From: Lactobacillus pasteurii DSM 23907 = CRBIP 24.76
GTDB taxonomy: Bacteria > Bacillota > Bacilli > Lactobacillales > Lactobacillaceae
Assembly (NCBI RefSeq): GCF_000297025.1
Contig: NZ_CAKD01000029.1
Span: 1 to 64,000 of the forward strand
Length of the DNA: 64,000 bases
Direction: 5' to 3'
The notes beneath the pieces were generated by a model. The model was given only the letters and a program-made list of their open reading frames with translations, searched no databases and was not told where the DNA came from. Positions 1-64,000 of this stretch are shown one piece after another. Numbering within the stretch: position 1 is the stretch's first letter; every line of letters begins with the position of its first letter. A program made the position numbers and the translations under genes.

Positions 1-267
1 AATCACGTGATTTTGAGTATTTCTGACCAAGGCCTGGGTATTCCGCGCAAAGATCTGGATAAGATTTTTGACCGTTTCTACCGGGTAGATAAGGCCCGTT
101 CAAGAGCTCAAGGTGGTACGGGGCTAGGACTAGCAATTGCGAAGGAAATTGTTGAAGCCCATCACGGAAAAATTTGGGCAGACAGTAGCGAAGGTCGAGG
201 ATCGACATTTTACATATCCTTACCATATGAACCAATGAGTGAGGAGGATGACTGGGATGAAGTTTAA
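1..267 (+). CDS. walK: Sensor histidine kinase WalK (VicK), C-terminal end
   Basis: The reading frame is open from base 1, so the gene begins outside the window. The visible 88 codons are the end of a HATPase domain: a G1-type box (DQGLGIP), then [15 protein letters not shown] and the G2 box [19 protein letters not shown], followed by the last strand [10 protein letters not shown]. WalK is the membrane sensor that controls cell-wall hydrolase genes through WalR. The assignment to WalK rather than another kinase rests on the walH, walI and walJ genes that follow directly. Its stop overlaps the start of walH by 11 bases, which indicates a single transcript. Confidence 0.93.
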
Positions 268-1609
268 AATTAAGTTTAGTGAATTGTTGTTAGGCCTAGG
301 GACGCTTTTAGCGATTGTTACTTCAATCGTATTGTGGACTTTTATCATGACTAACGACCAACGCTTTAGCAGAATTAGACAAACCAGCGACACTGCCGGC
401 AAGCAGGTCACTCGTACCAAGAATACCAAGTATCTATCGGATATTTACATTCCGACTAGTATTTTTGGTTTTAAAAATAATAAGCCTTACCGCTTATATG
501 ATTCTAAAAATAATCTTTCTTTTGAATTTATGTCAGGAATTGAGGATGCCAAAGTTAGAAGTATTCGCAAGGTATCGCAAAGTCAGTCTAGCTATAGCAT
601 GTTGCTAGATAACCCAAACTTCATTCAATTGACTTATCCAGATGCGATTACTTTTCGCCTATTTGGCGATTTCAATCTAAAAGGCGACAATCGCAAGTTC
701 AATCGGATCTTTATTTCAGATTCAAACAACTGGCTTTATGCTGGGAATGATCAAACAGGCAAACTCTACCGAGTTGGACTAAAAAATGCCAACTTTGATC
801 ATTTGCGCAAATACGCCAAAAAAGCCAGCTACAAGGGTTCGGTTAACTTTGTCAGTCTCGGTCAGGGTTATTCGACCTTTTATGATAAGGCGGTAAAATT
901 CAACATCTATAGCTATCTGATCAACTATCAGACTGATTCATACTTTGTCTCTCGCCTCTTGGGCAATTCGGGTGTTTCTAGCCGCATTAACAAGAAGGGT
1001 CTAACAACTTACACCCTTAACTATTACACCCGGCTAACGGTGCCAAAGTCCGGCAAGAGCAATAATCATAATTACGTCTACACCCATTATGAAAAAAATG
1101 CCCTAGCTAATAAGACTCCAAATGAATCTACCAGGCTAATTGACAGTACTAGCTACGTTCATCAAGTGGGTCTTTCTGAGCAAGATATACGTTTTTTCGA
1201 TTCTGATGATGATAAAGTGGCTTATACCAATTATATCGAAGGCTTGCCGGTCTTTTTGAACAAGGGTGATTTGCAGGTGTCGACTGCTTTTGGCACAGAT
1301 TCAGTTATTGTTAAGTTCAATAGCTTGAACTTGCAAATACCGATTCCGTTTGATGGGCAAACGCAGACCTTGCGTCCAACTCAAGAAGTGCTTAACTCCT
1401 TGCTTCGCCGCGGCATGCGCCAAAATAGCATTCAGCGCATAGTGGTCGGCTATCAAGTAGAAAAGGACCTAAGTCATGATAATCTAATCAACCTGATTCC
1501 AACTTACTACATCAAGGCTTATGGCGAATGGAAGAGTGCTAGCGAATGGGAAAAGCAGAATACCGCTCTTTACAATCAAGTAGATTCAACAGGAAAAGGG
1601 GTTAACTAA
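257..1609 (+). CDS. walH: Two-component accessory protein WalH (YycH)
   Basis: A 450-residue protein with one membrane segment near the N terminus (about residues 8-30) and a large extracytoplasmic part. WalH works with WalI at the membrane to tune the WalK kinase. I chose ATG 257 because a GAGGAGG ribosome binding site at 241-247 sits 9 bases before it. The frame also has GTG 239 and ATG 248, but these lie in or beside that site. The start lies inside the end of walK and walI follows without a gap, so translation is probably coupled. Identity rests on position, topology and general family resemblance, since the family has weak sequence conservation. Confidence 0.9.
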
Positions 1610-2437
1610 ATGGACCACAGACGAATAGAATGGCTATTTTTGATCATCTTTTTGTTGATAGATATTTATCTAGGCATCGAAATCTTGCGCTCGCCAGTAA
1701 GCTTGAGCAGCATTGATACCACTAATGGCAGCTCTGCTAGCATCCGCCAAGAAATGCGAGCAGATGGGATTGACTTGCCAAGCAATCTTTCCGAAAAAAC
1801 GGCCACGAGCTATTATTTAGCAGCTAAAAACAGCGACTACTTGTCAGACAAGCTCTCAAGCCTAACGCAGGTTAATGCTAGCTACTCAAAATCGCAAAAT
1901 ATGATCACGGCAACGCCAAGATCGACTGTGGAAGTCAAAGGCAATAAAAAAGCAATTTTAGCCACATTGAAGCAATTTAAAGATGATGAGCGCAATGTGC
2001 CTTTTGGCAAAAATTATTCCTATGAAGAATCAATGTCTAGCGATGAGACCTATACTTTCGTGCAGGATTCTGAATATGGCAAGATCTATAACAATTCAGC
2101 CTTGCTCACGATCATTGTCAAAGACCACAAAATATCTAGCTACATGATCTCTTATCTTGGTACGGTTAAGCCAGTGCGGGAGCTGCAATCGACGATTTCG
2201 CCATGGCATGCCATCCGTTCCATGTATACCGACCGCGAATTAGCTAACAACTCGCGCATCATTAAGGTGAAATTAGCTTACTCCAAGTTGACGGTTGTTC
2301 ACGGCAGTACAATTTTGTTGCCAACTTGGCTAGTTTGGGTCGAAAATAAGAACAGCAAAAATATCAGCTTGAAGCGGGTCAATGCCTTTACTGGACAAGT
2401 ACTCGCGACAAATACTACCTATAGCATCAACAATTAA
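1610..2437 (+). CDS. walI: Two-component accessory protein WalI (YycI)
   Basis: A 275-residue membrane-anchored protein. One hydrophobic segment at residues 9-27 (WLFLIIFLLIDIYLGIEIL) is followed by an extracytoplasmic domain rich in Ser, Asn and Lys. It starts with ATG directly after the walH stop, with an AGGAAAAGGGG-type ribosome binding site inside the end of walH. WalI forms a membrane complex with WalH that modulates WalK. The closing segment resembles the YycI fold seen in other Firmicutes (TWLVWVENKNS then a short turn). The call is mainly from gene order. Confidence 0.9.
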   Translation: MDHRRIEWLFLIIFLLIDIYLGIEILRSPVSLSSIDTTNGSSASIRQEMRADGIDLPSNLSEKTATSYYLAAKNSDYLSDKLSSLTQVNASYSKSQNMITATPRSTVEVKGNKKAILATLKQFKDDERNVPFGKNYSYEESMSSDETYTFVQDSEYGKIYNNSALLTIIVKDHKISSYMISYLGTVKPVRELQSTISPWHAIRSMYTDRELANNSRIIKVKLAYSKLTVVHGSTILLPTWLVWVENKNSKNISLKRVNAFTGQVLATNTTYSINN

Positions 2438-2453
2438 TGGAAGGAATGATTTG

Positions 2454-3251
2454 GTGCAAGTATCAATTTTGGCTAGTGGATCAACTGGCAACACCAGCTT
2501 AATTATGACTAAAAAACACAAGATTCTAATGGATGCAGGTCTTTCTGGTAAAAAGACTAAGGAGCTCTTAGCTAAGGTTGGCGTTGATATTAGTCAAATC
2601 GATATGGTGTTTTTAAGTCACGATCATAGCGACCATAGTGGGGGGCTGGGTGTATTAATGAGGCGCTATCCCCAAATCAATGCCTTTGCTAATTCCGGCA
2701 CCTGGGATTATTTATTGGAAACTGGCAAAATCGGAAAGTTGCCTGCCCAGCAGATCAATGTGATTGAACCTGATCAAACCCAAATTTTCGATGATTTGGA
2801 AGTAACGGCCTTTGCCACTAGTCACGATGCTGCCCAGCCGCAGTATTACGTTTTTGGCAATGAGGGGAAGCGGATGGTCTTTTTGACTGATACAGGCTAT
2901 GTGTCAGAAAAAGTGGCGAAAACGATTGAAGATGCCGATGCTTATATGATGGAATTCAACTACGATACGATGATGCTTAGAGAAGGGCCTTATTCTTGGG
3001 CTCTTAAGCAGCGCATCCTGTCGGATTTAGGTCATCTGTCCAATGAGCAAGCAGGACAAGCACTCGTGGACATTGTGACTAAGCGGACCAAGCAGATTTT
3101 TCTCTCGCATTTAAGCCGGCATAACAATACCGAGTACTTGGCAAAGGATACGGCTTGGGAAATGTTAGAGCACGGGGATGCCGATGTCAGCTCAGATTTG
3201 AACATTACCATGACCGAGCCAGATGACCCAACAGATTTGACTGAGATCTAA
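2454..3251 (+). CDS. walJ: MBL-fold metallohydrolase WalJ (YycJ/VicX)
   Basis: A 265-residue metallo-beta-lactamase-fold hydrolase. The metal motif HDHSDHSGG is at about residues 58-66, with a preceding ASGSTGNTS strand-turn and later SHD and D-T-G metal-ligand regions. The family is related to single-strand DNA exonucleases and has been tied to cell division and wall homeostasis, but its substrate is not settled. The frame is open from 2382 inside walI. I chose GTG 2454 because a GGAAGGA site at 2439-2445 lies 8 bases upstream. TTG 2451 is a close alternative. It ends the wal operon. htrA follows after an 89-base gap with its own A/T-rich promoter-like region. Confidence 0.9.
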   Translation: MQVSILASGSTGNTSLIMTKKHKILMDAGLSGKKTKELLAKVGVDISQIDMVFLSHDHSDHSGGLGVLMRRYPQINAFANSGTWDYLLETGKIGKLPAQQINVIEPDQTQIFDDLEVTAFATSHDAAQPQYYVFGNEGKRMVFLTDTGYVSEKVAKTIEDADAYMMEFNYDTMMLREGPYSWALKQRILSDLGHLSNEQAGQALVDIVTKRTKQIFLSHLSRHNNTEYLAKDTAWEMLEHGDADVSSDLNITMTEPDDPTDLTEI

Positions 3252-3340
3252 AACTTAACAACTTTAGCGAAAAAAGATCATACATTATTCACATCTATTA
3301 GCTATATTAAGATTATCGAAGTGAAGAAGGAATGATAGAC

Positions 3341-4576
3341 ATGGAAAACAAAAATAACGAAAGAATACAAAACAATTCTAGAAAAAAGAACAACCCATTA
3401 GTTAAAACTGCTATTGTTGGCGTAGTTGCAGGACTTCTTGGAGGAGGAGTTTCTTATGCAGGCTTAGCTGCAGTCAATGGAGACTTCAATACTACTAATA
3501 CTGCTCAAACTACGGTCAGCTCTTCTAGCGCAAAACTATCTAAGACAAGCGCCAAGACTAGTTCTGCCATGACGACTGCTTATAACGATGTTAAGGGTGC
3601 GGTTGTGTCAGTTATCAACTTGAAATATGGCGGCGGTCAATCAAGCTCAAGCTTATCAAGTTTATTTGGCGAGCGCAGCTCAGAATCTGATTCATCAAGT
3701 AAGAAGCTTCAAACCTATGCCGAAGGTTCAGGCGTAATTTATATGAAATCTAACGGCAAGGGCTACATCGTAACTAACAACCACGTTATTTCTGGTGCTG
3801 ATGCCGTTCAAGTTATGTTGCAAAACGGCAAGACCATCGATGCTAAAGTTGTTGGTAAAGATAGCACTACCGACCTAGCAGTCTTGTCAATTGATGCTAA
3901 ATATGTAACGCAAGTTGCCCAATTTGGCAACTCTAAGAGCTTGCAAGCTGGCCAGACAGTCATTGCCGTAGGTTCACCTTTAGGTAGCGAATATGCTTCA
4001 ACAGTAACCCAAGGAATTATATCTGCTCCAGCTAGAATGATTACCACTTCATCTGGTATTCAGCAATCCGTTATCCAAACCGATGCAGCCATCAACCCAG
4101 GTAACTCCGGTGGTCCACTTGTTAACTCAGCTGGTCAAGTAATCGGAATCAACTCAATGAAGCTGGCTCAATCATCAGATGGTACTTCAGTTGAAGGCAT
4201 GGGCTTTGCCATTCCAGCCAATGAAGTAGTAAATATCGTTAACCAATTAGTCAAAAAAGGCAAGATCACCCGTCCACAATTAGGCGTTAAGGTAATTGCC
4301 CTAAGCAATATCCCTTCAGCTTACAGAAGCCAATTAGGCATTGAAAGCAGCTTGAAGAGCGGTATCTATGTTGATTCTGTAACTAGAAATAGCGCAGCAG
4401 CTAGAGCCGGCATGAAGGCTAAGGATGTTATTACCAAGGTTAACGGCAAGTCTGTCAGCGATGTCGCATCTTTGCACACGATTTTGTATGCACACAAGGT
4501 TGGCGACACAGTAACGGTTACTGTCAACAGAAATGACAAGAACGTAAACTTAAAGGTAACTTTGGAAGCAAATTAA
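3341..4576 (+). CDS. htrA: Membrane-anchored serine protease HtrA (DegP-like)
   Basis: A 411-residue envelope quality-control protease. A basic N terminus and one membrane anchor (about residues 22-42) are followed by a Ser/Thr-rich linker, a trypsin-like domain and one PDZ domain in the last 100 residues. The triad is visible as His in TNNHVISGAD, Asp in STTDLAVLSID and Ser in NPGNSGGPLVNSAG. ATG 3341 is preferred over ATG 3332 because the AAGAAGGA ribosome binding site ends at 3331, directly against 3332. The linker before the protease domain has a poly-Ser tract (SSSSLSSLFGERSSESDSSS). A strong terminator follows. Confidence 0.95.
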   Translation: MENKNNERIQNNSRKKNNPLVKTAIVGVVAGLLGGGVSYAGLAAVNGDFNTTNTAQTTVSSSSAKLSKTSAKTSSAMTTAYNDVKGAVVSVINLKYGGGQSSSSLSSLFGERSSESDSSSKKLQTYAEGSGVIYMKSNGKGYIVTNNHVISGADAVQVMLQNGKTIDAKVVGKDSTTDLAVLSIDAKYVTQVAQFGNSKSLQAGQTVIAVGSPLGSEYASTVTQGIISAPARMITTSSGIQQSVIQTDAAINPGNSGGPLVNSAGQVIGINSMKLAQSSDGTSVEGMGFAIPANEVVNIVNQLVKKGKITRPQLGVKVIALSNIPSAYRSQLGIESSLKSGIYVDSVTRNSAAARAGMKAKDVITKVNGKSVSDVASLHTILYAHKVGDTVTVTVNRNDKNVNLKVTLEAN

Positions 4577-4592
4577 TTAAAATTGAATAGGC

Positions 4593-4638
4593 AAAAAAGG
4601 CGATCTGAAGCTGTTTTAGCAGAAAGATCGCCTTTTTG
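4593..4638 (+). terminator. Rho-independent terminator after htrA
   Basis: A long inverted repeat (AAAAAGGCGATCT pairing with AGATCGCCTTTTT) closes a 17-base loop and ends in a T run, right after the htrA stop. Confidence 0.9.
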
Positions 4639-4720
4639 TTAACTATTAGCGTGTGTAACAGAATAAAGTTCGGAACTACAAATTGTCAAGTTTTGCTAAA
4701 TCACAGAAGATGTTGAAAAC

Positions 4721-5010
4721 TGTGGAAAAAACTGTGGATTGTGCATAACTCTAATAAAAACATGGGATAGAGGGTGTGTATAACTTGTGGATGGAGTTTG
4801 ACTTGCGAAATTATTTTTTTGCATTAAGATAGAGAAAGGCTTGATTTAATCGGTATTTATCAGTAAAATTTGTGAAAAATAGTTATCCCAAGCCAAAATG
4901 TGGGTAAAAATTTGAAAAAAATTTTTGCAAAGGGCGAGACCACTAAGTATAGATAAATTAAAAAAAATAGACACAAAATATAGATTTATCTTTTTCACAA
5001 CTGTGGATAA
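4721..5010. other. DnaA-box cluster between htrA and rlmH
   Basis: This 290-base AT-rich stretch holds ten 9-mers resembling the DnaA box TGTGNATAA/TTATNCACA. Three are exact: TGTGCATAA (4740-4748), TGTGTATAA (4775-4783) and TGTGGATAA (5002-5010). Four have one mismatch: 4721-4729, 4871-4879, 4899-4907 and 4991-4999. Three have two mismatches: 4733-4741, 4786-4794 and 4883-4891. No gene fits this region. An open frame runs through it into rlmH, but it has no ribosome binding site or family resemblance. The wal-htrA-rlmH block usually sits near oriC. I recall that a DnaA-binding cluster was reported upstream of rlmH (yydA) in Bacillus subtilis, which would make this a conserved regulatory site rather than oriC itself. 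No dnaA or dnaN is in the window. Confidence 0.7.
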
Positions 5011-5047
5011 CTCAAGTGGAAATAATGTAAATTCTGGGGGAAAAGTA

Positions 5048-5527
5048 GTGAATATCAAGATTGTCTGTGTTGGAAAGTTGAAAGAAAAGTACTTCAAGGA
5101 TGCGATTGCGGAATATCAAAAAAGGATGAGTCGCTTTGCCAAAGTGGAAATTGTCCAAGTTCCAGATGAAAAGGCACCTGAAAAACTCAGTCCAGCAGAA
5201 ATGGAACAGGTCAAAGAAGTCGAAGGCGAGCGCATTTTAGCTAAGATCAAGGACAAGGAATATGTTTATGTCTTGGCAATCAAGGGCAAGCAAAGAGCAA
5301 GCGAAGAATTTGCTAAAGAGATCAAGGATTTGACTACCTACGGTCATTCTGACCTTACGTTCGTTATTGGAGGCAGCCTTGGCACTAGTCCAGCTGTTAA
5401 CAAGCGGGCAGATGATTTGTTTAGTTTTGGCAAGTTGACCATGCCTCACCAATTGATGCGCGTGGTGCTAATGGAGCAGATCTACCGGGCCTTTATGATC
5501 AATACCGGTAGTCCATATCATAAATAA
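5048..5527 (+). CDS. rlmH: 23S rRNA (pseudouridine1915-N3)-methyltransferase RlmH
   Basis: The product is 159 residues, exactly the usual length of RlmH, a SPOUT-family enzyme that uses SAM to methylate pseudouridine 1915 of 23S rRNA. It begins [14 protein letters not shown], has the SAM-loop region [13 protein letters not shown] (usually GGxxG) and ends with the typical [18 protein letters not shown] and GSPYHK tail. The GTG start at 5048 has GGGGGA at 5036-5041 upstream. The open frame extends back to 4925, but that extension crosses the DnaA-box cluster and is not part of the family. A symmetric terminator follows. Confidence 0.96.
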
Positions 5528-5528
5528 A

Positions 5529-5560
5529 AAAGAAGGCCACGTGGCCTTCTTTTTTTACAA
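5529..5560. terminator. Bidirectional terminator between rlmH and the ECF module
   Basis: A near-perfect palindrome (AGAAGGCCAC next to GTGGCCTTCT) is flanked by A and T runs, so it can end transcription from both rlmH (+) and the convergent ECF operon (-). Confidence 0.9.
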
Positions 5561-6205
5561 GATGAAGATTCCAAGATTGAACAAGGCTAAAAGCAAAGCA
5601 AAAATCAGCCAGTCTTTTTTAGTCATGGGGACTACTTCGATGACTGAGCGCTTTTGCCCTTCGGTGTAGCCGTGAGATTCCATACCTTGGGCAAGGTTGT
5701 CGGCAGAATTTAACGCAACTAAGATCGCTTTAAAGTAAAGCATTGGCGACCAAAAAGACAAATACATGCCGCGCATCATGCCTGCTACGCGAATCTGTTT
5801 CACGGCGCTAGCCATTTGCGGAATGATGTTTAAGGCAGCTAAAACCCCATAAGTAAACTTGCTTGGCAGGTGGAAGTTTTGCTCAAGCGAGCGGGCAAAC
5901 TGGCTGCTGGTCGTATCATGAGCTAGGCAGGCAATGGTCAAAGTATAGACATAAACACGCGTAGCCAAACTCCAGGCATTATAAGGATCAGACTTGCCAT
6001 TAAACCAAAATAGCGTCGCAAAAATCGTAAAGGCTGGAATAAATGGAATGGCAATTAGGGCGAATAATTTTTTAGATGAAATTCGCCGAATTACTAGGTA
6101 GACAAGCGCAAAGGCAATTACAATTAGGTTGATATAGAGATTGTTCTTGATGGATAATTCCAGCGAAATAATGAAAATCAATAAAAATTCTAGACTAGGA
6201 TTCAT
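5555..6205 (-). CDS. ECF transporter transmembrane (T) component, YkoC-like
   Basis: A 216-residue protein with five or six hydrophobic segments and the family signature region near residues 140-150 (AGMMRGMYLSFWSP, equivalent to the A-R-G coupling helix that contacts the ATPases). T components couple ATP hydrolysis by the paired ATPases to movement of a vitamin-binding S component. It starts four bases after the stop of the fused ATPase gene and shares its TPP riboswitch, so thiamine or its pyrimidine precursor HMP is the probable substrate. No S component (YkoE, ThiT or HmpT type) is next to it, so the partner must be encoded elsewhere. Confidence 0.85.
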   Translation of the reverse strand: MNPSLEFLLIFIISLELSIKNNLYINLIVIAFALVYLVIRRISSKKLFALIAIPFIPAFTIFATLFWFNGKSDPYNAWSLATRVYVYTLTIACLAHDTTSSQFARSLEQNFHLPSKFTYGVLAALNIIPQMASAVKQIRVAGMMRGMYLSFWSPMLYFKAILVALNSADNLAQGMESHGYTEGQKRSVIEVVPMTKKDWLIFALLLALFNLGIFIL

Positions 6206-6209
6206 CTTC

Positions 6210-7571
6210 TTACCTTTCTAGATAACTCAAACGTTGTTGATCAAATAAAAGATGATAGTCGCACCAAGTAGCCAGCTCGCCTAATTGGTGACTGATAACT
6301 AGGATCGTTTGTTGGTACTTTTCTTGGCAAGCTTTCATCAGGCTAACTACCTGCTTGACTGACTCATGGTCTAAGCCGCTTAATGGCTCATCGATCAAGA
6401 GGACTTTTTGACTAGATAATAGCATCAATAAGATCTGCAACTTCTTCTTTTGCCCGCCAGACAAGGAGTATACGACTTGGTCTTTGTGGTTGAATAGGTC
6501 AAGCTTAACTAATAGTTGATCAACCTCATCCATTGTGACGTTGGGGTTGTTCTTGAGACTCAATTCCAATTCGTCTTTAACTGTTACCGTTAAAAATTGG
6601 TCAGTGGCTGCTTGAAAAATTTGTCCCACATCTTTGAGATAAGTTCGACTCTTAGCCTTGCGAACTTCTTGTCCCTCATAGCTAATCGAGCCTTCGTAAG
6701 GAATCAATTGGGTTAAAGCTTTGAAAAAAGAAGACTTGCCAATCCCGTTTGCGCCAGTGATTAAGGTTACTTTTCCTTTGACGATTTTCAGCTGATCTTG
6801 CTTTAATAAAAGCCGTCTTTGAGAAATCTGAACTTGATCCAAAACAAAGGCTGCAGCTTGGTCTTCAGGCAAGGCAAAATGATAGTCGTAATCAACGGCT
6901 TTAAATAGCTGCTCCATTTCAGCCAAAGAAAGCTGCTTCACATTTCCAGCTTCAAAGGCATAAACGTGGTCGCAGACTGAATCGTAATTATCAAAAACAT
7001 GATCGCTAATGATAATGGTCTTGCCTTGATCACGCAAGTGGGCCAGCTTTTGAATTAAGAAGCTGCGCGCATGTGGATCGCAGCTAGCAAAAGGCTCATC
7101 CAGAATCAAAATATCGATGTCCATGGCAACTAACACAGCCAAAGCGACTCTTTGCTTTTCCCCGCCTGACATGGTGGAAATGTTTTGATCTAGCAAATTG
7201 TCGATTTGGGTAAAGTCCGTTGCCAGCTTTAAGCGTTCTTGATAGTTAGCTGCATCTAAGCCCAAATTTTCCAAGGCAAAAACAATTTCTTCTCTTGGCG
7301 TGGCCATGGTAAATTGCTGGCCGGAATTTTGAAACATCATAGCCGTCTTTAAGCCAGCTAAGTCGATTGATCCAGCCAGCAATTTGCCGGCGTATTTAGG
7401 ATAAAGTCCAGCTAGAATCTTCATTAAGGTTGATTTGCCGCAGCCAGTTGGCCCAATTAAGAGCGAAAACTTGCCAGTATCCAGCTCTAAATTTAGTTTG
7501 TTGATGATTGGCTGTTCGTCCTGATAGGCAAAAGTTAATTCTTTGACTTTGATTGATTGATTTTTGACCAT
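6210..7571 (-). CDS. ECF transporter fused dual ATPase, YkoD-like
   Basis: A 453-residue protein holding two complete ABC ATPase domains. The first has Walker A GPTGCGKST, signature MSGGEKQRVAL and Walker B LILDEPFASCD. The second has GANGIGKSS, LSGGQKKKLQ and LLIDEPLSGLD. This fused layout matches YkoD of the thiamine/HMP transporter YkoEDC. I placed the start at ATG 7571 (MVKNQSIKV). The open frame extends to 7610 but would run into the riboswitch leader. The start codon lies directly after the U run of the leader hairpin, and the hairpin stem carries the ribosome binding site AGAGGG. Confidence 0.9.
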   Translation of the reverse strand: MVKNQSIKVKELTFAYQDEQPIINKLNLELDTGKFSLLIGPTGCGKSTLMKILAGLYPKYAGKLLAGSIDLAGLKTAMMFQNSGQQFTMATPREEIVFALENLGLDAANYQERLKLATDFTQIDNLLDQNISTMSGGEKQRVALAVLVAMDIDILILDEPFASCDPHARSFLIQKLAHLRDQGKTIIISDHVFDNYDSVCDHVYAFEAGNVKQLSLAEMEQLFKAVDYDYHFALPEDQAAAFVLDQVQISQRRLLLKQDQLKIVKGKVTLITGANGIGKSSFFKALTQLIPYEGSISYEGQEVRKAKSRTYLKDVGQIFQAATDQFLTVTVKDELELSLKNNPNVTMDEVDQLLVKLDLFNHKDQVVYSLSGGQKKKLQILLMLLSSQKVLLIDEPLSGLDHESVKQVVSLMKACQEKYQQTILVISHQLGELATWCDYHLLFDQQRLSYLER

Positions 7572-7578
7572 AAAAAAA

Positions 7579-7593
7579 CACCCTCTAGGGGTG
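7579..7593 (-). promoter_or_regulatory. Expression-platform hairpin overlapping the ECF ribosome binding site
   Basis: Read on the minus strand, CACCC (7593-7589) pairs with GGGTG (7583-7579) and is followed by seven U residues (7578-7572) and then ATG at 7571. The 3' arm is part of the only plausible ribosome binding site, AGAGGG. The hairpin can therefore act as a terminator, or hide the ribosome binding site, or both, when TPP is bound to the upstream aptamer. Confidence 0.6.
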
Positions 7594-7610
7594 GCCGTGC
7601 TTGAAATCAT

Positions 7611-7674
7611 CTTCCCTACGCTGGCATTATCCAGACAGGTTCAATGGGTATGTTCTCAGCCTAGTGGCACCCCG
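7611..7674 (-). ncRNA. TPP riboswitch (THI element)
   Basis: On the minus strand the segment contains the defining THI-box blocks in order: GGGGTGCC, GGCTGAGA, ACCC, GAACCTG and TAATGCCAGCGTAGGGAA. This is a compact thiamine pyrophosphate aptamer. It lies 40 bases upstream of the fused ECF ATPase gene and should shut the operon off when TPP is plentiful. Confidence 0.95.
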
Positions 7675-7854
7675 TTAATTAAGTTCATTTTACAAAATCT
7701 TAGCAGGGATGTCCATTAACTTGGATTTGTTAAAGCCTGCTTGCCCTATGATTATTGCTTTGATATTAAAAAGTATTTATTTGCTTTTAATAATTATAAA
7801 ATAGATGTATAATTATCTTAAGCGTTTTTACTGTCCAGGTAAGAGGAGGGAAAT

Positions 7855-9441
7855 ATGACTCTAAAATTTGCACCCAAAAACAAAGTGTTTTTATACGTGA
7901 TTTTTGCATTAATCAATGCTTTAGGCAATGTTACAGTTGCGTACACATCAAAGATCATGCTAGATTTAGCCCAGTACCATAGAGGCAAATTAAATGACTT
8001 GATTTTAGTAGCTGGTATTGGTGCAGGGACAATATTAGCTATAATGTTAGCCAACTTTGTTTACAGATATATTAAAGTAGATCTTATTAAGACGATAAAC
8101 GTTGAACTTAAAGATAAGACGATGACTTATCTGGTAAATAAACGAGATGTTTCGCAAAAAGATGGCCTGAGTCTAATGACCAATGATCTTAAGCAAATCG
8201 AAACCCTTAAAGTAACCAATGAGTTGATGATTATTTCTGAATTGATCTCGTTTGTTCTATCAATCATAGTAGGACTACTAAATTCTTGGATTTTAACTTT
8301 GATCTTTTTGACTACAACTTTAATTCCTGGTTTTGTCCAAAAGTGGTTCGCTAAACCAATTCAGAAAAGATCAGGTCAATGGGAAAAAGCTAATGCGGAA
8401 TATACTCAAAAGGTTAGCGATGCATTGAATGGGGCCAGGACTGCAAACTTATATGACGCTCAAATTCCTGTGATTAGCCAAGTAGTAGAAAGTGCTAAGC
8501 GAATGGAATTAGCTTTGAGAAGATTAAATTATGCTCAGCAAGGAGCATATGAAATAATTGTCGCTGTTGCGGATATTTTTAGTTTCATAATCCCATTTTT
8601 GGTGGGATCGATTTTGATGTATCAGGGATGGTTTGGTGCCGGAACACTGATTATGATCGTTCAATTATCTAATGAATTCGTTAATCCAATTGTTAATATT
8701 TTCGATCAAATTAATGCTATTAAGTCTACTAAACCAATGTGGGATAAAATTGAACCAGCTCTTACTTATCAACTTACTGAGAGTCCTAAATTTAGTGATA
8801 AGCTACAAGAATTAGAAGTGGATAATGTTAGCTATACAGTTAATGAAAAGCAACTATTTAACGGCTTATCATTGAAAATTAAACCAGGTCAAAAAGTCTT
8901 ATTAATGGCTCCAAGTGGCTGGGGGAAGACGACATTTCTCCAAATGCTTATGGGACAGCTTAAGCCAAGCCGTGGTAAAGTTATTATTAATCATCAAGAC
9001 ATGTCAGGAAATTATCAAAAAGCCCATAATTTCTTTGGCTATATCAATCAAAAGCCATTCATCTTCGATAATAGCTTGAAATTTAATCTAACTTTAGGCA
9101 AAAAAGTGTCAGATTCTGATCTTAATCAAGCGATTGAACTAGCTGGCTTAAGTGAGTTAGTCGCAGAAAAAGGGCTAAATTATGAATTAGGCGAGTCAGG
9201 AAGCAACTTATCAGGTGGACAAATTCAAAGAATTGAAATTGCTAGGGCTTTGTTGAGCAAGAGACCAATTTTATTAGCAGATGAAGCTACGAGTGCATTA
9301 GATCCTGCTATGTCTTTAGCTATCCATCAAACCTTGCTAAAGAATAAAGGCATAACAGTTCTGGAAGTAGCACACAAGGTTAGTGATGAAGAACTTGAAA
9401 TGTTTGATAGAATTATCCATTTAGACAAATTAGCAGTTTAA
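7855..9441 (+). CDS. ABC exporter half-transporter (membrane domain plus ATPase)
   Basis: A 528-residue protein with an N-terminal six-helix exporter domain (about residues 10-290) and a C-terminal ATPase. The ATPase has Walker A APSGWGKTT, signature LSGGQIQRIEIARALL, Walker B ILLADEATSALD and switch histidine in EVAHKVSD. It resembles the short peptide or bacteriocin/lantibiotic-type exporters common in lactobacilli. The substrate cannot be told, because no bacteriocin precursor, immunity or maturation gene is next to it. GAGGAGGGAAAT precedes ATG 7855, and a TATAAT-type -10 lies near 7808. It is related to the deletion remnant at 12175. Confidence 0.82.
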   Translation: MTLKFAPKNKVFLYVIFALINALGNVTVAYTSKIMLDLAQYHRGKLNDLILVAGIGAGTILAIMLANFVYRYIKVDLIKTINVELKDKTMTYLVNKRDVSQKDGLSLMTNDLKQIETLKVTNELMIISELISFVLSIIVGLLNSWILTLIFLTTTLIPGFVQKWFAKPIQKRSGQWEKANAEYTQKVSDALNGARTANLYDAQIPVISQVVESAKRMELALRRLNYAQQGAYEIIVAVADIFSFIIPFLVGSILMYQGWFGAGTLIMIVQLSNEFVNPIVNIFDQINAIKSTKPMWDKIEPALTYQLTESPKFSDKLQELEVDNVSYTVNEKQLFNGLSLKIKPGQKVLLMAPSGWGKTTFLQMLMGQLKPSRGKVIINHQDMSGNYQKAHNFFGYINQKPFIFDNSLKFNLTLGKKVSDSDLNQAIELAGLSELVAEKGLNYELGESGSNLSGGQIQRIEIARALLSKRPILLADEATSALDPAMSLAIHQTLLKNKGITVLEVAHKVSDEELEMFDRIIHLDKLAV

Positions 9442-9488
9442 AAAACCTTCCAAAAATTTTCCACTTAGGCATCTAATCCAATTTGCTT

Positions 9489-9494
9489 TATAAT
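9489..9494 (+). promoter_or_regulatory. -10 box of the AraC-type regulator gene
   Basis: TATAAT at 9489-9494 lies 44 bases before the chosen start of the AraC-type gene. A clear -35 at 17-base spacing is not seen. Confidence 0.45.
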
Positions 9495-9532
9495 GGGAAT
9501 AGAAAACAAAAAATAGGAAGGTGGATCGATCT

Positions 9533-10468
9533 ATGGCAACTGTTGCACTGGACCAATATCTTGCAAAGTTATTCGAACTAATAGTAGATGATCATGATGA
9601 AATTAAATTAAATGCAGGCAGAGCAGATTTTGGCTTGTTCTCTATCTATGCCGAAAATAAAAATCCCGGTCTGCATTTCTATCAAGTTAATGAAGCAGAA
9701 CTCTTATTTGCGGTTGGTGGAAAAGTTGCTCTAACCGTTGATGGACAAGCCACCTTGATCGATCAAGCTAGTGTTCTTTTATTGCAAGCAGGCAGCAGCT
9801 ATCAAGTCGGCGAACAAATGGGTGAGGCGACTTTATTGAAGGCAAGATTTGGCTCAAACTTCCGCTATCAAGCCTTTTTCAAAGATTTGGCTGGCAAGAC
9901 CGATCCAGAATTAGCCGTCATTAACAAACTATCTAAACAACTAGAAAAAGATAAGTACCTATTTTTTACTGATAAGATTGAGTCAACTAAGCTTTTAGGC
10001 GAAATCGTTCAGGCATATTTAGGCGAAGAATTATTTGTCAAAAGTCTAGTTAAGGCTAAATTGACCCTAGCCTTTGTCTTGCTGTGCCAAAAGCGCAAGC
10101 AGGGCTTGACTGGCAAGGATGGACGCATCAAGTTCTCTGAAGCAGCACTAACGGAATATATCGATCAACACTTTGCCAAGGTTACTCTAGGGGATGCGGC
10201 AGCTTATTTTGGCTTTAATCCTAATTACTTCTCAAATATGGTCAAGCAAAAGACTGGTCGCAGCTTCGTCGAACATGTCGATGAGCGCCGGATGCAAGAA
10301 GCTAAGGTATTGTTAGCTAAGCCAGATGTTTCTTTGAAAGAAATCATTAGCCTGGTGGGCTTTTCAAGCAAGTCTTTCTTCTATAAGCGTTTTAACGAAT
10401 ACTACCACATGACGCCAGCAGCGATGCGGAGCGAACTATTTAGACAAGCAAATATCCATTTGAAATAA
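9533..10468 (+). CDS. AraC-family transcriptional regulator
   Basis: A 311-residue regulator. The N-terminal half looks like a small cupin-type sensing domain (FYQVNEAELLFAVGGKVAL). The last 100 residues hold two helix-turn-helix motifs: VTLGDAAAYFGFNPNYFSNM and VSLKEIISLVGFSSKSFFYK, followed by FNEYYHMTPAAMR, the typical AraC end. ATG 9533 is chosen because AGGAAGGTGG (9515-9524) is the ribosome binding site. The GTG at 9521 lies inside it. The AraC family often controls sugar use, but no sugar gene is adjacent, so the target is unknown. Confidence 0.88.
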   Translation: MATVALDQYLAKLFELIVDDHDEIKLNAGRADFGLFSIYAENKNPGLHFYQVNEAELLFAVGGKVALTVDGQATLIDQASVLLLQAGSSYQVGEQMGEATLLKARFGSNFRYQAFFKDLAGKTDPELAVINKLSKQLEKDKYLFFTDKIESTKLLGEIVQAYLGEELFVKSLVKAKLTLAFVLLCQKRKQGLTGKDGRIKFSEAALTEYIDQHFAKVTLGDAAAYFGFNPNYFSNMVKQKTGRSFVEHVDERRMQEAKVLLAKPDVSLKEIISLVGFSSKSFFYKRFNEYYHMTPAAMRSELFRQANIHLK

Positions 10469-10469
10469 A

Positions 10470-10505
10470 GAAAACAGCCCGGAAAAATTTCGGGCTGTTT
10501 TTTTA
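10470..10505. terminator. Bidirectional terminator between the AraC gene and htpX
   Basis: AAAACAGCCCG pairs with CGGGCTGTTTT around an 8-9 base loop. Runs of A and T on the two sides serve the convergent genes. Confidence 0.88.
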
Positions 10506-11393
10506 CATTTGTTCTAAGCGTTTGATTCTTTCTGCTGTGGCTGGGTGAGTATCAAATAATCCAGTTGCCTTTTTTAAAGGGTTGGAGATATACATGCCGG
10601 CACTAGATGGGTCGGCGCTTCTCATGGGCTGGCTGCCTTCAATCTTTTGCAAGGCTGAGATCAAGCCATGGGGATTGCGCGTAAGTTCAACTGATGATGC
10701 ATCAGCCAAGAACTCGCGATTGCGCGATAAAGCCATCTGGGCCAGGCTAGCTGCAAGTGGTCCAAGAATTAAGGCAAAGATGATTGCGACTAACTTGAAA
10801 ATTGCCATAAGCGGACTAGTTTCGCGATCGTCATCGTCATCTCGACTGCCAGCGCCCCACCAGATCATTCGACTGGCAATTCCTGAGATAAAGGAAATAA
10901 CGCCGACTAGGACAACGGCAATTGTTGATAGACGAATATCGTAATTGCGAATATGCGAAATCTCGTGGCCCAATACCCCTTCAAGTTCTTCGCGGTTCAT
11001 CATATTAAGTAGCCCGCTAGTAACAGCAACGGCGCTATGATCAGGGTCGCTGCCGGTAGCAAAGGCATTAGGACTAGGATCATTGATAATGAAAACTCTT
11101 GGCATTGGAACTTTTCCCACCATGGCCATATCTTCGACAATATGCCACAGTTGAGGATTGTCTTCTTCATGAATTTCCTGAGCATGGTTTAGACTCATGA
11201 TCATATTGGCTGGATTTTGCATGACCATAAATAGGTAAGCTAGACTAGCAATTACGGCAATAATTAAACCAGCAAGTGGCGAGTCGCTAGTCAAATAGCC
11301 TAGTCCAGCCCCAACTAGGGCAAGAATAATAATAAAAATTACCATAATAATGCTGCTTTTGTGCTTATTACGGCTAATTTGCTGATATAACAT
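10503..11393 (-). CDS. htpX: Membrane zinc metalloprotease HtpX
   Basis: A 296-residue M48-family protease that degrades damaged membrane proteins. Two N-terminal membrane segments (about residues 14-32 and 37-58) are followed by the catalytic motif GHEISHIRNYDIRLS near residue 140, two more membrane segments around 155-220, and REFLADASSVELT, which carries the third zinc ligand (Glu). Four Asp in a row (DDDDDR) link the two late helices. It lies 15 bases downstream of lemA on the same strand, the usual lactobacillar lemA-htpX operon. Confidence 0.95.
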   Translation of the reverse strand: MLYQQISRNKHKSSIIMVIFIIILALVGAGLGYLTSDSPLAGLIIAVIASLAYLFMVMQNPANMIMSLNHAQEIHEEDNPQLWHIVEDMAMVGKVPMPRVFIINDPSPNAFATGSDPDHSAVAVTSGLLNMMNREELEGVLGHEISHIRNYDIRLSTIAVVLVGVISFISGIASRMIWWGAGSRDDDDDRETSPLMAIFKLVAIIFALILGPLAASLAQMALSRNREFLADASSVELTRNPHGLISALQKIEGSQPMRSADPSSAGMYISNPLKKATGLFDTHPATAERIKRLEQM

Positions 11394-11408
11394 AGATTTT
11401 CCTAATTT

Positions 11409-11963
11409 CTAAAACTTAACTTTAGGTGCTTCTTTTTCAGCTTCAGGAGTTTCCAAGTAGTTAACCTTTTGGAAATGATGAATTTTGGCTACGATGTTGG
11501 ATGGGAAGGTCAAAAGCTTCTGATCGTATTGCGCAGCACTTGAGTTATAAAGCTGACGGGAGTAGGCAATTTTGTTTTCAGTGTTGGTCAATTCTTCTTG
11601 CAAGCTGAGGAAGTTTTGGTTGGCCTTTAAGTCTGGGTAGTTTTCTGACAAAGCGAAAATTGTCTTCAATGAATCTGACAATTGGTTGGAAACCTTAAGG
11701 GCTTCTTCGTGATCGCTAGCAGGAACTTGGTTTAATTGATTGCGCAAGTTGATGACTTGAGCCAAAGTTTCCTTTTCGTGGGATGCATAGCCTTTAACAG
11801 TTTCTACTAAGTTAGGAATAAGATCGTTTCTTCGTTTGAGTTGAACGTCGATTTGACTCCAACTTTCTTCAGTGTAGACCTTTGCTTTTTGCAAGTTGTT
11901 GTAAGTGGCAATGTAGGCAAAGACTAGCAAGACTAGGATTGCTAAAATTATCCAAATTAACAT
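11409..11963 (-). CDS. lemA: LemA-family membrane protein
   Basis: A 184-residue protein with one N-terminal membrane helix (residues 1-20) and a long helical domain. The family motif spans SWSQIDVQLKRRNDLIPNLV and continues with VKGYASHE. LemA proteins have an unresolved role at the membrane and are often paired with HtpX, as here. The ribosome binding site is GGAGG upstream of ATG 11963. A minus-strand -10 TATAAT (plus-strand ATTATA, 11999-12004) marks the probable operon promoter. Confidence 0.93.
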   Translation of the reverse strand: MLIWIILAILVLLVFAYIATYNNLQKAKVYTEESWSQIDVQLKRRNDLIPNLVETVKGYASHEKETLAQVINLRNQLNQVPASDHEEALKVSNQLSDSLKTIFALSENYPDLKANQNFLSLQEELTNTENKIAYSRQLYNSSAAQYDQKLLTFPSNIVAKIHHFQKVNYLETPEAEKEAPKVKF

Positions 11964-11998
11964 ATGTAACCTCCGTAATTAATAGTTGATTACTGTAC

Positions 11999-12004
11999 AT
12001 TATA
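11999..12004 (-). promoter_or_regulatory. -10 box of the lemA-htpX operon
   Basis: The minus-strand hexamer TATAAT lies 36-41 bases upstream of the lemA start codon. The -35 is not obvious. Confidence 0.45.
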
Positions 12005-12174
12005 ACTTAATTCTAGGATAAGGGATAGTAGGTAAGTTTTAGAGTAAAGAAATAAGTAAAAACATACTTTTTAATTGACAAATAATCTTAGGGGGTAAAT
12101 TGTTTTTATTAAATATTATAATCATAAAAAATTAATTTATTTGTATAAATGCGAACGATAAAAGGAGTAAGAAT

Positions 12175-12627
12175 ATGAAACAGCTTCTTAAATACATTAA
12201 ACAAGAACCAGCTAAAGTCGCCTTTGTAGCGTTTTTGACGGCGATTGCTTCTATTTTTAGAGTAGGCCACTCGTTAATTCAGGTTATGGTTTTAAATAGT
12301 TTAATCAAGCTTGATGTTAATGAGTTTGTTAGATATGTTTTATTCGATATATTGATCTTTGCATTACTATCGGTGATTTTGGCTTTTAAAGAGATTGCTC
12401 AAGCCTGGACAATTCAGCATTTGTCACTGCGATTGAGACAAGCTTTGCAATCAGCTGATTTGTTAGACTATGTTGAATCATTGCCAGAGGGGTTAGATAC
12501 TGAAGTTCAGGAATCTGGTAATTCAATGTCTGGCGGACAAAAGCAAAGATTAGCACTAGCTCGAGGTCTGCTGCGGAAGTTACATGAAGAAAATTTAGCT
12601 AAATTTGATCAAATAATCGAAATATAA
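12175..12627 (+). pseudogene. Doubly deleted ABC exporter remnant
   Basis: A 150-codon open frame with a good ribosome binding site (AAAGGAG) that joins pieces of an exporter. Residues 1-88 are the start of a membrane domain. Residues 89-130 jump to the pre-signature part of an ATPase (SADLLDYVESLPEGLDTEV and SMSGGQKQRLALARGLL). After that, the Walker B and D-loop region is missing and the frame resumes at the family's C-terminal ENLAKFDQIIEI. Walker A and Walker B are both absent, so it cannot hydrolyse ATP. Both deletions kept the frame, leaving a translatable small protein. It is related in type to the intact exporter at 7855. Confidence 0.85.
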
Positions 12628-12631
12628 AACT

Positions 12632-12670
12632 AAAAAGGTTCTAGCCAATATCTGACTAGAGCCTTTTTTA
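12632..12670. terminator. Terminator between the ABC remnant and the permease
   Basis: AAAAAGGTTCTAG pairs with CTAGAGCCTTTTT (one G-U pair) around an 11-base loop. The T run serves the plus strand and the A run serves the convergent permease gene. Confidence 0.85.
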
Positions 12671-13768
12671 TATCATTAACAATAACCAACCAACAATGGT
12701 TAGAATAATCAAACCGGTAAACTGCATCGCCGTCCATTGTTTAAAGAACTTGGACTTACTTATGCTAGCGTGTTGGTTGTAGGTCTTAAGAACCAGCATG
12801 TTGGCCATCGAACCAACCACTGAACCAAAGCCACCGATATTTGAGCCTAAGAATAATGCTTCTGCGTAGTCGGTGAACTTACCAACTAAGATAGTAGAAG
12901 GAACATTGCTCATTACCTGACTGGAAATAATTGAAGTTAGGTAGGTTGATAGTTCTGAGTGAACCATCATATGAATGCCATTTACGACTGCTGGAATCTG
13001 CTGGATATCACTGATGAAAATGAAGAATCCCGTAAAGGTAAGCAACAATGAATAGTCTAATTTAAGCAAAATCCGTGGATTGATCAAAAGCGCCAAGGCA
13101 ATGGCTAATAGCATTGGATAAATAATTGGCACGACCCGGAAAACGCCAAAGAAGAAGAAAACAAAGACTAAGGTAGTCAAGGCAGTTGGACGCCAGCTGA
13201 TCCGGATGCTTTCTGCTCTTTGAACCGGAATTTCTTTCTTAGGAATAAAGAAGAAAACAAATCCCATAATGATCAATGATACTAACAAGTATGGAATTGA
13301 CCAACGGAAGAATTCAACCGCATTAACACCGTATCTACTTACTAAGAAGATGTTGTGCGGATTGCCCCATGGCGTGAAGGCCGCCCCGATATTTGCACCC
13401 ATACCGATTAAAGTAACTGGCAAGATCTGTGGCAAGTCGTATTTTTTAGCAATATTGAGATATAGCGGAATCAAAGTCAAAACCGTAATATCGTTTCCTA
13501 GAAACATTCCAGAAAGTACTGCTAACAGTGTGAATAAAATATTTAACTTTCGGATATTATCAGCAATACTGGTTAGCTTATAGGCTAGGACATCTAGAAT
13601 GTGCAGATAGGCATAAATTTGAATGATCGTTAGCATCGCAGCCACGGAGAATAAGGTGTGGAAGTTGATGTCTGCTAGTCTAGGCCTCGCAAAAAAAAGG
13701 CTGACAATAGTTATAAATACCGTTATTTGTAAAATTCTATCTTTTGCAATATTTTTTAAGACGGTCAT
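12668..13768 (-). CDS. Anion permease of the ArsB/SLC13 (citrate transporter-like) type
   Basis: A 366-residue protein with about ten membrane segments. Two re-entrant-like regions are visible: FLGNDITVLTLIPL and IGMGANIGAAFTPWGNPHNI in the first half, and SNVPSTILVGKF with FLGSNIGGFGSVVGS in the second. These GN-x-x and P-containing repeats are typical of the ion-transporter superfamily that carries dicarboxylates, arsenite or sodium. At 366 residues it is shorter than most members (about 420-450). The substrate cannot be fixed from sequence. No arsenic resistance genes are adjacent. Confidence 0.75.
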   Translation of the reverse strand: MTVLKNIAKDRILQITVFITIVSLFFARPRLADINFHTLFSVAAMLTIIQIYAYLHILDVLAYKLTSIADNIRKLNILFTLLAVLSGMFLGNDITVLTLIPLYLNIAKKYDLPQILPVTLIGMGANIGAAFTPWGNPHNIFLVSRYGVNAVEFFRWSIPYLLVSLIIMGFVFFFIPKKEIPVQRAESIRISWRPTALTTLVFVFFFFGVFRVVPIIYPMLLAIALALLINPRILLKLDYSLLLTFTGFFIFISDIQQIPAVVNGIHMMVHSELSTYLTSIISSQVMSNVPSTILVGKFTDYAEALFLGSNIGGFGSVVGSMANMLVLKTYNQHASISKSKFFKQWTAMQFTGLIILTIVGWLLLMI

Positions 13769-13988
13769 AAAAGGTCCCCCTCACATCTATAATCGTCTGA
13801 AAACCCTAGTTACCATTGTGAGCCTTTTTAGCACTGATATCAATAAGTAATTAGGAAAAAAAACATAATTTAAATCGGATCCATTAATTATACAAATTTT
13901 CTCCCAAAAAATAAGCAAAATTTTTCAAAAAATCGCCGAAGCTTGCTATACTTGATGCAGATAAAAAGACCATGAAAGGAAAATCAAT

Positions 13989-14384
13989 ATGACAGTAACA
14001 ATGAACATTAAGCCAGAAGCGGCTGAAATGATTAAAAAGCACGTAAAAAATGACCATCAAGTGGTTCTCTTAGCTTTGAACGATGGTTCAACCAAGTACT
14101 CAAAGATGGGTGGCACTTGCACCATTGGCGCCAACTTCCAATTCGTTGTTTTAGATGAAAAGGATCCAGATTACACCATCAAGATTGAAAACAATGCTGG
14201 CTTTGATTTGTACACAGCTGAACCTGAAATGGGTTTCTTGGAAGATAATTTGGTAGTCAACGCCAGAAATGCCACCATGAGCTTGTCTGATGACAGTGGA
14301 ATCATCGACGGTGCTGTTACTGTGGCTGAATACGAGCCAGCTGAAGTTACCGCTAAAGATATGGCTGAAGGTAAGACCTGCTAA
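13989..14384 (+). CDS. HesB/IscA-like iron-sulfur cluster family protein
   Basis: A 131-residue soluble protein with the FeS-biosynthesis fold: a helical MNIKPEAAEMIKKHV start, then a beta-rich core ending in NARNATMSLSDDSGI. The classic IscA cysteine triad is not present. The cysteines seen are Cys in GGTCTIG and the C-terminal ...GKTC. This matches the divergent HesB-like proteins of lactobacilli, which have no proven function in cluster assembly. A TATACT -10 box lies at 13947-13952, and GAAAGGA precedes ATG 13989. It appears to be a single-gene unit. Confidence 0.72.
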   Translation: MTVTMNIKPEAAEMIKKHVKNDHQVVLLALNDGSTKYSKMGGTCTIGANFQFVVLDEKDPDYTIKIENNAGFDLYTAEPEMGFLEDNLVVNARNATMSLSDDSGIIDGAVTVAEYEPAEVTAKDMAEGKTC

Positions 14385-14411
14385 TATTTCCCGGGAAATA
14401 CCTAGATAGGC

Positions 14412-14440
14412 TTGAACTATCGCTTCTATTATGGTAAACT
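14412..14440 (+). promoter_or_regulatory. Promoter of the 43-residue protein gene
   Basis: A -35 TTGAAC (14412-14417) and -10 TAAACT (14435-14440) are separated by 17 bases, 39 bases ahead of the start codon. Confidence 0.6.
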
Positions 14441-14479
14441 GAACTAGATTTTCGAAAATCTGAAAGGAAGTATAGTACT

Positions 14480-14611
14480 ATGCCAAATTACAACACTGGT
14501 TGTCAACCAAACCAAAGACCAAAGAACAAGAAGAACGGCAAGAAGCGCGTTGCTCACGTTGCTGAAGTTGTTGCTTTCTTGAACAAGGCTGCAGCAGACG
14601 AAAACAAGTAG
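14480..14611 (+). CDS. Small basic protein of 43 residues, unknown function
   Basis: This short gene encodes MPNYNTGCQPNQRPKNKKNG, then KKRVAHVAEVVAFLNKAAAD and ENK. The first half is Asn/Lys/Pro-rich and basic; the second is an amphipathic helix. It is supported as a real gene by a promoter at 14412-14440, a GAAAGGAAG ribosome binding site at 14462-14469, preferred codons (AAC, AAG, GGC, GTT, GCT) throughout, and its own strong terminator. The charge suggests nucleic-acid or ribosome association, but this is inference. I recognise no domain. Confidence 0.8.
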   Translation: MPNYNTGCQPNQRPKNKKNGKKRVAHVAEVVAFLNKAAADENK

Positions 14612-14633
14612 TCGCTGAATAAATAAAGATCTG

Positions 14634-14674
14634 AAAAGCAATTTGATACGTTTCGTATCGAATTGCTTTTTTTA
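14634..14674 (+). terminator. Terminator of the 43-residue protein gene
   Basis: AAAAGCAATTTGATACG pairs with CGTATCGAATTGCTTTT (one mismatch) around TTT and ends in a T run. Confidence 0.9.
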
Positions 14675-14697
14675 ATCAAACATAGGAGTGGAGCACT

Positions 14698-15969
14698 ATG
14701 GTTTTAAAAAATTCAAAGCTAATAAAGTTGAGCTTTTTTTGCGCAATCGTTTTTCCCATGCTACTAGTTTGGCTAGCACAAAACTACACTAAGGATGTGC
14801 AAACAGGAGTGATGGACATCCTACTACTAGCAATAGTTGTAGGCTTAACTTTGCCTAATATCTTATTGAGTTGGCTGATTTTGATGAAAAAGTATAATTG
14901 GTTCATATTTGTGGGAATTTTAGTTGCCTTTACAGCTACTTTGCTATTAGTTAGAGCTGACAACGAAAATAAGATTCGCGCAAACCTTGTTGCAGACTGG
15001 CAAAAATTTTATGTCAAAAAAGAACAAGAAGTTGCTTATATTGATACAACGCCGCACAAATCAAAGCACATGGCTCTATCTGAAGCTCAAGGCTATGGAA
15101 TGGAAATTGCAGCCATGAATCCACATGGCAAGAAGGCAGACTTCGATCACTTATATCGGTATTATTTGGCAAACCGTGAAACTGGCTCGCAATTAATGTC
15201 TTGGAAGCAGGTAAAAGATGTCCAAAACTAGCATTATGATAAAAATAGCGCCACTGATGGGGATGTCTTTATTGCTTATAGCTTGATCTTAGCTGCTAGA
15301 CGCTGGCATGATGCTTCCTATCGCCAGCAGGCCGTAAAGTTGATTAATGACATTATGTCTTACGAAGTTAATCACGAAACAAACTGCTTAACGGTCGGCA
15401 ACTGGGCAAATAAAGATTCAAAATATTATTATTTATTCCGTACATCAGATTGTTTACCTAAAGAGTTAAAGGCCTTTTATCAAGTTACTGGCGATAAGCG
15501 TTGGCTAGTGATTAGAAAGACCATGCTTAAGTATTTGAAACAGTTAAGTGCTCAAAATAAGAGTGGGCTGGCGCCAGATTTTGCCTGGGTAAGCAAAAAT
15601 GGAGTTAAAGCAGCTAAGGGTAAGGTTGTTAGCAGTAAGTACGATGGCGACTATGCTTCTAATGCCTGCCGGGTCCCAATGAACTTAGCTGGTGTAGATG
15701 ATCCAGATGCAAGATATGTGTGCAAAAGAATGCTGAAGTTTTTTAGTAAACAAAGCACAGTAACAGCTGGATATAGCTTGAAGGGCGAAGCTCTCAATCA
15801 TTATCAATCACGCGCATTTAGTGCACCGATTTTCTTAATGGCATCAAGTTATCGTAATCAAGGATTTGATAACCTGTTTAGTTCGCAAAAGTATGTGCTT
15901 TTACAAAAACTTAACGGAAGAAATTATTATGATGATGTCCTGGTGACTTTGACGGCGGTGGTGAAGTAG
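14698..15969 (+). pseudogene. GH8 glycoside hydrolase interrupted by an amber codon
   Basis: A 424-codon frame is broken only by TAG at 15229-15231 (codon 178). Before it are three membrane segments (residues 8-90) and the start of a GH8 domain with ALSEAQGYGME, where the Glu is the family's general acid. After it the same frame continues HYDKNSATDGDVFIAYSLIL, the GH8 motif with the catalytic Asp, and runs to a normal end. Everything else looks intact, so the nonsense change is recent or a sequence error, or the codon is read through at low level. GH8 enzymes hydrolyse beta-1,4 glycans and chitosan-like or exopolysaccharide chains. The membrane-anchored form suggests work at the cell surface. 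Confidence 0.85.
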
Positions 15970-15975
15970 AATAGC

Positions 15976-16004
15976 TTGACTATTTACAAAACTTAAATTA
16001 AAAT
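15976..16004 (+). promoter_or_regulatory. Promoter of the T-box-controlled dipeptidase
   Basis: TTGACT (15976-15981) and TAAAAT (15999-16004) with a 17-base spacer, just upstream of the T-box leader. Confidence 0.7.
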
Positions 16005-16020
16005 GTAAGAAAAATAAATT

Positions 16021-16300
16021 AATAAAAGCTGAAAAGATGAGTAAGCTGGCGATCTTTTCCAAGCGAGCTGCAAATGGTGCAAGGCAGCAATTGTATGGCC
16101 AGCTGAAGATGGTCTTTGTTTAGGCATAAGTTGTAAGCATCACGTTAGCAACTTACGGGTGACTTTCGATATTGAGTCCGGTTTTTCATGATGAGAAGCC
16201 AGTAAGGATTTTAGTCGTAAGACTAGAATTGAAGCTAGGGTGGTAACACGCATAAGCGTCCCTTGGTAGCAACAATTTTGCTACTGGGGGGCGCTTTTTG
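16021..16300 (+). ncRNA. T-box leader upstream of an M20 dipeptidase
   Basis: The 14-base T-box AGGGTGGTAACACG is at 16237-16250. It is followed by a strong terminator (CGTCCCTTGGTAGC pairing with GCTACTGGGGGGCG, then TTTTT). Stem I is recognisable. AGTA (16040-16043) faces GAA (16105-16107) in the specifier loop, above which AGCTGGC (16044-16050) pairs with GCCAGCT (16098-16104). Below it AAAGA pairs with TCTTT. The distal AAGCGAGC and GGTGCAAGG blocks are also present. The base run after GAA is GAUGG. The usual register gives GAU (Asp); one base later gives AUG (Met). The UGGU bulge implies a tRNA with discriminator A, which favours Met. The specifier stays uncertain. Confidence 0.93.
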
Positions 16301-16322
16301 TCTTTTGAAAGGTGGTAAAAAT

Positions 16323-17660
16323 ATGACCAGTTTAACTGAATTTGCTAGAGCACATTTTAAGGATTATGACGAATTTTTTGAATTAAAAACGATCGCAGCT
16401 CAACATCTTAATCAAAAAGAAACGGCTGATTGGCTAATTGCTAAGTTTAAGGAGTTAAAGGCTGATGTAGTTGAAGAATGGAATGATCATGGTGGTCCAA
16501 GCAATATTTTTGCGGAATTTAAAGCTGATAGCGATAAAACGGTCTTATTCTATAACCACTATGATACGCAGCCTGAAGGGGATGTGAACGATTGGGATAG
16601 CGATCCTTATCAAGTTACAGTTAAAGATGGCAAGTTGATCGTTAGAGGAGCACTGGACGACAAGGGCGAATTAGTTACTAGATTAATTCTGATTGATTAT
16701 TTAAAGCAGACGAATCAATTGCCCGTCAATGTAAAGTTCTTCGTTGAAGGCGAAGAAGAAATTGGTTCAAGCCATATCGTTGAATATACCAATGCTTATC
16801 AAGAGCGACTTAAGGCAGACTTGTGCATTTGGGAGGGCGGAGCCAAGAATTCTAAGGGCAAGCTGGTAGTTAGCGGCGGCTTAAAGGGCGTCTCCTGCAT
16901 TGAAGTTGGCGTTGAGACAGCTAATACTGACTTGCATTCATCTCAAGCTAGCTATGCTGAAAGTGCACCTTGGCGCCTAGTTCAAGGATTGGCAACTTTG
17001 CGCGAAGTGGGAACTAATCGAATTTTGATTGATGGAATCTATGATGATGTTGATTCAATTAGCGATGAAGAAAAACAATATGTTGAAGGCTATGAATTTG
17101 ACCCAGATAAAATTAGCCAAGATTCAGAATTAGCGCGTCCTTTATTGACTGATGACCCAAAACTAGCCTTAGTCAATGAGCCAACGATTACCATTAACGG
17201 CCTAACTAGCGGCTATCAAAAAGAAGGGGTTAAGACTGTTTTGCCACGTTTTGCTAAGGCTAAGATTGACTTCCGCTTATCGCCAAATCAAGACCCTGAA
17301 AGAGTTGCCCAGTTAACCCAGCAGCAACTAATTAAGAATGGCTTTTCAGATTTGAAGGTTAAGTATTTGGTTGGCCAGCCAGGTTATCGAGCAGATATTA
17401 CTGACCCAGTGATTCGCTTGGTACTTGAGCAAGCAAAGGAAGTTTATGGCCCAACTGGCGTTCAGTATGTGTTAAATGACTTTGTAGCTGGTCCAGCTTA
17501 TGCTTTTGGTAGAAATCTTGGCTTGCCACTAATTAATTATGGTATCGGCAATTCTAGCTCTAACATGCATGGCGCTAATGAAAATGTTCTGTTTAGCGAT
17601 ATTGAGCAAGTGCTTATTTTGCATGAGAGAATTTTGCGAGAGGTTAATAAGCAAGGGTAG
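16323..17660 (+). CDS. M20-family metallopeptidase (dipeptidase)
   Basis: A 445-residue zinc peptidase of the M20/M25/M40 group. Metal-site motifs in order are FYNHYDTQPEG (first His/Asp), GALDDKGELVTR (bridging Asp), FFVEGEEEIGSSH (catalytic and metal Glu) and a C-terminal SSSNMHGANENV (last His). A dimerisation domain lies around residues 195-310. I chose ATG 16323 with GAAAGGTGG upstream. The open frame extends into the T-box terminator but has no start signal there. Control by an uncharged tRNA suggests that the enzyme frees an amino acid from imported peptides when that amino acid is scarce. Confidence 0.9.
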   Translation: MTSLTEFARAHFKDYDEFFELKTIAAQHLNQKETADWLIAKFKELKADVVEEWNDHGGPSNIFAEFKADSDKTVLFYNHYDTQPEGDVNDWDSDPYQVTVKDGKLIVRGALDDKGELVTRLILIDYLKQTNQLPVNVKFFVEGEEEIGSSHIVEYTNAYQERLKADLCIWEGGAKNSKGKLVVSGGLKGVSCIEVGVETANTDLHSSQASYAESAPWRLVQGLATLREVGTNRILIDGIYDDVDSISDEEKQYVEGYEFDPDKISQDSELARPLLTDDPKLALVNEPTITINGLTSGYQKEGVKTVLPRFAKAKIDFRLSPNQDPERVAQLTQQQLIKNGFSDLKVKYLVGQPGYRADITDPVIRLVLEQAKEVYGPTGVQYVLNDFVAGPAYAFGRNLGLPLINYGIGNSSSNMHGANENVLFSDIEQVLILHERILREVNKQG

Positions 17661-17711
17661 GTTAAGGGAACGAAAATTACTGTTTTTGTTTAGTAGAAGG
17701 TAGGAATAATT

Positions 17712-18539
17712 GTGACGATTGGCGAGGCATTACATACAATAAGATTAAACTTGGGATTAAGTCAACAACAGATGTGTGAGGGAATTGTCAGCCGACCATT
17801 TTATGCAAAAGTTGAAAGTGGAAAAAATAGAATTAATGCAGAAAGTTTATTTGAAATATTATTTAAACATCAAGTAGATGTTCTTGAATTTTCTGAGTTG
17901 ATCCAAGAAACATATATTTCGGGAAAAAATAAGACTGAAATACAATTTAAAGATAGGATGGATAATGCTGTTAATACCCGAAATGTTGAATCTTTAGAAA
18001 GATATTGTCAAAAAATAGTAGCTACTTCGGATAACAAGATATTGAAGTTACGGGCTTTAGTGACGTTAGCATATTTTAAAGGAGAAGTGAAAGATATTGA
18101 CGAAAATATATATAAGGAATTGAAAAAAGAATTTGATGAAGGGCGTAACTGGACTACCAGACCAGATTTGTTGACGTTATTGGGAAATACTATGCCATTA
18201 TGGTCACAAGAAGAATTGGATTTTTTAATAAGTAGGTTACTGGCTTCTGTCAAAAGACATAAATATTCGGAATTAGCGTTAGAAAGATATCTACGAATAT
18301 TTGGAAACTATTTGGTGACATGCTACGACAGAAAAATTAGTATTAGATCTAATACTAATATTGTAGAAGTAATTAATTACATAATTAGCACTACTAAGTC
18401 ATTTCATTTAATGATTTATAGAATAAATACTTTTTATCTGGAGGCAATGTTATCAGGGAATATAGACAAAGCTCAAAAAATTAGAAAAAATATGGAAGAT
18501 TATGGTTATGGAGCTGTAATAGCTAGCTGGCCTATATGA
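17712..18539 (+). CDS. Rgg/GadR/MutR-family transcriptional regulator
   Basis: A 275-residue protein with an N-terminal helix-turn-helix (IGEALHTIRLNLGLSQQQMC, then SRPFYAKVESGKNRI) and a helical repeat C-terminal domain, the Rgg layout that binds short peptide pheromones. GTG 17712 follows AGGTAGGAA. The gene is clearly more AT-rich than its neighbours (many ATA and AAA codons), which suggests recent transfer. The MFS gene 123 bases downstream on the same strand is the probable target. A hydrophobic SHP-type pheromone gene is not visible in the gaps on either side. Confidence 0.8.
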   Translation: MTIGEALHTIRLNLGLSQQQMCEGIVSRPFYAKVESGKNRINAESLFEILFKHQVDVLEFSELIQETYISGKNKTEIQFKDRMDNAVNTRNVESLERYCQKIVATSDNKILKLRALVTLAYFKGEVKDIDENIYKELKKEFDEGRNWTTRPDLLTLLGNTMPLWSQEELDFLISRLLASVKRHKYSELALERYLRIFGNYLVTCYDRKISIRSNTNIVEVINYIISTTKSFHLMIYRINTFYLEAMLSGNIDKAQKIRKNMEDYGYGAVIASWPI

Positions 18540-18662
18540 TATGTAACAAATATGATACAAGAAGAATCTTGTTTTAATTAATAAGTGTATATTATTTTTG
18601 GTGAGAATTACAGGTTGGAGTAGCATAGACAATTGTTTAAAAAATTATAAGTATCGAAGACG

Positions 18663-19871
18663 ATGAAAAAATATAAATACATTTACTATTACATAAGCAT
18701 ACTTTACACAGTAGGTGTGTCACTATGGAGCGGAACGATTTATCTGTTCATGCGTCATATAGGCTATAATTATAGCCAAATAAATCTGTTTCTCAGTATT
18801 TTTTGGATCGTAACGTTTTTCGCAGAGGTTCCATCTGGATACATTGCAGATAAATTTGGCTATTTAAAAACAATTACTGTTAGTGGAATAATTCGAGCAG
18901 TAGGACTCTTAGTATTGGCATTTAGCCCATTTAATCTGTTTTACATGACTTTAAGTGGGATTTTGACTGCGATAGGAGATTCACTCCAATCTGGAACGAT
19001 GGATTCGTGGATTGCAAATAAATCCGCAATTGGTCATACCAAGAATGAGCTTGGCTCGATTTATTCAGGTTATAGGATAATTGCGACACCAATAACAATG
19101 CTAGCGACGTTTGTTGGGGCAAACATCTTGGGAAATATTAACTTGCAGCTTCCCCTAATTGCCGGGGCCATTTTCTTGATTGTTACTAGTCTGACAGTTA
19201 TTCCAATGTTTAAGTACGACAGTCAAAATCTGCAAAGCAAGATAAATATTTGGTCGGGGATAAACATAGTAAGTGATGTTAAAGAGGCCGTTAAGCATGA
19301 AAAGAAGACGTTGGCAATAGTGTTGTTATTATTGCCCATTGCTATTATTTCGTCAGGCCCATTGGATCAATGGCAGATCTATTTTCAGCACGGAAAACAT
19401 GTCAATTCAGGTACGATATCAGTTTTTATGACTTTATCAGGGATGCTGGCCATAACTATTTATAATCGAGTTGTTTCCAAAAAGCAGCTAAACAATAAGA
19501 ATCAGCTTGATTTGATTGTTATGAGCTCTATCATGATGACCGTCACTATTTGGTTAGTTGTGGTAACTAGGTCAAGTTACTATGCTTCGCTTGTCCTATT
19601 TATGGTACATACAATGTTTGGAAGTGTAGAAAATTTGATTGCTGGGGTAGTATTGCAATCAGCTATTGAAACGGAAAATCGTAGAGCAACAATCATATCC
19701 GTATCTAATGCATTAGACGCAGGAATTGAGGTAATTGCGCTAGCTGCTAATGGATTTTTGTCCGATCATTATGGAATTGGTTTTGCCTGGAATAGCCTAG
19801 CTGCAGTAGGTTTGGCGATTTTTGTACTAGGTTTCATAGTAAGTAAAAGAAGACTGGGGGTTGGTAAATAA
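18663..19871 (+). CDS. MFS transporter (drug/peptide efflux type)
   Basis: A 402-residue protein with 12 predicted membrane segments. The motif-A region between helices 2 and 3 reads GYIADKFGYLKTI, close to the G-x-L-aDr-G-R consensus. It is preceded by the rgg-type gene and overlaps the next gene by one base (TAATG). The ribosome binding site is weak (GAAGACG). The AT-rich start blends to more typical composition towards the end. Rgg-MFS pairs often export peptides or toxic compounds, but the substrate here is unknown. Confidence 0.8.
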   Translation: MKKYKYIYYYISILYTVGVSLWSGTIYLFMRHIGYNYSQINLFLSIFWIVTFFAEVPSGYIADKFGYLKTITVSGIIRAVGLLVLAFSPFNLFYMTLSGILTAIGDSLQSGTMDSWIANKSAIGHTKNELGSIYSGYRIIATPITMLATFVGANILGNINLQLPLIAGAIFLIVTSLTVIPMFKYDSQNLQSKINIWSGINIVSDVKEAVKHEKKTLAIVLLLLPIAIISSGPLDQWQIYFQHGKHVNSGTISVFMTLSGMLAITIYNRVVSKKQLNNKNQLDLIVMSSIMMTVTIWLVVVTRSSYYASLVLFMVHTMFGSVENLIAGVVLQSAIETENRRATIISVSNALDAGIEVIALAANGFLSDHYGIGFAWNSLAAVGLAIFVLGFIVSKRRLGVGK

Positions 19872-20119
19872 TGGAACTAGCTAATTTTTTACATGATGGA
19901 AAACTAATTACGATTCCGCGCAAGCAAAAAGCTAAAGAAGTATTGTTTGATGCCTTGATTGATAAATTCGAATTTGATCATGACTACAGTGAAAAAGAGG
20001 TCAATGAAATCTTGGCAGAAGTTTATGATGATTATGCAATTTTGCGCCGATACTTGGTTGATACCGGGCGCTTAGCACGAGATGACTATGGCCACCATTA
20101 TCGTAGAATAAAAAAGTAA
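19871..20119 (+). CDS. DUF2087-family small protein
   Basis: An 82-residue protein with the family pattern: IPRKQKAKEVLFDAL, FEFDHDYSEKEVNEIL and DDYAILRRYLVDTGRLARD, then a short end GHHYRRIKK. DUF2087 domains fold as winged helices and often sit at the C terminus of ArsR-type regulators or stand alone. Nucleic-acid binding is possible but unproven. Translation is probably coupled to the MFS gene by the TAATG overlap. Confidence 0.82.
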   Translation: MELANFLHDGKLITIPRKQKAKEVLFDALIDKFEFDHDYSEKEVNEILAEVYDDYAILRRYLVDTGRLARDDYGHHYRRIKK

Positions 20120-20200
20120 AATATAGATATTCCTCCTTGCATCTGGTTTATAATTTTGGTAACATAGTAAAAATTTTAGCTAGATGGAAGGAGTTTTTTT

Positions 20201-20842
20201 ATGGGATTAAATGCTTATATTCAAGGTTTCAACAGTTTAGAGTCAATCGATCGGGCACCAGGCTACTTCAAGTACCACCACCATTCAGTGGCAGACCACT
20301 GCTTCAGAACGGCTGAACTTGCACAAATGATGGGCGATATCGAAGAAGTTAAAGGCGGACAAAAGATCGATTGGAAGGCTTTATACGAAAAGAGTTTAAA
20401 CCACGACTATACTGAACGCTTCATTGGGGATATCAAGACGCCAGTCAAGTATGCAACGCCAGAATTGCGCAAAATGATTGGGGATGTCGAAGAAACTATG
20501 ACAAATAAGTTTATCAAAGACGAAATCCCAGCTGAATTCCAAGAAATCTACACTAAGCGCTTATCTGAAGGCAAAGACGATACCTTAGAAGGTAAGATTC
20601 TATCAATTTGCGACAAGCTGGATCTTTTATACGAAGCATATGGCGAAATTGAATTAGGAAATCCTAACCCAGTCTTTATGCAAATGTTTAAAGAAAGTCT
20701 TGAAACAATCAAGAAGTTTGATGACTTAGTTTGTGTGCAATACTTTATTAAGCATATTTTGCCAGACTTATTCAAGGGTGATTTTGCCGGCAAAGACAAA
20801 ATGCAACGGATTGCCTTTAGTATCTTATTGATGGGTGAGTAG
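20201..20842 (+). CDS. HD-domain hydrolase, YfbR-like
   Basis: A 213-residue HD-superfamily phosphohydrolase. Metal ligands are visible as H in HHSVADHCFRTAEL, the HD pair in SLNHDYTERFIGDIKTP and the distal Asp in CDKLDLLYEA. The YfbR branch acts as a 5'-deoxynucleotidase, but members in lactobacilli are not well characterised. It has a clean GAAGGAG ribosome binding site. It ends one base before the alternative start of the HNH gene, so the two are co-transcribed. Confidence 0.82.
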   Translation: MGLNAYIQGFNSLESIDRAPGYFKYHHHSVADHCFRTAELAQMMGDIEEVKGGQKIDWKALYEKSLNHDYTERFIGDIKTPVKYATPELRKMIGDVEETMTNKFIKDEIPAEFQEIYTKRLSEGKDDTLEGKILSICDKLDLLYEAYGEIELGNPNPVFMQMFKESLETIKKFDDLVCVQYFIKHILPDLFKGDFAGKDKMQRIAFSILLMGE

Positions 20843-20843
20843 C

Positions 20844-21755
20844 GTGAAATTTCAATGTAGTTCATGTGGCTTAAGGATGGCATCGCTACATTTTAAGCAA
20901 GCAGGCTTGATGAATCCAAAGCTAACCAGCATTTGCGATATTTGTATCCAGCGCGGGCTTGATCCTGAAGAATATGCTAACGACACTGTAGCGACTTTTG
21001 CTAAAGCCTTGCTGTATGCCTTTATAGGCAAAGATGGCGAGCAAGAAGTTGAATGGCTAGTCAAAACTAGACAGCTGCAAAAGCGTTATGAAGGTTTTAT
21101 TCAAGATTACGACAACAATGCAGTTGCCTTGCAGCAAGTTGATCGAGCAGAATTTAACCGAGCAATTATTGCTAGCCAAGATGGCCTAAGACCTGCTCCA
21201 GATTCGGGTCGGGAATTTTCCTATAATCTGGAACAATTGGGTTTGCAGGTTGATTTTCAGCTGAATGAGGTCGATTATATCGATCGCGAGCGCATTCGGG
21301 CCAAGTATCGCTATCGCTGTCAGTACTGCGGTCGCAAGGGGCATAGCGTTGATCATAAGGATCCTGTGTCGCTATCGCATAACAATGACTTTTCGAACTT
21401 GATTTTGGCTTGTTCTGAATGCAATCGAATTAAGTCTGATATGCCATATGACTTGTTTGTTAGCTTGAATGAGCAGCTTAAGCCGATCAATCGGAAGCTG
21501 GTTAAGTACGAAAACAGTCTAGGCACTTTGAAAGAAGAGTTCCAACATCGGCGCAGCTATTTGGCTGCTCAGGTTCATCTTAAGGGCGTGGTAGCTGATC
21601 CAGAGCTAAATGCGATTAGAAAAGAAAATAAAAAATTGCAAGATGCCATCGACACCTTACAAAGTGATTATGATGAATTGCGCCACGTGCGTGAGGAGTA
21701 TTTTGCGACTCATTGGCGCCTGTCTGAATTAGAAGAAAATTCCGATATAGTTTAA
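20844..21755 (+). CDS. HNH endonuclease-domain protein with N-terminal zinc finger
   Basis: About 303 residues. It opens with a CxxC...CxxC zinc-finger-like unit (CSSCGLRM ... CDIC). The centre has an HNH nuclease core: CQYCGRKGHSVDHKDPVS and then LACSECNRIKSDMPY. The C terminus has a long coiled-coil stretch (about residues 250-300). The start is GTG 20844, one base after the upstream stop. GTG 20835 (overlapping) is possible. HNH proteins of this plain type occur in core and mobile contexts. Here it pairs with a YfbR-like hydrolase, and no restriction or phage gene is near. Confidence 0.78.
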   Translation: MKFQCSSCGLRMASLHFKQAGLMNPKLTSICDICIQRGLDPEEYANDTVATFAKALLYAFIGKDGEQEVEWLVKTRQLQKRYEGFIQDYDNNAVALQQVDRAEFNRAIIASQDGLRPAPDSGREFSYNLEQLGLQVDFQLNEVDYIDRERIRAKYRYRCQYCGRKGHSVDHKDPVSLSHNNDFSNLILACSECNRIKSDMPYDLFVSLNEQLKPINRKLVKYENSLGTLKEEFQHRRSYLAAQVHLKGVVADPELNAIRKENKKLQDAIDTLQSDYDELRHVREEYFATHWRLSELEENSDIV

Positions 21756-21759
21756 AACT

Positions 21760-21788
21760 TAAGCTTGGCCTTGGGGCCAGGCTTTTTC
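21760..21788 (+). terminator. Terminator after the HNH gene
   Basis: AAGCTTGGCC pairs with GGCCAGGCTT (G-U allowed) around TTGG and is followed by TTT. Confidence 0.75.
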
Positions 21789-21807
21789 TATGCCTCAAGT
21801 TTTGCGC

Positions 21808-21846
21808 AAAAAAATAGCAGCCATCCATGCTGGATGAGTAGCTACC
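21808..21846 (-). terminator. Terminator of the lysine-type ABC operon
   Basis: On the minus strand an imperfect stem (TAGC outer arm, CATCCA/TGGATG inner arm) is followed by seven U residues from the A run at 21808-21814. Confidence 0.65.
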
Positions 21847-21861
21847 ATTAAAAAAGAATAT

Positions 21862-22617
21862 TTAAAAGTCGTTTTGCTTAAAGTTGCGCAAGAATTTCTG
21901 CGTCTTTTCGTTTTGTGGTTGATCAAAGATCTGTTCAGGCGCACCTTCTTCAGTCACAATACCATCGCTGATGAAGAGTACGTGATCAGAAACGTTCTTA
22001 GCAAAGCCCATTTCGTGGGTAACGATTACCATCGTTAAACCAGTAGTAGCTAGCTTTTGCATAACGTCAAGTACTTCACCGACCATTTCTGGGTCAAGGG
22101 CAGAAGTTGGTTCGTCAAACAAAAGCACTTCAGGGTTCATTGAAATTGCACGCGCAATCGCTACACGTTGTTGTTGACCACCGGACAATTGCTTTGGCTT
22201 AGCGTTGATGAAGGGCTCCATGCCAACTTTGCGCAAGTTTTCAAGGGCAATTCTTTCAGCTTCTTCTTTTGAACGCTTCAAGACTAATTGTTGGCCGATC
22301 ATGCAGTTTTGCAAGACGTTCTTGTTTTCGAACAAGTCGAATTGTTGGAATACCATGCCGACTCTTGATCTGAACTTGTTGCGGTCATATCCAGCTTCCA
22401 AGACATTTTCCCCATGGAAGAGGATCTCGCCACCAGTTGGCTCTTCAAGCAAGTTGATGCAGCGCAAGGTAGTAGACTTACCACCACCAGAAGGACCAAT
22501 AATTGAGACGATTTCGCCTTTATTGATATTGAAGGAAATATCGCGCAAAACTTGATGATCGCCGAAGGATTTTTGCAAATGATTAATACTTAAAATCTTG
22601 TCATTATTTTCAGCCAT
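21862..22617 (-). CDS. Amino acid ABC transporter ATPase (predicted lysine)
   Basis: A 251-residue polar amino-acid-type importer ATPase. Motifs are Walker [11 protein letters not shown]-loop [14 protein letters not shown], signature [14 protein letters not shown], Walker [14 protein letters not shown] and switch VTHEMGF. Its start overlaps the stop of the fused substrate-binding/permease gene by one base, so the two are translated together. The lysine riboswitch upstream of the operon gives the substrate prediction. Confidence 0.93.
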
Positions 22618-24239
22618 TAGTTATTAGCCCCCGAATCTTTAGAATTTCCCACTTGAATTTGATTTGCCATTAAGTTGTAGTTACGATTGCCATCAAGTTT
22701 TCTTTCAATCAAGTTGAAGATTCTAGTAATGGTGAAAGTAAGTACCAAGTAAATTGCTGAAATTGTCAAGTAAGTTGGGAAGAATTGGAATGTTTGACTG
22801 GCAATAGTCGTACCAACGAAGAACAATTCTGAAACTGAGATAATGCTCAAAACAGAAGTATCCTTGATGTTAACGATGAATTCGTTAGTGATTGATGGCA
22901 ATGAGTTTCTAATTGCTTGAGGTAAAATGATGTGCCACATTCTTTGGTTGTGAGTCATACCCAAAGCACTAGCTGCTTCAAATTGACCTTCAGGTGTAGA
23001 AATAATACCACCACGGATAACCTCGGCTAGGTAAGCACCAGTGTTAATTGAAACAATAATTAAAGCAGCAACGGTACGGTTTAAGTTCAAGTGCCAGAAT
23101 TGGGCAATACCGTAGTAGATTACGGCAGCTTGAACCATCATTGGCGTACCACGGAAGACTTCAACGTAGACTGATAATAGCCAGTTGACGATCTTCAAAG
23201 CAACCTTCTTGCCAGTAGTAGTTGGGGTAGGGATAGTTCTAACGATACCTACCAATAAACCGATGATGAAACCAGCAATCGTACCAACCAAGGCGATCAA
23301 CAAGGTCATGCCGATACCGCTGATGATCATGTTGCCGTATTGCTTCCAAGTTGAAACTAGCCAGCTTTGCTTCTTGCCAGTCTTCTTGTCGGTTGATTCA
23401 GTCTTAGGTTGTTCTTTAACAGCAGTCACCATTAATTGTTGACGCTTCTTGTTAGAAATTGTCTTCAAGATTGCATTGACGTCATTCAATAGCTTAGTGT
23501 TGCCCTTCTTGACACCAATACTTGTGACAGAATCTGAATAAGGGATCTTGAAGCCCTTCATCTTGTTCAAGTTGATAGCAACGATGTTAGGGTTAACTTG
23601 CTTGTAGCTTTCGTATTCGATGTCTTCAGCTACATAACCGTCGATCGTGCCTGAAATCAAGCTTTGACGCATAGCTGAGAAGTCTCTCATCGCAGGTTCG
23701 CGCTTAGCGCCCTTTAATTGCTTGATCAAACCATAGTGCAAAGTACCTTGTTGTGCAGTTAATTTTGCACCCTTGAAGTCGTTTAAGGTCTTGGCAGATA
23801 CATATTTATTAGTCTTGTTAAGAATAATTACGAAAGTTCCCTTGCGGTAAGGTTCAGAAAAGTTGATGGCCTTGCGTCTTTCAGCTGTTGGACTCATACC
23901 AGCAATGATCAAGTCGATCTTGCCAGAAGTAAGCGAAGGTAAAAGTCCGTCCCATTCGGTCTTTTCTACGACAACCTTACGGTGGAGCTTCTTACCGATG
24001 ATCTTAGCGATTTGGACATCGTAACCATTGGCATAGGCGTGAGTACCGTCGATTGGTACAGCGCCGTTAGCATCAGTAGTTTGGGTCCAGTTGTAAGGGG
24101 GATAATTTGCTTCCATTCCCACTTTTAATACTTTGCTGTCAGCCTTAGCTGCTTGAACGCTTGGCGCGTGCATGTTAAAGCTAACGAGCATGGTAAATAT
24201 CATCGCAATTAGTGCGATTAATCTATATCTTGACTTCAA
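22617..24239 (-). CDS. Fused substrate-binding/permease protein of a lysine-type ABC importer
   Basis: A 540-residue fusion. A signal/anchor segment (residues 1-27) is followed by a type-3 solute-binding domain from about residue 35 ([47 protein letters not shown]) to residue 270. The C-terminal permease has the EAA-type loop [21 protein letters not shown] chose TTG 24239 because GGAGG lies 8 bases upstream. The open frame extends further into the riboswitch terminator, with no signal. The fusion needs only the separate ATPase to form a transporter. Lysine specificity is inferred from the riboswitch. Confidence 0.9.
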
Positions 24240-24286
24240 TGAAAAAACCTCCAAATTTTCAACTAAAGCCAATACAATAAAAGCGT

Positions 24287-24515
24287 AAAAAGGCCTCGCT
24301 ACAATAAAAGCGAGGCCTAGTTTATTCATCAGTAATTAAACCAAATCGTATAGCGCTCCCTGATATTCTCAGGACAGTCTACAGGATCTGCTCCTGTAGC
24401 CCAACCGAACTAACCCGCGAAAGTCAATTCGATTTCGGCAACAATTCTTACAATCAGCTTAATCATATTCGCGTACTAGGCTGATTTTCGTAATTGTCGC
24501 AACCTCTATTGCATT
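24287..24515 (-). ncRNA. Lysine riboswitch (L box) with terminator
   Basis: Minus-strand blocks match the L box in order: ATAGAGGTTGCGAC (about 24509-24496), TTGCCGAA, GGTTGGG, GACTGTCCTGAG and CAGGGAGCGCTAT, with the last closing helix P1 on the first (aptamer about 24347-24513). A strong terminator follows (AGGCCTCGCT pairing with AGCGAGGCCT plus a U run, 24319-24287), and then the transporter start. Lysine binding should end transcription early. Confidence 0.9.
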
Positions 24516-24608
24516 GGATATTTATTTAACTGAGGAAAATATTAGATTGTTTTTACGCAAATGTCAAGCGAAAACTTTTTATTTTTAATAAAAATATTTC
24601 CAGGGAAA

Positions 24609-25373
24609 TTACATATGCTTGTGACCGTGGCGTTTGATCTTGACGAAGTGGAAAATAATCGTAACGCCCAAAATGCCAAAAACAATGATTGCAAACAAGA
24701 CATTGGACATCTCATAGTGCATTGGAGGCAAGGCTAAGAACAACTTCAGTGCAATTACTCCGATCAAGAAGTAAGCCATTGGCTGAAGTTCAGGGATGAT
24801 ATCCATCAACTTGATGATAATTTCTGCGATTCCCCGCATGCACAAGATACCGATCATGCCACCGATCAAGACAACTACTGGATTGTCAGATACAGCTAAA
24901 GCTGCTAGAACTGAGTCAATTGAAAAGACGATATCCATGGCTTCAATTGACACAACTGTTCGCCAAAATAGAGAAAGAATGTGCTTCTTTTCTTTCTTTG
25001 GCTTTTTCTTATGCTCGTGGTGAGCAGCTTTTTCAGGGTGTCTTTGGTCATAGAAGAACTTGAAGCTGAGGTAGAACAAGTAGATACTACCAGCTAATTT
25101 GATTTCCCAGAAGTTGATCAGATAAGTTCCAACACCAATAACGATAAAGCGGAAGATATAAGCGCCCCACAAACCATAGAGCAAGGACTTTTCTTGCTCT
25201 TTTTTACTTGGCAAGACTTGAGTTTGCGCTGCCAAAACTACCGCATTGTCGACTGACAATAGACATTCCATCAAGATCAAGGTTAGGATGATCATCCAAT
25301 CCTTGCCACTAGTGAGAACGTGCTCCCAATTATGTAAGTCAAAAAAGGGTGCATATAAATTAAAAAATGACAT
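24609..25373 (-). CDS. TerC-family membrane protein (probable manganese exporter)
   Basis: A 254-residue integral membrane protein with about seven helices. The two acidic signature helices are visible: LMECLLSVDNAVVLA and EAMDIVFSIDSVLAALA, whose Asp residues bind metal in the family. A His/Lys-rich loop (HPEKAAHHEHKKKPKKEKKH) and a His/Lys-rich tail (KIKRHGHKHM) flank the core and could bind metal. TerC/YkoY proteins export manganese, partly to metalate secreted proteins. No yybP-ykoY manganese riboswitch was found in the short upstream gap, so it may be transcribed with the sirtuin gene. Confidence 0.85.
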   Translation of the reverse strand: MSFFNLYAPFFDLHNWEHVLTSGKDWMIILTLILMECLLSVDNAVVLAAQTQVLPSKKEQEKSLLYGLWGAYIFRFIVIGVGTYLINFWEIKLAGSIYLFYLSFKFFYDQRHPEKAAHHEHKKKPKKEKKHILSLFWRTVVSIEAMDIVFSIDSVLAALAVSDNPVVVLIGGMIGILCMRGIAEIIIKLMDIIPELQPMAYFLIGVIALKLFLALPPMHYEMSNVLFAIIVFGILGVTIIFHFVKIKRHGHKHM

Positions 25374-25440
25374 AGTTACTAATCCCTCTACATACTATTT
25401 TTGCCTCCACTAGCTTAACAAGTCGGGGGAGCTTTTGCAA

Positions 25441-26145
25441 TTATAGCCGGTCAAAAACCTCCAAGGCATCGCCGATAATTTCGCTAATGCCAGTTGCTGG
25501 AATAGAAGTCTTGTTGATCAGCCAAATCTTAGCAGCTGGATTGCGATAGGCTAAGAGCTGGGCGAAAGGATAAACGACAAAACTAGTTCCAGCAATAACC
25601 ACTAAATCAGACTTGCGCATGATTTCCACTGACTTAGTCAAAGTTTCAGGATTAATTGCTTCGCCATACAAAACAATCCCTGGACGGATAATGCCGTCGC
25701 AATTTTCATGGCGATAGTCTTTTTCATAGGCCTGATAGTCAACCTTTTTTTGGCACTTAGTGCAGTAGATGTCGTAAAGGTTGCCATGAAACTCTAAGAC
25801 ATGCTCATTGCCGGCTTTTTTGTCCAGACGATCAATATTTTGCGTAATTAAATCGCCTTTTTCGTTGCAGATTTGGGCAATTTTTTCATGAATTTTGTTA
25901 GGCAGAGCCTGCGGGAAGTACATGTTTTTCATCACGAAATTGTGAAATAGTTCAGGCCGGCCATAGAGGGTGTCTTCACTCAAGATTATTTCAGGCGGCT
26001 CGCTAACGCCGTTGTAGATGCCGCTTTTTGAGCGATAGTCGGGGATGCCCGAGTGAGTTGAAATTCCTGCACCAGTCAAGAAAACTACATGCTTGCTAGA
26101 GGCAAGATCTTGCTTGAAACTGGCAATTTTAGCTAAATCAGTCAT
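25441..26145 (-). CDS. NAD-dependent deacetylase, Sir2 family
   Basis: A 234-residue sirtuin. The NAD pocket is seen as LTGAGISTHSGIPDYRS, TQNIDRLDKKAG and the catalytic His in EFHGNLYDIYC. The zinc ribbon has the first Cys pair (CTKC), but where a second CxxC pair is expected the sequence reads HENC, so His may replace one ligand. Later motifs GTSFVVYPFAQLL and LINKTSIP complete the fold. Sirtuins remove acyl groups from lysine using NAD. The target is not indicated by the context. Confidence 0.9.
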   Translation of the reverse strand: MTDLAKIASFKQDLASSKHVVFLTGAGISTHSGIPDYRSKSGIYNGVSEPPEIILSEDTLYGRPELFHNFVMKNMYFPQALPNKIHEKIAQICNEKGDLITQNIDRLDKKAGNEHVLEFHGNLYDIYCTKCQKKVDYQAYEKDYRHENCDGIIRPGIVLYGEAINPETLTKSVEIMRKSDLVVIAGTSFVVYPFAQLLAYRNPAAKIWLINKTSIPATGISEIIGDALEVFDRL

Positions 26146-26240
26146 AAAAAATCCTACTTTCTAAAAGATTATAAATTTATTATAGCGCCATTTTTGTTAT
26201 ACTATTGGATAAGAAACTTTGAAAATAAAGCGAGGAAGCT

Positions 26241-26708
26241 ATGGAATCATTCTACTTGGCAATTGATGTATTGTTTTTTATGTATGCTTGTTACAGTTGG
26301 TATTATCAAGCAAGCTTAGAAGTTAAAGGCGTATATCGCAGATCACTGCTAATTTGGACGCTTTTGGTAATTATGTCCTGCTCTTATGCTGATATCTTGG
26401 TGAATACCACCGAAATTCGGATTTTTTTTGCCTTGATGATTTTGACTAGCATTATCGATGGCTATACTGGCTTTGGAGCGAAGCGATTGGTTGTTTCAGG
26501 CTTTTTCAGACGAACGGTTAAGTATGAATTGATTCAAAAAGCTCTCGTAGTCAATTTATTTGGCGAGGAAAGCTCCTGTATCCTTTCTGCTAAGGACGGT
26601 CGTCAATACTATCTTAGATTCAAAATCGCTGCTCCAAGTTTAATACAGACTCTAAGGCGCTATCTTGGCCCAGACGTTGAGATCAAGACAGGACCTACTC
26701 TTTTATAA
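26241..26708 (+). CDS. Hypothetical membrane protein, 155 residues
   Basis: I do not recognise a family. Three hydrophobic segments (about residues 3-20, 35-52, 58-75) are followed by a soluble, mixed alpha/beta tail of about 75 residues with a basic RRYLGPDVEIK segment. The shape, short helices followed by a small cytoplasmic domain, resembles bacterial PH-like membrane proteins, but this is weak. A TATACT -10 lies upstream, GAGGAAG precedes ATG 26241, and a terminator follows. It is divergent from the sirtuin gene. Confidence 0.7.
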   Translation: MESFYLAIDVLFFMYACYSWYYQASLEVKGVYRRSLLIWTLLVIMSCSYADILVNTTEIRIFFALMILTSIIDGYTGFGAKRLVVSGFFRRTVKYELIQKALVVNLFGEESSCILSAKDGRQYYLRFKIAAPSLIQTLRRYLGPDVEIKTGPTLL

Positions 26709-26750
26709 CAAAAATTCCTCCGGACGTTGATCTGGAGGAATTTTATTTTT
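26709..26750. terminator. Bidirectional terminator between the hypothetical gene and cls
   Basis: AAAATTCCTCC pairs with GGAGGAATTTT around a 12-base loop and has A and T runs on both sides. Confidence 0.85.
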
Positions 26751-28206
26751 ATAAAATTGGCGATAGCAGTCTAGAAAAGCTCTGCAAGGTTCTGAGCCAG
26801 CGACCTTGCTTAGCAATCATTTCTTCAGTTAATAGGGTCGATTGCTCCATGTCTTTTTCAAATGATTCGGCCACTTTTTTATTGAAGTTGCGGTCATAGA
26901 AGATGGCATTTGCTTCAAAGTTTAGATCATATGAGCGATAGTCTTGATTCATTGAGCCAACCGTTGAATATAAATCATCGATTACGGTTGTCTTGGCATG
27001 CAAAAAGCCGTTGTTGTAAATGTAGACCTTGACGCCAATTCCGGTTAGTTCATTGGCATACCATTGCGTAGCTCGGTAGATGAAGGGATGATCGGGCTTG
27101 CATGGGATCATGATGCGCACGTCGACGCCAGATTGAACGATAATTTGCAAGGCTGCAATTACGGCGTCATCAGGAATCAAATACGGGGTTTGAATCCAGA
27201 GCCTTTTTCTGGCTAGCATCATCAATCTGACCATCCCATTGCGCAGATAAGCCGTAGAATTGTCTGGACCATCAGAAACGATCTGCACTGCCGCGTCTCC
27301 GCGCTCGATGTCTGATTCATCTAAGTCAGGGAAGAAGAGGTTGTTGTAGGTAATTGGTAGATCCTTTTTTCCAATAGAGGCATTCCAGTCCATGACAAAG
27401 CGCTCTTGCAAAAGCAAAGATGCAGACCCTTCGATTCTAACGTGGGTGTCGCGCCAGTAGCCAAACTTTTTCTTTTTGCCTAAATATTGGTCGCCGACAT
27501 TAAAGCCCCCGGTCCAAGAAATCTTGCCGTCAACGACGACGATTTTGCGGTGGAGGTGGTAGTTGATGCGGTATCTAGTGATTGCGTTGCGCGAAGTAAC
27601 AAAGGGTAAAACCTTGCCCCCAGCTTCGGTCAAAACTTTAAACCAATTCATCGTTGCACCCATTGAGCCCCAAGCATCGTAAAGCAGGTGAACTTTGACG
27701 CCTTGCTTAGCTTTTTGGACTAATAAATCCAAGATCTTATTGCCAATTTCATCATTGTAAAAGGTATAAAATTCGACATTGATCGTTTCTTTGGCCTTTT
27801 TGATATCGATAATCAGGTCATCGAACATCTCTTGGCCATCAGTATAAAGCTTGACTTGGTTATTTTTGGTTAAAGGAGCTTCGTCATCTTTGTTAAAGAA
27901 GTGAATTGCCACATCAGCCTTATTGGAAGTATCGGAATGGCTGATCTTCTTAGGCGGAGTCGAGATCGACTTTTGCACGTTCTTTAAGCCAATATGGCGC
28001 TGCTTGTTAATGGCAAAGAGGTTTTCCTGGGAAATACCCCGGCCAAAGAAGGCATAAAGTGTCATGCCAATCACTGGCAAAACCAAAAGAATGATTAGCC
28101 AAGCCCAAGTCGTTGAGACCGACCGCTTGCGGTGAAAGACGATGTAGAATGCTAAGATGGTGTTGGTAATAATTATGATATGCCAAAGATATTTTAAAAA
28201 AATCAC
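26749..28206 (-). CDS. cls: Cardiolipin synthase
   Basis: A 485-residue phospholipase D-family enzyme that joins two phosphatidylglycerols into cardiolipin at the membrane. Two N-terminal helices (residues 6-25 and 35-53) precede two HKD motifs: HLHRKIVVVDGKISWTGGFN near residue 220 and FLHAKTTVIDDLYSTVGSMN near 400, each with the H-x-K-x4-D pattern. The length matches the usual 480-510. Only 10 bases separate it from the upstream alpha/beta hydrolase gene, so they are one operon. Confidence 0.95.
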   Translation of the reverse strand: MIFLKYLWHIIIITNTILAFYIVFHRKRSVSTTWAWLIILLVLPVIGMTLYAFFGRGISQENLFAINKQRHIGLKNVQKSISTPPKKISHSDTSNKADVAIHFFNKDDEAPLTKNNQVKLYTDGQEMFDDLIIDIKKAKETINVEFYTFYNDEIGNKILDLLVQKAKQGVKVHLLYDAWGSMGATMNWFKVLTEAGGKVLPFVTSRNAITRYRINYHLHRKIVVVDGKISWTGGFNVGDQYLGKKKKFGYWRDTHVRIEGSASLLLQERFVMDWNASIGKKDLPITYNNLFFPDLDESDIERGDAAVQIVSDGPDNSTAYLRNGMVRLMMLARKRLWIQTPYLIPDDAVIAALQIIVQSGVDVRIMIPCKPDHPFIYRATQWYANELTGIGVKVYIYNNGFLHAKTTVIDDLYSTVGSMNQDYRSYDLNFEANAIFYDRNFNKKVAESFEKDMEQSTLLTEEMIAKQGRWLRTLQSFSRLLSPIL

Positions 28207-28216
28207 AAAACTCCTC

Positions 28217-29146
28217 CTAGTGCTGTTTCAAACCGATAAATTTATGAATGATATCGATAACAAATGGATTGTCATGCATAATGCTGTGTTCGGCGTAAGC
28301 TTCGCCGCGAACTTCGATTTCTTGGTAGATCTTGGCTTTAGGTGCCAGGATGTAGCGGATACTTTTAGCAGAAACAACAGAAATAAAGCGGTCAGTATTG
28401 GTTTCATCTAAAACGTTGCCATAAATATTCAAAACTGAAATATCCGAATTAAAGCGTCGACGATGCAAGAGAAAATAGAGATAGTGCGGGTTCATCATGC
28501 TAGGGTGACCTTTGGGCGTTAGGGCATTAACGTTGGGAATATCGCCCAAATAAGTCACTCCATCAAAAGGCCCAGCAATAAAGGCGCAGCGGTCCAGATG
28601 AGGAAAATTTTTGTGCTTATAATGCTTCATTTCCGTGCGAATGATGCAGGGACAAGATAGTGAATGGGCTACAGCGATATAGCGATCGAACTTGTAGCGC
28701 TTAGCCAAAAACGGCAGGATGAAACTGAGATAATAGTCAATGGCATAGATGCCGACGATCCGCTGGCGAAAAACAACCTGAACGATTGGATGTTTGTCGC
28801 TGCTCCAGCAGCCTTCAAGCTTGAAATTTCCAAACAAATCTGCCGTTACTTTTAAAAATTTGTCACTCTTTTTAGCTTCTAGCGCCTTGTCGATCATAAT
28901 CTTGGTGGTATAGTCTCCGCCGCGAAAGCCATGAAAATAAATAATAGGAACTTGCTTTTCAGTAGCTAATTCGACTGTAGCTTGATCGTCGATTTTGCGC
29001 TTGTGCAGTCTCAAAAAGGGACGGGTAAGTTTGAATGATGCTAGGCCGGCCAAAGCAAGCATATTAAACATGCTTGGTTCTTTTGTCAGATCAGCAGTTC
29101 GATTTTTTTCCGCCTCTTCTTTATATTTTTTACTGTTGAAGAACAT
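28217..29146 (-). CDS. Alpha/beta hydrolase, DUF915-like
   Basis: A 309-residue protein with an alpha/beta-hydrolase core: the oxyanion strand VPIIYFHGFRGGDYTTKIM, then a nucleophile elbow AVAHSLSCPCII, where Ser sits in an A-H-S-L-S context instead of the usual G-x-S-x-G. It ends with a His-bearing AEHSIMHDNPFV. The closest pattern is the DUF915 group of surface or cytoplasmic hydrolases of lactic acid bacteria, some of which are esterases. A hydrophobic stretch near residue 30 may bind membrane. Co-transcription with cls hints at lipid work, which is inference. Confidence 0.7.
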   Translation of the reverse strand: MFFNSKKYKEEAEKNRTADLTKEPSMFNMLALAGLASFKLTRPFLRLHKRKIDDQATVELATEKQVPIIYFHGFRGGDYTTKIMIDKALEAKKSDKFLKVTADLFGNFKLEGCWSSDKHPIVQVVFRQRIVGIYAIDYYLSFILPFLAKRYKFDRYIAVAHSLSCPCIIRTEMKHYKHKNFPHLDRCAFIAGPFDGVTYLGDIPNVNALTPKGHPSMMNPHYLYFLLHRRRFNSDISVLNIYGNVLDETNTDRFISVVSAKSIRYILAPKAKIYQEIEVRGEAYAEHSIMHDNPFVIDIIHKFIGLKQH

Positions 29147-29233
29147 AGTATCCTCGCTTTATAATTCTATTAATGATAACATTCTACCACGAACTATTAA
29201 TTAATGATCTAAAGATAAAGGATGAGAAAAATA

Positions 29234-29725
29234 ATGGCAGATCAATATTATGCAACAATTTATACAGACGGCGGCACAAGAAATTCTGGCGCTGGAATCA
29301 AAGGCGCTAAGGTTGCTGCCAGCGACCCAGCAGCTTGGGCATATTTAATTGAATATAATGGTCAAGAAGTCCACGAAGCAGGCGGACGTCCTGGTCAAAC
29401 CAACAATCAAATGGAATTGACTGGTTTTATTGCAGCTTTACGCAAGTTGATTGAGCTAGATATCAATCAAGAAAAATTGCTCTTTGTCTTAGACTCAAAG
29501 TACGTCTTAGACCCTATCAACCAGCACTGGCTTGAAGGTTGGAAGAAGCGCGGCTGGAAAAGAGCAGCGGGCCCATTAAAGAACAAGGAACTTTGGCAAG
29601 AAGTTGATCATCTCTTGCCAGAATTTCCTAATGCCACTTTCAGCTGGACTAAGGGCCATGAAGGCAATGCCGGCAATGAATTTGTCGATGGCTTGCTCAA
29701 TCAGTTTATGGATCAACATATGTAA
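29234..29725 (+). CDS. Ribonuclease HI
   Basis: A 163-residue RNase HI that cuts the RNA strand of RNA-DNA hybrids. The four acidic residues of the active site are visible: Asp in TIYTDGGTRNSG, Glu in NQMELTGFIAAL, Asp in FVLDSKYV and Asp in NEFVDGL, with the KGHEGN loop in between. ATG 29234 is preferred because GGATGAG ahead of it can act as ribosome binding site. ATG 29222 lies within that site. A hairpin terminator follows. Confidence 0.92.
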   Translation: MADQYYATIYTDGGTRNSGAGIKGAKVAASDPAAWAYLIEYNGQEVHEAGGRPGQTNNQMELTGFIAALRKLIELDINQEKLLFVLDSKYVLDPINQHWLEGWKKRGWKRAAGPLKNKELWQEVDHLLPEFPNATFSWTKGHEGNAGNEFVDGLLNQFMDQHM

Positions 29726-29763
29726 AAAAAGCAGAAGTCAGCTTTAAGCTGGTTTCTGCTTTT
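29726..29763. terminator. Terminator between the RNase HI gene and the DUF1002 gene
   Basis: AAAAGCAGAA plus CAGCTT pair with AAGCTG plus TTCTGCTTTT, with A and T runs on the two sides for the convergent genes. Confidence 0.88.
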
Positions 29764-29766
29764 AGT

Positions 29767-30705
29767 TTATTTAAATAAATTGCTGAAGAATTCGACAATG
29801 CTGTCGATGATCTTTTGGAACAAGTTGCGATTTTCTGGCGTGTTCAATTTGTCAAAAATTTGCTTAGCGCCTGATTGAATTTGGCTGGAAAGCTTAGCTG
29901 CACTTTCTTTGAAGTTGCTGCTCTTTAAAGCGCCGGAGTCGCGGATTTCAATCAAAATGTTGATGATTTGATTCTTTTGATTGTTGGTGATCGTATCACC
30001 CAAATGGTTGATCTTGATTTGATTGTTGACAATGTCGCGAATTTGGCTGTCAGTAATATTGTTGCCGATCTTAGCCATGTCGCTTTTGGCACCAGCAACG
30101 GCATTGTTTAATTGCGCATCGCTATAGCCAGATTTGTCTTTATTTTCCTGCGTAATTCCGCTCAAAGTCGAGATTTCGTCTTGAGCAGCATTGACCTGAC
30201 TTTGGTTTAAGGCGTTGCCGTTTTTGGCATAGGCAGCATAAACGCCGGCTAAAGCACCAGAGCCATCGATTGGAATTGCACTAGTTACGTAAATGTTGGC
30301 GTCAGTAATACCGGCAGTTAGGGCTGCGTTTTTGTATTGGTTGGCAGTGATAGTAGTGATGTTGTTTTTGCCATTATAGTCCAAAATTTTGACGTTGATG
30401 CCTGAACCACTGGCGGTCTTTTGAATCATTGCACTTGACCAGACCCCAGATGAGGTGGTGAAGTTGTCGCCAGAGGGGTTGAGATATTTGACTAGATCGC
30501 TACCGGTGATGGTGATTGTTTGATAATTTGCACCATTTAGGGGAGCGGTCAATGTTTTGATTGTTCCATCTCTTTGAGTTTGAGTTAAAGATGTGCCCAA
30601 GGTTACGACCGGGGTTTCATCAGCAAGTGCAGGCTTAGCCATTAAACTAAAGCTGGCAAATAGGCCCGCAAAGAAAATAGAAATCAAAGCATAAAGTTTT
30701 TTCAT
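29767..30705 (-). CDS. Secreted DUF1002-family protein
   Basis: A 312-residue exported protein with a clear signal peptide: MKKLY, a hydrophobic core and cleavage near AKPALADE (about residue 28). The body starts TPVVTLGTSLTQTQRDG and carries the family pattern of Thr/Asn-rich strands (YVTSAIPIDGSGALAGVYAA) and helical repeats. The C terminus is an amphipathic FFSNLFK. DUF1002 (YpuA-like) proteins are surface proteins of unknown job in Firmicutes. An AAGGAG ribosome binding site precedes ATG 30705. It stands alone between terminators or divergent genes. Confidence 0.85.
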   Translation of the reverse strand: MKKLYALISIFFAGLFASFSLMAKPALADETPVVTLGTSLTQTQRDGTIKTLTAPLNGANYQTITITGSDLVKYLNPSGDNFTTSSGVWSSAMIQKTASGSGINVKILDYNGKNNITTITANQYKNAALTAGITDANIYVTSAIPIDGSGALAGVYAAYAKNGNALNQSQVNAAQDEISTLSGITQENKDKSGYSDAQLNNAVAGAKSDMAKIGNNITDSQIRDIVNNQIKINHLGDTITNNQKNQIINILIEIRDSGALKSSNFKESAAKLSSQIQSGAKQIFDKLNTPENRNLFQKIIDSIVEFFSNLFK

Positions 30706-30854
30706 AATTTTTCTCCTTCTTTGAATACCAACATTATAATGGATTTTTACTTAACTGGCGCAAAACAGACGAAATTTCACCAATTTTTAGAAATTTACCG
30801 GGCTACATGCAAACTTAGATAGATGGTATAATAGTCGGATATGGGGGATTTTTT

Positions 30855-31709
30855 ATGTTAGAACAACCTGAATTAACTGTCATTATGCCAGTTTACAATA
30901 TGGAAAAGTACCTACCTAGAGCACTTGACCATCTGGCTAAGCAGACGGATCCAAACTTTGAATTGTTGATCGTCAACGATGGATCCAAAGATAGAACACA
31001 AGAAATTGCAGAATCATATCGAACAAAATTTAAGCACTTCAGAATAATCAATAAGCCAAATGGAGGATTATCCGATGCTAGAAATGTCGGGATGGCTAAT
31101 GTAAATACACCTTACTTTACTTTCCATGACGGCGATGATTGGGTAGATCCTGACTATACGGCTTATTTTGTCAAAGCTTTTCATGAGCATCCTGAAGCTG
31201 CCATGGTTAGCTGCGGATTTTGGCTAGATTATCCAGGAAAAGCCTCATACCCTGCCACTAACAAGCCAATCGAAAAGTCGCTTTCTAAGTGGGAAACTTA
31301 CCGGTTAATCGTTAATTTCTGGGGTTCATTTTTCTTCAATCATGCTTTTGTTTCGCCGGTTAAGGGCTACACTTGGAACAAGGGCTATAAGACAGCGATT
31401 GTTAGAAAACATCATTTGAGCTTTGTGAAGGAATTGGCCTTTATGGAAGACCAGATTTTCAATGTGAAATACTTGGCTTTAACTAGCGGCTTTTATTGCA
31501 GCAATCGTCCGCTTTACCACTACTGGCAAAGAGAAGACAGCATGGTTCATGACTTCAATTTGAAGATGATTCCAGACAACTTCAAGGCTAACTATTTAGT
31601 TTGGAAAATTATCTGCCAAGGACTTTGGCAAGAACACAAGGACAATAAGCAAGCAAAAAGCAGCCTAGTAAGAATTAACGAAGGAAATAGCGATGAAAGA
31701 AAAGGTTAA
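30855..31709 (+). CDS. Family 2 glycosyltransferase
   Basis: A 284-residue GT-A-fold transferase: LTVIMPVYNMEKYLPRALD at the start, LLIVNDGSKDRTQEI (nucleotide binding) and the DxD-type motif FHDGDDWVDPDY. The acceptor domain is short and ends in a charged tail (INEGNSDERKG) that overlaps the next gene by 17 bases. Such enzymes build surface polysaccharide or glycolipid. No flippase or polymerase is adjacent, so it is an orphan. A TATAAT -10 lies at 30827-30832. Confidence 0.85.
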   Translation: MLEQPELTVIMPVYNMEKYLPRALDHLAKQTDPNFELLIVNDGSKDRTQEIAESYRTKFKHFRIINKPNGGLSDARNVGMANVNTPYFTFHDGDDWVDPDYTAYFVKAFHEHPEAAMVSCGFWLDYPGKASYPATNKPIEKSLSKWETYRLIVNFWGSFFFNHAFVSPVKGYTWNKGYKTAIVRKHHLSFVKELAFMEDQIFNVKYLALTSGFYCSNRPLYHYWQREDSMVHDFNLKMIPDNFKANYLVWKIICQGLWQEHKDNKQAKSSLVRINEGNSDERKG

Positions 31710-32349
31710 TGGCGTTGACTTATACTACTCTAAGCTTGGCAAGGGTGAGCCACTACTTTTGATTCATGGCCACCACTTAGATGGGGGAATGTTTGACAAG
31801 ATCGTTTCGCCACTTTCGCTTTATTACACAGTCTATGTCTTAGACATGCGTGGCCACGGACTAAGTGCAGGAGATATTGCAGAACACTATCAAGTCGAAG
31901 TTGAAGATATTTATGCTTTTATAAAGCAACTGGGGCTTGAGGGATGCTACTGCTTTGGCTTTGATGCCGGCGGATTAGCCGCAATGATGCTAGCTAGCCA
32001 GCACCCTGATGCCTTTAAGAAGTTGATCGTATCAGGCGTTTTCGTTAACGGAAGAGGCATTCGACCATATCACTACTTAACAGAAGGCTTTCACCGCTTC
32101 ATGCGGCTTGATCGAGACAGCCGGGTAGAATTGACGGAAAGCTTTATGGCAGAAGATACTTTAAGAAAGATTCAAACGCCAACCTTATGCGTTGTTGGCG
32201 AAAAAGACTGGGTAAAAGTTGAGCACGTTCGTTGGTACAGCCAATTGATGCCAAATGGACGCTTGATTATTATGCCAAGACAAACTCACAACAGCTACAC
32301 AGTAAAAAGCTTGAAACTATTAGAATTGATCAAGGACTTTTGCAAGTAG
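31693..32349 (+). CDS. Alpha/beta hydrolase with Asp at the nucleophile position
   Basis: A 218-residue alpha/beta-hydrolase. LLLIHGHHLDGG forms the oxyanion loop and DMRGHGLSAG the next turn. The nucleophile elbow reads CFGFDAGGLAA, so Asp91 takes the place of the usual Ser. A late VVGEKDWV (acid) and RQTHNSY (His) complete a triad. An Asp nucleophile is typical of epoxide hydrolases and haloalkane dehalogenases, but the elbow context differs and the cap domain is very short. A catalytically dead or altered enzyme is also possible. The start lies within the end of the glycosyltransferase gene. Confidence 0.8.
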   Translation: MKEKVNGVDLYYSKLGKGEPLLLIHGHHLDGGMFDKIVSPLSLYYTVYVLDMRGHGLSAGDIAEHYQVEVEDIYAFIKQLGLEGCYCFGFDAGGLAAMMLASQHPDAFKKLIVSGVFVNGRGIRPYHYLTEGFHRFMRLDRDSRVELTESFMAEDTLRKIQTPTLCVVGEKDWVKVEHVRWYSQLMPNGRLIIMPRQTHNSYTVKSLKLLELIKDFCK

Positions 32350-32387
32350 GCTAATGATCGCTTTTGAGCGACTATTAGCCTTTTTTT
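32348..32387 (+). terminator. Terminator after the glycosyltransferase-hydrolase operon
   Basis: AGGCTAAT and TCGCT pair with AGCGA and ATTAGCCT and are followed by a seven-T run. Confidence 0.9.
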
Positions 32388-32462
32388 ACGGTTGGGCAAG
32401 CTTTTATTGAGATTTTTGGTTATAATGAAAATGTATATTGTATTTTTATGGAAGAGGTTACT

Positions 32463-33449
32463 ATGAACAAGGAAGAGCTTCATGAATTATTGCACCCAAT
32501 GAAGGTTATTGGATTGGGTGGTAATCCCGTTTTAAACGAAAAGATCGCACAAATTTTACACCAACCATTGATTGAAACAGCCGTTCATCACTTTAGCGAT
32601 GGCGAAATTCAAGTTAACATCGGCGAATCAATCAGAGGATGCGATGTCTTTGTAATTCAATCAATTCAAGATCCAGTTAACGAAAACTTTATGGAACTTG
32701 AAATTGTGTTGGATGCTTTGCACCGTGCTTCAGCTCACAACGTTAATGTGGTAATTCCTTACTTGGCATATTCTCGTTCAGACACCAAGACTCGCTCACG
32801 CGAACCAATTACTGCCAAATTGATTGCCAACTTGTTGCAATTGACTGGCATTGATCGTTTAATCGTTGTTGACTTGCACGCTTCACAAATTCAAGGTTTC
32901 TACAACATTCCAGTTGACCACTTGCACGCAATGCCAATCTTGGCTCAATACTTCTTGGACAACGGAATTGCTAGAAAAGAAGACGATGATATTGTCGTAG
33001 TTTCTCCAGACCACTCAGGTGCTAAATTAGCTAGAAACTTCGGTCAATACTTCGATGCTCCAATTGCGATCGTTGACCAACGTGGTGCAAGATACGATAC
33101 TGAAGTTCACGACATGATCGGTGATGTAAAGGGCAAGAAGTGTATTATCGTTGACGACTTGATCGATACTGGTTCAAGAATGGCTGCTTCAACTAAGTCA
33201 GTTATGGCTGCTGGTGCCAAGAAGGTTTATGTTGCTGCTACCCACGCCTTGCTTTCTAAGAATGCAACTGAAGTTTTGAACGAATTGCCAATCGAGCAAA
33301 TTGTAGTTACTGATACAATTAAGCACAAGCGTTACCCAGACCGTATGGTTAGAATTTCTGTTGACCAATTATTAGCTCGCGGTATTGACTATGTTTACAA
33401 GGACCGTTCAATTCACGAAATCTTTGATGAGCAAAACCGTTTGAAATAA
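32463..33449 (+). CDS. prs: Ribose-phosphate pyrophosphokinase
   Basis: A 328-residue PRPP synthase that makes phosphoribosyl pyrophosphate for nucleotide, His and Trp synthesis. The flexible-loop and PRPP motifs are seen: RSDTKTRSREPITAKL, VVDLHASQIQGFYNIPVDHL and IIVDDLIDTGSRM. ATG 32463 is chosen because GAAGAGG lies 6-7 bases upstream; the in-frame ATG 32448 is before this site. Lactobacilli often have two prs copies. Whether this is the main one cannot be seen here. A TATAAT -10 is at 32421-32426. Confidence 0.94.
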   Translation: MNKEELHELLHPMKVIGLGGNPVLNEKIAQILHQPLIETAVHHFSDGEIQVNIGESIRGCDVFVIQSIQDPVNENFMELEIVLDALHRASAHNVNVVIPYLAYSRSDTKTRSREPITAKLIANLLQLTGIDRLIVVDLHASQIQGFYNIPVDHLHAMPILAQYFLDNGIARKEDDDIVVVSPDHSGAKLARNFGQYFDAPIAIVDQRGARYDTEVHDMIGDVKGKKCIIVDDLIDTGSRMAASTKSVMAAGAKKVYVAATHALLSKNATEVLNELPIEQIVVTDTIKHKRYPDRMVRISVDQLLARGIDYVYKDRSIHEIFDEQNRLK

Positions 33450-33482
33450 TCGCGATCTATGGTATAAGTGTTCTATAAACGA

Positions 33483-33512
33483 TAATCCTCTGAATAACAG
33501 AGGATTATTTTT
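33483..33512 (+). terminator. Terminator after prs
   Basis: AATCCTCTG pairs with CAGAGGATT around AATAA and is followed by a T-rich run. Confidence 0.85.
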
Positions 33513-33554
33513 GTTAAATTTACTTTTTTCTATGTATATAATATAAAACGTTGG

Positions 33555-33575
33555 TATAATTATAATACATTGTAT
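33555..33575 (+). promoter_or_regulatory. -10 box and candidate self-operator of the TetR gene
   Basis: TATAAT (33555-33560) is followed within 4 bases by the perfect 11-base palindrome ATACATTGTAT (33565-33575), a place where a TetR dimer could block its own promoter. Confidence 0.45.
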
Positions 33576-33597
33576 AGAAAGAAAAGGTACGAAGAAT

Positions 33598-34284
33598 ATG
33601 GCAAGACGTAAGAATATGGAAAGACGTAGAGTGATTTTAGGAAATACATTTAAGCTAATCCGCGAAAATGGTCTAGAAAAAGTTTCCTTGCAAATGATCG
33701 CAGAAAAAAGCGAAATTTCTAAGTCACTTTTGCAGTCTTACTATCCACACAAGTCAAAGTTGATCAGCGATATTGCACGTAACTTGCTGACGACTTTGAG
33801 CAGTGAAGTCGACAAGTATGACGACATTGGACACTCCAGCCCGTATGCACACATGAAGGCATTTATCTATACTGTCTTCATCTTGGGTTCACGCGATGAA
33901 GGACTAGATCGCATCATCTCACAAGCAATCACTAGCAGCGATTCATTAGACAACTGGGGCGATGTACTACTTAGCTGGTTGAAGGAAAATAACATCTTTG
34001 GCGAATATCCTGAAGATTTCCATGATGAAATTGCGACTGGTATTGCCTTTGTAGCAGTTGGTGTTGGTAGATTGTACCACGAACGCAAGAAGCACCATTT
34101 GACTGCTGAAGATTTGGCTAACTACGCAATTAGCTCATTGATGTACAGCTTCTGCCATGAAGATCACGCAACAATTCAAAAGGCCTTGCAAGATGGTCAC
34201 AGAATTATCGCTTCTGCAGATATGTCCAGCATCCACGAGTCAATCGACAAGATGTTTGACCCAGGCAAAGATATTATCAGTTAA
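33598..34284 (+). CDS. TetR/AcrR-family transcriptional regulator
   Basis: A 228-residue regulator with an N-terminal TetR helix-turn-helix (LEKVSLQMIAEKSEISKSLL, then YYPHKSKLI) and an all-helical ligand domain. The start MARRKNMERRR is strongly basic. It lies 14 bases before a membrane protein gene on the same strand, so the two form a unit. The ligand and targets are not indicated. Confidence 0.87.
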   Translation: MARRKNMERRRVILGNTFKLIRENGLEKVSLQMIAEKSEISKSLLQSYYPHKSKLISDIARNLLTTLSSEVDKYDDIGHSSPYAHMKAFIYTVFILGSRDEGLDRIISQAITSSDSLDNWGDVLLSWLKENNIFGEYPEDFHDEIATGIAFVAVGVGRLYHERKKHHLTAEDLANYAISSLMYSFCHEDHATIQKALQDGHRIIASADMSSIHESIDKMFDPGKDIIS

Positions 34285-34298
34285 AGGGGAAAGAGATT

Positions 34299-35129
34299 AT
34301 GGTTGAGCAGTCCCGGGCCGATTTGCGGCGCTTAAGTCAAGAACAAAATCATGAGTACAAACGAACCCTAGCTTTTGTTATCTTCTTAATCGTGGGCTTA
34401 GCCATGATTACAAGTACTTTTTTGAATCCTGCTTTTATGAAAAAGCAAATTCGAACTAGTAGCAACGAAGCGGTAATAGTTCGTCAGGTCAATGCCAATT
34501 TCGATGGGTTGTCGCAGCTGATTGGCGCAGATCATGAAGAAAATTCTAATTTATTGACCAGCAAGCAGACCAATCCAATTGCTGATCACATTATCGATTA
34601 CACTTTAGGCTTTCACTGGTTTAAAGTCAGCAACGAAAATTTAGCCAAAGAAATTCTTGATGATATCGAGGATAATGTTGGAAACGGCACTTCCAGCGAG
34701 GCGCAAACGATTTACAACAAATTGAAAAAGCAAAAGAGCAAGACATATGTAATTATTCAGGCTTTTGATCTGAATGTCGTTACTTTAGGCGCTAATATCG
34801 CCATGATCTTGCTAGTGGTGAATATCATTATTATTCTGGTGACGATCATTACTTTGATTTCGCTAATCAATGATATGAGAACCCGCTTGAAAGTAAAGGC
34901 CTTAATCCATGCGATAACTGGAGCAGGGATGTGGGCTGGCTTTTGGCTAATTTTAATCAGTGGCCTAATTGCGGTAATTCCTGTTTTCTTTAATGTAGAA
35001 ACGCCAGCTTTTGGTGCATTTGGCTATCTACTAGAAATCAGCAGCGGAGTTTTCTTAGAATTCGTAATTGCCGGCGCAATTATGTATGTAATCTGTGCAA
35101 TTCCGTGGCAATTATCAACGACAAATTGA
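34299..35129 (+). CDS. Hypothetical membrane protein paired with a TetR regulator
   Basis: I recognise no named family. The 276-residue protein has one membrane helix near the N terminus (about residues 26-44), an extracytoplasmic domain of about 110 residues, then three helices in the last 120 residues (about 160-185, 200-225, 240-268). This topology (one helix, outer domain, three helices) would suit a sensor or an export accessory. AAAGGGGAAAG precedes ATG 34299. A G-U-rich terminator follows. Confidence 0.7.
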   Translation: MVEQSRADLRRLSQEQNHEYKRTLAFVIFLIVGLAMITSTFLNPAFMKKQIRTSSNEAVIVRQVNANFDGLSQLIGADHEENSNLLTSKQTNPIADHIIDYTLGFHWFKVSNENLAKEILDDIEDNVGNGTSSEAQTIYNKLKKQKSKTYVIIQAFDLNVVTLGANIAMILLVVNIIIILVTIITLISLINDMRTRLKVKALIHAITGAGMWAGFWLILISGLIAVIPVFFNVETPAFGAFGYLLEISSGVFLEFVIAGAIMYVICAIPWQLSTTN

Positions 35130-35139
35130 TAACTTTAAA

Positions 35140-35167
35140 AGTCTGGAGAAATTCTAGGCTTTTTTTG
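35140..35167 (+). terminator. Terminator after the TetR-membrane protein unit
   Basis: AGTCTGGA pairs with TCTAGGCT (two G-U pairs) around GAAAT and is followed by a seven-T run. Confidence 0.7.
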
Positions 35168-35251
35168 AACCTTAAAAAATGCTAAACTGTTAAAAATTTT
35201 GTTACAATTAGACAAATAACTTTTTTCAAGAGTAGAGAGTAGGAAGATTAA

Positions 35252-36736
35252 ATGGGAAAAATAAAGCATCTCATCCTCATTCTGCTTGTTAGCTTGCTAG
35301 GATTATCTATTTCAACAGCAACGCCAGTTCAAGCTGCCAAACAGAATAAGGTTGAAGCAAACACAGTTTTGCAAAAGATTCAAAAAAGTAAGCAGCTGGT
35401 TGTCGGCACCTCAGCTGACTATCCACCACTTGAATTTACCGCTAGCGAAAACGGCAGCACTAAATATGTTGGGGTTGATATTGAGCTTGCCAAGGATATC
35501 GCTAAGGATTTGGGTGCTAAATTAGTGATCAAGAATATGTCCTTTGATTCATTGTTAGTTGCCCTTGAAACTGGCAAGGTCGACATGGTTATTTCAGCCA
35601 TGACTCCTACGCCAGAGCGGAAGAAGAGCGTGGACTTTTCTAAGATTTACTACCGTCCAAGTGGCGAATATTTCCTTATTAACAAGAAAGATCAAGCTAA
35701 GTACAAGTCTATCAAGGACTTTGCTGGTCAAACTTTAGGTGCGCAAACTGGTAGTATTCAATATGAATTGATCCAAAAGCAAATGAAAAAGAGCAAGGTT
35801 AAGGGCCTAGGCAAGATCAACAACCTGGTTTTGGCTTTGCAATCAGGCAAGGTAGCTGGGGTAGTTGTTGAAGAATTGATCGCTAAGGCTTATGCCCAAA
35901 ACAACAAGAACTTGCTTGCCGTTAGAAGTGATTTGAAAGAAGATCAAGCCGGCAACGCTGTTGCAATTGCCAAGGGTCAAACTGCTTTAGTTAAGAAGGT
36001 CAACCAAACCATCGACCGCGTTCAAAAAGACAAGTTGATCGATCAAAAGTACTTGCCAGCAGCTGCTAAATACATGAAAACAGCCAGCAAGAACAACTCA
36101 ATGAGCAAGTATCTCCCATACTTCATCAAAGGTTTAGGCTACACCGTTATTATCACGATCTTTTCAGTTTTAATCGGGGTCATTTTGGGAACAGTTTTTG
36201 CTTTGATGAGATTGTCCAATGTTAAAATTTTGCACGGCCTGGCAGTTGCCTACATTGAATTTATCCGTGGTACTCCGCAAATGGTGCAAATTCTGTTTGT
36301 TTACTTCGGCGTTGGCTACTTAATTTCCAACTTATCAGCTGTGGTCGCCGGAATTATTGCCATTGGGTTAAACTCGGCAGCATATGTGGCCGAAGATATT
36401 CGGTCCGGAATTGAGTCTATTGCCAAGGGTCAAACTGAAGCAGCCCGCAGTCTTGGTTTGAGTCAAGCTAAGACTTACCGCTACGTTATTATTCCACAAG
36501 CTTTGAAGAATATTTGGCCAGCACTAGGAAATGAGTTCATTACCTTGCTTAAGGATAGTTCTTTGGTATCTGTAATTGGGGTCTCTGAATTGATGTACCA
36601 AACTCAATTAGTCCAAACTTCAACCTACCGAGGCGTCTTGCCATTATTCATCGCAATGGTGATCTACTTTATTATGACTTTCACTTTGTCAAGAATTTTG
36701 AATTACTTTGAGAAACGGATGAAACACAATGACTAA
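35252..36736 (+). CDS. Fused substrate-binding/permease protein of an amino-acid ABC importer
   Basis: A 494-residue fusion with a signal peptide (MGKIK, hydrophobic core, cleavage near PVQAAKQ). A type-3 solute-binding domain follows: [33 protein letters not shown] and [14 protein letters not shown]. The C-terminal permease starts at about residue 285 and has the coupling loop [20 protein letters not shown]. It is a paralogue of the fusion at 22617-24239 but has no riboswitch ahead, so the substrate could be arginine, glutamine or another polar amino acid. The ATPase gene overlaps its end by 8 bases. Confidence 0.92.
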
Positions 36737-37469
36737 TGCAATGATAAAAATCGACCACCTCAAGAAGCAATTTGGCGAAAATGAGGTTTTGAAAGATATT
36801 TCAGCTGAAGTAGATAAGGGACAAGTTATCTGCATTATCGGCCCATCTGGATCAGGAAAAAGTACTTTTTTGCGTTGTTTGAATGTGTTAGAGCATCCAA
36901 CTTCTGGTAAAATTGTCTTTGACGGTACTGATTTAGCACAATTAAAAGACGGCAAAGAGTTAGATCAATTGCGTGAAAAGATGGGAATGGTGTTCCAGAG
37001 TTTTAATCTTTTCCCAAATATGAACGTAATTGAAAATATCAAATTGGCACCAATGAAAGTTAAGGGCTTAAGCGAAGAAGAAGCTGAAAAGACAGCTTTA
37101 GAACTGCTTGAGCGCGTTGGCTTGAAGGATAGGGCTAAGCAATATCCATCTAGCCTATCTGGCGGTCAGCAGCAGCGTGTAGCCATTGCTAGAGCTTTGG
37201 CAATGAATCCTGAAGTGATGCTATTTGATGAACCAACTTCTGCTCTTGACCCAGAAATGGTTGGCGAAGTTTTGAAGACAATGCAGGACTTAGCCGAAAG
37301 CGGCATGACGATGGTTGTGGTAACGCACGAAATGGGCTTTGCTCGCGAAGTTGCAGATGAAATTTGGTTTATGGCCGATGGCTACTTGCAAGAACAAGGC
37401 AAGCCAGAAGAACTTTTTGCTAGTCCTAAGAGTCAAAGAGCAAAGGACTTTTTGGCTAAGGTGCTTTAG
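36729..37469 (+). CDS. Amino acid ABC transporter ATPase
   Basis: A 246-residue importer ATPase: Walker [24 protein letters not shown]-loop, [15 protein letters not shown] signature, [12 protein letters not shown] Walker B and VTHEMGFA switch. It overlaps the fused permease gene by 8 bases and forms the two-gene transporter with it. ATG 36729 is used. The internal ATG 36741 (MIKIDHLKK) is a less likely start. Confidence 0.93.
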
Positions 37470-37499
37470 TTTCACTTAATTTTGGGGGCAGGAAGAAGT

Positions 37500-38453
37500 T
37501 TGACTTTAAAGCAATATTTTCGTTTCGTAAAGATTCACACATCGACTCTATCGCTGTTTGGCTATGGCCTTGGGGCAGCTATTATTTACTTGCTTAATGG
37601 TAATTGGAACTGGCAGAATTCTCTGATCTTTTTTGTCGCTTCGATGATTTTCGACAATATGATCACGGGAGTTAACACGGTGATGGATTATGTCATGGCT
37701 AAAGATGAACGCTTTAAAGAAATCAGCGTCATGACGGTTGAAAATATTTCAGTTAAACAAGCCTTTAGCGTAATTGGCTTGATGGTAACTTTAGGTGCCG
37801 GGCTTGGTTTATGGCTGTGTTTTAGGACTAATTGGATGTTGTTTTTCCTAGGTGGGGCAATGTTTTTGATTTTTGCCTTTTACACTTCAGGTCCATTCCC
37901 AATTTCGCGCATGCCACTGGGCGAAGCTTTCAGCGGTACGGCTCAGGGCTTAGGGATTCCATTTTTGTTTGTTTTCGTCAATGACAACTACAATCGCTTA
38001 TTGGCCTTGAACTTTACGCCCGCAGCTAATGGCTACAACTTCAGTATCACTGGCAACTTACGCGATTTGATCACGGTTGTTTTGATCTGCGTGCCGGCCT
38101 GGCTTTATACGTCAAACGTCATGCTGGCTGACAACTTATCAGACCGGGTGTTAGATGAAGCTAATGGCCGCCATACCTTACCCGTAGTCTTTGGAGCCAA
38201 GAAGGCGCTCTTGCTGTATCAGACTTTGGCTTATTTGCCATATCTCTTTATTGCAGCAGCGGCTTTATTGCACATTACGCCATATTTGAGCTTGCTGAGT
38301 TTATTGACTTTTCCTTTAATTAGAAAAAATGTTGAGACCTTCAGAAAAAGGCAGGTTAAATCTGAGACTTTCGTGACGGCTTTGCAGAACTTTCAGATTG
38401 TAACTACGGCGCAGATTATTACGATTACGCTAGGGGTTTGGCTTAAGTTTTAG
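37500..38453 (+). CDS. UbiA-family prenyltransferase (MenA-like)
   Basis: A 317-residue membrane enzyme with about eight helices and the two Asp-rich motifs of UbiA transferases: NTVMDYVMAKDE near residue 70 and DNLSDRVLDEANGRHTLP near residue 210. These transfer a polyprenyl chain onto an aromatic ring, as in menaquinone synthesis by MenA. No other quinone gene is near. TTG 37500 is preferred because AGGAAG lies 6 bases upstream. The open frame extends to TTG 37482. Lactobacilli of this group often keep partial menaquinone pathways, so a scavenging role is possible. Confidence 0.83.
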   Translation: MTLKQYFRFVKIHTSTLSLFGYGLGAAIIYLLNGNWNWQNSLIFFVASMIFDNMITGVNTVMDYVMAKDERFKEISVMTVENISVKQAFSVIGLMVTLGAGLGLWLCFRTNWMLFFLGGAMFLIFAFYTSGPFPISRMPLGEAFSGTAQGLGIPFLFVFVNDNYNRLLALNFTPAANGYNFSITGNLRDLITVVLICVPAWLYTSNVMLADNLSDRVLDEANGRHTLPVVFGAKKALLLYQTLAYLPYLFIAAAALLHITPYLSLLSLLTFPLIRKNVETFRKRQVKSETFVTALQNFQIVTTAQIITITLGVWLKF

Positions 38454-38459
38454 TCAAAC

Positions 38460-38502
38460 AAAAGGCTGTTTATCCTTAAAAACTAGGATAGACAGCCTTT
38501 TT
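38460..38502. terminator. Terminator between the UbiA gene and the CAP-domain gene
   Basis: AAAGGCTGT plus TATCCT pair with AGGATA plus ACAGCCTTT around an A-rich loop and end in a T run; convergent genes can share it. Confidence 0.87.
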
Positions 38503-38519
38503 ACTTTAGAAAAATTTAC

Positions 38520-39731
38520 CTAGGCAAGTTCAATTACTAGACTGCGGATAAATTCGGTATGTTTCCATTGACCCTTTTTTAGTGAGTCAAAGTAGTATTG
38601 ATCGTCATTTTCGTTAGGAGTAGGGTTAATAATTGCCCAAAGCTTGGCTCCTTGACTTGAGAAGGCAGACTTTAATTCTTTTTGCTTAGAAACTTTTTGA
38701 TAGGTTTTAGCCTTTTTCCGTCTAAGTTTGACACTTTGGCTAGATGGTGAAACTAAGTTAAACAGCTTGAAGCTGTAGCTGTAGATTCCCTTGATGTCGA
38801 CTGAATATGCATGCCCAGCAATTAACGGAGTAGCACCAGGGGAGTAGGTGATGATCGTCTTGAAGTTGCCATAGCCTGAGCTAGAGTAGTTCTTGACATT
38901 TTCAGCCTGGTAGCTCTTGCCACTGTCGCGGTCAGTGATTCTGATCTTTGGCTTATTGGTGTAGCTGCGACTAGACAAGTACAATGACCAAGCAATATTT
39001 GGTCCTTTAGTGATTTCAATTGGAAATACTCCCGTGTTTGGGTAGGCAACGACTTCTTGAGACGGTGCTCTGAACAAATCGCTGATGTTTAAGACTTTTT
39101 GCACAGAATAGCGGTAGCCGTTTGAGCCATAGACTGCACCGATACCAGTTGAGGATAATCTAGTTGAAAGAATCCAAGCTCGGTGTCCTGTATCTGAGCC
39201 GCTTAAATTGTATTGGTCAGTCAATAAGTCAGTAATGACATCACCAGCTGACTCGTTGTTGACGTTGAAGTTTAAGTTGGAAGTTTCGGTAACATCTTGC
39301 GCCAGCTTCCACACTTCCTTGTCAATGTAGCTTGGCCGAGTTTCTGATGGTAGGCCGTGTTGATTGACAAAGGGGTTAGCGTTGATTGCGGCCATGACAG
39401 CGGCCGCTTTTTGTGCATTTTCGTTAGCTGTCCTAGTGGTGATAATTGGCGCTAATCCAAACAAGCTTCGATAGTAGTTGATATAGTTTAATTGAGTATC
39501 TATGTATCCATTGCTCAATTCCCCAGCTGAAAAGCCATTTCCCAGTACTGGCTTTTGGCTGTAGAGATTATTTGGATTATAGTGAGTCTTATTCAAATTG
39601 GCATACTCTTTTTGCCAGGTGTGAACTTGCGTGGTTTCGCCTTGGCTGAAAGTAGCCGCTTGAATAGGGCTAGCCATGCTAAAAGCTAGTCCGATAGCTA
39701 AACTGATACTGATAATTTTGCCTTTAAGCAT
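38520..39731 (-). CDS. Secreted CAP (SCP/PR1)-domain protein
   Basis: A 403-residue exported protein. The signal peptide ends near ASPIQAAT (about residue 26). The CAP domain covers about residues 65-215: IDTQLNYINYYRSLFGLAPI, then QKAAAVMAAINANPFVNQHG and ESAGDVITDLLTDQYNLSG, then GHRAWILSTRLSSTGIGAVYG, where GHR-W-IL and G-G are family hallmarks. The rest is a beta-rich domain and a Lys-rich linker, then a domain of unknown type. CAP proteins bind or cleave wall or lipid ligands in bacteria, but the role is unproven here. AGAAGGGGGG precedes ATG 39731. Confidence 0.87.
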   Translation of the reverse strand: MLKGKIISISLAIGLAFSMASPIQAATFSQGETTQVHTWQKEYANLNKTHYNPNNLYSQKPVLGNGFSAGELSNGYIDTQLNYINYYRSLFGLAPIITTRTANENAQKAAAVMAAINANPFVNQHGLPSETRPSYIDKEVWKLAQDVTETSNLNFNVNNESAGDVITDLLTDQYNLSGSDTGHRAWILSTRLSSTGIGAVYGSNGYRYSVQKVLNISDLFRAPSQEVVAYPNTGVFPIEITKGPNIAWSLYLSSRSYTNKPKIRITDRDSGKSYQAENVKNYSSSGYGNFKTIITYSPGATPLIAGHAYSVDIKGIYSYSFKLFNLVSPSSQSVKLRRKKAKTYQKVSKQKELKSAFSSQGAKLWAIINPTPNENDDQYYFDSLKKGQWKHTEFIRSLVIELA

Positions 39732-39885
39732 GGAAATCGCCCCCCTTCTACTTTCCCTATCTTAATTATAACCTTTATGTAAGGGCTTTTAAAAAATTTA
39801 AACTCATATTTTTGTTTTTTATTAATTCTAATTGCGTATAATTAGGGAAGTGACAATAAATATGAATTAATCGAGGAAAATAATT

Positions 39886-40968
39886 ATGACTAAAAAAACG
39901 CAAGTAGGATTATTATTTGGTGGAAATTCTTCTGAATATGAAGTTTCGATCATGTCTGGTAGCAACATTTACGATGCAATTGACAAAGACAAGTTCGACG
40001 TTCACCCAATTTGGGTGACTAATGATGGCTACTTTGCTAGCGAAGAAGATTCTTTCAAGGTTTTGAAGGATCCAAAATACCAAGTCCAAAATCCAGGCAA
40101 GGTAGCTAACTTGTCTAACTTGATCGAATTGACTAAGCTAGCTGAAATCGATGTCTTCTTCCCAATCGTTCACGGCAATTTAGGTGAAGATGGTGGTTTG
40201 CAAGGCTTATTCAGAATCTTGGACAAGCCATTTGTCGGCGATGACATCTTGGCAGCTGCTGTAACGATGGACAAGGAATTTACCAAGATCTTGGCTCAAA
40301 GAGTTGGCATCAATGTTGCTGACTGGATCAGCATCAAGCGCTTTGAATATAACGATAAGGATAACCAAAAGACTGACTACGACTATGTAGCAAGCAAATT
40401 AGGAGGCGATTTGTTCGTTAAGCCTTCTAACCAAGGTTCATCAGTTGGGGTAAGCCATGTAACTAACAAGGAAGAATATCAAGCAGCTTTAGCTGAAGCC
40501 TTCAAGTACGACGACAAGGTTTTGGTTGAAGAAACTATTCATGGTACTGAAGTAGAAACTGCCGTACTTGGCAATGACGACCCAATTGTTGCTGGCGTTG
40601 GTCAAATCATCAATGCGGCTGATTCTTTCTACACTTACGAAAACAAGTACGACGATAATTCAACTTCTAAGTTGGAAATTCCAGCTAACATTCCAGCTGA
40701 AACAGTCGAACAAATTCGCGCAAATGCCCTTAAGCTCTTTAGAGTAACTGAATGCTCAGGTCTTGCTCGAATCGACTCAATGCTCACTCCAGAAGGCAAG
40801 ATCGTCTTGACTGAACTTAACGCCTTGCCAGGATTTACCAACATTAGTATGTATCCAAAGTTGTTTGAAGAAGCTGGCATTCCTTACACTGAATTGATTA
40901 CCAAGCTAATTGAAGCTGGTCAAGCTAGATACGCTCACAAGAAGACCTTGCTTCACAAGCATGATTAA
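39886..40968 (+). CDS. ddl: D-alanine--D-alanine ligase
   Basis: A 360-residue ATP-grasp ligase that makes the D-Ala-D-Ala end of peptidoglycan precursors. Motifs are LLFGGNSSEYEVSIMSG, FPIVHGNLGEDGGLQGLF, KPSNQGSSVGVSHV and TELNALPGFTNISMYP. The omega-loop reads FYTYENKYDD, where the first Tyr is the residue that marks D-Ala-D-Ala rather than D-Ala-D-Lac ligases (Phe in those). Vancomycin-sensitive precursors are therefore expected. A TATAAT -10 is at 39837-39842, and GAGGAAA precedes ATG 39886. Confidence 0.95.
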   Translation: MTKKTQVGLLFGGNSSEYEVSIMSGSNIYDAIDKDKFDVHPIWVTNDGYFASEEDSFKVLKDPKYQVQNPGKVANLSNLIELTKLAEIDVFFPIVHGNLGEDGGLQGLFRILDKPFVGDDILAAAVTMDKEFTKILAQRVGINVADWISIKRFEYNDKDNQKTDYDYVASKLGGDLFVKPSNQGSSVGVSHVTNKEEYQAALAEAFKYDDKVLVEETIHGTEVETAVLGNDDPIVAGVGQIINAADSFYTYENKYDDNSTSKLEIPANIPAETVEQIRANALKLFRVTECSGLARIDSMLTPEGKIVLTELNALPGFTNISMYPKLFEEAGIPYTELITKLIEAGQARYAHKKTLLHKHD

Positions 40969-40986
40969 GATTTAGGTGGGAGTTTT

Positions 40987-41727
40987 TTGGAAAAGATGAC
41001 GGTTGATAAACACGAATTCGAAGAATTGCTTGCTCCTTCGCAAGTAGCTAAGGAACTAGGCGTAAGTCCAGCAACTTTGCGCAATTATTCTACGATTGTT
41101 GAAAAGGTAACGGCCAATGGCGATTACTATGAACGCAATAAGCGCAACTCTCGCTTATATCGAAAGCAAGACTTGGCAGATTTGCAGGCTTTGCACAAAT
41201 TGTCGCAAGACCATGGCTTGACTCTGCAGCAAGCAGCTAGACAAATTTTTGCCGTAAGCGAAGTTAAAGAAGATACAGCTGACAAGCAGGCCTTGTCGAC
41301 AGAAATGATGAACGACAAACAAGTGATCAAGTTGCTAGAGGCCTTGAGTCAGACGATTGCTAACCAAAATCAAGCCATCAAGGACTTGCAAGAGCAGCTG
41401 GCTAAGATTCAAGAGCAAAACCAAACCTTGCTTGAAAGTCAAAAGCTAGCTAAGCCAAAGAGTGAAGTTGATCCAGAAATTGAAGCCTTGCCAGATATCT
41501 CTGGCATTGTCATTCAAGGTCAAACCAAGGAAGAAAAGAGTCCTGAGGACAAGCGCAAAGAAGTAGCAGCGGACATGATGAAGAGCGAGGATCAAGTTCG
41601 CGACGAGATTCTGAATAAAGCAAAGGAAAATGCCAAAAAACGCGCGACTGCCAATGTTCACCGGACTTTGGAGGATATGCAGCTGCCAAAGAAGAAAAAA
41701 CATTGGTGGCAAAGATTTTTAAATTAG
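40987..41727 (+). CDS. MerR-like DNA-binding protein with coiled coil and basic aromatic tail
   Basis: A 246-residue protein of no named family. The N terminus is a MerR-type helix-turn-helix (LAPSQVAKELGVSPATLRNY) followed by NSRLYRKQDL, the usual wing. Residues 105-160 form a coiled coil (LLEALSQTIANQNQAIKDLQ onward). A charged, helical segment follows. The last residues KKKKHWWQRFLN form a short basic, aromatic end that could insert in a membrane. The layout recalls RacA- or Noc-like chromosome-anchoring proteins more than ligand-binding MerR regulators. It lies 18 bases after ddl. Start TTG 40987 or ATG 40996. Confidence 0.72.
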   Translation: MEKMTVDKHEFEELLAPSQVAKELGVSPATLRNYSTIVEKVTANGDYYERNKRNSRLYRKQDLADLQALHKLSQDHGLTLQQAARQIFAVSEVKEDTADKQALSTEMMNDKQVIKLLEALSQTIANQNQAIKDLQEQLAKIQEQNQTLLESQKLAKPKSEVDPEIEALPDISGIVIQGQTKEEKSPEDKRKEVAADMMKSEDQVRDEILNKAKENAKKRATANVHRTLEDMQLPKKKKHWWQRFLN

Positions 41728-41739
41728 TTAAGATTTACT

Positions 41740-41768
41740 AAGACGGCTTTCAAAGAGGCCGTCTTTTG
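41740..41768 (+). terminator. Terminator after the MerR-like gene
   Basis: AAGACGGC pairs with GCCGTCTT around a 10-base loop and is followed by TTG TTT. Confidence 0.8.
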
Positions 41769-41810
41769 TTTATAACAGATAAGACAGCAATTTACGAAAA
41801 GGATGACACA

Positions 41811-42920
41811 ATGAAGATAAATAAAAAGCGTTTAGTAGCTGCCTTAATTGCGTTAGTTGTGGGGCTTGCAGCTACTTGGGCGACTTACTTTGCGACAGAT
41901 ATCTATCAAAAGCATGACGTAGCGGTGATTGTCGACAAGAAGATCGAGGAGAAGTTGATTGGGAAGAATGTCGACGTCTACAAGAATAAGGACGAAACTA
42001 GAGAGCAGATTCTGCACCTGAAGGTGTTGTCAGGCAAGGACAAGGGGCAGACTTTTACCGTTAAGAACCAATACTATCCATCTCAATTGGTAACTCAGAA
42101 GTACCAAGCTGGGCAGCGAGTTTTCATCAGTATTAAGAAAACGAGCATTGCCTTGATCAACCCTAAGCGCGACTGGGTCTTGGTGTTAATTTTGACGATT
42201 ACGATCAGCCTGATGATTCTCTTAGCGGGTAAATTTACCATTGCTTTGTTAGTTTCGATGGCTTTAAGCTGGATTGTCTTTTACGGGGTTATCTTGTGGG
42301 ATGTGAAGCTAAACGGCAGTCAGATTATCTTGATCTTTGGCCTAGCGGATGTGGTCTTTTCTTTCATCAGTTTGCTGATAGTGCAAGGCTTTAACAAAAA
42401 AATGTTGGTGACTTGGATGGCAACTTTGCTAGGAATCTTTGTCTCTTTTGCTCTGAGTTATTTGATTATGCAGCTGACTGGGCAAACAGAGATGCGCTAT
42501 GAAACTGGCGACTATGCAACCCAAGACCCAAGAGGAATTTTCCTTGCTCAAACGCTCTTAGGGGTTCTAGGAGCGGTGATGGATGAGTCAACGGATATTA
42601 TCTCAAGTCTGTATGAAATCATTCAGCACCGGCCTGACATTACGCCTAAGGAGCTAATGAAGAGCGGGAGAACGATGGGGCAAGAAATCATGGGACCACT
42701 AATCAATGTCTTAGTCTTGATCTTTATGGCGGAAGAGTTGCCAATGACCATTCTTTATTTAAGAGACAACAACACGATTAGCTCTTCATTTGGCTTTACC
42801 TTGTCGCTTGGCGCCACTCAGAGCGTAATTTCAGCCATAAGTATTGTGCTGACGGTAATTATTGCGACAGCTTGCAGCTTGTTGTTTTTGAAAGATAAAC
42901 AAAAGAAAGGGCAGAAATGA
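41811..42920 (+). CDS. YibE/F-family membrane protein, larger subunit
   Basis: A 369-residue protein. One N-terminal helix (about residues 7-27) is followed by a beta-rich extracytoplasmic domain (VDVYKNKDETREQILHLKVL; FTVKNQYYPSQLV), then seven or so helices. The family core has the conserved GAVMDESTDIISSLYEI and SGRTMGQEIMGPLINVLVL segments. YibE/F proteins are predicted transporters of unknown substrate. ATG 41811 with AAAAGGAT is chosen over the upstream in-frame start. The next gene overlaps by 4 bases (ATGA). Confidence 0.85.
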   Translation: MKINKKRLVAALIALVVGLAATWATYFATDIYQKHDVAVIVDKKIEEKLIGKNVDVYKNKDETREQILHLKVLSGKDKGQTFTVKNQYYPSQLVTQKYQAGQRVFISIKKTSIALINPKRDWVLVLILTITISLMILLAGKFTIALLVSMALSWIVFYGVILWDVKLNGSQIILIFGLADVVFSFISLLIVQGFNKKMLVTWMATLLGIFVSFALSYLIMQLTGQTEMRYETGDYATQDPRGIFLAQTLLGVLGAVMDESTDIISSLYEIIQHRPDITPKELMKSGRTMGQEIMGPLINVLVLIFMAEELPMTILYLRDNNTISSSFGFTLSLGATQSVISAISIVLTVIIATACSLLFLKDKQKKGQK

Positions 42921-43678
42921 GTACCTTATTAGCGTTGACTATTGTGCTGGCTATTTTGATGACCATTGTTGGAGCTGAAACAGGAATCAGATCGTTTTTT
43001 AGCGTTTTGATCAATACCTTGCTTTTGATTTTGGTGGCGGTCTTGATTTCATGGGGAATTTCGATACCGATTATTACCCTGATTTTTATTCCGCTTAAAT
43101 TAGCGACGATTATTTTTCTAGGAACGCACGACTACACAGTGGCTAAGAATTCATTTACCGTAGCTTTTAGTGTATGTTTATTAGTAGGAGTTTTAATTCT
43201 AATTGGACAATGGCTAGCGCAAGCAGCTGGTCTGGGACCAGAAGCTGGTGAAGTCTTAGTTGGCTTGTCGCAGATGCCAGGCTTAAGCTATCCAGAAATT
43301 GCGGTAACGGTGGCCATCTTTTCGACTTTGGGTGCGATTGCGGAAGCTGCCGTTGCCATGAATTCGGGACTATTAGAATTGAAGAAGCACAACCCCGCAA
43401 TTAGCCGCAAGCAGCTAGAAAAAAGTGGGGCAGCAATTGGCCGAGATATTCTTGGAACGTCAATGAATACTATTTTATTCGGGATGTTCGGCAGTTTCTT
43501 GTCATTATTTTTGTGGTATTTCCGATTAGGCTATACTTTTGGTGAAGTTATGAATGAGAAGCTCTTTGTCAATGAAGCCTTGATTATCATGTATTCATTG
43601 ATTGGCGTATTATTGACGGTTCCTTTGTCAACATATCTCTTAAGCCGGAAGATGACAGAAACAAAGGTGAAAAAATGA
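42917..43678 (+). CDS. YibE/F-family membrane protein, smaller subunit
   Basis: A 253-residue protein with about seven helices and the same core pattern as its neighbour: FSTLGAIAEAAVAMNSGLLEL and SGAAIGRDILGTSMNTILF. The two proteins are homologous and overlap by ATGA, so they probably form a hetero-complex. The outer domain of the larger one is missing here. Confidence 0.85.
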   Translation: MSTLLALTIVLAILMTIVGAETGIRSFFSVLINTLLLILVAVLISWGISIPIITLIFIPLKLATIIFLGTHDYTVAKNSFTVAFSVCLLVGVLILIGQWLAQAAGLGPEAGEVLVGLSQMPGLSYPEIAVTVAIFSTLGAIAEAAVAMNSGLLELKKHNPAISRKQLEKSGAAIGRDILGTSMNTILFGMFGSFLSLFLWYFRLGYTFGEVMNEKLFVNEALIIMYSLIGVLLTVPLSTYLLSRKMTETKVKK

Positions 43679-44448
43679 AGCAAGCAAGTTTGACTTTGAA
43701 GAATTTTAACGGCCGGGAATTTAGCTTGAAGAGCTATACTGCAGAAAATGAAAACCGTCCATTGATGCTGGTGATTCCAGGTGGCAGTTTTGATCATTTA
43801 TCGCAAAAAGAAAGCGAGCCAGTGGCACTAGCTTATTACAAGGCAGGCTTTAATACGGCGATTGTTCAATATAACTTAATTGGCGATCCAGGGATGATTT
43901 ATCCAGATGCAGCGCTAGATGTTTTGACGGCGATTAAGTATTACCGCCAAAATATGTCAGGAGTAATTGCAGACAAAATTTATACGATTGGCTTTTCTGC
44001 TGGCGGTCATGTGGCTAGCGTAGCCAATTACTTTGCCACAAGCAAAGACTACCAAGCAGAATACGGCTATTATCAAGCAGAAGTTGTGCCAAATAAGACC
44101 ATCTTAGGCTATCCGCTAATCGATATTAAGAAGATCGGCTTTCCACTGCCAGATGGTGCAGAAGAAATGTTGCCAGCAGACCCTAAGATCAATGACACAG
44201 CTTTAGCTGTTACACGTGAAACACCAGCGACTTTCATGTTTCAGGCACTGGATGATCAGATCGTTTTAGTCGACAATTCTATCAGCTATTTAGAGGCTTT
44301 GCGCAAAGCAAAGGTAAGAAGCGAACTGCATTTATTTGAAAAAGGCGGTCATGGCTTTGGATTAGCTAATTATCATGACCACGATTGGCCAAATGATCCA
44401 CATTTAGCTAGTTGGTTTGAATTAAGTTTGGCTTGGCTAGAATTTTAG
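43675..44448 (+). CDS. Alpha/beta hydrolase (carboxylesterase/BD-FAE type)
   Basis: A 257-residue hydrolase: LVIPGGSFDHLSQKE (oxyanion loop), nucleophile elbow TIGFSAGGHVASVA, an Asp in ALDDQIVLVDNS and a His in EKGGHGFGLANY, giving a full Ser-Asp-His triad. The layout matches small acetylxylan or feruloyl-type esterases of lactobacilli. It overlaps the YibE/F pair by ATGA, so it is part of the same transcript, which is unexpected from function alone. Confidence 0.85.
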   Translation: MKQASLTLKNFNGREFSLKSYTAENENRPLMLVIPGGSFDHLSQKESEPVALAYYKAGFNTAIVQYNLIGDPGMIYPDAALDVLTAIKYYRQNMSGVIADKIYTIGFSAGGHVASVANYFATSKDYQAEYGYYQAEVVPNKTILGYPLIDIKKIGFPLPDGAEEMLPADPKINDTALAVTRETPATFMFQALDDQIVLVDNSISYLEALRKAKVRSELHLFEKGGHGFGLANYHDHDWPNDPHLASWFELSLAWLEF

Positions 44449-44454
44449 AAACAG

Positions 44455-44496
44455 AAAAGGACACGATCACATTTTTGTGAATACGTGTCCTTTTTT
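44455..44496. terminator. Terminator between the esterase gene and the GH31 gene
   Basis: AAAAGGACACG pairs with CGTGTCCTTTT around an A/T-rich loop and has T and A runs for both convergent genes. Confidence 0.88.
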
Positions 44497-44503
44497 CTAT
44501 TTG

Positions 44504-47500
44504 TTAATCAAAATATGACTTATCGCGGTAGAAGACAACTTCCTTACCAGCAACAAGTGGCCCAGATGACTTGTAGACAGTCAATCTAATTGCCCTTGCT
44601 TTAATATTGCGCAAGCCGATAACCTTGTTCTTGCTATCAGCCTTCCAGTGGAAATGTTCGCCGTAGCTTTGGAAAGTTTGTCCATCAAGCGATATTTCTA
44701 AACCAACCTCAATTGGATCATTGTGATGGTCGATATTGTGCGGAGTAAAGACCATCCGGCTGAGCAATTCAACTTGGTTGAAGGCAAAGGTTAAAGTTAA
44801 TGGCTTTGCTTCATCAAATTCGTCTTGCGTTTGCCATTCGCTTGATGACTTCAAATCAGTCAAATAGCTAAGCGGGTGACTGACTGCAGCTTGATAGTTT
44901 GAATTAACTTTGACATTTTTAATCGCATAGTCAATTGCTGCTCGCTTGGTGATTGCGCCAAATGGCTCTGACCATTCAGAAACCTTGTTGCCAGCCACAT
45001 TTCTTAAGCGCATGATGTAGCGGGTATTTGGCGTCAATTCGTGGAAGGTGAAGCTGTCACCGCTGATGCCATTATGCAAAATGCCATTGATTTCAATTTG
45101 CACTTCTTCAGTTACCTTTGGCCAGTTGACCGTCAAGGAATGGGCTGTGACTTGGTCTAAATCAACGCTTGGCTGCTTAGGCGAGCGCAAAAGCGAGTCG
45201 GTGATTGAATGAACCAAGGTTTGAGAACCATAATCAAAATTAGGCAGGCTGATTTCAATCTTAGTATCAGTGATTGAGCGACTAGACAACTTGATTTGTA
45301 AGGCGGTTTGCCTTTTTTCTTGGAATTGGTCAAATTCATCTAACCAGCTGTAGTTAGTGTTGTAGAAGAAGCCTTCCTTAGCATGGGCAAAGGTATCAAC
45401 GGTACCATATTCTTGCATCTTGATGACTTGATCATTGATCTTGACGCTCAAGCCATCAGGATAATGATCGCAAAGGATGTTCAAGCTAGTAGTGCCTTCG
45501 CTATCCATGCCAGTAAATTCGCCCTTAGTAGGGAAAATTTCAATTGTCAAGCGGCTGCCCTCGAGCTTACTAGTGACCTTGGTTTCGGTGTGGTTATGGA
45601 TAAAGTCGCTGTTGCCATTGTCATCGTAGAAGGTAATCGAACTTTCTCCATGTGGGTAAAAGACAAAGTTGCGCTTGCCTGTATCAAAAATTGCCCCGCC
45701 TTTGACGAAGACTGGCAAATGCCAAGTTGGATAAGAGAGCTGATTGTAAACCCTGCCGCCGAGGTATTTTTCGCCAGTGAAGAGGTCAATCCACATCATG
45801 CGGTGGTTTGGCAAGTAGAGATTGTCCTTGCGCGAATTGCCTTGACCGTCTTCGCGTCCATTGATAATAGGAGCGACTAACAAGCTATCGCCTAACATGA
45901 ATTCATGCTTTACTTGGTCAGTATAATTGATCTGTTCATGTGGAAATTCCAAGAACAAGGCCCGCATGATAGGACCGCCAAATTGGGCTTGATAGATCAA
46001 TGAGTAAAGGTATGGAGTCAGCTTCTGTCTTAAGCCAAGATATGCCCGATTGATGCGAGTCATCTTGTTGTTATAAGCAAAAGGCGTCTTTGAAAAGTCT
46101 CCTTGGTCGTCCATGTTGAATAGAAGTGGCGTAAAGGCCTTCCACTGGAAATCTCTGATGGCAATTTGGGCATTGCCCCCGCCATTAGTTCCGTCAACTG
46201 CACTTGAAACGATCGGCTCGCCAGATAGCCCGGCTCCAATAAAGCCAGCAACTTGAGTAGCAATATTTTCCCAATTGCCGCCGCTATCGCCAAAGATGAT
46301 GGCAGAATCTTTTTGGCTGCCGCTTTGGCCATTATTTGTCAAAATTAGGCCCCGCTTTCTATTAAGCAAGGTCTTCAAGACCATTTGATTGCGGCCTAAA
46401 GCAGTAGGGGAGCTGTTTTCTGACATGATGAAGGAGTATCCCTTGGCAAAGCTAGGGATGTTGCTAGTCCAAATTCCCGCTTCAACGCCTTGTTCTTTGG
46501 CATATTGGGCAAAGCTTTCAAAAGCGCCATCATCAACTTGTCCTTGATAGTTAGCCACCATCCAAGATAGAGGGAAGTTGCGCTTGTGGTAGCGATCGAT
46601 TGTGGCTCTAGCTGAGAATTGATATTCTTCTTCGCCATTTAGCGAGCCTTTGCCACTAGCTTCCCCAGGGTTCTTGGTTCTGACATAGTAATTGCCATCT
46701 TCAAACAAGCTAGCATTTCTGACTTTTGCTTGACTTGGTGCCCACATAGTTGATTGGTAGTTGCCGATATGACCTAAGCCTAGAGCATATTTTGGCGGCA
46801 TGATTGGCCGGCCGGTAATAGCGTAGAACTTAGCCAAGATTTCATCAGGGGTGTCGCCAATCAAATAGAAACTATCAAAAATTGACTCCTCGTGACTAAT
46901 GACTGTTACATCTTTGTTCAACTTGCCAAAGTCGTAGCTGCCGCTAGCTTCGGTGTTTCTAAATTCGCCAAAGCCGGCATTGGACCAGAAGAATGGCACT
47001 TGGCTGATAACGCCGCCTTTGCCAGTGATCTTGTCGGCCTTGATTTCGATTTGTCTACCCTTATGAGAAAAGGCGCCGTTTTGTAAGCCACCGCCGAAGT
47101 AGAATTCGTTCTTGTTTTGCTTCAAAAATTCGTAGCTTTGACCCTTGCCAAGTTCAAGCGAGCTGGCTTGAACCATGCGCGGACGGTGAAGATGATTGTC
47201 AAAAATTGTCATCAAGGCAGGCTTTTGCCCAAAAATCAACTGATAGTCGCCAGTTTGAATAATCAAAGAATCGCTGGTTGCGCGTGGGCGAGACTTTTCA
47301 AATAAATGATTGTTGAAATAAGTCAAGTTGACTAATGAGCTGTGGTTTTCATTGAATTCTTTACTTGGATCAAGGAAAAACCGAAAAATCCCATCTGCTA
47401 AAATATATAAACGTGCTATTTCGCCGGTTGAATAATGTAATTCATAATAATGATCTTGTTTGCTAGCACCGACGAGTTGACCTAATTGATGTCGATTAAA

Positions 47501-47518
47501 TTGCATTTCTTGTGTCAT
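44504..47518 (-). CDS. Large GH31-family glycosidase with Fn3 and CBM32-like domains
   Basis: A 1004-residue protein. The N-terminal beta-sandwich (residues 1-230) is followed by the GH31 barrel: ILAKFYAITGRPIMPPKYAL, GVEAGIWTSNIPSF, RGLILTNNGQSGSQ, and the acid/base region AIIFGDSGGNWENI, then GLSGEPIVSSAVDG. A fibronectin-III-like domain (about 775-860) and a discoidin/CBM32-like end (about 860-1004, ending ARAIRLTVYKSSG) follow. No signal peptide, so it is cytoplasmic. The region between TSNIPSF and RGLILTN is short and I could not find the usual nucleophile Asp. It is divergent from nagA across a NagR-like operator. Confidence 0.85.
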   Translation of the reverse strand: MTQEMQFNRHQLGQLVGASKQDHYYELHYSTGEIARLYILADGIFRFFLDPSKEFNENHSSLVNLTYFNNHLFEKSRPRATSDSLIIQTGDYQLIFGQKPALMTIFDNHLHRPRMVQASSLELGKGQSYEFLKQNKNEFYFGGGLQNGAFSHKGRQIEIKADKITGKGGVISQVPFFWSNAGFGEFRNTEASGSYDFGKLNKDVTVISHEESIFDSFYLIGDTPDEILAKFYAITGRPIMPPKYALGLGHIGNYQSTMWAPSQAKVRNASLFEDGNYYVRTKNPGEASGKGSLNGEEEYQFSARATIDRYHKRNFPLSWMVANYQGQVDDGAFESFAQYAKEQGVEAGIWTSNIPSFAKGYSFIMSENSSPTALGRNQMVLKTLLNRKRGLILTNNGQSGSQKDSAIIFGDSGGNWENIATQVAGFIGAGLSGEPIVSSAVDGTNGGGNAQIAIRDFQWKAFTPLLFNMDDQGDFSKTPFAYNNKMTRINRAYLGLRQKLTPYLYSLIYQAQFGGPIMRALFLEFPHEQINYTDQVKHEFMLGDSLLVAPIINGREDGQGNSRKDNLYLPNHRMMWIDLFTGEKYLGGRVYNQLSYPTWHLPVFVKGGAIFDTGKRNFVFYPHGESSITFYDDNGNSDFIHNHTETKVTSKLEGSRLTIEIFPTKGEFTGMDSEGTTSLNILCDHYPDGLSVKINDQVIKMQEYGTVDTFAHAKEGFFYNTNYSWLDEFDQFQEKRQTALQIKLSSRSITDTKIEISLPNFDYGSQTLVHSITDSLLRSPKQPSVDLDQVTAHSLTVNWPKVTEEVQIEINGILHNGISGDSFTFHELTPNTRYIMRLRNVAGNKVSEWSEPFGAITKRAAIDYAIKNVKVNSNYQAAVSHPLSYLTDLKSSSEWQTQDEFDEAKPLTLTFAFNQVELLSRMVFTPHNIDHHNDPIEVGLEISLDGQTFQSYGEHFHWKADSKNKVIGLRNIKARAIRLTVYKSSGPLVAGKEVVFYRDKSYFD

Positions 47519-47550
47519 TTTGCATCTTCCTAAATTATCTTCTTTGTTCC

Positions 47551-47556
47551 ATTATA
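47551..47556 (-). promoter_or_regulatory. -10 box of the GH31 gene
   Basis: Minus-strand TATAAT lies 33-38 bases upstream of the GH31 start codon. Confidence 0.45.
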
Positions 47557-47600
47557 ACGAAAAAAACGAGATACCATAGCAATAATTAAACTTATTTACA

Positions 47601-47616
47601 ATTGGTAAAGACCAAT
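47601..47616. promoter_or_regulatory. NagR/DasR-type operator (dre-like)
   Basis: ATTGGT (47601-47606) and ACCAAT (47611-47616) form a perfect inverted repeat with a 4-base centre, close to the GntR-family NagR site (ATTGGT-N4-ACCAAT). It overlaps the -35 of nagA (TTGGTA, 47602-47607; -10 TAAAAT, 47625-47630; 17-base spacer), which suits repression lifted by glucosamine-6-phosphate or GlcNAc-6-phosphate. Confidence 0.65.
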
Positions 47617-47671
47617 TTATTTGGTAAAATAGAATTGATTGATAAATTTTAGATTGGATCGAGGCAAAAAA

Positions 47672-48826
47672 ATGGCTTATTACATTCATGCAGACAAATT
47701 TTTCTTAGAAAACCGCACTGAAAATGGCGGCTATCTTGAAGTTCAATCAGATGGCAAGTTTGGCTTCTATTATCCTGAAAGCCAAAAGCCAGCTGGGGAA
47801 ATCCGCGAATATCAAGGTAAATGGATTGCTCCCGGCTTAGTTGACACCCACATTCACGGCTCTTTAAAAGAAGACGTAATGAAGAGCGACTGGGAAGGCA
47901 TCAACAAGATTTCTGAAGGCTTGTTAAGAGCAGGGGTTACTTCATGGCTTCCAACTACAGTTACAGCGGCTAGCGATGAATTGACTAAGATTTGCGAAAT
48001 GTTTGCCAAGCACCAAGGCGAGGAAACTGGTGCCAAGATCAAGGGATTGCACTTTGAGGGACCATTCTTTACTGAAGAACACGCCGGTGCAGAAAATCCT
48101 AAATACATGACTGATCCAGATATCGAAAAATTGGACAAGTGGCTTTCAGCTTCTAATGGTATGCTCAAGAAGATTGCCATGGCACCTGAGCGCAAGGGAT
48201 CAGTAGAATTTATCAGAGAAGCAGTTAAAAAGGGCGTAGTTGTGGCTTTGGGACACTCAAATGCAAACTTTGACCAAGCTGTTGCTGGCGTTGAAGCTGG
48301 AGCTAGCGTCTTTACTCACACCTTCAATGGGATGCCTGACCCAGCTCACCATGGTCCATCTATTTCTAATGCGGCTATGTCTTTAAACAATGTGACTGAT
48401 GAATTGATCTGCGATGGCCACCACGTAGATCCAGCCATGGCTAAGGCTTTGATTGAAGCAGTCGGCGTTGAACATGTTGCTTTGATTACTGACTGTATGG
48501 AAGCTGGCATGATGCCAGATGGCGACTACATCTTGGGCGAATTGCCAGTCTACGTTAAGGATGGCATGGCCCGACTTAAAGATGGTGACAACTTAGCCGG
48601 CAGCGTTTTACTACTTAAAGATGCAGTTAAGAATGTCGTTGACTGGAACATCGTTACGCCAGAAAAGGCGGTCATGATGGCCTCATATGTTCCAGCTAAG
48701 AGCTCTGATTTGCTTGATTCATGCGGCAGCATCAAGCCTGATAAGGATGCAGACTTTATTGTTTTGAACCCAGATATGACTTTGAGCGAAACTTATTTAA
48801 ATGGTGTTTCTCGCTACAAGGCATAA
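47672..48826 (+). CDS. nagA: N-acetylglucosamine-6-phosphate deacetylase
   Basis: A 384-residue amidohydrolase that removes the acetyl group from GlcNAc-6-phosphate. Motifs are LVDTHIHGS (metal His pair), GLHFEGPFFTEEHAGAENP, VVALGHSNANFDQA, THTFNGMPDPAHHGP (metal His) and LITDCMEAG (catalytic Asp). ATG 47672 with GAGG 7 bases ahead is preferred. The open frame extends to 47639 without a site. A NagR-like operator at 47601-47616 overlaps its -35. Confidence 0.95.
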   Translation: MAYYIHADKFFLENRTENGGYLEVQSDGKFGFYYPESQKPAGEIREYQGKWIAPGLVDTHIHGSLKEDVMKSDWEGINKISEGLLRAGVTSWLPTTVTAASDELTKICEMFAKHQGEETGAKIKGLHFEGPFFTEEHAGAENPKYMTDPDIEKLDKWLSASNGMLKKIAMAPERKGSVEFIREAVKKGVVVALGHSNANFDQAVAGVEAGASVFTHTFNGMPDPAHHGPSISNAAMSLNNVTDELICDGHHVDPAMAKALIEAVGVEHVALITDCMEAGMMPDGDYILGELPVYVKDGMARLKDGDNLAGSVLLLKDAVKNVVDWNIVTPEKAVMMASYVPAKSSDLLDSCGSIKPDKDADFIVLNPDMTLSETYLNGVSRYKA

Positions 48827-48833
48827 TAGATAC

Positions 48834-48862
48834 AAAAAAAGCGCCCACACGGGCGCTTTTTG
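48834..48862. terminator. Terminator between nagA and the deoxyribosyltransferase gene
   Basis: AAAAAGCGCCC pairs with GGGCGCTTTTT around ACAC; A and T runs serve both convergent genes. Confidence 0.92.
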
Positions 48863-48874
48863 CGTTTGGAAATA

Positions 48875-49351
48875 TTAATAAACTGCTCCATCGTAGAAGC
48901 TAAAGCGAGGATTGTTGAAGTCAAAGTCCTTCAATTCACTCATCTTGATAACACTGTCAGCAACGCCCCAGCTCATCAAGTTGATTGGTTGGCCATAATA
49001 TTCATCAGGAATAACCAAGAGAATGTACTTGCCATGGCCCATAGCGTAGCCTAATTCCATACCAAGACCTACATCTTCTTCATCAGGCAAATAAACGCCA
49101 AGCATGATGTCGCTCGACTTGATTCCTACTAAGTCGTTGCGGTAGGTAGCAGTTGCCCATTCAATGTCGTGCAAGTATTCAGGGTGTTCGTCTACTCTGA
49201 TGCCCTTGTATTGGTTTTGCAAAGGAACATAGCTGTTGTCCAAATCAACAGTAGGGTTTGCCTTCAAAGCTTCCATTGCTTGGTCATAAGCCTTGGTTTG
49301 CTTGTCGTTGAACCAACCAGCACCAAAGTAAAGAGTTTTAGTTTTAGTCAT
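48875..49351 (-). CDS. ntd: Nucleoside 2-deoxyribosyltransferase
   Basis: A 158-residue enzyme that moves deoxyribose between nucleobases for base salvage, a known specialty of lactobacilli. It starts LYFGAGWFNDKQTKAYDQAM, with the nucleophile Glu in the DVGLGMELGYAMGHGK stretch and a C-terminal NPRFSFYDGAVY that shapes the base pocket. The length equals the known Lactobacillus enzymes (about 157-167). It carries its own GAAAGAGG ribosome binding site. Confidence 0.94.
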   Translation of the reverse strand: MTKTKTLYFGAGWFNDKQTKAYDQAMEALKANPTVDLDNSYVPLQNQYKGIRVDEHPEYLHDIEWATATYRNDLVGIKSSDIMLGVYLPDEEDVGLGMELGYAMGHGKYILLVIPDEYYGQPINLMSWGVADSVIKMSELKDFDFNNPRFSFYDGAVY

Positions 49352-49452
49352 CGTCGAACCTCTTTCAAAAATAAAAACGTCTCTTTCAACTGTATCATTT
49401 AATTTCGAAAATAATCAGACTTTTATTTTTGAGATTTTTGTTTTCTGTATTT

Positions 49453-50250
49453 CTATTTTTCAAGATAGATTCTGCGCAAGTCCATCAAATCGCCAGCTGA
49501 TAGCTTCATGACTTCGCGCAAGTAGTTGTTGACGCTGCCGTAGTTGTCGTTGATTACTTTAACCGCATGGTCGAAGTATTCTGGGTAGACGGTTTGGATG
49601 TCGTGAATTGACTTCAAGGTGTTTTCATTTTTGCCGGCAGCCTTTTCTCTAGCTAGCATATTTTCAACGAAATCCTTAGTTGTAATTCTAGTCAGCAAGT
49701 AGTCTTGACGAATCAATTCAAGTGGCACGCCTAAAGCAGTCAAGGCTAATAAAGCGCCAAAGCCAGTCCGATCTTTTCCGGCAGTACAGTGGAAGATCAA
49801 GGCTTGGTCTTCTTGGTCGTTTTCGAGCATGGCAGAAAAGAGGTTGCGGTAAGCTATTTTGGCTGATTCGCTGATGACCATGTCTTCGTAGGCTAAAAGC
49901 ATGTGGTCAAAGCCAAATTGGGCATCTTTTTTGGATAATTCGTCCAAGCGATCGATTGACTTAGATGAATTTGTCAAGTCTTCGCTAAAAACTGGATCGT
50001 ATTCGTATTTAACGCCTTCTGGCACGCGGTCAGGTTGACGGGTTACTTCTTCTTGACTTCTAAAGTCGACGATGTATTTAAGACCGTATTTAATCAGATA
50101 AGTTTGATCAGCTACGGTTAAATCAGCCAAGTTGCCAGTTCTAAGCAATTTGTGGTATTTGATTTTCTTTCCAGAAGCGGTAGCGTAGCCGCCGAGTTCG
50201 CGGAAGTTGCGACCGCTGGTAATTCCGATAAGTTGGTTAGTTAATGCCAT
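49453..50250 (-). CDS. Tyrosine/dual-specificity phosphatase (LipA-like)
   Basis: A 265-residue protein of the Y_phosphatase3 type. The start GITSGRNFRELGGYATASGK and the catalytic loop LIFHCTAGKDRTGFGALL, where Cys is the nucleophile and HCxxGKDRTG is the family signature (Lys/Asp in the loop allow lipid phosphates too), are clear. In bacteria such enzymes act on phosphotyrosine or phosphoinositides. Physiological targets in lactobacilli are unclear. No surface-polysaccharide kinase is adjacent. Confidence 0.9.
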   Translation of the reverse strand: MALTNQLIGITSGRNFRELGGYATASGKKIKYHKLLRTGNLADLTVADQTYLIKYGLKYIVDFRSQEEVTRQPDRVPEGVKYEYDPVFSEDLTNSSKSIDRLDELSKKDAQFGFDHMLLAYEDMVISESAKIAYRNLFSAMLENDQEDQALIFHCTAGKDRTGFGALLALTALGVPLELIRQDYLLTRITTKDFVENMLAREKAAGKNENTLKSIHDIQTVYPEYFDHAVKVINDNYGSVNNYLREVMKLSAGDLMDLRRIYLEK

Positions 50251-50389
50251 CTAAATCCCCCTTGCAAAAATTAAGTAGAGTCTATTTTAACAACATTTTT
50301 CTGAAAGAACAATTCTTAAGATTTTAGTCAAAAAATTATGCTAAAATTGATATTAGATAAGTAAAATAATATTCCTAGGGGATGAAAAT

Positions 50390-50863
50390 ATGACTGATGT
50401 AAAGCAAAGTATTCTAGTTCCAGTCGATGGATCAGAATCAGCTGAAAAGGCTTTCGACAAAGCAGTAAAAATCGCTAAGAACAACGGTTCACATGTTGAC
50501 GTTTTGAACGTTATTGACACCCGTCAATTTATGGGCGAAATGCAGGATACTTTAATTTCCGGCGATACCATTTACCAAATGACTCAAGACTCCGAAGAGT
50601 ATCTAAAGAGCTTGCTTACTTGGGCAAAGGATAATTTCGACTTCGAAGATATTGATTACCACATTCGTTATGGTAGCCCTAAGCGCATTATTTCCTATGA
50701 CTTTATTAAGGACCACCACAACACTTTGGTTGTTATGGGTGCAACAGGTTTGAATGCCGTTGAAAGAATGTTGATGGGCTCAGTTACTGAATATGTCAAC
50801 CAACACGCTTTGACTGATGTCTTGATTGTAAGAACTGACATCGATAACAAGCCTTTTAAGTAA
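50390..50863 (+). CDS. Universal stress protein, UspA family
   Basis: A 157-residue protein with the Usp fold: ILVPVDGSESAEKAFDKAV at the start and the ATP-binding pattern VVMGATGLNAVERMLMGSVT (G-2x-G-9x-G-S/T) near the end, so it belongs to the ATP-binding UspFG/MJ0577 type. AGGGGATG precedes ATG 50390, and an extended -10 (TGC TAAAAT, 50342-50347) lies upstream. It is a single-gene unit with its own terminator. Confidence 0.92.
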   Translation: MTDVKQSILVPVDGSESAEKAFDKAVKIAKNNGSHVDVLNVIDTRQFMGEMQDTLISGDTIYQMTQDSEEYLKSLLTWAKDNFDFEDIDYHIRYGSPKRIISYDFIKDHHNTLVVMGATGLNAVERMLMGSVTEYVNQHALTDVLIVRTDIDNKPFK

Positions 50864-50872
50864 TAAGCGATG

Positions 50873-50903
50873 AAATCAAGGTTTATTAGCCTTGATTTTT
50901 TTA
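50873..50903 (+). terminator. Terminator after uspA
   Basis: AAATCAAGG pairs with CCTTGATTT around an 8-9 base loop and ends in a T run. Confidence 0.85.
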
Positions 50904-50939
50904 TTTTCAAAAAAGATCGAAAAAATTCATTAATTCTCT

Positions 50940-50973
50940 TGTACAAATCCGAATGATTCTGTTATTATCATTA
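50940..50973 (+). promoter_or_regulatory. Promoter and overlapping inverted repeat of the phn leader
   Basis: TTGTAC (50940-50945) and TATTAT (50964-50969) with an 18-base spacer form a plausible promoter. AATGAT (50953-50958) and ATCATT (50968-50973) form an inverted repeat across the -10, a candidate operator for an unknown repressor. The right arm ATTATCA is like one half of a Fur-family box but the left arm is not. Confidence 0.45.
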
Positions 50974-51007
50974 CAAACGAACGCGACTTGTCGGAGGTGG
51001 GAAAGTG

Positions 51008-51115
51008 ATGCAAAGTTCAGCAGTGATTAATTCAGTGGCTTATTCTTCTGTGGGCGTAGTGTCTACTTTTTCTTTTGAACAGATTGTTCGTTTTTTGAAA
51101 CAGAATATATATTAG
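51008..51115 (+). CDS. Leader ORF of 35 codons before the phosphonate-type ABC operon
   Basis: The ORF encodes MQSSAVINSVAYSSVGVVST followed by FSFEQIVRFLKQNIY. A very strong ribosome binding site (GGAGGTGGG, 50995-51003) sits just ahead, better than that of any operon gene nearby. Its stop is the first base group of the hairpin at 51116-51165. The peptide is Ser/Val-rich with no run of one rare amino acid. I recognise no family. It could be a regulatory leader peptide, a small membrane-associated peptide, or noise in a structured leader. Confidence 0.5.
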   Translation: MQSSAVINSVAYSSVGVVSTFSFEQIVRFLKQNIY

Positions 51116-51165
51116 AAGACTAAATGTGATGGCTTTTTGTTGTTGCGTTGAGTCTTTTTTGCGGT
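51116..51165 (+). promoter_or_regulatory. Terminator-like hairpin (possible attenuator) before phnD
   Basis: AAGACTAA pairs with TTGAGTCTT (one bulge) around a T/G-rich loop and is followed by six T residues. It lies between the 35-codon ORF and phnD, so it would end most transcripts early unless its formation is prevented. Confidence 0.5.
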
Positions 51166-51205
51166 ATTCGTCAGTTACTGTTGTTTTTCGTCATAGGGGG
51201 AAAAG

Positions 51206-52144
51206 ATGAAAAAATTCAAAAAACTACTACTAGGTGCTCTTACCTTATTAGTTGCTGCTAGCGTAGCTGCTTGCTCAAACGGCAAGAGTTCTTCAAGCTC
51301 AAATGGCAAAGGTTACACTCCTAAGTCATTGACTATTCAATTCGTACCAAGTCAGGCTGCCAACAAGCTTGAAGCTAAGGCTAAGCCACTTGAAAAGATG
51401 CTTTCAAAGCGCTTGGGCATTCCAGTTCACGTATCAATGTCAACTGACTACAACACTGTTGTTGAAGCAATGAAGTCAAAGAAAGTTGATGTTGGTTTCT
51501 TGCCACCAGATGGTTACGTTTTAGCTCACAAGCAAGGTGCTGCTGATTTGCTTTTGCAAGCTGAACGTTACGGTATTTCACAACCAGGCGGCAAGCAAAC
51601 TAAGAAGCTTGTTAAGTTCTACCGCGCAGAAATTCTTGTAAAGAAGGGTTCAAAGATCAAGTCTTGGAAGGACCTTAAGGGCAAGAGCATTTCTGTTCAA
51701 AACCCAACTTCAAGTGCTGGTTACATTTTCCCAGTTGCTGAATTGAAGGAAAAGGGTCTTGACGTTACCAAGGAATCTAAGTTGGTTACTGTAACTGGTC
51801 ACGACCAAGCTGTTTTGAACGTATTAAACGGCGATACTGATGCAGCCTTCGTCTTTGAAGACGCACGTAACACTGTTAAGGCAGATAATCCAAAGATTAT
51901 GAGCCAAGTTGTGCCAATTTACTTCACTAAGCCAATTCCAAACGACACTATTTCTGTTCGTCCAGATATGTCAAAGGCTTTCCAAAAGAAATTAGCTAAG
52001 GCCTTCATCGCTGTTGGTAAGTCACCAGCAGGTAAGAAGGTTATCGAAAGCGTATACAGCCACGAAGGCTACGACTACACTAAGGATAGCGACTTCAACA
52101 TTATCCGTAAATACGATAAGATTGCAGAAGCTACTACTAAGTAA
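51206..52144 (+). CDS. phnD: Phosphonate-type ABC transporter substrate-binding lipoprotein
   Basis: A 312-residue lipoprotein with lipobox VAACSNGK (Cys near residue 23) and a Ser-rich linker. The body has the PhnD-family pattern SLTIQFVPSQAANKLEAKAK, VEAMKSKKVDVGFLPPDGYV and KSISVQNPTSSAGYIFPVAE. It binds phosphonates, phosphite or related oxyanions outside the membrane. The true ligand is not known, and no C-P lyase or phosphonatase gene is nearby. It is rich in Lys and uses strongly preferred codons, so high expression is likely. Confidence 0.9.
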   Translation: MKKFKKLLLGALTLLVAASVAACSNGKSSSSSNGKGYTPKSLTIQFVPSQAANKLEAKAKPLEKMLSKRLGIPVHVSMSTDYNTVVEAMKSKKVDVGFLPPDGYVLAHKQGAADLLLQAERYGISQPGGKQTKKLVKFYRAEILVKKGSKIKSWKDLKGKSISVQNPTSSAGYIFPVAELKEKGLDVTKESKLVTVTGHDQAVLNVLNGDTDAAFVFEDARNTVKADNPKIMSQVVPIYFTKPIPNDTISVRPDMSKAFQKKLAKAFIAVGKSPAGKKVIESVYSHEGYDYTKDSDFNIIRKYDKIAEATTK

Positions 52145-52170
52145 AAAAATAAGTTAGGGGTTAATAACTA

Positions 52171-52953
52171 ATGGCAGATTCCGTAAAGCCAATTATTGAA
52201 TTGAAGAAGGTATCCAAGATCTACGATAACGGAACCGTAGGTTTGAAGGACATTGATTTAACCATTAATAAGGGTGAATTTGTAGTAATCGTTGGTTTAT
52301 CAGGTGCTGGTAAGTCAACCCTTCTTCGTTCAATCAATCGATTGCATGATATTAGTGAAGGAGAAATCTTGATTGATGGCAAGTCTATCACCAAGGCTAA
52401 GGGTAAAGCCCTTCGCTTGATTCGCCGAGACATCGGTATGATCTTCCAGAGCTTTAACTTGGTTAAGCGTTCAAGCGTTTTGCGCAATGTCTTGACTGGA
52501 AGGGTAGCATATTATCCAACTTGGAAGACTACCTTCAATCTTTTTACTAAAGAAGATAAGCAAAAGGCTTATGAAGCTTTGCAACAAGTTGGCTTAGCTG
52601 ACAAGGTTTATGCAAGAGCTGATGAGCTTTCTGGTGGTCAACAACAACGTGTTGCCATTGCCAGAGTTTTAGCACAAGATCCAAAGATTATTTTGGCCGA
52701 TGAACCAACTGCTTCTTTGGACCCACAAACTTCTTTGCGCGTAATGGAAGATTTGAAGATGCTTAATGAAAAGTACGGCATGACTGTTGTTGCCAACTTG
52801 CACAGCGTTGAATTAGCCAAGCAATTTGGTCAACGCGTAATTGGTATTCGTGCTGGTCAAGTCGTTTACGATGGCGAAATGAGCAATACTTCAGAAGCAG
52901 TCTTCACTAATATCTACAATGGTGGAAACGGAAGCGAGGCAGAAGATGAGTAA
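52171..52953 (+). CDS. phnC: Phosphonate-type ABC transporter ATPase
   Basis: A 260-residue ATPase: Walker [26 protein letters not shown]-loop, [15 protein letters not shown] signature, [13 protein letters not shown] Walker B and NLHSVELA (switch His). The PhnC-type insert ([15 protein letters not shown]) after the Q-loop marks the phosphonate subfamily. GTTAGGGG precedes ATG 52171. Its end overlaps the next permease gene by 8 bases. Confidence 0.93.
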
Positions 52954-53746
52954 GACTGAACAAGATTTGTTGAACTTGCCTAAAAAGAAGTTCAACTACA
53001 TGAATCTAGTTTGGCTTATTGTAATCGTTGGCGGATTGTTTGTTTCAATCAATGAAACCAACACCCACTTGAGCGTTTTGTTTGCCAACTTCAGTCAGTT
53101 TACGGATATTTTTGTTCAAATGTGCCATCCTGATTGGAGCTACTCAAGTACGGTAATTCCGCTTTTGCTTGAAACGATTAAAATGGCCATCTTGGGAACA
53201 GTAATCGGATCTGTGGTTGCCTTCATCTACTCACTCCTAATTGCGCGCAACATTGTCAAAAACAAGGCTGTGACTGGAGTTTTGCGGGTGATCATGAACA
53301 TCATCAGAACTATTCCTGACTTGCTGTTAGGTGCGATCTTCGTTGCGATTGTTGGTATCGGACCAGTCGCTGGTATTTTGGCTTTGTCAGTCTTTACCTT
53401 CGGTGTGGTTGTTAAGTTGTTCTACGAAGCAATCGAAACGATCGATCCAGGTCCAATTGAAGCTTTGACTGCCGTTGGGGCTAACAAGTTGCAAGTAATT
53501 CACTTTGCAGTTTTGCCACAAATTATGACTTACTTTATTTCATACGTGCTTTATGCCTTTGAAATTAACGTCAGAGCTTCAACAGTTCTTGGATATTTAG
53601 GTGCTGGTGGTATCGGTTTGTACTTACAACAAACCTTGCAAGTCTTCTCTTACGATAAGACTGGTACAATCATCATCTTCATCATTATTGCAGTAGTCTT
53701 GATTGACTATGTTTCATCTAAGTCACGGGAGGCATTGATGCGCTAA
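52946..53746 (+). CDS. phnE: Phosphonate-type ABC transporter permease, first
   Basis: A 266-residue permease with six helices and the PhnE coupling segment [20 protein letters not shown]. Helix-rich regions contain [19 protein letters not shown] and [14 protein letters not shown], both typical of PhnE. ATG 52946 is chosen with GAGG upstream. It overlaps the ATPase gene and the second permease (TAATG). Two PhnE-type permeases probably form a heterodimer. Confidence 0.92.
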
Positions 53747-54558
53747 TGAATACTACATATAAATTATTGCCACCTAAGCCAAAGAACACGAAGAAACAAG
53801 TCACTACTTGGCTGACTGTTATTGTTTCAATTGCCTTGATCATTTGGTCATGTACTGGAATTGATTTCGGCGGAATTAAGGCAACTGCTGGTCAAATTGC
53901 CGGAGCAATTATTTCAGGTATTTTCCACCCGGATTGGAGCTATGTCTACAACGGTAGTGGAGAAGACCTAGTTTCTCAATTATGGGAAACTTTGTGTATT
54001 GCCTTTTTGGGAACCTTTATTTCTGCCATTATTTCCTTACCATTTGCCTTTTGGGCAGCTCATACCAGACATAAAAAATGGTATTCATCTAGAAGTGGTA
54101 AGATCGTTTTGGCAATTATTCGTTCCTTCCCAGAAATCATCTTGGCTTTGATGTTCATCAAGGCCGTTGGTCCTGGCTCGGCAGCCGGTGTTTTGGCTTT
54201 GGGATTCCACTCAGTCGGAATGCTTGCTAAGTTGTTCTCAGAAGCAATTGAAAACTTGGAAGAAGGACCTAATGAAGCGGTCACTTCAGTTGGTGGATCA
54301 AAGGTTAACGTCATCATGTTCTCAATTATGCCAAACTTGATGCCTGCCTTGATCTCTAACACTTTGTACCGGTTCGATGTTTCGATTCGTTCAGCTTCGA
54401 TTCTTGGTTTGGTAGGTGCCGGTGGTATTGGTTACCCATTGATCATCGCCTTGCAATACCGTCAATGGAATCGAGTAGGAATTATTCTTTTGGGAATCAT
54501 TGTCATGGTTGTAATCGTTGACTGGATTTCCGGCCAAATTCGTAAACGTTTGGTTTAA
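53746..54558 (+). CDS. phnE: Phosphonate-type ABC transporter permease, second
   Basis: A 270-residue permease paralogous to its neighbour: VLAIIRSFPEIILALMFIKA, then EAVTSVGGSKVNVIMFSIMP (coupling segment) and GLVGAGGIGYPLIIALQYR. It completes the four-gene transporter and is followed by a strong terminator. Its start overlaps the previous stop by one base. Confidence 0.92.
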   Translation: MNTTYKLLPPKPKNTKKQVTTWLTVIVSIALIIWSCTGIDFGGIKATAGQIAGAIISGIFHPDWSYVYNGSGEDLVSQLWETLCIAFLGTFISAIISLPFAFWAAHTRHKKWYSSRSGKIVLAIIRSFPEIILALMFIKAVGPGSAAGVLALGFHSVGMLAKLFSEAIENLEEGPNEAVTSVGGSKVNVIMFSIMPNLMPALISNTLYRFDVSIRSASILGLVGAGGIGYPLIIALQYRQWNRVGIILLGIIVMVVIVDWISGQIRKRLV

Positions 54559-54569
54559 TATTAACCACG

Positions 54570-54602
54570 AAAAAAGGAAATGCATTTTGCATTTCCTTTT
54601 TT
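54570..54602. terminator. Terminator after the phn operon
   Basis: AAAAAAGGAAATGCA pairs with TGCATTTCCTTTTTT around TTT; symmetric, so it can also end minus-strand transcripts. Confidence 0.93.
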
Positions 54603-54610
54603 GTATACAA

Positions 54611-54889
54611 TTAGTCAATCTTACACTTTGGGTTGAGCAAGTTCATTGGATCAAATAGGCTCTTGATTTGGTGTTGAACCCAAACGACATTTTCGCCAAG
54701 TTCGACATTGTTCCATTGGCTTTTAAGCATGCCGACTGCGTGTTCGCCAGCATGTCCTGCAGTAAAGATTTCAAGATCATCGTGCTCATTAGCTAAGTCT
54801 TGAATGTAGCCAACTAATTCAGCCATCTTGGAAGTAGGAACAGCCATATCTTCCATGACGGCCTTGACCAAGGGGGCGGCTGGCAGGCA
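54611..54889 (-). pseudogene. FAD-linked oxidase (glycolate/D-lactate type), C-terminal fragment
   Basis: Only about 93 codons of the C-terminal FAD-oxidase domain remain. The fragment starts abruptly near APLVKAVMEDMAVPTSKMAE and later reads FTAGHAGEHAVGMLKSQWNN. In intact enzymes the GHAGDGN metal site and the GEHGxG motif are about 70 residues apart. Here they are fused, so an internal in-frame deletion is present as well as loss of the whole FAD-binding N terminus. It ends normally (FDPMNLLNPKCKID). The open frame runs to 54907, but its first residues are antisense to the adjoining GH13 fragment. Confidence 0.8.
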
Positions 54890-55600
54890 GTCTTTTGGAA
54901 TAATCACGACCAGCCAATGGCATTAAACCGTTTTGGCGATCCAGGCAAGTACCGAGTTCAGTCAGCCCAAATGCTAGCTACGACCATGCATCTATTAAGA
55001 GGAACGCCATACATTTACATGGGTGAAGAAATCGGCATGATCAATCCTGACTATCAATCAATTGACGACTATGATGATGTTGAAGCCAAAAATGCCTACC
55101 AAAGCCTGCTTGATGCTGGCAAGAGCAAAGAAGAAGCCTTTGCCATTGTTAAATATAAGGCTAGAGACAATTCTAGAACGCCAATGCACTGGAATAGCGA
55201 GCGTTACGCCGGCTTTAGTCAGGTTAAGCCGTGGCTGATGCCAACTGATCAAGACCGCATCAATGTCGAAAAAGAATTAGCCCAAGGACAAATCTTCAAT
55301 TACTACCAAAAATTGATCGCCTTGCGCAAAAATAGCGACTTAATTGCTCAAGGTCATGTTGAGCCACTCTTTAAAGATGACCAGCAAGTTTTGGCCTACC
55401 GCCGCTTTTTGCCAGGTCAAAGCCAAAGCCTGCTAGTCTTCAACAACTTCTCTAAAGATGAAGCTAGCCTTGACTTAGACAAGTACCAAGGCAAATCTTG
55501 CCAGGTTCTTATCAGCAACTACCAAAGCGACTTGACCACTTTGCCAGCGGATTTGAAATTAGCCCCATATCAAAGCTTGGCAGTTTTGATTAACGAATAA
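54890..55600 (+). pseudogene. GH13 alpha-glucosidase (oligo-1,6-glucosidase type), C-terminal fragment
   Basis: The frame carries the last 236 or so codons of a GH13 glucosidase. It opens mid-domain at VFWNNHDQPMALNRFGDPG (the conserved NHDQP with the transition-state Asp; the usual Arg after P is Met here) and continues with GTPYIYMGEEIGMINPDY, ARTPMHWN-like SRTPMHWNSERYAGF and the C-terminal beta domain. The catalytic nucleophile and acid regions upstream are gone. ATG 54917 could restart translation but would give no active enzyme. The fragment meets the oxidase fragment within a few bases at about 54886-54890. Confidence 0.82.
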
Positions 55601-55617
55601 ATTTATAAATATTGATA

Positions 55618-55665
55618 AAATTGCCCAATTTGCTCCGATAATTAGAGCAAATTGGGCGGTTTTTG
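55618..55665 (+). terminator. Terminator after the GH13 fragment
   Basis: AAATTGCCCAATTTGCTC pairs with GAGCAAATTGGGCGGTTT around a 9-base loop and is followed by T residues. Confidence 0.9.
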
Positions 55666-55700
55666 TTATAATTAAGAGTGAATTTTTAGGAGGGTTCTTG

Positions 55701-56186
55701 ATGGAAAAGCTAGAAACAATGATTTTGGCCGATGACTTGGCCTTGTCACAAGATAAGATTTTAAATGGTGAACAAAGCTTTGATGCCGAAGCTGTTTACA
55801 AAGTAATTGATGAGTTAGGCGTTTTAAACCGCCCAATCAAAGACTATCTTGAAATGACTCAAGAACAATATTACGAAGCTGAAAGTGACCACAAACTTGC
55901 ATTGTTACACCTTTCAGACCGTTTGGTTGATTTGCACGATCGAATTTTGACTAACCACGTTGATGGCTACGTTGACAAAGATGAGATCAATTTGACCTAC
56001 AATCATGAGAATCCATATCAAGATGATCTTTACAATGCTGAGGTTGATTACCGAGTATTGACATACAGCTTGAAGGTAATTGGCGCTGTTCAAGCAATTG
56101 CAGCTGAGGATTTGAAGGAAGTATTGTCCAAGGATGCAGTTTTGTCATTAGGACTTGCTAGCTACGCTTTAGCAAAGAATGCATAG
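55701..56186 (+). CDS. Hypothetical helical protein, 161 residues
   Basis: I recognise no family. The protein is acidic (many Asp and Glu) and all-helical in look, with repeated heptad-like Leu (DDLALSQDKILNGEQ; LHDRILTNHVDGYV). ATG 55701 has AGGAGGG 7 bases upstream; TTG 55698 is an alternative. A TATAAT -10 (55667-55672) lies just after the preceding terminator. Codon use is typical of the neighbours, so it is a resident gene. Cytoplasmic, no signal or membrane segment. Confidence 0.75.
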   Translation: MEKLETMILADDLALSQDKILNGEQSFDAEAVYKVIDELGVLNRPIKDYLEMTQEQYYEAESDHKLALLHLSDRLVDLHDRILTNHVDGYVDKDEINLTYNHENPYQDDLYNAEVDYRVLTYSLKVIGAVQAIAAEDLKEVLSKDAVLSLGLASYALAKNA

Positions 56187-56236
56187 TTTTAAAGTCGGAT
56201 ATTGCCGACTTTTTATTTGTCTTTTGAGGCGAAAAA

Positions 56237-57634
56237 ATGGGGATTTTTAAGTACAGCAAAGGCATTATCGATAAATTAATGGGGGCAACTAAGCAAGCCA
56301 GCCTCTCCAAAGGTGGCCTCTTGATTGACCCGATGCAGAAATATCTAACAGTGGGCGAATACCAGGTTGGGGCAGATGACGGTACACCCGGTGAGAAAAA
56401 TTACACTTTGACAGTCTATAAAGATGATAAAGGCACCTTGCACCAGGCGCTAAGCCCAGAAAGCACCAACAAGTTGGCGCCAGAATATGAGCGTAGATTC
56501 GACAAAGACTTAGGTCATTATCGGGCTTTTCGCAATTCTAAGACCGGCAGACGCTATATTGTTGAGCAATATCTGGATAATTTTTATCAAGATATCAAGC
56601 CCCACATCAGAAAGGGCGATGGCTCTTACAACATCAGCGTGATCACCGATACTCATTTCAAGAACAAAAACAGCCTCGACTTCTATGGCTGGAATGGCTT
56701 AGCCCATGTTAAGGAATTTTCTTATCTCGATCAGAAGAATTTTTTGAATTTAAAGGTTCACCTAGGCGACTGGATTGACGGCTCAGATGCCGGCTTAGTT
56801 AGCGAAGGAGAACTCACCAAGCTCAGGGATGCCTTTAGATCAAAGACCGTGCCTTATATCATGGTCAAGGGCAATCATGATGAAAATGACAAGTTCGACG
56901 AGATGCATGACTTAAAAGCTTCGTTTCCAGAGGGCGAATTTGAAAGCATCATGTGGCCGGCTATGTACAGTCAGGCTAGAATTCGCTATATTTCCCGCCA
57001 ACACGGGGTGTGCTATTTTGACTTTGGCGATTTGCGGGTAATTTCAATCAATACGTCAGATATTCCCTATATCCTAGATGCCCATGGCAAAAAGCGTTAC
57101 GACACAAAATTAGTGCTAGGAGTTAGGGAAGATCAAATCGAAGAGATCATCGAAATCCTAGCTCACTCTTCAGGCAAGGAGATTATTTTCATGAGCCACG
57201 CCAACCCCATCAACCGCAAGGGCAGCAATGCCTTAAAGTATAATGGTCGGTCTTTACATGAATTATTAGTTGCTTTCAATCAACGAGAAAAAGGCAAGAT
57301 GCATACCAACCGCGATGTGCCGGCAGAATTTAGATTGAGCAACGACTTTGACTTTACCAAGGTCAAGGATGCCCGCATAATTGCCTACTTCTGCGGTCAT
57401 CGCCACCGGGAAGATCAGTTTAGAATCAATGGCATTCAATATATCCTGTTCAATTGTTCAGCCTTGATGGGGCCTAACCACAGCCTGACGACCAAGTACA
57501 ATAAGAGCTGGAATCGCGAAATTGACACGCCATCAGAGTATAGCGGCTATGTGGTCAATGTCGATTTGCGTCGCCACCGCCTACAAGTTTTTGGCTATGG
57601 AGCCAGTTCAAGACGGAGAATCTTTTTTATTTAG
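56237..57634 (+). CDS. Calcineurin-like metallophosphoesterase
   Basis: A 465-residue protein. The two-metal phosphoesterase motifs are SVITDTHFKN (D-x-H), HLGDWIDGSD (GD), MVKGNHDEND (GNHD), FMSHANP (H) and YFCGHRHRED (GHxH), within residues 135-400. The N-terminal 130 residues (VGEYQVGADDGTPG) and the C-terminal strand-rich tail are specific to this group of lactobacillar enzymes. Substrate unknown: nucleotides, phospholipids or wall polymers are possible. No signal peptide. Confidence 0.87.
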   Translation: MGIFKYSKGIIDKLMGATKQASLSKGGLLIDPMQKYLTVGEYQVGADDGTPGEKNYTLTVYKDDKGTLHQALSPESTNKLAPEYERRFDKDLGHYRAFRNSKTGRRYIVEQYLDNFYQDIKPHIRKGDGSYNISVITDTHFKNKNSLDFYGWNGLAHVKEFSYLDQKNFLNLKVHLGDWIDGSDAGLVSEGELTKLRDAFRSKTVPYIMVKGNHDENDKFDEMHDLKASFPEGEFESIMWPAMYSQARIRYISRQHGVCYFDFGDLRVISINTSDIPYILDAHGKKRYDTKLVLGVREDQIEEIIEILAHSSGKEIIFMSHANPINRKGSNALKYNGRSLHELLVAFNQREKGKMHTNRDVPAEFRLSNDFDFTKVKDARIIAYFCGHRHREDQFRINGIQYILFNCSALMGPNHSLTTKYNKSWNREIDTPSEYSGYVVNVDLRRHRLQVFGYGASSRRRIFFI

Positions 57635-57660
57635 TTTTTAGTTAAGAATTTTGGCCTAAT

Positions 57661-57689
57661 TTGGTATTTACAAGTCAATAGCTTATAAT
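57661..57689 (+). promoter_or_regulatory. Promoter of asnB
   Basis: TTGGTA (57661-57666) and TATAAT (57684-57689) with a 17-base spacer lie 44 bases before the asnB start. Confidence 0.6.
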
Positions 57690-57732
57690 GAAACAGTTAA
57701 ATAATTAGAGAGAATTTTGAGGAAGTTTTGAT

Positions 57733-59682
57733 ATGTGCGGAATTGTAGCATTTTATGATCCAAAAATAAACGATAAGCAAGCCGTCATCGGCAAGATGAT
57801 GGCTACTATTCAACACCGTGGACCTGATTCTGACGGCTACTATACTAATGATCAAGTAGCCTTAGGATTTAGAAGACTTTCAATTATTGATTTACGTGGT
57901 GGTACGCAGCCGATCTACAACGAAGATAATACTCGCTGCATTACTTTTAATGGGGAAATTTATAACTTTAAGCCTTTAAGAGAAGAATTAATCAAGGCAG
58001 GACACACTTTTACAACTAAAGCCGATACTGAAGTATTGCTTCATGGTTATGAAGAATGGGGCATGGACGGCCTATTAAAGCGGGTAAGAGGGATGTTTGG
58101 CTTCTTGATCTGGGATGACAACACCAAGACCTTGTATGGTGCGCGCGACTTCTTTGGTATTAAACCAATGTACTACTCTAACCAAGATGGTCACTTATTA
58201 GTTGGGTCAGAACTTAAGAGTTTCTTGCCTTTCCCAGGCTTTAAGCGCGAATTGAATGTTGAAGCAGTTAAGCCTTACTTGATGAACCAATACAATGACC
58301 TTGATGAAACCTTCTTCAAGGGCGTTTACCGCTTCCCAGCAGGACATTGGTTCGAATATAAAGATGGCGAAATGAAGATTCACCAATACTGGGACGCTGA
58401 ATACAAGGAAAACAACCTTTCATTTGAAGAAACAGTCAACCGCATCAACGAAGACTTAAAAGAAACTGTTGACCTTTACCGCAATGCGGATGTGCCAGTT
58501 GGTGCCTTCTTATCTGAAGGGGTTGACTCATCCTTTTTGACTTCCTTGCTCAACCCAGACAAGGTCTTCTCAATTGGCTTTGACGATTCAACTTATGATG
58601 AAGCATCAAAGGCCAAGGCCTTATCAGACATCAACGGTTGGCAATTCTTTGCTGACAAGGTTAATGCGGATGAAGCCATGCGCGATTTCCCTGAAATGCA
58701 ATACCACATGGATGAACCTGATGCCAACCCATCAATCATTCCACTTTGGTACTTGTGCAAGCTTGCTCGCAAGCACGTAACTGTTGCCTTGTCTGGTGAA
58801 GGAGCAGATGAACTATTTGCCGGATATGTCAACTACGGCATGCACACCCATAACGATGTGATCAAGGTCTTTACTTCCAAGATGAAGAAGTTGCCAAAGG
58901 CTAAGCGAGTAAAATTGGCTCACAAGATCAAGAAGATGCCAAACTTCCCAGGCAAGGTGCATTTGTACACCAATTTGGCTGAGCCAAGCGAATTTTACGT
59001 GGGACAATCGGTTATCTACGATATGGATTACCCAACTATCTTTACTTCTAGCGACGCCAACAGCATTTTACAGCCAACTTACCGCAATAAGTTGACTGTC
59101 AACGGAAATTACCAACGCGACTTCAAGAAGGTCAAGGATCTTGACAGCGTTAAGCAAATGCAATACATTGACTTGCACCACTTCATGCTTAATGACATCG
59201 AACAAAAGGCCGACAAGATCTCTATGGCTCACTCTTTGGAATTGAGAGTGCCATATCTAGATCGCAAGATTGCCGAACTTGCCAACTCAATTCCAACCGA
59301 CTACTTAGTCAACCGTTACGACACTAAGTATGCCTTGAGAAAGGCTGCCGAAAGAGTCTTGCCTGACGAATGGGCTAAGCGTCCAAAATTGGGCTTCCCA
59401 ACGCCAATCAAGCAATGGCTACAAGAGCCACGTTTTTACAAGCAAGTTCATGATATGTTCGATGAAGAATTCGTCAATGATATTTTCGACCAAAAGAAGA
59501 TCGTCAAGTTGCTAGAAGACAACTTCAATGGCGATGGATCACACCGCCGTCAAATTTGGGCAATTTATACTTTCCTTGTTTGGTACAAGTTATTCTTTGT
59601 TGATTACAAGAATACTGTTGAGAAGTATCAACATGTTCAACCAGAAGTTGCTGCCTTATTGGAACAAGGCAAGTTAGTTTAG
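57733..59682 (+). CDS. asnB: Asparagine synthase (glutamine-hydrolysing), likely for cell-wall D-Asn
   Basis: A 649-residue class II amidotransferase. Cys2 is the glutaminase nucleophile (MCGIVAFYDP), and the N-terminal domain has FNGEIYNFKPLR and GHLLVGSELKSF. The synthase domain has VGAFLSEGVDSSFL, a PP-loop (S-G-G-x-D-S is usual; here SEGVDSS), and VALSGEGADELFAGY. It is followed 21 bases later by a D-aspartate ligase gene, so it probably amidates D-Asp to D-Asn in peptidoglycan cross-bridges, as AsnH does in Lactococcus and related bacteria, rather than making free L-Asn. Confidence 0.9.
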   Translation: MCGIVAFYDPKINDKQAVIGKMMATIQHRGPDSDGYYTNDQVALGFRRLSIIDLRGGTQPIYNEDNTRCITFNGEIYNFKPLREELIKAGHTFTTKADTEVLLHGYEEWGMDGLLKRVRGMFGFLIWDDNTKTLYGARDFFGIKPMYYSNQDGHLLVGSELKSFLPFPGFKRELNVEAVKPYLMNQYNDLDETFFKGVYRFPAGHWFEYKDGEMKIHQYWDAEYKENNLSFEETVNRINEDLKETVDLYRNADVPVGAFLSEGVDSSFLTSLLNPDKVFSIGFDDSTYDEASKAKALSDINGWQFFADKVNADEAMRDFPEMQYHMDEPDANPSIIPLWYLCKLARKHVTVALSGEGADELFAGYVNYGMHTHNDVIKVFTSKMKKLPKAKRVKLAHKIKKMPNFPGKVHLYTNLAEPSEFYVGQSVIYDMDYPTIFTSSDANSILQPTYRNKLTVNGNYQRDFKKVKDLDSVKQMQYIDLHHFMLNDIEQKADKISMAHSLELRVPYLDRKIAELANSIPTDYLVNRYDTKYALRKAAERVLPDEWAKRPKLGFPTPIKQWLQEPRFYKQVHDMFDEEFVNDIFDQKKIVKLLEDNFNGDGSHRRQIWAIYTFLVWYKLFFVDYKNTVEKYQHVQPEVAALLEQGKLV

Positions 59683-59703
59683 TTAGGGGTTTATTTAGTT
59701 ATA

Positions 59704-60975
59704 ATGTCGAAAAAATTTACACCAATCTTACTTGGTAGCGATATTAACGTTTACGGAATGGCTCGGTCATTCAATGAAGAATATGGCCTAAGAGTAAAAG
59801 CAATGGCTGATACGCAATTAGCAGCCACTCGCTACTCGAAGATTGTCGATGTCGAATTGCATCATGGCTTTAGTGAAGATCCTGTCTTCATCGAAGTTAT
59901 GCGCCAAAAGATGAAGGAATACGAAAATCATGAAGAGCCTGTGATCTTGATTGCTTGTGGGGACGGTTATGCCGAGCTTTTGGCTAAGCATAGGGATGAA
60001 TTAAGCAAAGTTTTCATCGTACCTTATATTGACTATGATTTGCTTAAGAAGTTGATTTCTAAGGAAGGCTTCTACCAAATCGCCGAAGAATATGGCTTGC
60101 CTTATCCAAAGACTCATATCATTACCATGGAAGACTTTGAACAAAAGAACTTCCTCGACTTCCCATTCGACTACCCAGTTGAATTGAAGCCTGAAGATCC
60201 AGTTTCATGGCTTGACGTACAATTTGAAGGACGCAAGAAGGCCTTTACTATCCATGATGAAGCTGAATTAGTTGATATTGTCGGCAAGATTTATGGCAAT
60301 GGATACAAGGCAGACTTGATCTTGCAAGACTTCATTCCAGGCGACGACTCCAACATGCGGGTACTTAACGCTTATGTTGACAAGAACCACCAAGTGAAGA
60401 TGATGTGCATGGGTCACCCACTTTTAGAAGACCCAACGCCACAATCAATTGGTAACTACATGGCAATTTTGCCAGAATATAACGAAAAGCTCTACGAACA
60501 AGTTCAAACCTTCCTTGAAAAGTTGAACTACACTGGTATGGCTAACTTCGATATCAAGTATGACCGCCGAGATGGTCAATACAAGTTCTTCGAAATCAAC
60601 TTGCGTCAAGGTCGCTCAAGCTTCTACGTAACCTTAAACGGCTACAACTTGGCTAAGTGGTACATTGATGACTATGTTGAAGACAGCCTTAAGGACAAGG
60701 ATACTGTCTACGGCAACAAGCTCAAGTCTAAGCACGTGCTTTGGCTCGGCGTGCCAGCGAAGATCTTTAACGAATACGCTTTTGAAAATGAAGCCAAAGA
60801 AACCGCTAAGGAATTGATCCACGAAGGTCGCTACGGCACGACTGTCTTTTATGACAAGGATCGCGGTTTCAAGCGCTGGCTCTTGATGAAGTACATGTTC
60901 CATAACTACTATGCTAGATACAAGCAATACTACCAAGTAAACAAGGGACAATATTTCAAGTCTGAAGATAAATAA
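59704..60975 (+). CDS. D-aspartate ligase (ATP-grasp), peptidoglycan cross-bridge
   Basis: A 423-residue ATP-grasp enzyme similar to Asl of Enterococcus faecium and Lactococcus. It starts FTPILLGSDINVYGMARSFN, with ATP-grasp features PVELKPEDPVSWLDVQF, ILQDFIPGDDSNMRVLNAY and GQYKFFEINLRQGRSSFYVT (metal Glu/Asn). Asl attaches D-Asp to the Lys side chain of UDP-MurNAc-pentapeptide. The pair with asnB gives the D-Asp/D-Asn bridge that many lactobacilli use. The D-Asp supply (aspartate racemase) is not in the window. Confidence 0.88.
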   Translation: MSKKFTPILLGSDINVYGMARSFNEEYGLRVKAMADTQLAATRYSKIVDVELHHGFSEDPVFIEVMRQKMKEYENHEEPVILIACGDGYAELLAKHRDELSKVFIVPYIDYDLLKKLISKEGFYQIAEEYGLPYPKTHIITMEDFEQKNFLDFPFDYPVELKPEDPVSWLDVQFEGRKKAFTIHDEAELVDIVGKIYGNGYKADLILQDFIPGDDSNMRVLNAYVDKNHQVKMMCMGHPLLEDPTPQSIGNYMAILPEYNEKLYEQVQTFLEKLNYTGMANFDIKYDRRDGQYKFFEINLRQGRSSFYVTLNGYNLAKWYIDDYVEDSLKDKDTVYGNKLKSKHVLWLGVPAKIFNEYAFENEAKETAKELIHEGRYGTTVFYDKDRGFKRWLLMKYMFHNYYARYKQYYQVNKGQYFKSEDK

Positions 60976-60988
60976 TTGCAGATAAATA

Positions 60989-61030
60989 AGCAGATCTCCT
61001 TTTAGAGCAAAAGGGAGGTCTGCTTTTTTT
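60989..61030 (+). terminator. Terminator after the D-aspartate ligase gene
   Basis: AAGCAGATCTCCTTTT pairs with AAAAGGGAGGTCTGCTT (one bulge) and is followed by a T run. Confidence 0.9.
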
Positions 61031-61100
61031 GTTAAATTCTGATAGACTAGAATAGATAACGTACGCTAAAAATTCACTTAAATAAAAGAGGGGAGTTTGT

Positions 61101-62321
61101 ATGAAAAAATCACATGGAAAAGAGGAAAGTTTTCCAGAAATCAAATTGCGCTGGCTGATTCTAGCAGAATTAGTCACTTGGATTGGCGCCAGCTTTATCT
61201 GGCCGCTTACATCCGTGTATCTTAACAAACAACTGCACATCAGCTTATCAATGATTGGGGTTGTTTTATTTTTTAACTGTAGTGGAAATATCCTGGGTAG
61301 TATTATTGCTGGTCGCTTATATGACCGCTTCAACCCATATCCTTTGGCTGTAGCTGGGCTTGGGCTAGACGGGGCGGTGCTATTCTTGATGGCGATGTTT
61401 CATGGCTGGCCTGAATATTGGATTTGGCTAACGATTTTGGGCTTTATTGGGGGCTGGAATGGTACCTTGATCAATTCCATTGCCACAAGTATCAAGCGCT
61501 ATCCAGGTAGATACGTCTTCAATGTCATTTACTTCTCGCAGAACTTAGGGGTCGTAACTGGTACTTTGATCGTTGGTTACTTGTATGACTACTCAATTAC
61601 CTTGCTCTTTGTAATTGCGGGCCTACTCTTTGTGATTGCCTGCGTTAACGCGATCTTCAACTATCGTCCAATTATTGCTTTTCACAAGCACCGAATGCAA
61701 CAAGCAGCTAGCGGCCAAAAGGTCAAAAGCGAGCCCATGCCTAAGCGCAACTTTATTATGACGATGGTCTTCTTTGTAACCTTGGGTGTAACTTGGTTGA
61801 TGTACATGAATTGGGAATCCAACTTGTCAGTCTACATGGTGTCTTTAGGGATTCCTTTTCATATGTATAGTTTGCTTTGGACGCTTAATGCCGGTTTGAT
61901 CGTGGTTATGCAGGGGATTTTGGCAAGATTTCCGCGGATCTTCAAGAACCTCTTCCACCAATTGGTCTTTGGGGTCACGATGTTTGCCTTGTCCTTTGTC
62001 ACTTTGGTTTTTGCTAAGGATTTTCCGCACTTTGCCATGTCAATGGCAATCTTGACCTTGGGTGAATCAACGGCCTTTCCAGCTATTCCAGCCTTCGTCA
62101 ATGAATTATCGCCATTAACTAGCAAAGGCAAGTACCAAGGCTCAATCATGGTGGCTTCTGGAATCGGCCGGGCAGTTGGACCTTTGTTTGGCGGGATGAT
62201 TATCGATAAGGCGGGCTATTTGCCGTTTTTCTGGGTTGCCGCAATTGTGATCTTCATGATGAATTTGGTAATGATCCCAGTCTATGTTAAGCTCCATAAC
62301 AAGTTGATAATTTACAAGTAG
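61101..62321 (+). CDS. MFS transporter
   Basis: A 406-residue protein with 12 helices. The first half has the motif-A region GRLYDRFNPYPLAVAGLG between helices 2 and 3 and a helix-5 motif with GVVTGTLIVGYLYDYS. The second half has GRAVGPLFGGMIIDKAG near helix 11. This resembles drug or sugar-acid efflux permeases (MdtG/YfcJ-like), but the substrate is open. AGGGGAG precedes ATG 61101. A single-gene unit between terminators. Confidence 0.85.
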   Translation: MKKSHGKEESFPEIKLRWLILAELVTWIGASFIWPLTSVYLNKQLHISLSMIGVVLFFNCSGNILGSIIAGRLYDRFNPYPLAVAGLGLDGAVLFLMAMFHGWPEYWIWLTILGFIGGWNGTLINSIATSIKRYPGRYVFNVIYFSQNLGVVTGTLIVGYLYDYSITLLFVIAGLLFVIACVNAIFNYRPIIAFHKHRMQQAASGQKVKSEPMPKRNFIMTMVFFVTLGVTWLMYMNWESNLSVYMVSLGIPFHMYSLLWTLNAGLIVVMQGILARFPRIFKNLFHQLVFGVTMFALSFVTLVFAKDFPHFAMSMAILTLGESTAFPAIPAFVNELSPLTSKGKYQGSIMVASGIGRAVGPLFGGMIIDKAGYLPFFWVAAIVIFMMNLVMIPVYVKLHNKLIIYK

Positions 62322-62412
62322 CTTTGTAAAAGATGAAAAAATGGTCAAACTATAGCTTAAAATGCTATAATTAACTAAAAATATTTTTTCATTTAAACAA
62401 AGGGGGACCTTT

Positions 62413-64000
62413 ATGACTAGACAAACAGTGCGCGGTGGTGCTGGTAATATTATTGAACCTCAAGTTGGGGTTCGTCCACAGGACAACTTATATTTAGCAG
62501 TAAACTCTGAATGGATATCTAAGGCAGTGATTCCTTCAGACCGTTCAAGAATTAGCTCCTTTGATGGCATTGATCTTAATGTCGAAAAGAAGTTGATGGC
62601 TGACTTTGCGGCTTGGGCAGATGGCGAAAAGGAAATTGCTTCTGTGCCAAACTTGGACAAGGCAGTAGCCCTTTATAAATTGGCCCGTGACTTTGACAAG
62701 CGCAATAGCGATGCAGCTGCGCCAGTTAAACCATACTTATTAATTTTGGAACAAATCTTGGACTTTGAAGACTTTAACTTGAAGGCACCAGACTTAGCTA
62801 AGGCAGCTGTTAGCTTGCCATTTGCTTTCTCAGTTGATGCCGACATGAAGAATACTAAAGTCAACGTCTTGCAATTCAACGGTCCATCGACTTTCTTGCC
62901 TGATACGAGAAGTTACGAAAATGAAGAAGCTGCCGCAAAATTATTGGCTATTATGGAAAAGCAATCAGCTCACTTGCTTGAACTTGCAGGCGTATCTAAG
63001 GATCAAGCAGCTGAATATGCAAAAGACGCCATTAAGTTCGATAAGCGCATCTCTAAGATCGTTAAGTCAACTGAAGAATGGGCTAGCTATCCAGATATGT
63101 ACAACCCATACAGTAAGGAAGAATTTGCGGCTAAGTTTAGCCACTTCAAGATCGACCACTTCATGCAGGAAGCAATCGGGGAATTTCCTGACAAGATTAT
63201 TGTCAACGATCCACGCTTCTTGGATAACTTCGATGAACTAGTTAACGCTGATACCTTTGACGAATTGAAGGCTTGGATGATCGTGAAGTTTATCAACGGC
63301 GCAGCTAGCTACTTGTCACAAGAATTCCGTGAAGCAGCCTTCCCATTCCGTCAAGCTCTTTCTGGTCAACCAGAACTTGCAAGTGGCGAAAAGCAAGCCT
63401 ACCACATTGCTAATGGCTTATTTAGCGAAGTTGTTGGTGCCTACTATGGTCAAACTTACTTTGGTGCTGATGCCAAGGCGGATGTTTTGGACATGATTCA
63501 CCGCATGCTTGACGTTTACGAAGAACGCTTGAAGAACAACGATTGGCTATCAGAATCAACTAAGCAAAAGGCCATCGTCAAGTTGAAGGCCTTGATCTTG
63601 AAGGTGGGTTACCCAGACAAGATCGAAGAAATCTACAACCGTCTTCAAATCACTCAAGCTAACGCTGGTGGTTCGCTTTACTCTAACATGCGCGCAGCCG
63701 CAATTGTAGGTCGCGAATACAACTTGGAAAAGTTGCACCAACCAGTTGACCGGACTGTTTGGCTCATGCCAGGTAACTTGGTAAATGCCTGCTACGACCC
63801 ACAAAGAAACGATTTGACTTTCCCAGCAGCTATCTTGCAAGCACCGTTTTATGACTTAAAGCAAGATCGCGCTGAGAACTTCGGTGGTATTGGAACGGTT
63901 ATTGCTCACGAAATTTCCCACGCCTTTGACAACAACGGAGCTCAATTTGATGAACTGGGCAACATGGTTAACTGGTGGGAAGATGCGGACTACGAAGAAT
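62413..64000 (+). CDS. pepO: Neutral endopeptidase PepO (M13 family), start of gene
   Basis: The frame is open to the window edge (529 codons seen of about 630-650 expected). PepO cuts oligopeptides inside the cell during protein use. The N-terminal part reads GVRPQDNLYLAVNSEW. The zinc motif HEISHAFDNNGAQFDE (HExxH) is at about 63907, and the upstream segment ends with QRNDLTFPAAILQAPFYDL, the neprilysin family strand. No signal peptide, as is usual for lactobacillar PepO. AAGGGGG precedes ATG 62413. The second Glu ligand (ExxxD) and C terminus lie beyond the edge. Confidence 0.94.
   Translation, partial: MTRQTVRGGAGNIIEPQVGVRPQDNLYLAVNSEWISKAVIPSDRSRISSFDGIDLNVEKKLMADFAAWADGEKEIASVPNLDKAVALYKLARDFDKRNSDAAAPVKPYLLILEQILDFEDFNLKAPDLAKAAVSLPFAFSVDADMKNTKVNVLQFNGPSTFLPDTRSYENEEAAAKLLAIMEKQSAHLLELAGVSKDQAAEYAKDAIKFDKRISKIVKSTEEWASYPDMYNPYSKEEFAAKFSHFKIDHFMQEAIGEFPDKIIVNDPRFLDNFDELVNADTFDELKAWMIVKFINGAASYLSQEFREAAFPFRQALSGQPELASGEKQAYHIANGLFSEVVGAYYGQTYFGADAKADVLDMIHRMLDVYEERLKNNDWLSESTKQKAIVKLKALILKVGYPDKIEEIYNRLQITQANAGGSLYSNMRAAAIVGREYNLEKLHQPVDRTVWLMPGNLVNACYDPQRNDLTFPAAILQAPFYDLKQDRAENFGGIGTVIAHEISHAFDNNGAQFDELGNMVNWWEDADYEE

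Follow-up and report, generated by a model that had tools for sequence, protein, structure and literature searches.

A DnaA-Box Cluster in the htrA-rlmH Gap of Lactobacillus pasteurii and Its Recurrence Upstream of rlmH in Bacilli

Introduction

Near oriC, clusters of boxes for DnaA, the initiator of chromosome replication, are already known as a kind, and an instance in Bacillus subtilis has been described. According to the excerpts of PMC4447404, region 8 of the top 20 in B. subtilis is located upstream of yydA and downstream of yyzF and comprises 7 sites. The same excerpts state that ATP-DnaA binds the yydA region in vitro with a Kd of 0.16 uM, and that the yyzF-yydD operon is apparently repressed by DnaA. 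Likewise, yyzF-yydABCD is found among the DnaA-regulated operons in a printed list available in part.

As stated in the accessible parts of PMC5295017 and PMC13220808, the joint deletion of six non-oriC clusters in B. subtilis results in early initiation. Since a strong effect on initiation was obtained only with all six clusters gone (PMC5295017, in part), the role of these clusters is unsettled. Moreover, the excerpts of PMC13220808 describe B. subtilis as devoid of Hda, SeqA, IHF, datA and DARS. A further point of comparison is datA of E. coli, which is likewise bound by DnaA away from oriC and holds back initiation, a candidate role for the cluster described here. However, datA needs IHF and promotes the hydrolysis of DnaA-bound ATP (PMC13220808, in part).

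Here, we describe a candidate cluster of DnaA boxes in the window, i.e., the whole 64-kb stretch of Lactobacillus pasteurii DNA that was analysed. It lies upstream of rlmH, the gene that we take to be yydA; the clusters that precede rlmH in B. mojavensis and B. glycinifermentans support this assignment. The earlier note on this DNA had pointed to a DnaA-binding cluster upstream of yydA in B. subtilis, and region 8 in the excerpts of PMC4447404 bears this out.

Results

The Gap between htrA and rlmH Harbors a Cluster of DnaA Boxes

The gap between htrA and rlmH is 474 bp in length, non-coding, and has a GC content of 31%. A scan with the consensus TTATNCACA for an exact box yielded the three exact and four one-mismatch boxes that the earlier note had counted within 290 bases, and placed them, as claimed, in the non-coding gap between the two genes (Table 1). 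All of them are located on the minus strand except for the box at 4991. The number of two-mismatch sites had to be revised: three had been reported, and the same consensus gives 10 in 4721-5010, which individually carry little weight. As an observation, the box cluster of the gap is therewith confirmed. The DnaA protein of this genome is present and carries the sequence GGKDHTTVMHA, the DNA-binding signature.

Table 1. Positions of genes, DnaA boxes and other sequence elements in and around the htrA-rlmH gap, numbered along the window.
Feature	Position	Strand	Sequence	Remarks
htrA	3332..4576	+		serine protease, trypsin-like and PDZ domains; left neighbour; Pfam Trypsin_2 1.4e-32, PDZ_2 4.6e-20
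Likely two-way terminator	4594..4637			13-bp perfect inverted repeat 3' of htrA, T runs on both strands
Promoter-like sequence	4660..4689	-	TTGACA-18-TATTCT	oriented back to the htrA terminator
Candidate DnaA-box cluster, whole	4721..5010			3 exact and 4 one-mismatch boxes
DnaA box, one mismatch	4721..4729	-	TTTTCCACA	consensus scan
Two-mismatch box	4733..4741	-	CAATCCACA	conserved TGTGGATTG adjoining exact box 4740
Exact DnaA box	4740..4748	-	TTATGCACA	consensus scan
Exact DnaA box	4775..4783	-	TTATACACA	consensus scan
Two-mismatch box	4786..4794	-	CCATCCACA	11 bp from exact box 4775
Weak sigma-70-like promoter	4841..4869	+	TTGATT-17-TAAAAT	directed to rlmH
DnaA box, one mismatch	4871..4879	-	TTTTTCACA	consensus scan
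DnaA box, one mismatch	4899..4907	-	TTACCCACA	consensus scan
DnaA box, one mismatch	4991..4999	+	TTTTTCACA	consensus scan
Exact DnaA box	5002..5010	-	TTATCCACA	41-49 bp 5' of the rlmH start
rlmH	5051..5527	+		23S rRNA methyltransferase, SPOUT family; right neighbour; PF02590 E 1e-57

For htrA, an alternative ATG start at 3341 is possible. The inverted repeat downstream of htrA encloses a loop of 18 nt; because of this loop the terminator hairpin is absent from the terminator scan, and it was found by a repeat search. Promoter-like matches in the stretch are not in excess over chance (3 versus 3.1 expected). A one-mismatch DnaA box follows directly after the -10 element of the plus-strand promoter-like sequence, and the -35-like element of the minus-strand one adjoins the boxes. 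Since the latter faces the likely htrA terminator hairpin, any transcript starting from it would be very short.

The folding energy of the gap RNA was no better than that of shuffled sequences (z 0.16), and no Rfam family was found in the gap at gathering scores. Elsewhere in the window, a TPP riboswitch (7596-7684, minus strand, 56.8 bits; gathering score 54.3) and a lysine riboswitch (24343-24516, minus strand, 83.6 bits) were observed. The 64-kb window contains no tRNA genes.

The Cluster Exceeds Chance Expectation and Stands Out in the Genome

As a control, the 474-bp gap was subjected to 2000 dinucleotide shuffles. On average, the shuffled gaps contained 0.04 exact boxes and 0.9 boxes with no more than one mismatch, as compared to 3 and 7 in the real gap, and neither real count was matched by any shuffle (0/2000). 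Within the window, 4721-5010 is the top 290-bp stretch with 7 boxes of at most one mismatch; the runner-up contains 3. Taken over its full length, the window is not rich in boxes, with 5 exact boxes versus 3.0 expected and 56 boxes with at most one mismatch versus 72.5 expected. Moreover, at least three exact boxes were present in none of 1392 AT-rich background stretches of 400 bp, versus 53 of 80 regions at rlmH. The excess over AT-rich gaps that the earlier note had made a test of its proposal thus holds.

Genome-wide, 54 exact boxes are distributed over 1,905,398 bp in 30 contigs, and at least two of them within 500 bp occur only at oriC and in the htrA-rlmH gap. The comparison of box density with oriC, likewise proposed before, leaves the gap as the sole exact-box group besides oriC in a ranking built on exact boxes. 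The exact boxes of oriC are located at C23:33919 and C23:33980, and dnaA at C23:34271.

Groups of at least three exact boxes within 500 bp outside oriC were also sought in four other genomes with full data. The sole such group is the one at rlmH in G098 (3 boxes) and the one behind htrA in G049 (3 boxes); G045 has the group at rlmH (6 boxes) and one other (3 boxes), and G009 has no such group and only one pair. In 25 genomes of the family we observed 37 same-orientation pairs within 30 bp: 18 pairs, from 14 genomes, precede rlmH, 9 belong to oriC and 10 are located elsewhere. The reversed control pattern gave a single match, and such pairs are missing in 7 of the 25. Hence, as in the B. subtilis type of cluster, several boxes lie close together outside oriC and above chance, and the neighborhood is that of the yydA (rlmH) cluster, with the boxes upstream of rlmH here as well as in Bacillus loci.

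Exact Boxes Upstream of rlmH Are Widespread in Bacilli

The gene rlmH was found in all 151 Lactobacillaceae genomes searched. Upstream stretches were extracted for 150, and one that came from the wrong side of the gene was set aside. Three sets of 700-bp regions upstream of rlmH were compiled: 149 from these 151 genomes, those of 80 hand-picked genomes of other Bacilli families, and those of named loci, the best 80 of 566 relatives. The sets are not independent, because they share genomes and many close relatives, so that related species are counted repeatedly. In Lactobacillaceae, at least one exact box was present in 133/149 regions, at least two in 125/149 and at least three in 110/149. The corresponding counts were 50/80, 44/80 and 30/80 for the other Bacilli and 74/80, 69/80 and 54/80 for the named loci; by comparison, at least two exact boxes occurred in 22 and at least three in 2 of 2285 background stretches of 700 bp. 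The conservation over a wide distance that had been surmised from the single sequence was thereby found, in Lactobacillaceae as well as in other Bacilli.

This abundance depends on the motif itself. When all 560 orderings of the motif, the real one included, were compared, the real one ranked first both in the 149 family regions (567 exact boxes versus a mean of 6.2) and in 60 regions of other Bacilli (132 versus a mean of 2.2). Similarly, the 80 named loci contain 270 exact boxes in 55.7 kb upstream of rlmH versus 77 in 900 kb elsewhere, that is, exact boxes are 57 times denser upstream of rlmH than in the rest of these loci. The named genera bearing boxes comprise Lactobacillus, Lactiplantibacillus, Limosilactobacillus, Weissella, Pediococcus and Leuconostoc as well as Streptococcus, Enterococcus, Bacillus, Priestia, Exiguobacterium and Sporolactobacillus. 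Exact boxes are lacking from the 700 bp before rlmH in 30/80 other Bacilli and 16/149 family regions. Among the named loci, all three Lacticaseibacillus loci have no exact box before rlmH, and the same holds for S. sanguinis, E. gallinarum and Paenibacillus albiflavus. One of the 30 box-less other Bacilli, L188, has four boxes further upstream, at -1009 to -722.

In addition, several loci show particular arrangements. In L155 and L159 (family f2, genus g43), the upstream boxes are accompanied by two further exact boxes within the coding region of rlmH, at +333 and +389. The named Weissella loci L235, L242, L244, L247 and L249 contain 4-8 exact boxes within 700 bp before rlmH and no htrA match in the available DNA. 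In L187, L196, L313 and L317 (family f12, genus g52, which we take to resemble Staphylococcus), 3-4 exact boxes are present 5' of rlmH, and rlmH lies 30-40 kb from dnaA. SCC elements integrate at the 3' end of rlmH. An Enterococcus cassette paper also names rlmH.

The Boxes Are Oriented and Helically Spaced

The 150 gaps of the family contain 556 exact boxes, of which 434 are carried by the strand opposite to rlmH and 465 read TTATCCACA. The spacing between same-orientation exact neighbours was determined for 128 distinct pairs at most 60 bp apart in 289 regions, with identical stretches removed and related species still recurring: 50 pairs are spaced by 9-13 bp, none by 14-18 bp, 36 by 19-22 bp and none by 23-27 bp. 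The two populated classes correspond to about one and two helical turns, as cooperative binding along a single face of the helix would predict. Upstream of the 9-mer, A followed by G is preferred (0.70 and 0.55, respectively; 289 regions).

An alignment of 11 Lactobacillus gaps revealed that the conserved blocks largely coincide with the boxes, chiefly in the arrangement TGTGGAAAA-N3-TGTGGATTGTGCATAA (window 4721-4748), together with TGTCAAG. The latter, at 4684-4690 the complement of the -35 part of the minus-strand promoter-like sequence, is invariant in all 11 sequences. The box at 4721..4729 reads TGTGGAAAA, TGTGGATAA or TGTGTATAA within the genus. In many of the Bacilli examined, one box or a tandem pair spaced by 12-13 bp is located at about -60 to -36 before rlmH; many boxes of the named loci lie 100-400 bp upstream of the gene.

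A second motif was noticed in these gaps. CGAAC is enriched in the htrA-rlmH gaps of 39 named Lactobacillaceae loci (73 in 18.7 kb versus 549 in 420 kb elsewhere), and five control 5-mers are without enrichment there. With CGAAC-N4-GTTCG, which we take to be the LexA consensus, and at most two mismatches, 149 LexA-like sites were found in the 289 regions, versus a mean of 43 and a maximum of 83 for permuted palindromes. They are located 155-181 bp before rlmH in Levilactobacillus, Lentilactobacillus and Limosilactobacillus. The gap of the window contains one GTTCG near 4669, and no LexA-like site at this threshold occurs in the window.

rlmH Mostly Lies Close to dnaA

In the genome under study, a draft of 30 contigs, dnaA is on a contig other than that of the cluster. 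Four congeneric genomes, each in one contig, have rlmH 85-107 kb (4.5-5.5%) from dnaA. Among 61 genomes, the distance amounts to at most 5% of the carrying contig in 46 and at most 16.2% in 59, with a median of 1.6%. In two genomes of genus g10, one of them G009, rlmH lies 48-49% of the genome from dnaA, and the htrA-rlmH gap is 47-49 bp long without boxes. The number of boxes showed no trend with the distance from oriC in the 61 genomes (Spearman 0.01, p 0.92), which gives no help to a dose model. In genus g19 the two genes are about 6 kb apart; cluster and oriC are therefore close together.

The Cluster Can Persist When Either Neighbor Is Missing

Fourteen named loci are without an htrA match in the available DNA. 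In 11 of these, one with only 415 bp upstream, 3-8 boxes are kept at rlmH; the other three, all Lacticaseibacillus, have no box at rlmH.

Conversely, htrA was located in 13 of the 16 family genomes that are box-less before rlmH (the remaining three belong to genus g10) as well as in G014 and G150. Within 1.5 kb after htrA, at least three exact boxes were observed in 9 of the 13, one in G083 and none in G021, G089 and G036. In G052, G110 and G134, htrA and rlmH share a contig and are separated by no more than 2.6-4.2 kb, which points to an insertion between them. In 11 family genomes, htrA and rlmH are on different contigs or at least about 10 kb apart. The separation is 18 kb in G049 and G132, about 212 kb in G080 and 10 kb in G036, and the genes are on different contigs in G107, G011, G058, G083, G021, G089 and G150, drafts in which an assembly break is also possible. 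Six of the 11 (G049, G132, G080, G107, G011 and G058) carry 3-6 exact boxes in the 1.5 kb that follow htrA but lack them before rlmH. G083 has a single box behind htrA, and G021, G089, G036 and G150 have none there (the rlmH flank of G150 lies outside the data). A second HtrA relative is encoded in G021, G058, G089 and G150, and no boxes follow it. Five of the six genomes that keep the cluster belong to genus g12 and one to g22, and therefore about two events account for them.

Neither htrA nor rlmH is required for the retention of the cluster. These cases, few and not all in agreement, suggest that retention concerns an oriC-proximal site of DnaA binding and not the operator of a single gene.

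Discussion

The htrA-rlmH cluster is probably an oriC-proximal sink for DnaA, the counterpart of the B. subtilis yyzF-yydA cluster, which would also repress the promoters that it covers. Judging from its boxes, we infer that the copy in the window binds DnaA and acts in this way. DnaA would bind to the phased boxes on the minus strand and spread cooperatively over the gap. Being probably near oriC, the locus would double soon after initiation and draw DnaA from the new origins, whereby re-initiation would be delayed. The DnaA complex would at the same time cover the promoter-like sequences of the gap and may repress them, including that of rlmH where rlmH is still adjacent.

The main rival to a sink with additional repression is a pure rlmH operator. 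In this case DnaA would primarily repress or time rlmH, so that ribosome maturation would track the state of replication, and titration would be a by-product. Control of rlmH by the cluster is plausible. The yyzF-yydD operon of B. subtilis is apparently repressed by DnaA (PMC4447404, as excerpted), the promoter-like sequences lie inside the gap, and a box or tandem pair often precedes the rlmH start by 36-60 bp; since boxes overlap promoters, transcription control stays an alternative. The retention of the cluster with rlmH in 11 of the 14 htrA-less loci and the low number of boxes, fewer than three, behind htrA in 5 of the 11 genomes with separated genes likewise speak for an operator. However, control of rlmH leaves the six genomes unexplained in which the cluster stays behind htrA after rlmH has left, in about two independent events, and the many boxes 100-400 bp upstream of rlmH go beyond the need of a single promoter. 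Titration thus fits the cases of moved neighbors somewhat better, and we regard a primary operator as possible but on the unlikely side. In this genome the cluster is unlikely to control htrA, since it is situated 3' of that gene and, as it appears, past the htrA terminator hairpin. The named loci of Streptococcus and Enterococcus are arranged differently: there htrA and rlmH are divergent, and the cluster could cover htrA.

A more far-reaching proposal is that the cluster represents an ancestral control site of the Bacilli whose place near the origin is maintained in its own right, namely a helically phased platform for DnaA assembly and the Firmicutes equivalent of datA/DARS2 of E. coli, which would actively set the state of DnaA beyond a passive sink, with promoter repression being secondary. 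This proposal we consider rather doubtful.

It is very improbable that the cluster is a second origin or a part of oriC that has been displaced. The proximity of rlmH to dnaA in genus g19 and in three genomes of family f3 (2.5 kb), apparently streptococci, could point in this direction. The cluster shares the box consensus with the oriC of its own genome, but oriC has TAGTAGTAGTAG (DnaA-trios) in the dnaA-dnaN gap, whereas DnaA-trios were not found beside the boxes of the rlmH gap, which is without TAGTAG. Since a DnaA-trio is missing, the cluster is probably not a second origin. Moreover, TAGTAG occurs in 79 of the 289 regions versus 84, 83 and 102 for three control hexamers, and the window has no switch in GC skew. 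Finally, a chance product of an AT-rich gap, to which the GC content of 31% might have pointed, is refuted by the shuffle, background and permuted-motif controls and has practically no probability left.

The predicted sink resembles the yyzF-yydA cluster in its position upstream of rlmH (yydA), its several TTATNCACA boxes and its location outside oriC. It differs in that the small gene yyzF lies inside the B. subtilis stretch, and in that six non-oriC clusters are reported for B. subtilis, as far as the excerpted sources go, versus one exact-box group outside oriC in L. pasteurii. In the literature searched, part of it in excerpts, we found no report of the breadth across Bacilli, the spacing statistics or the persistence without either neighbor; the original articles of Okumura 2012 and Ishikawa 2007 might contain one.

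If the cluster is widely conserved and the sole one in some lactobacilli, its removal alone would put initiator titration to the test against less redundancy, and the genomes with a moved rlmH or htrA could distinguish a sink from a promoter role.
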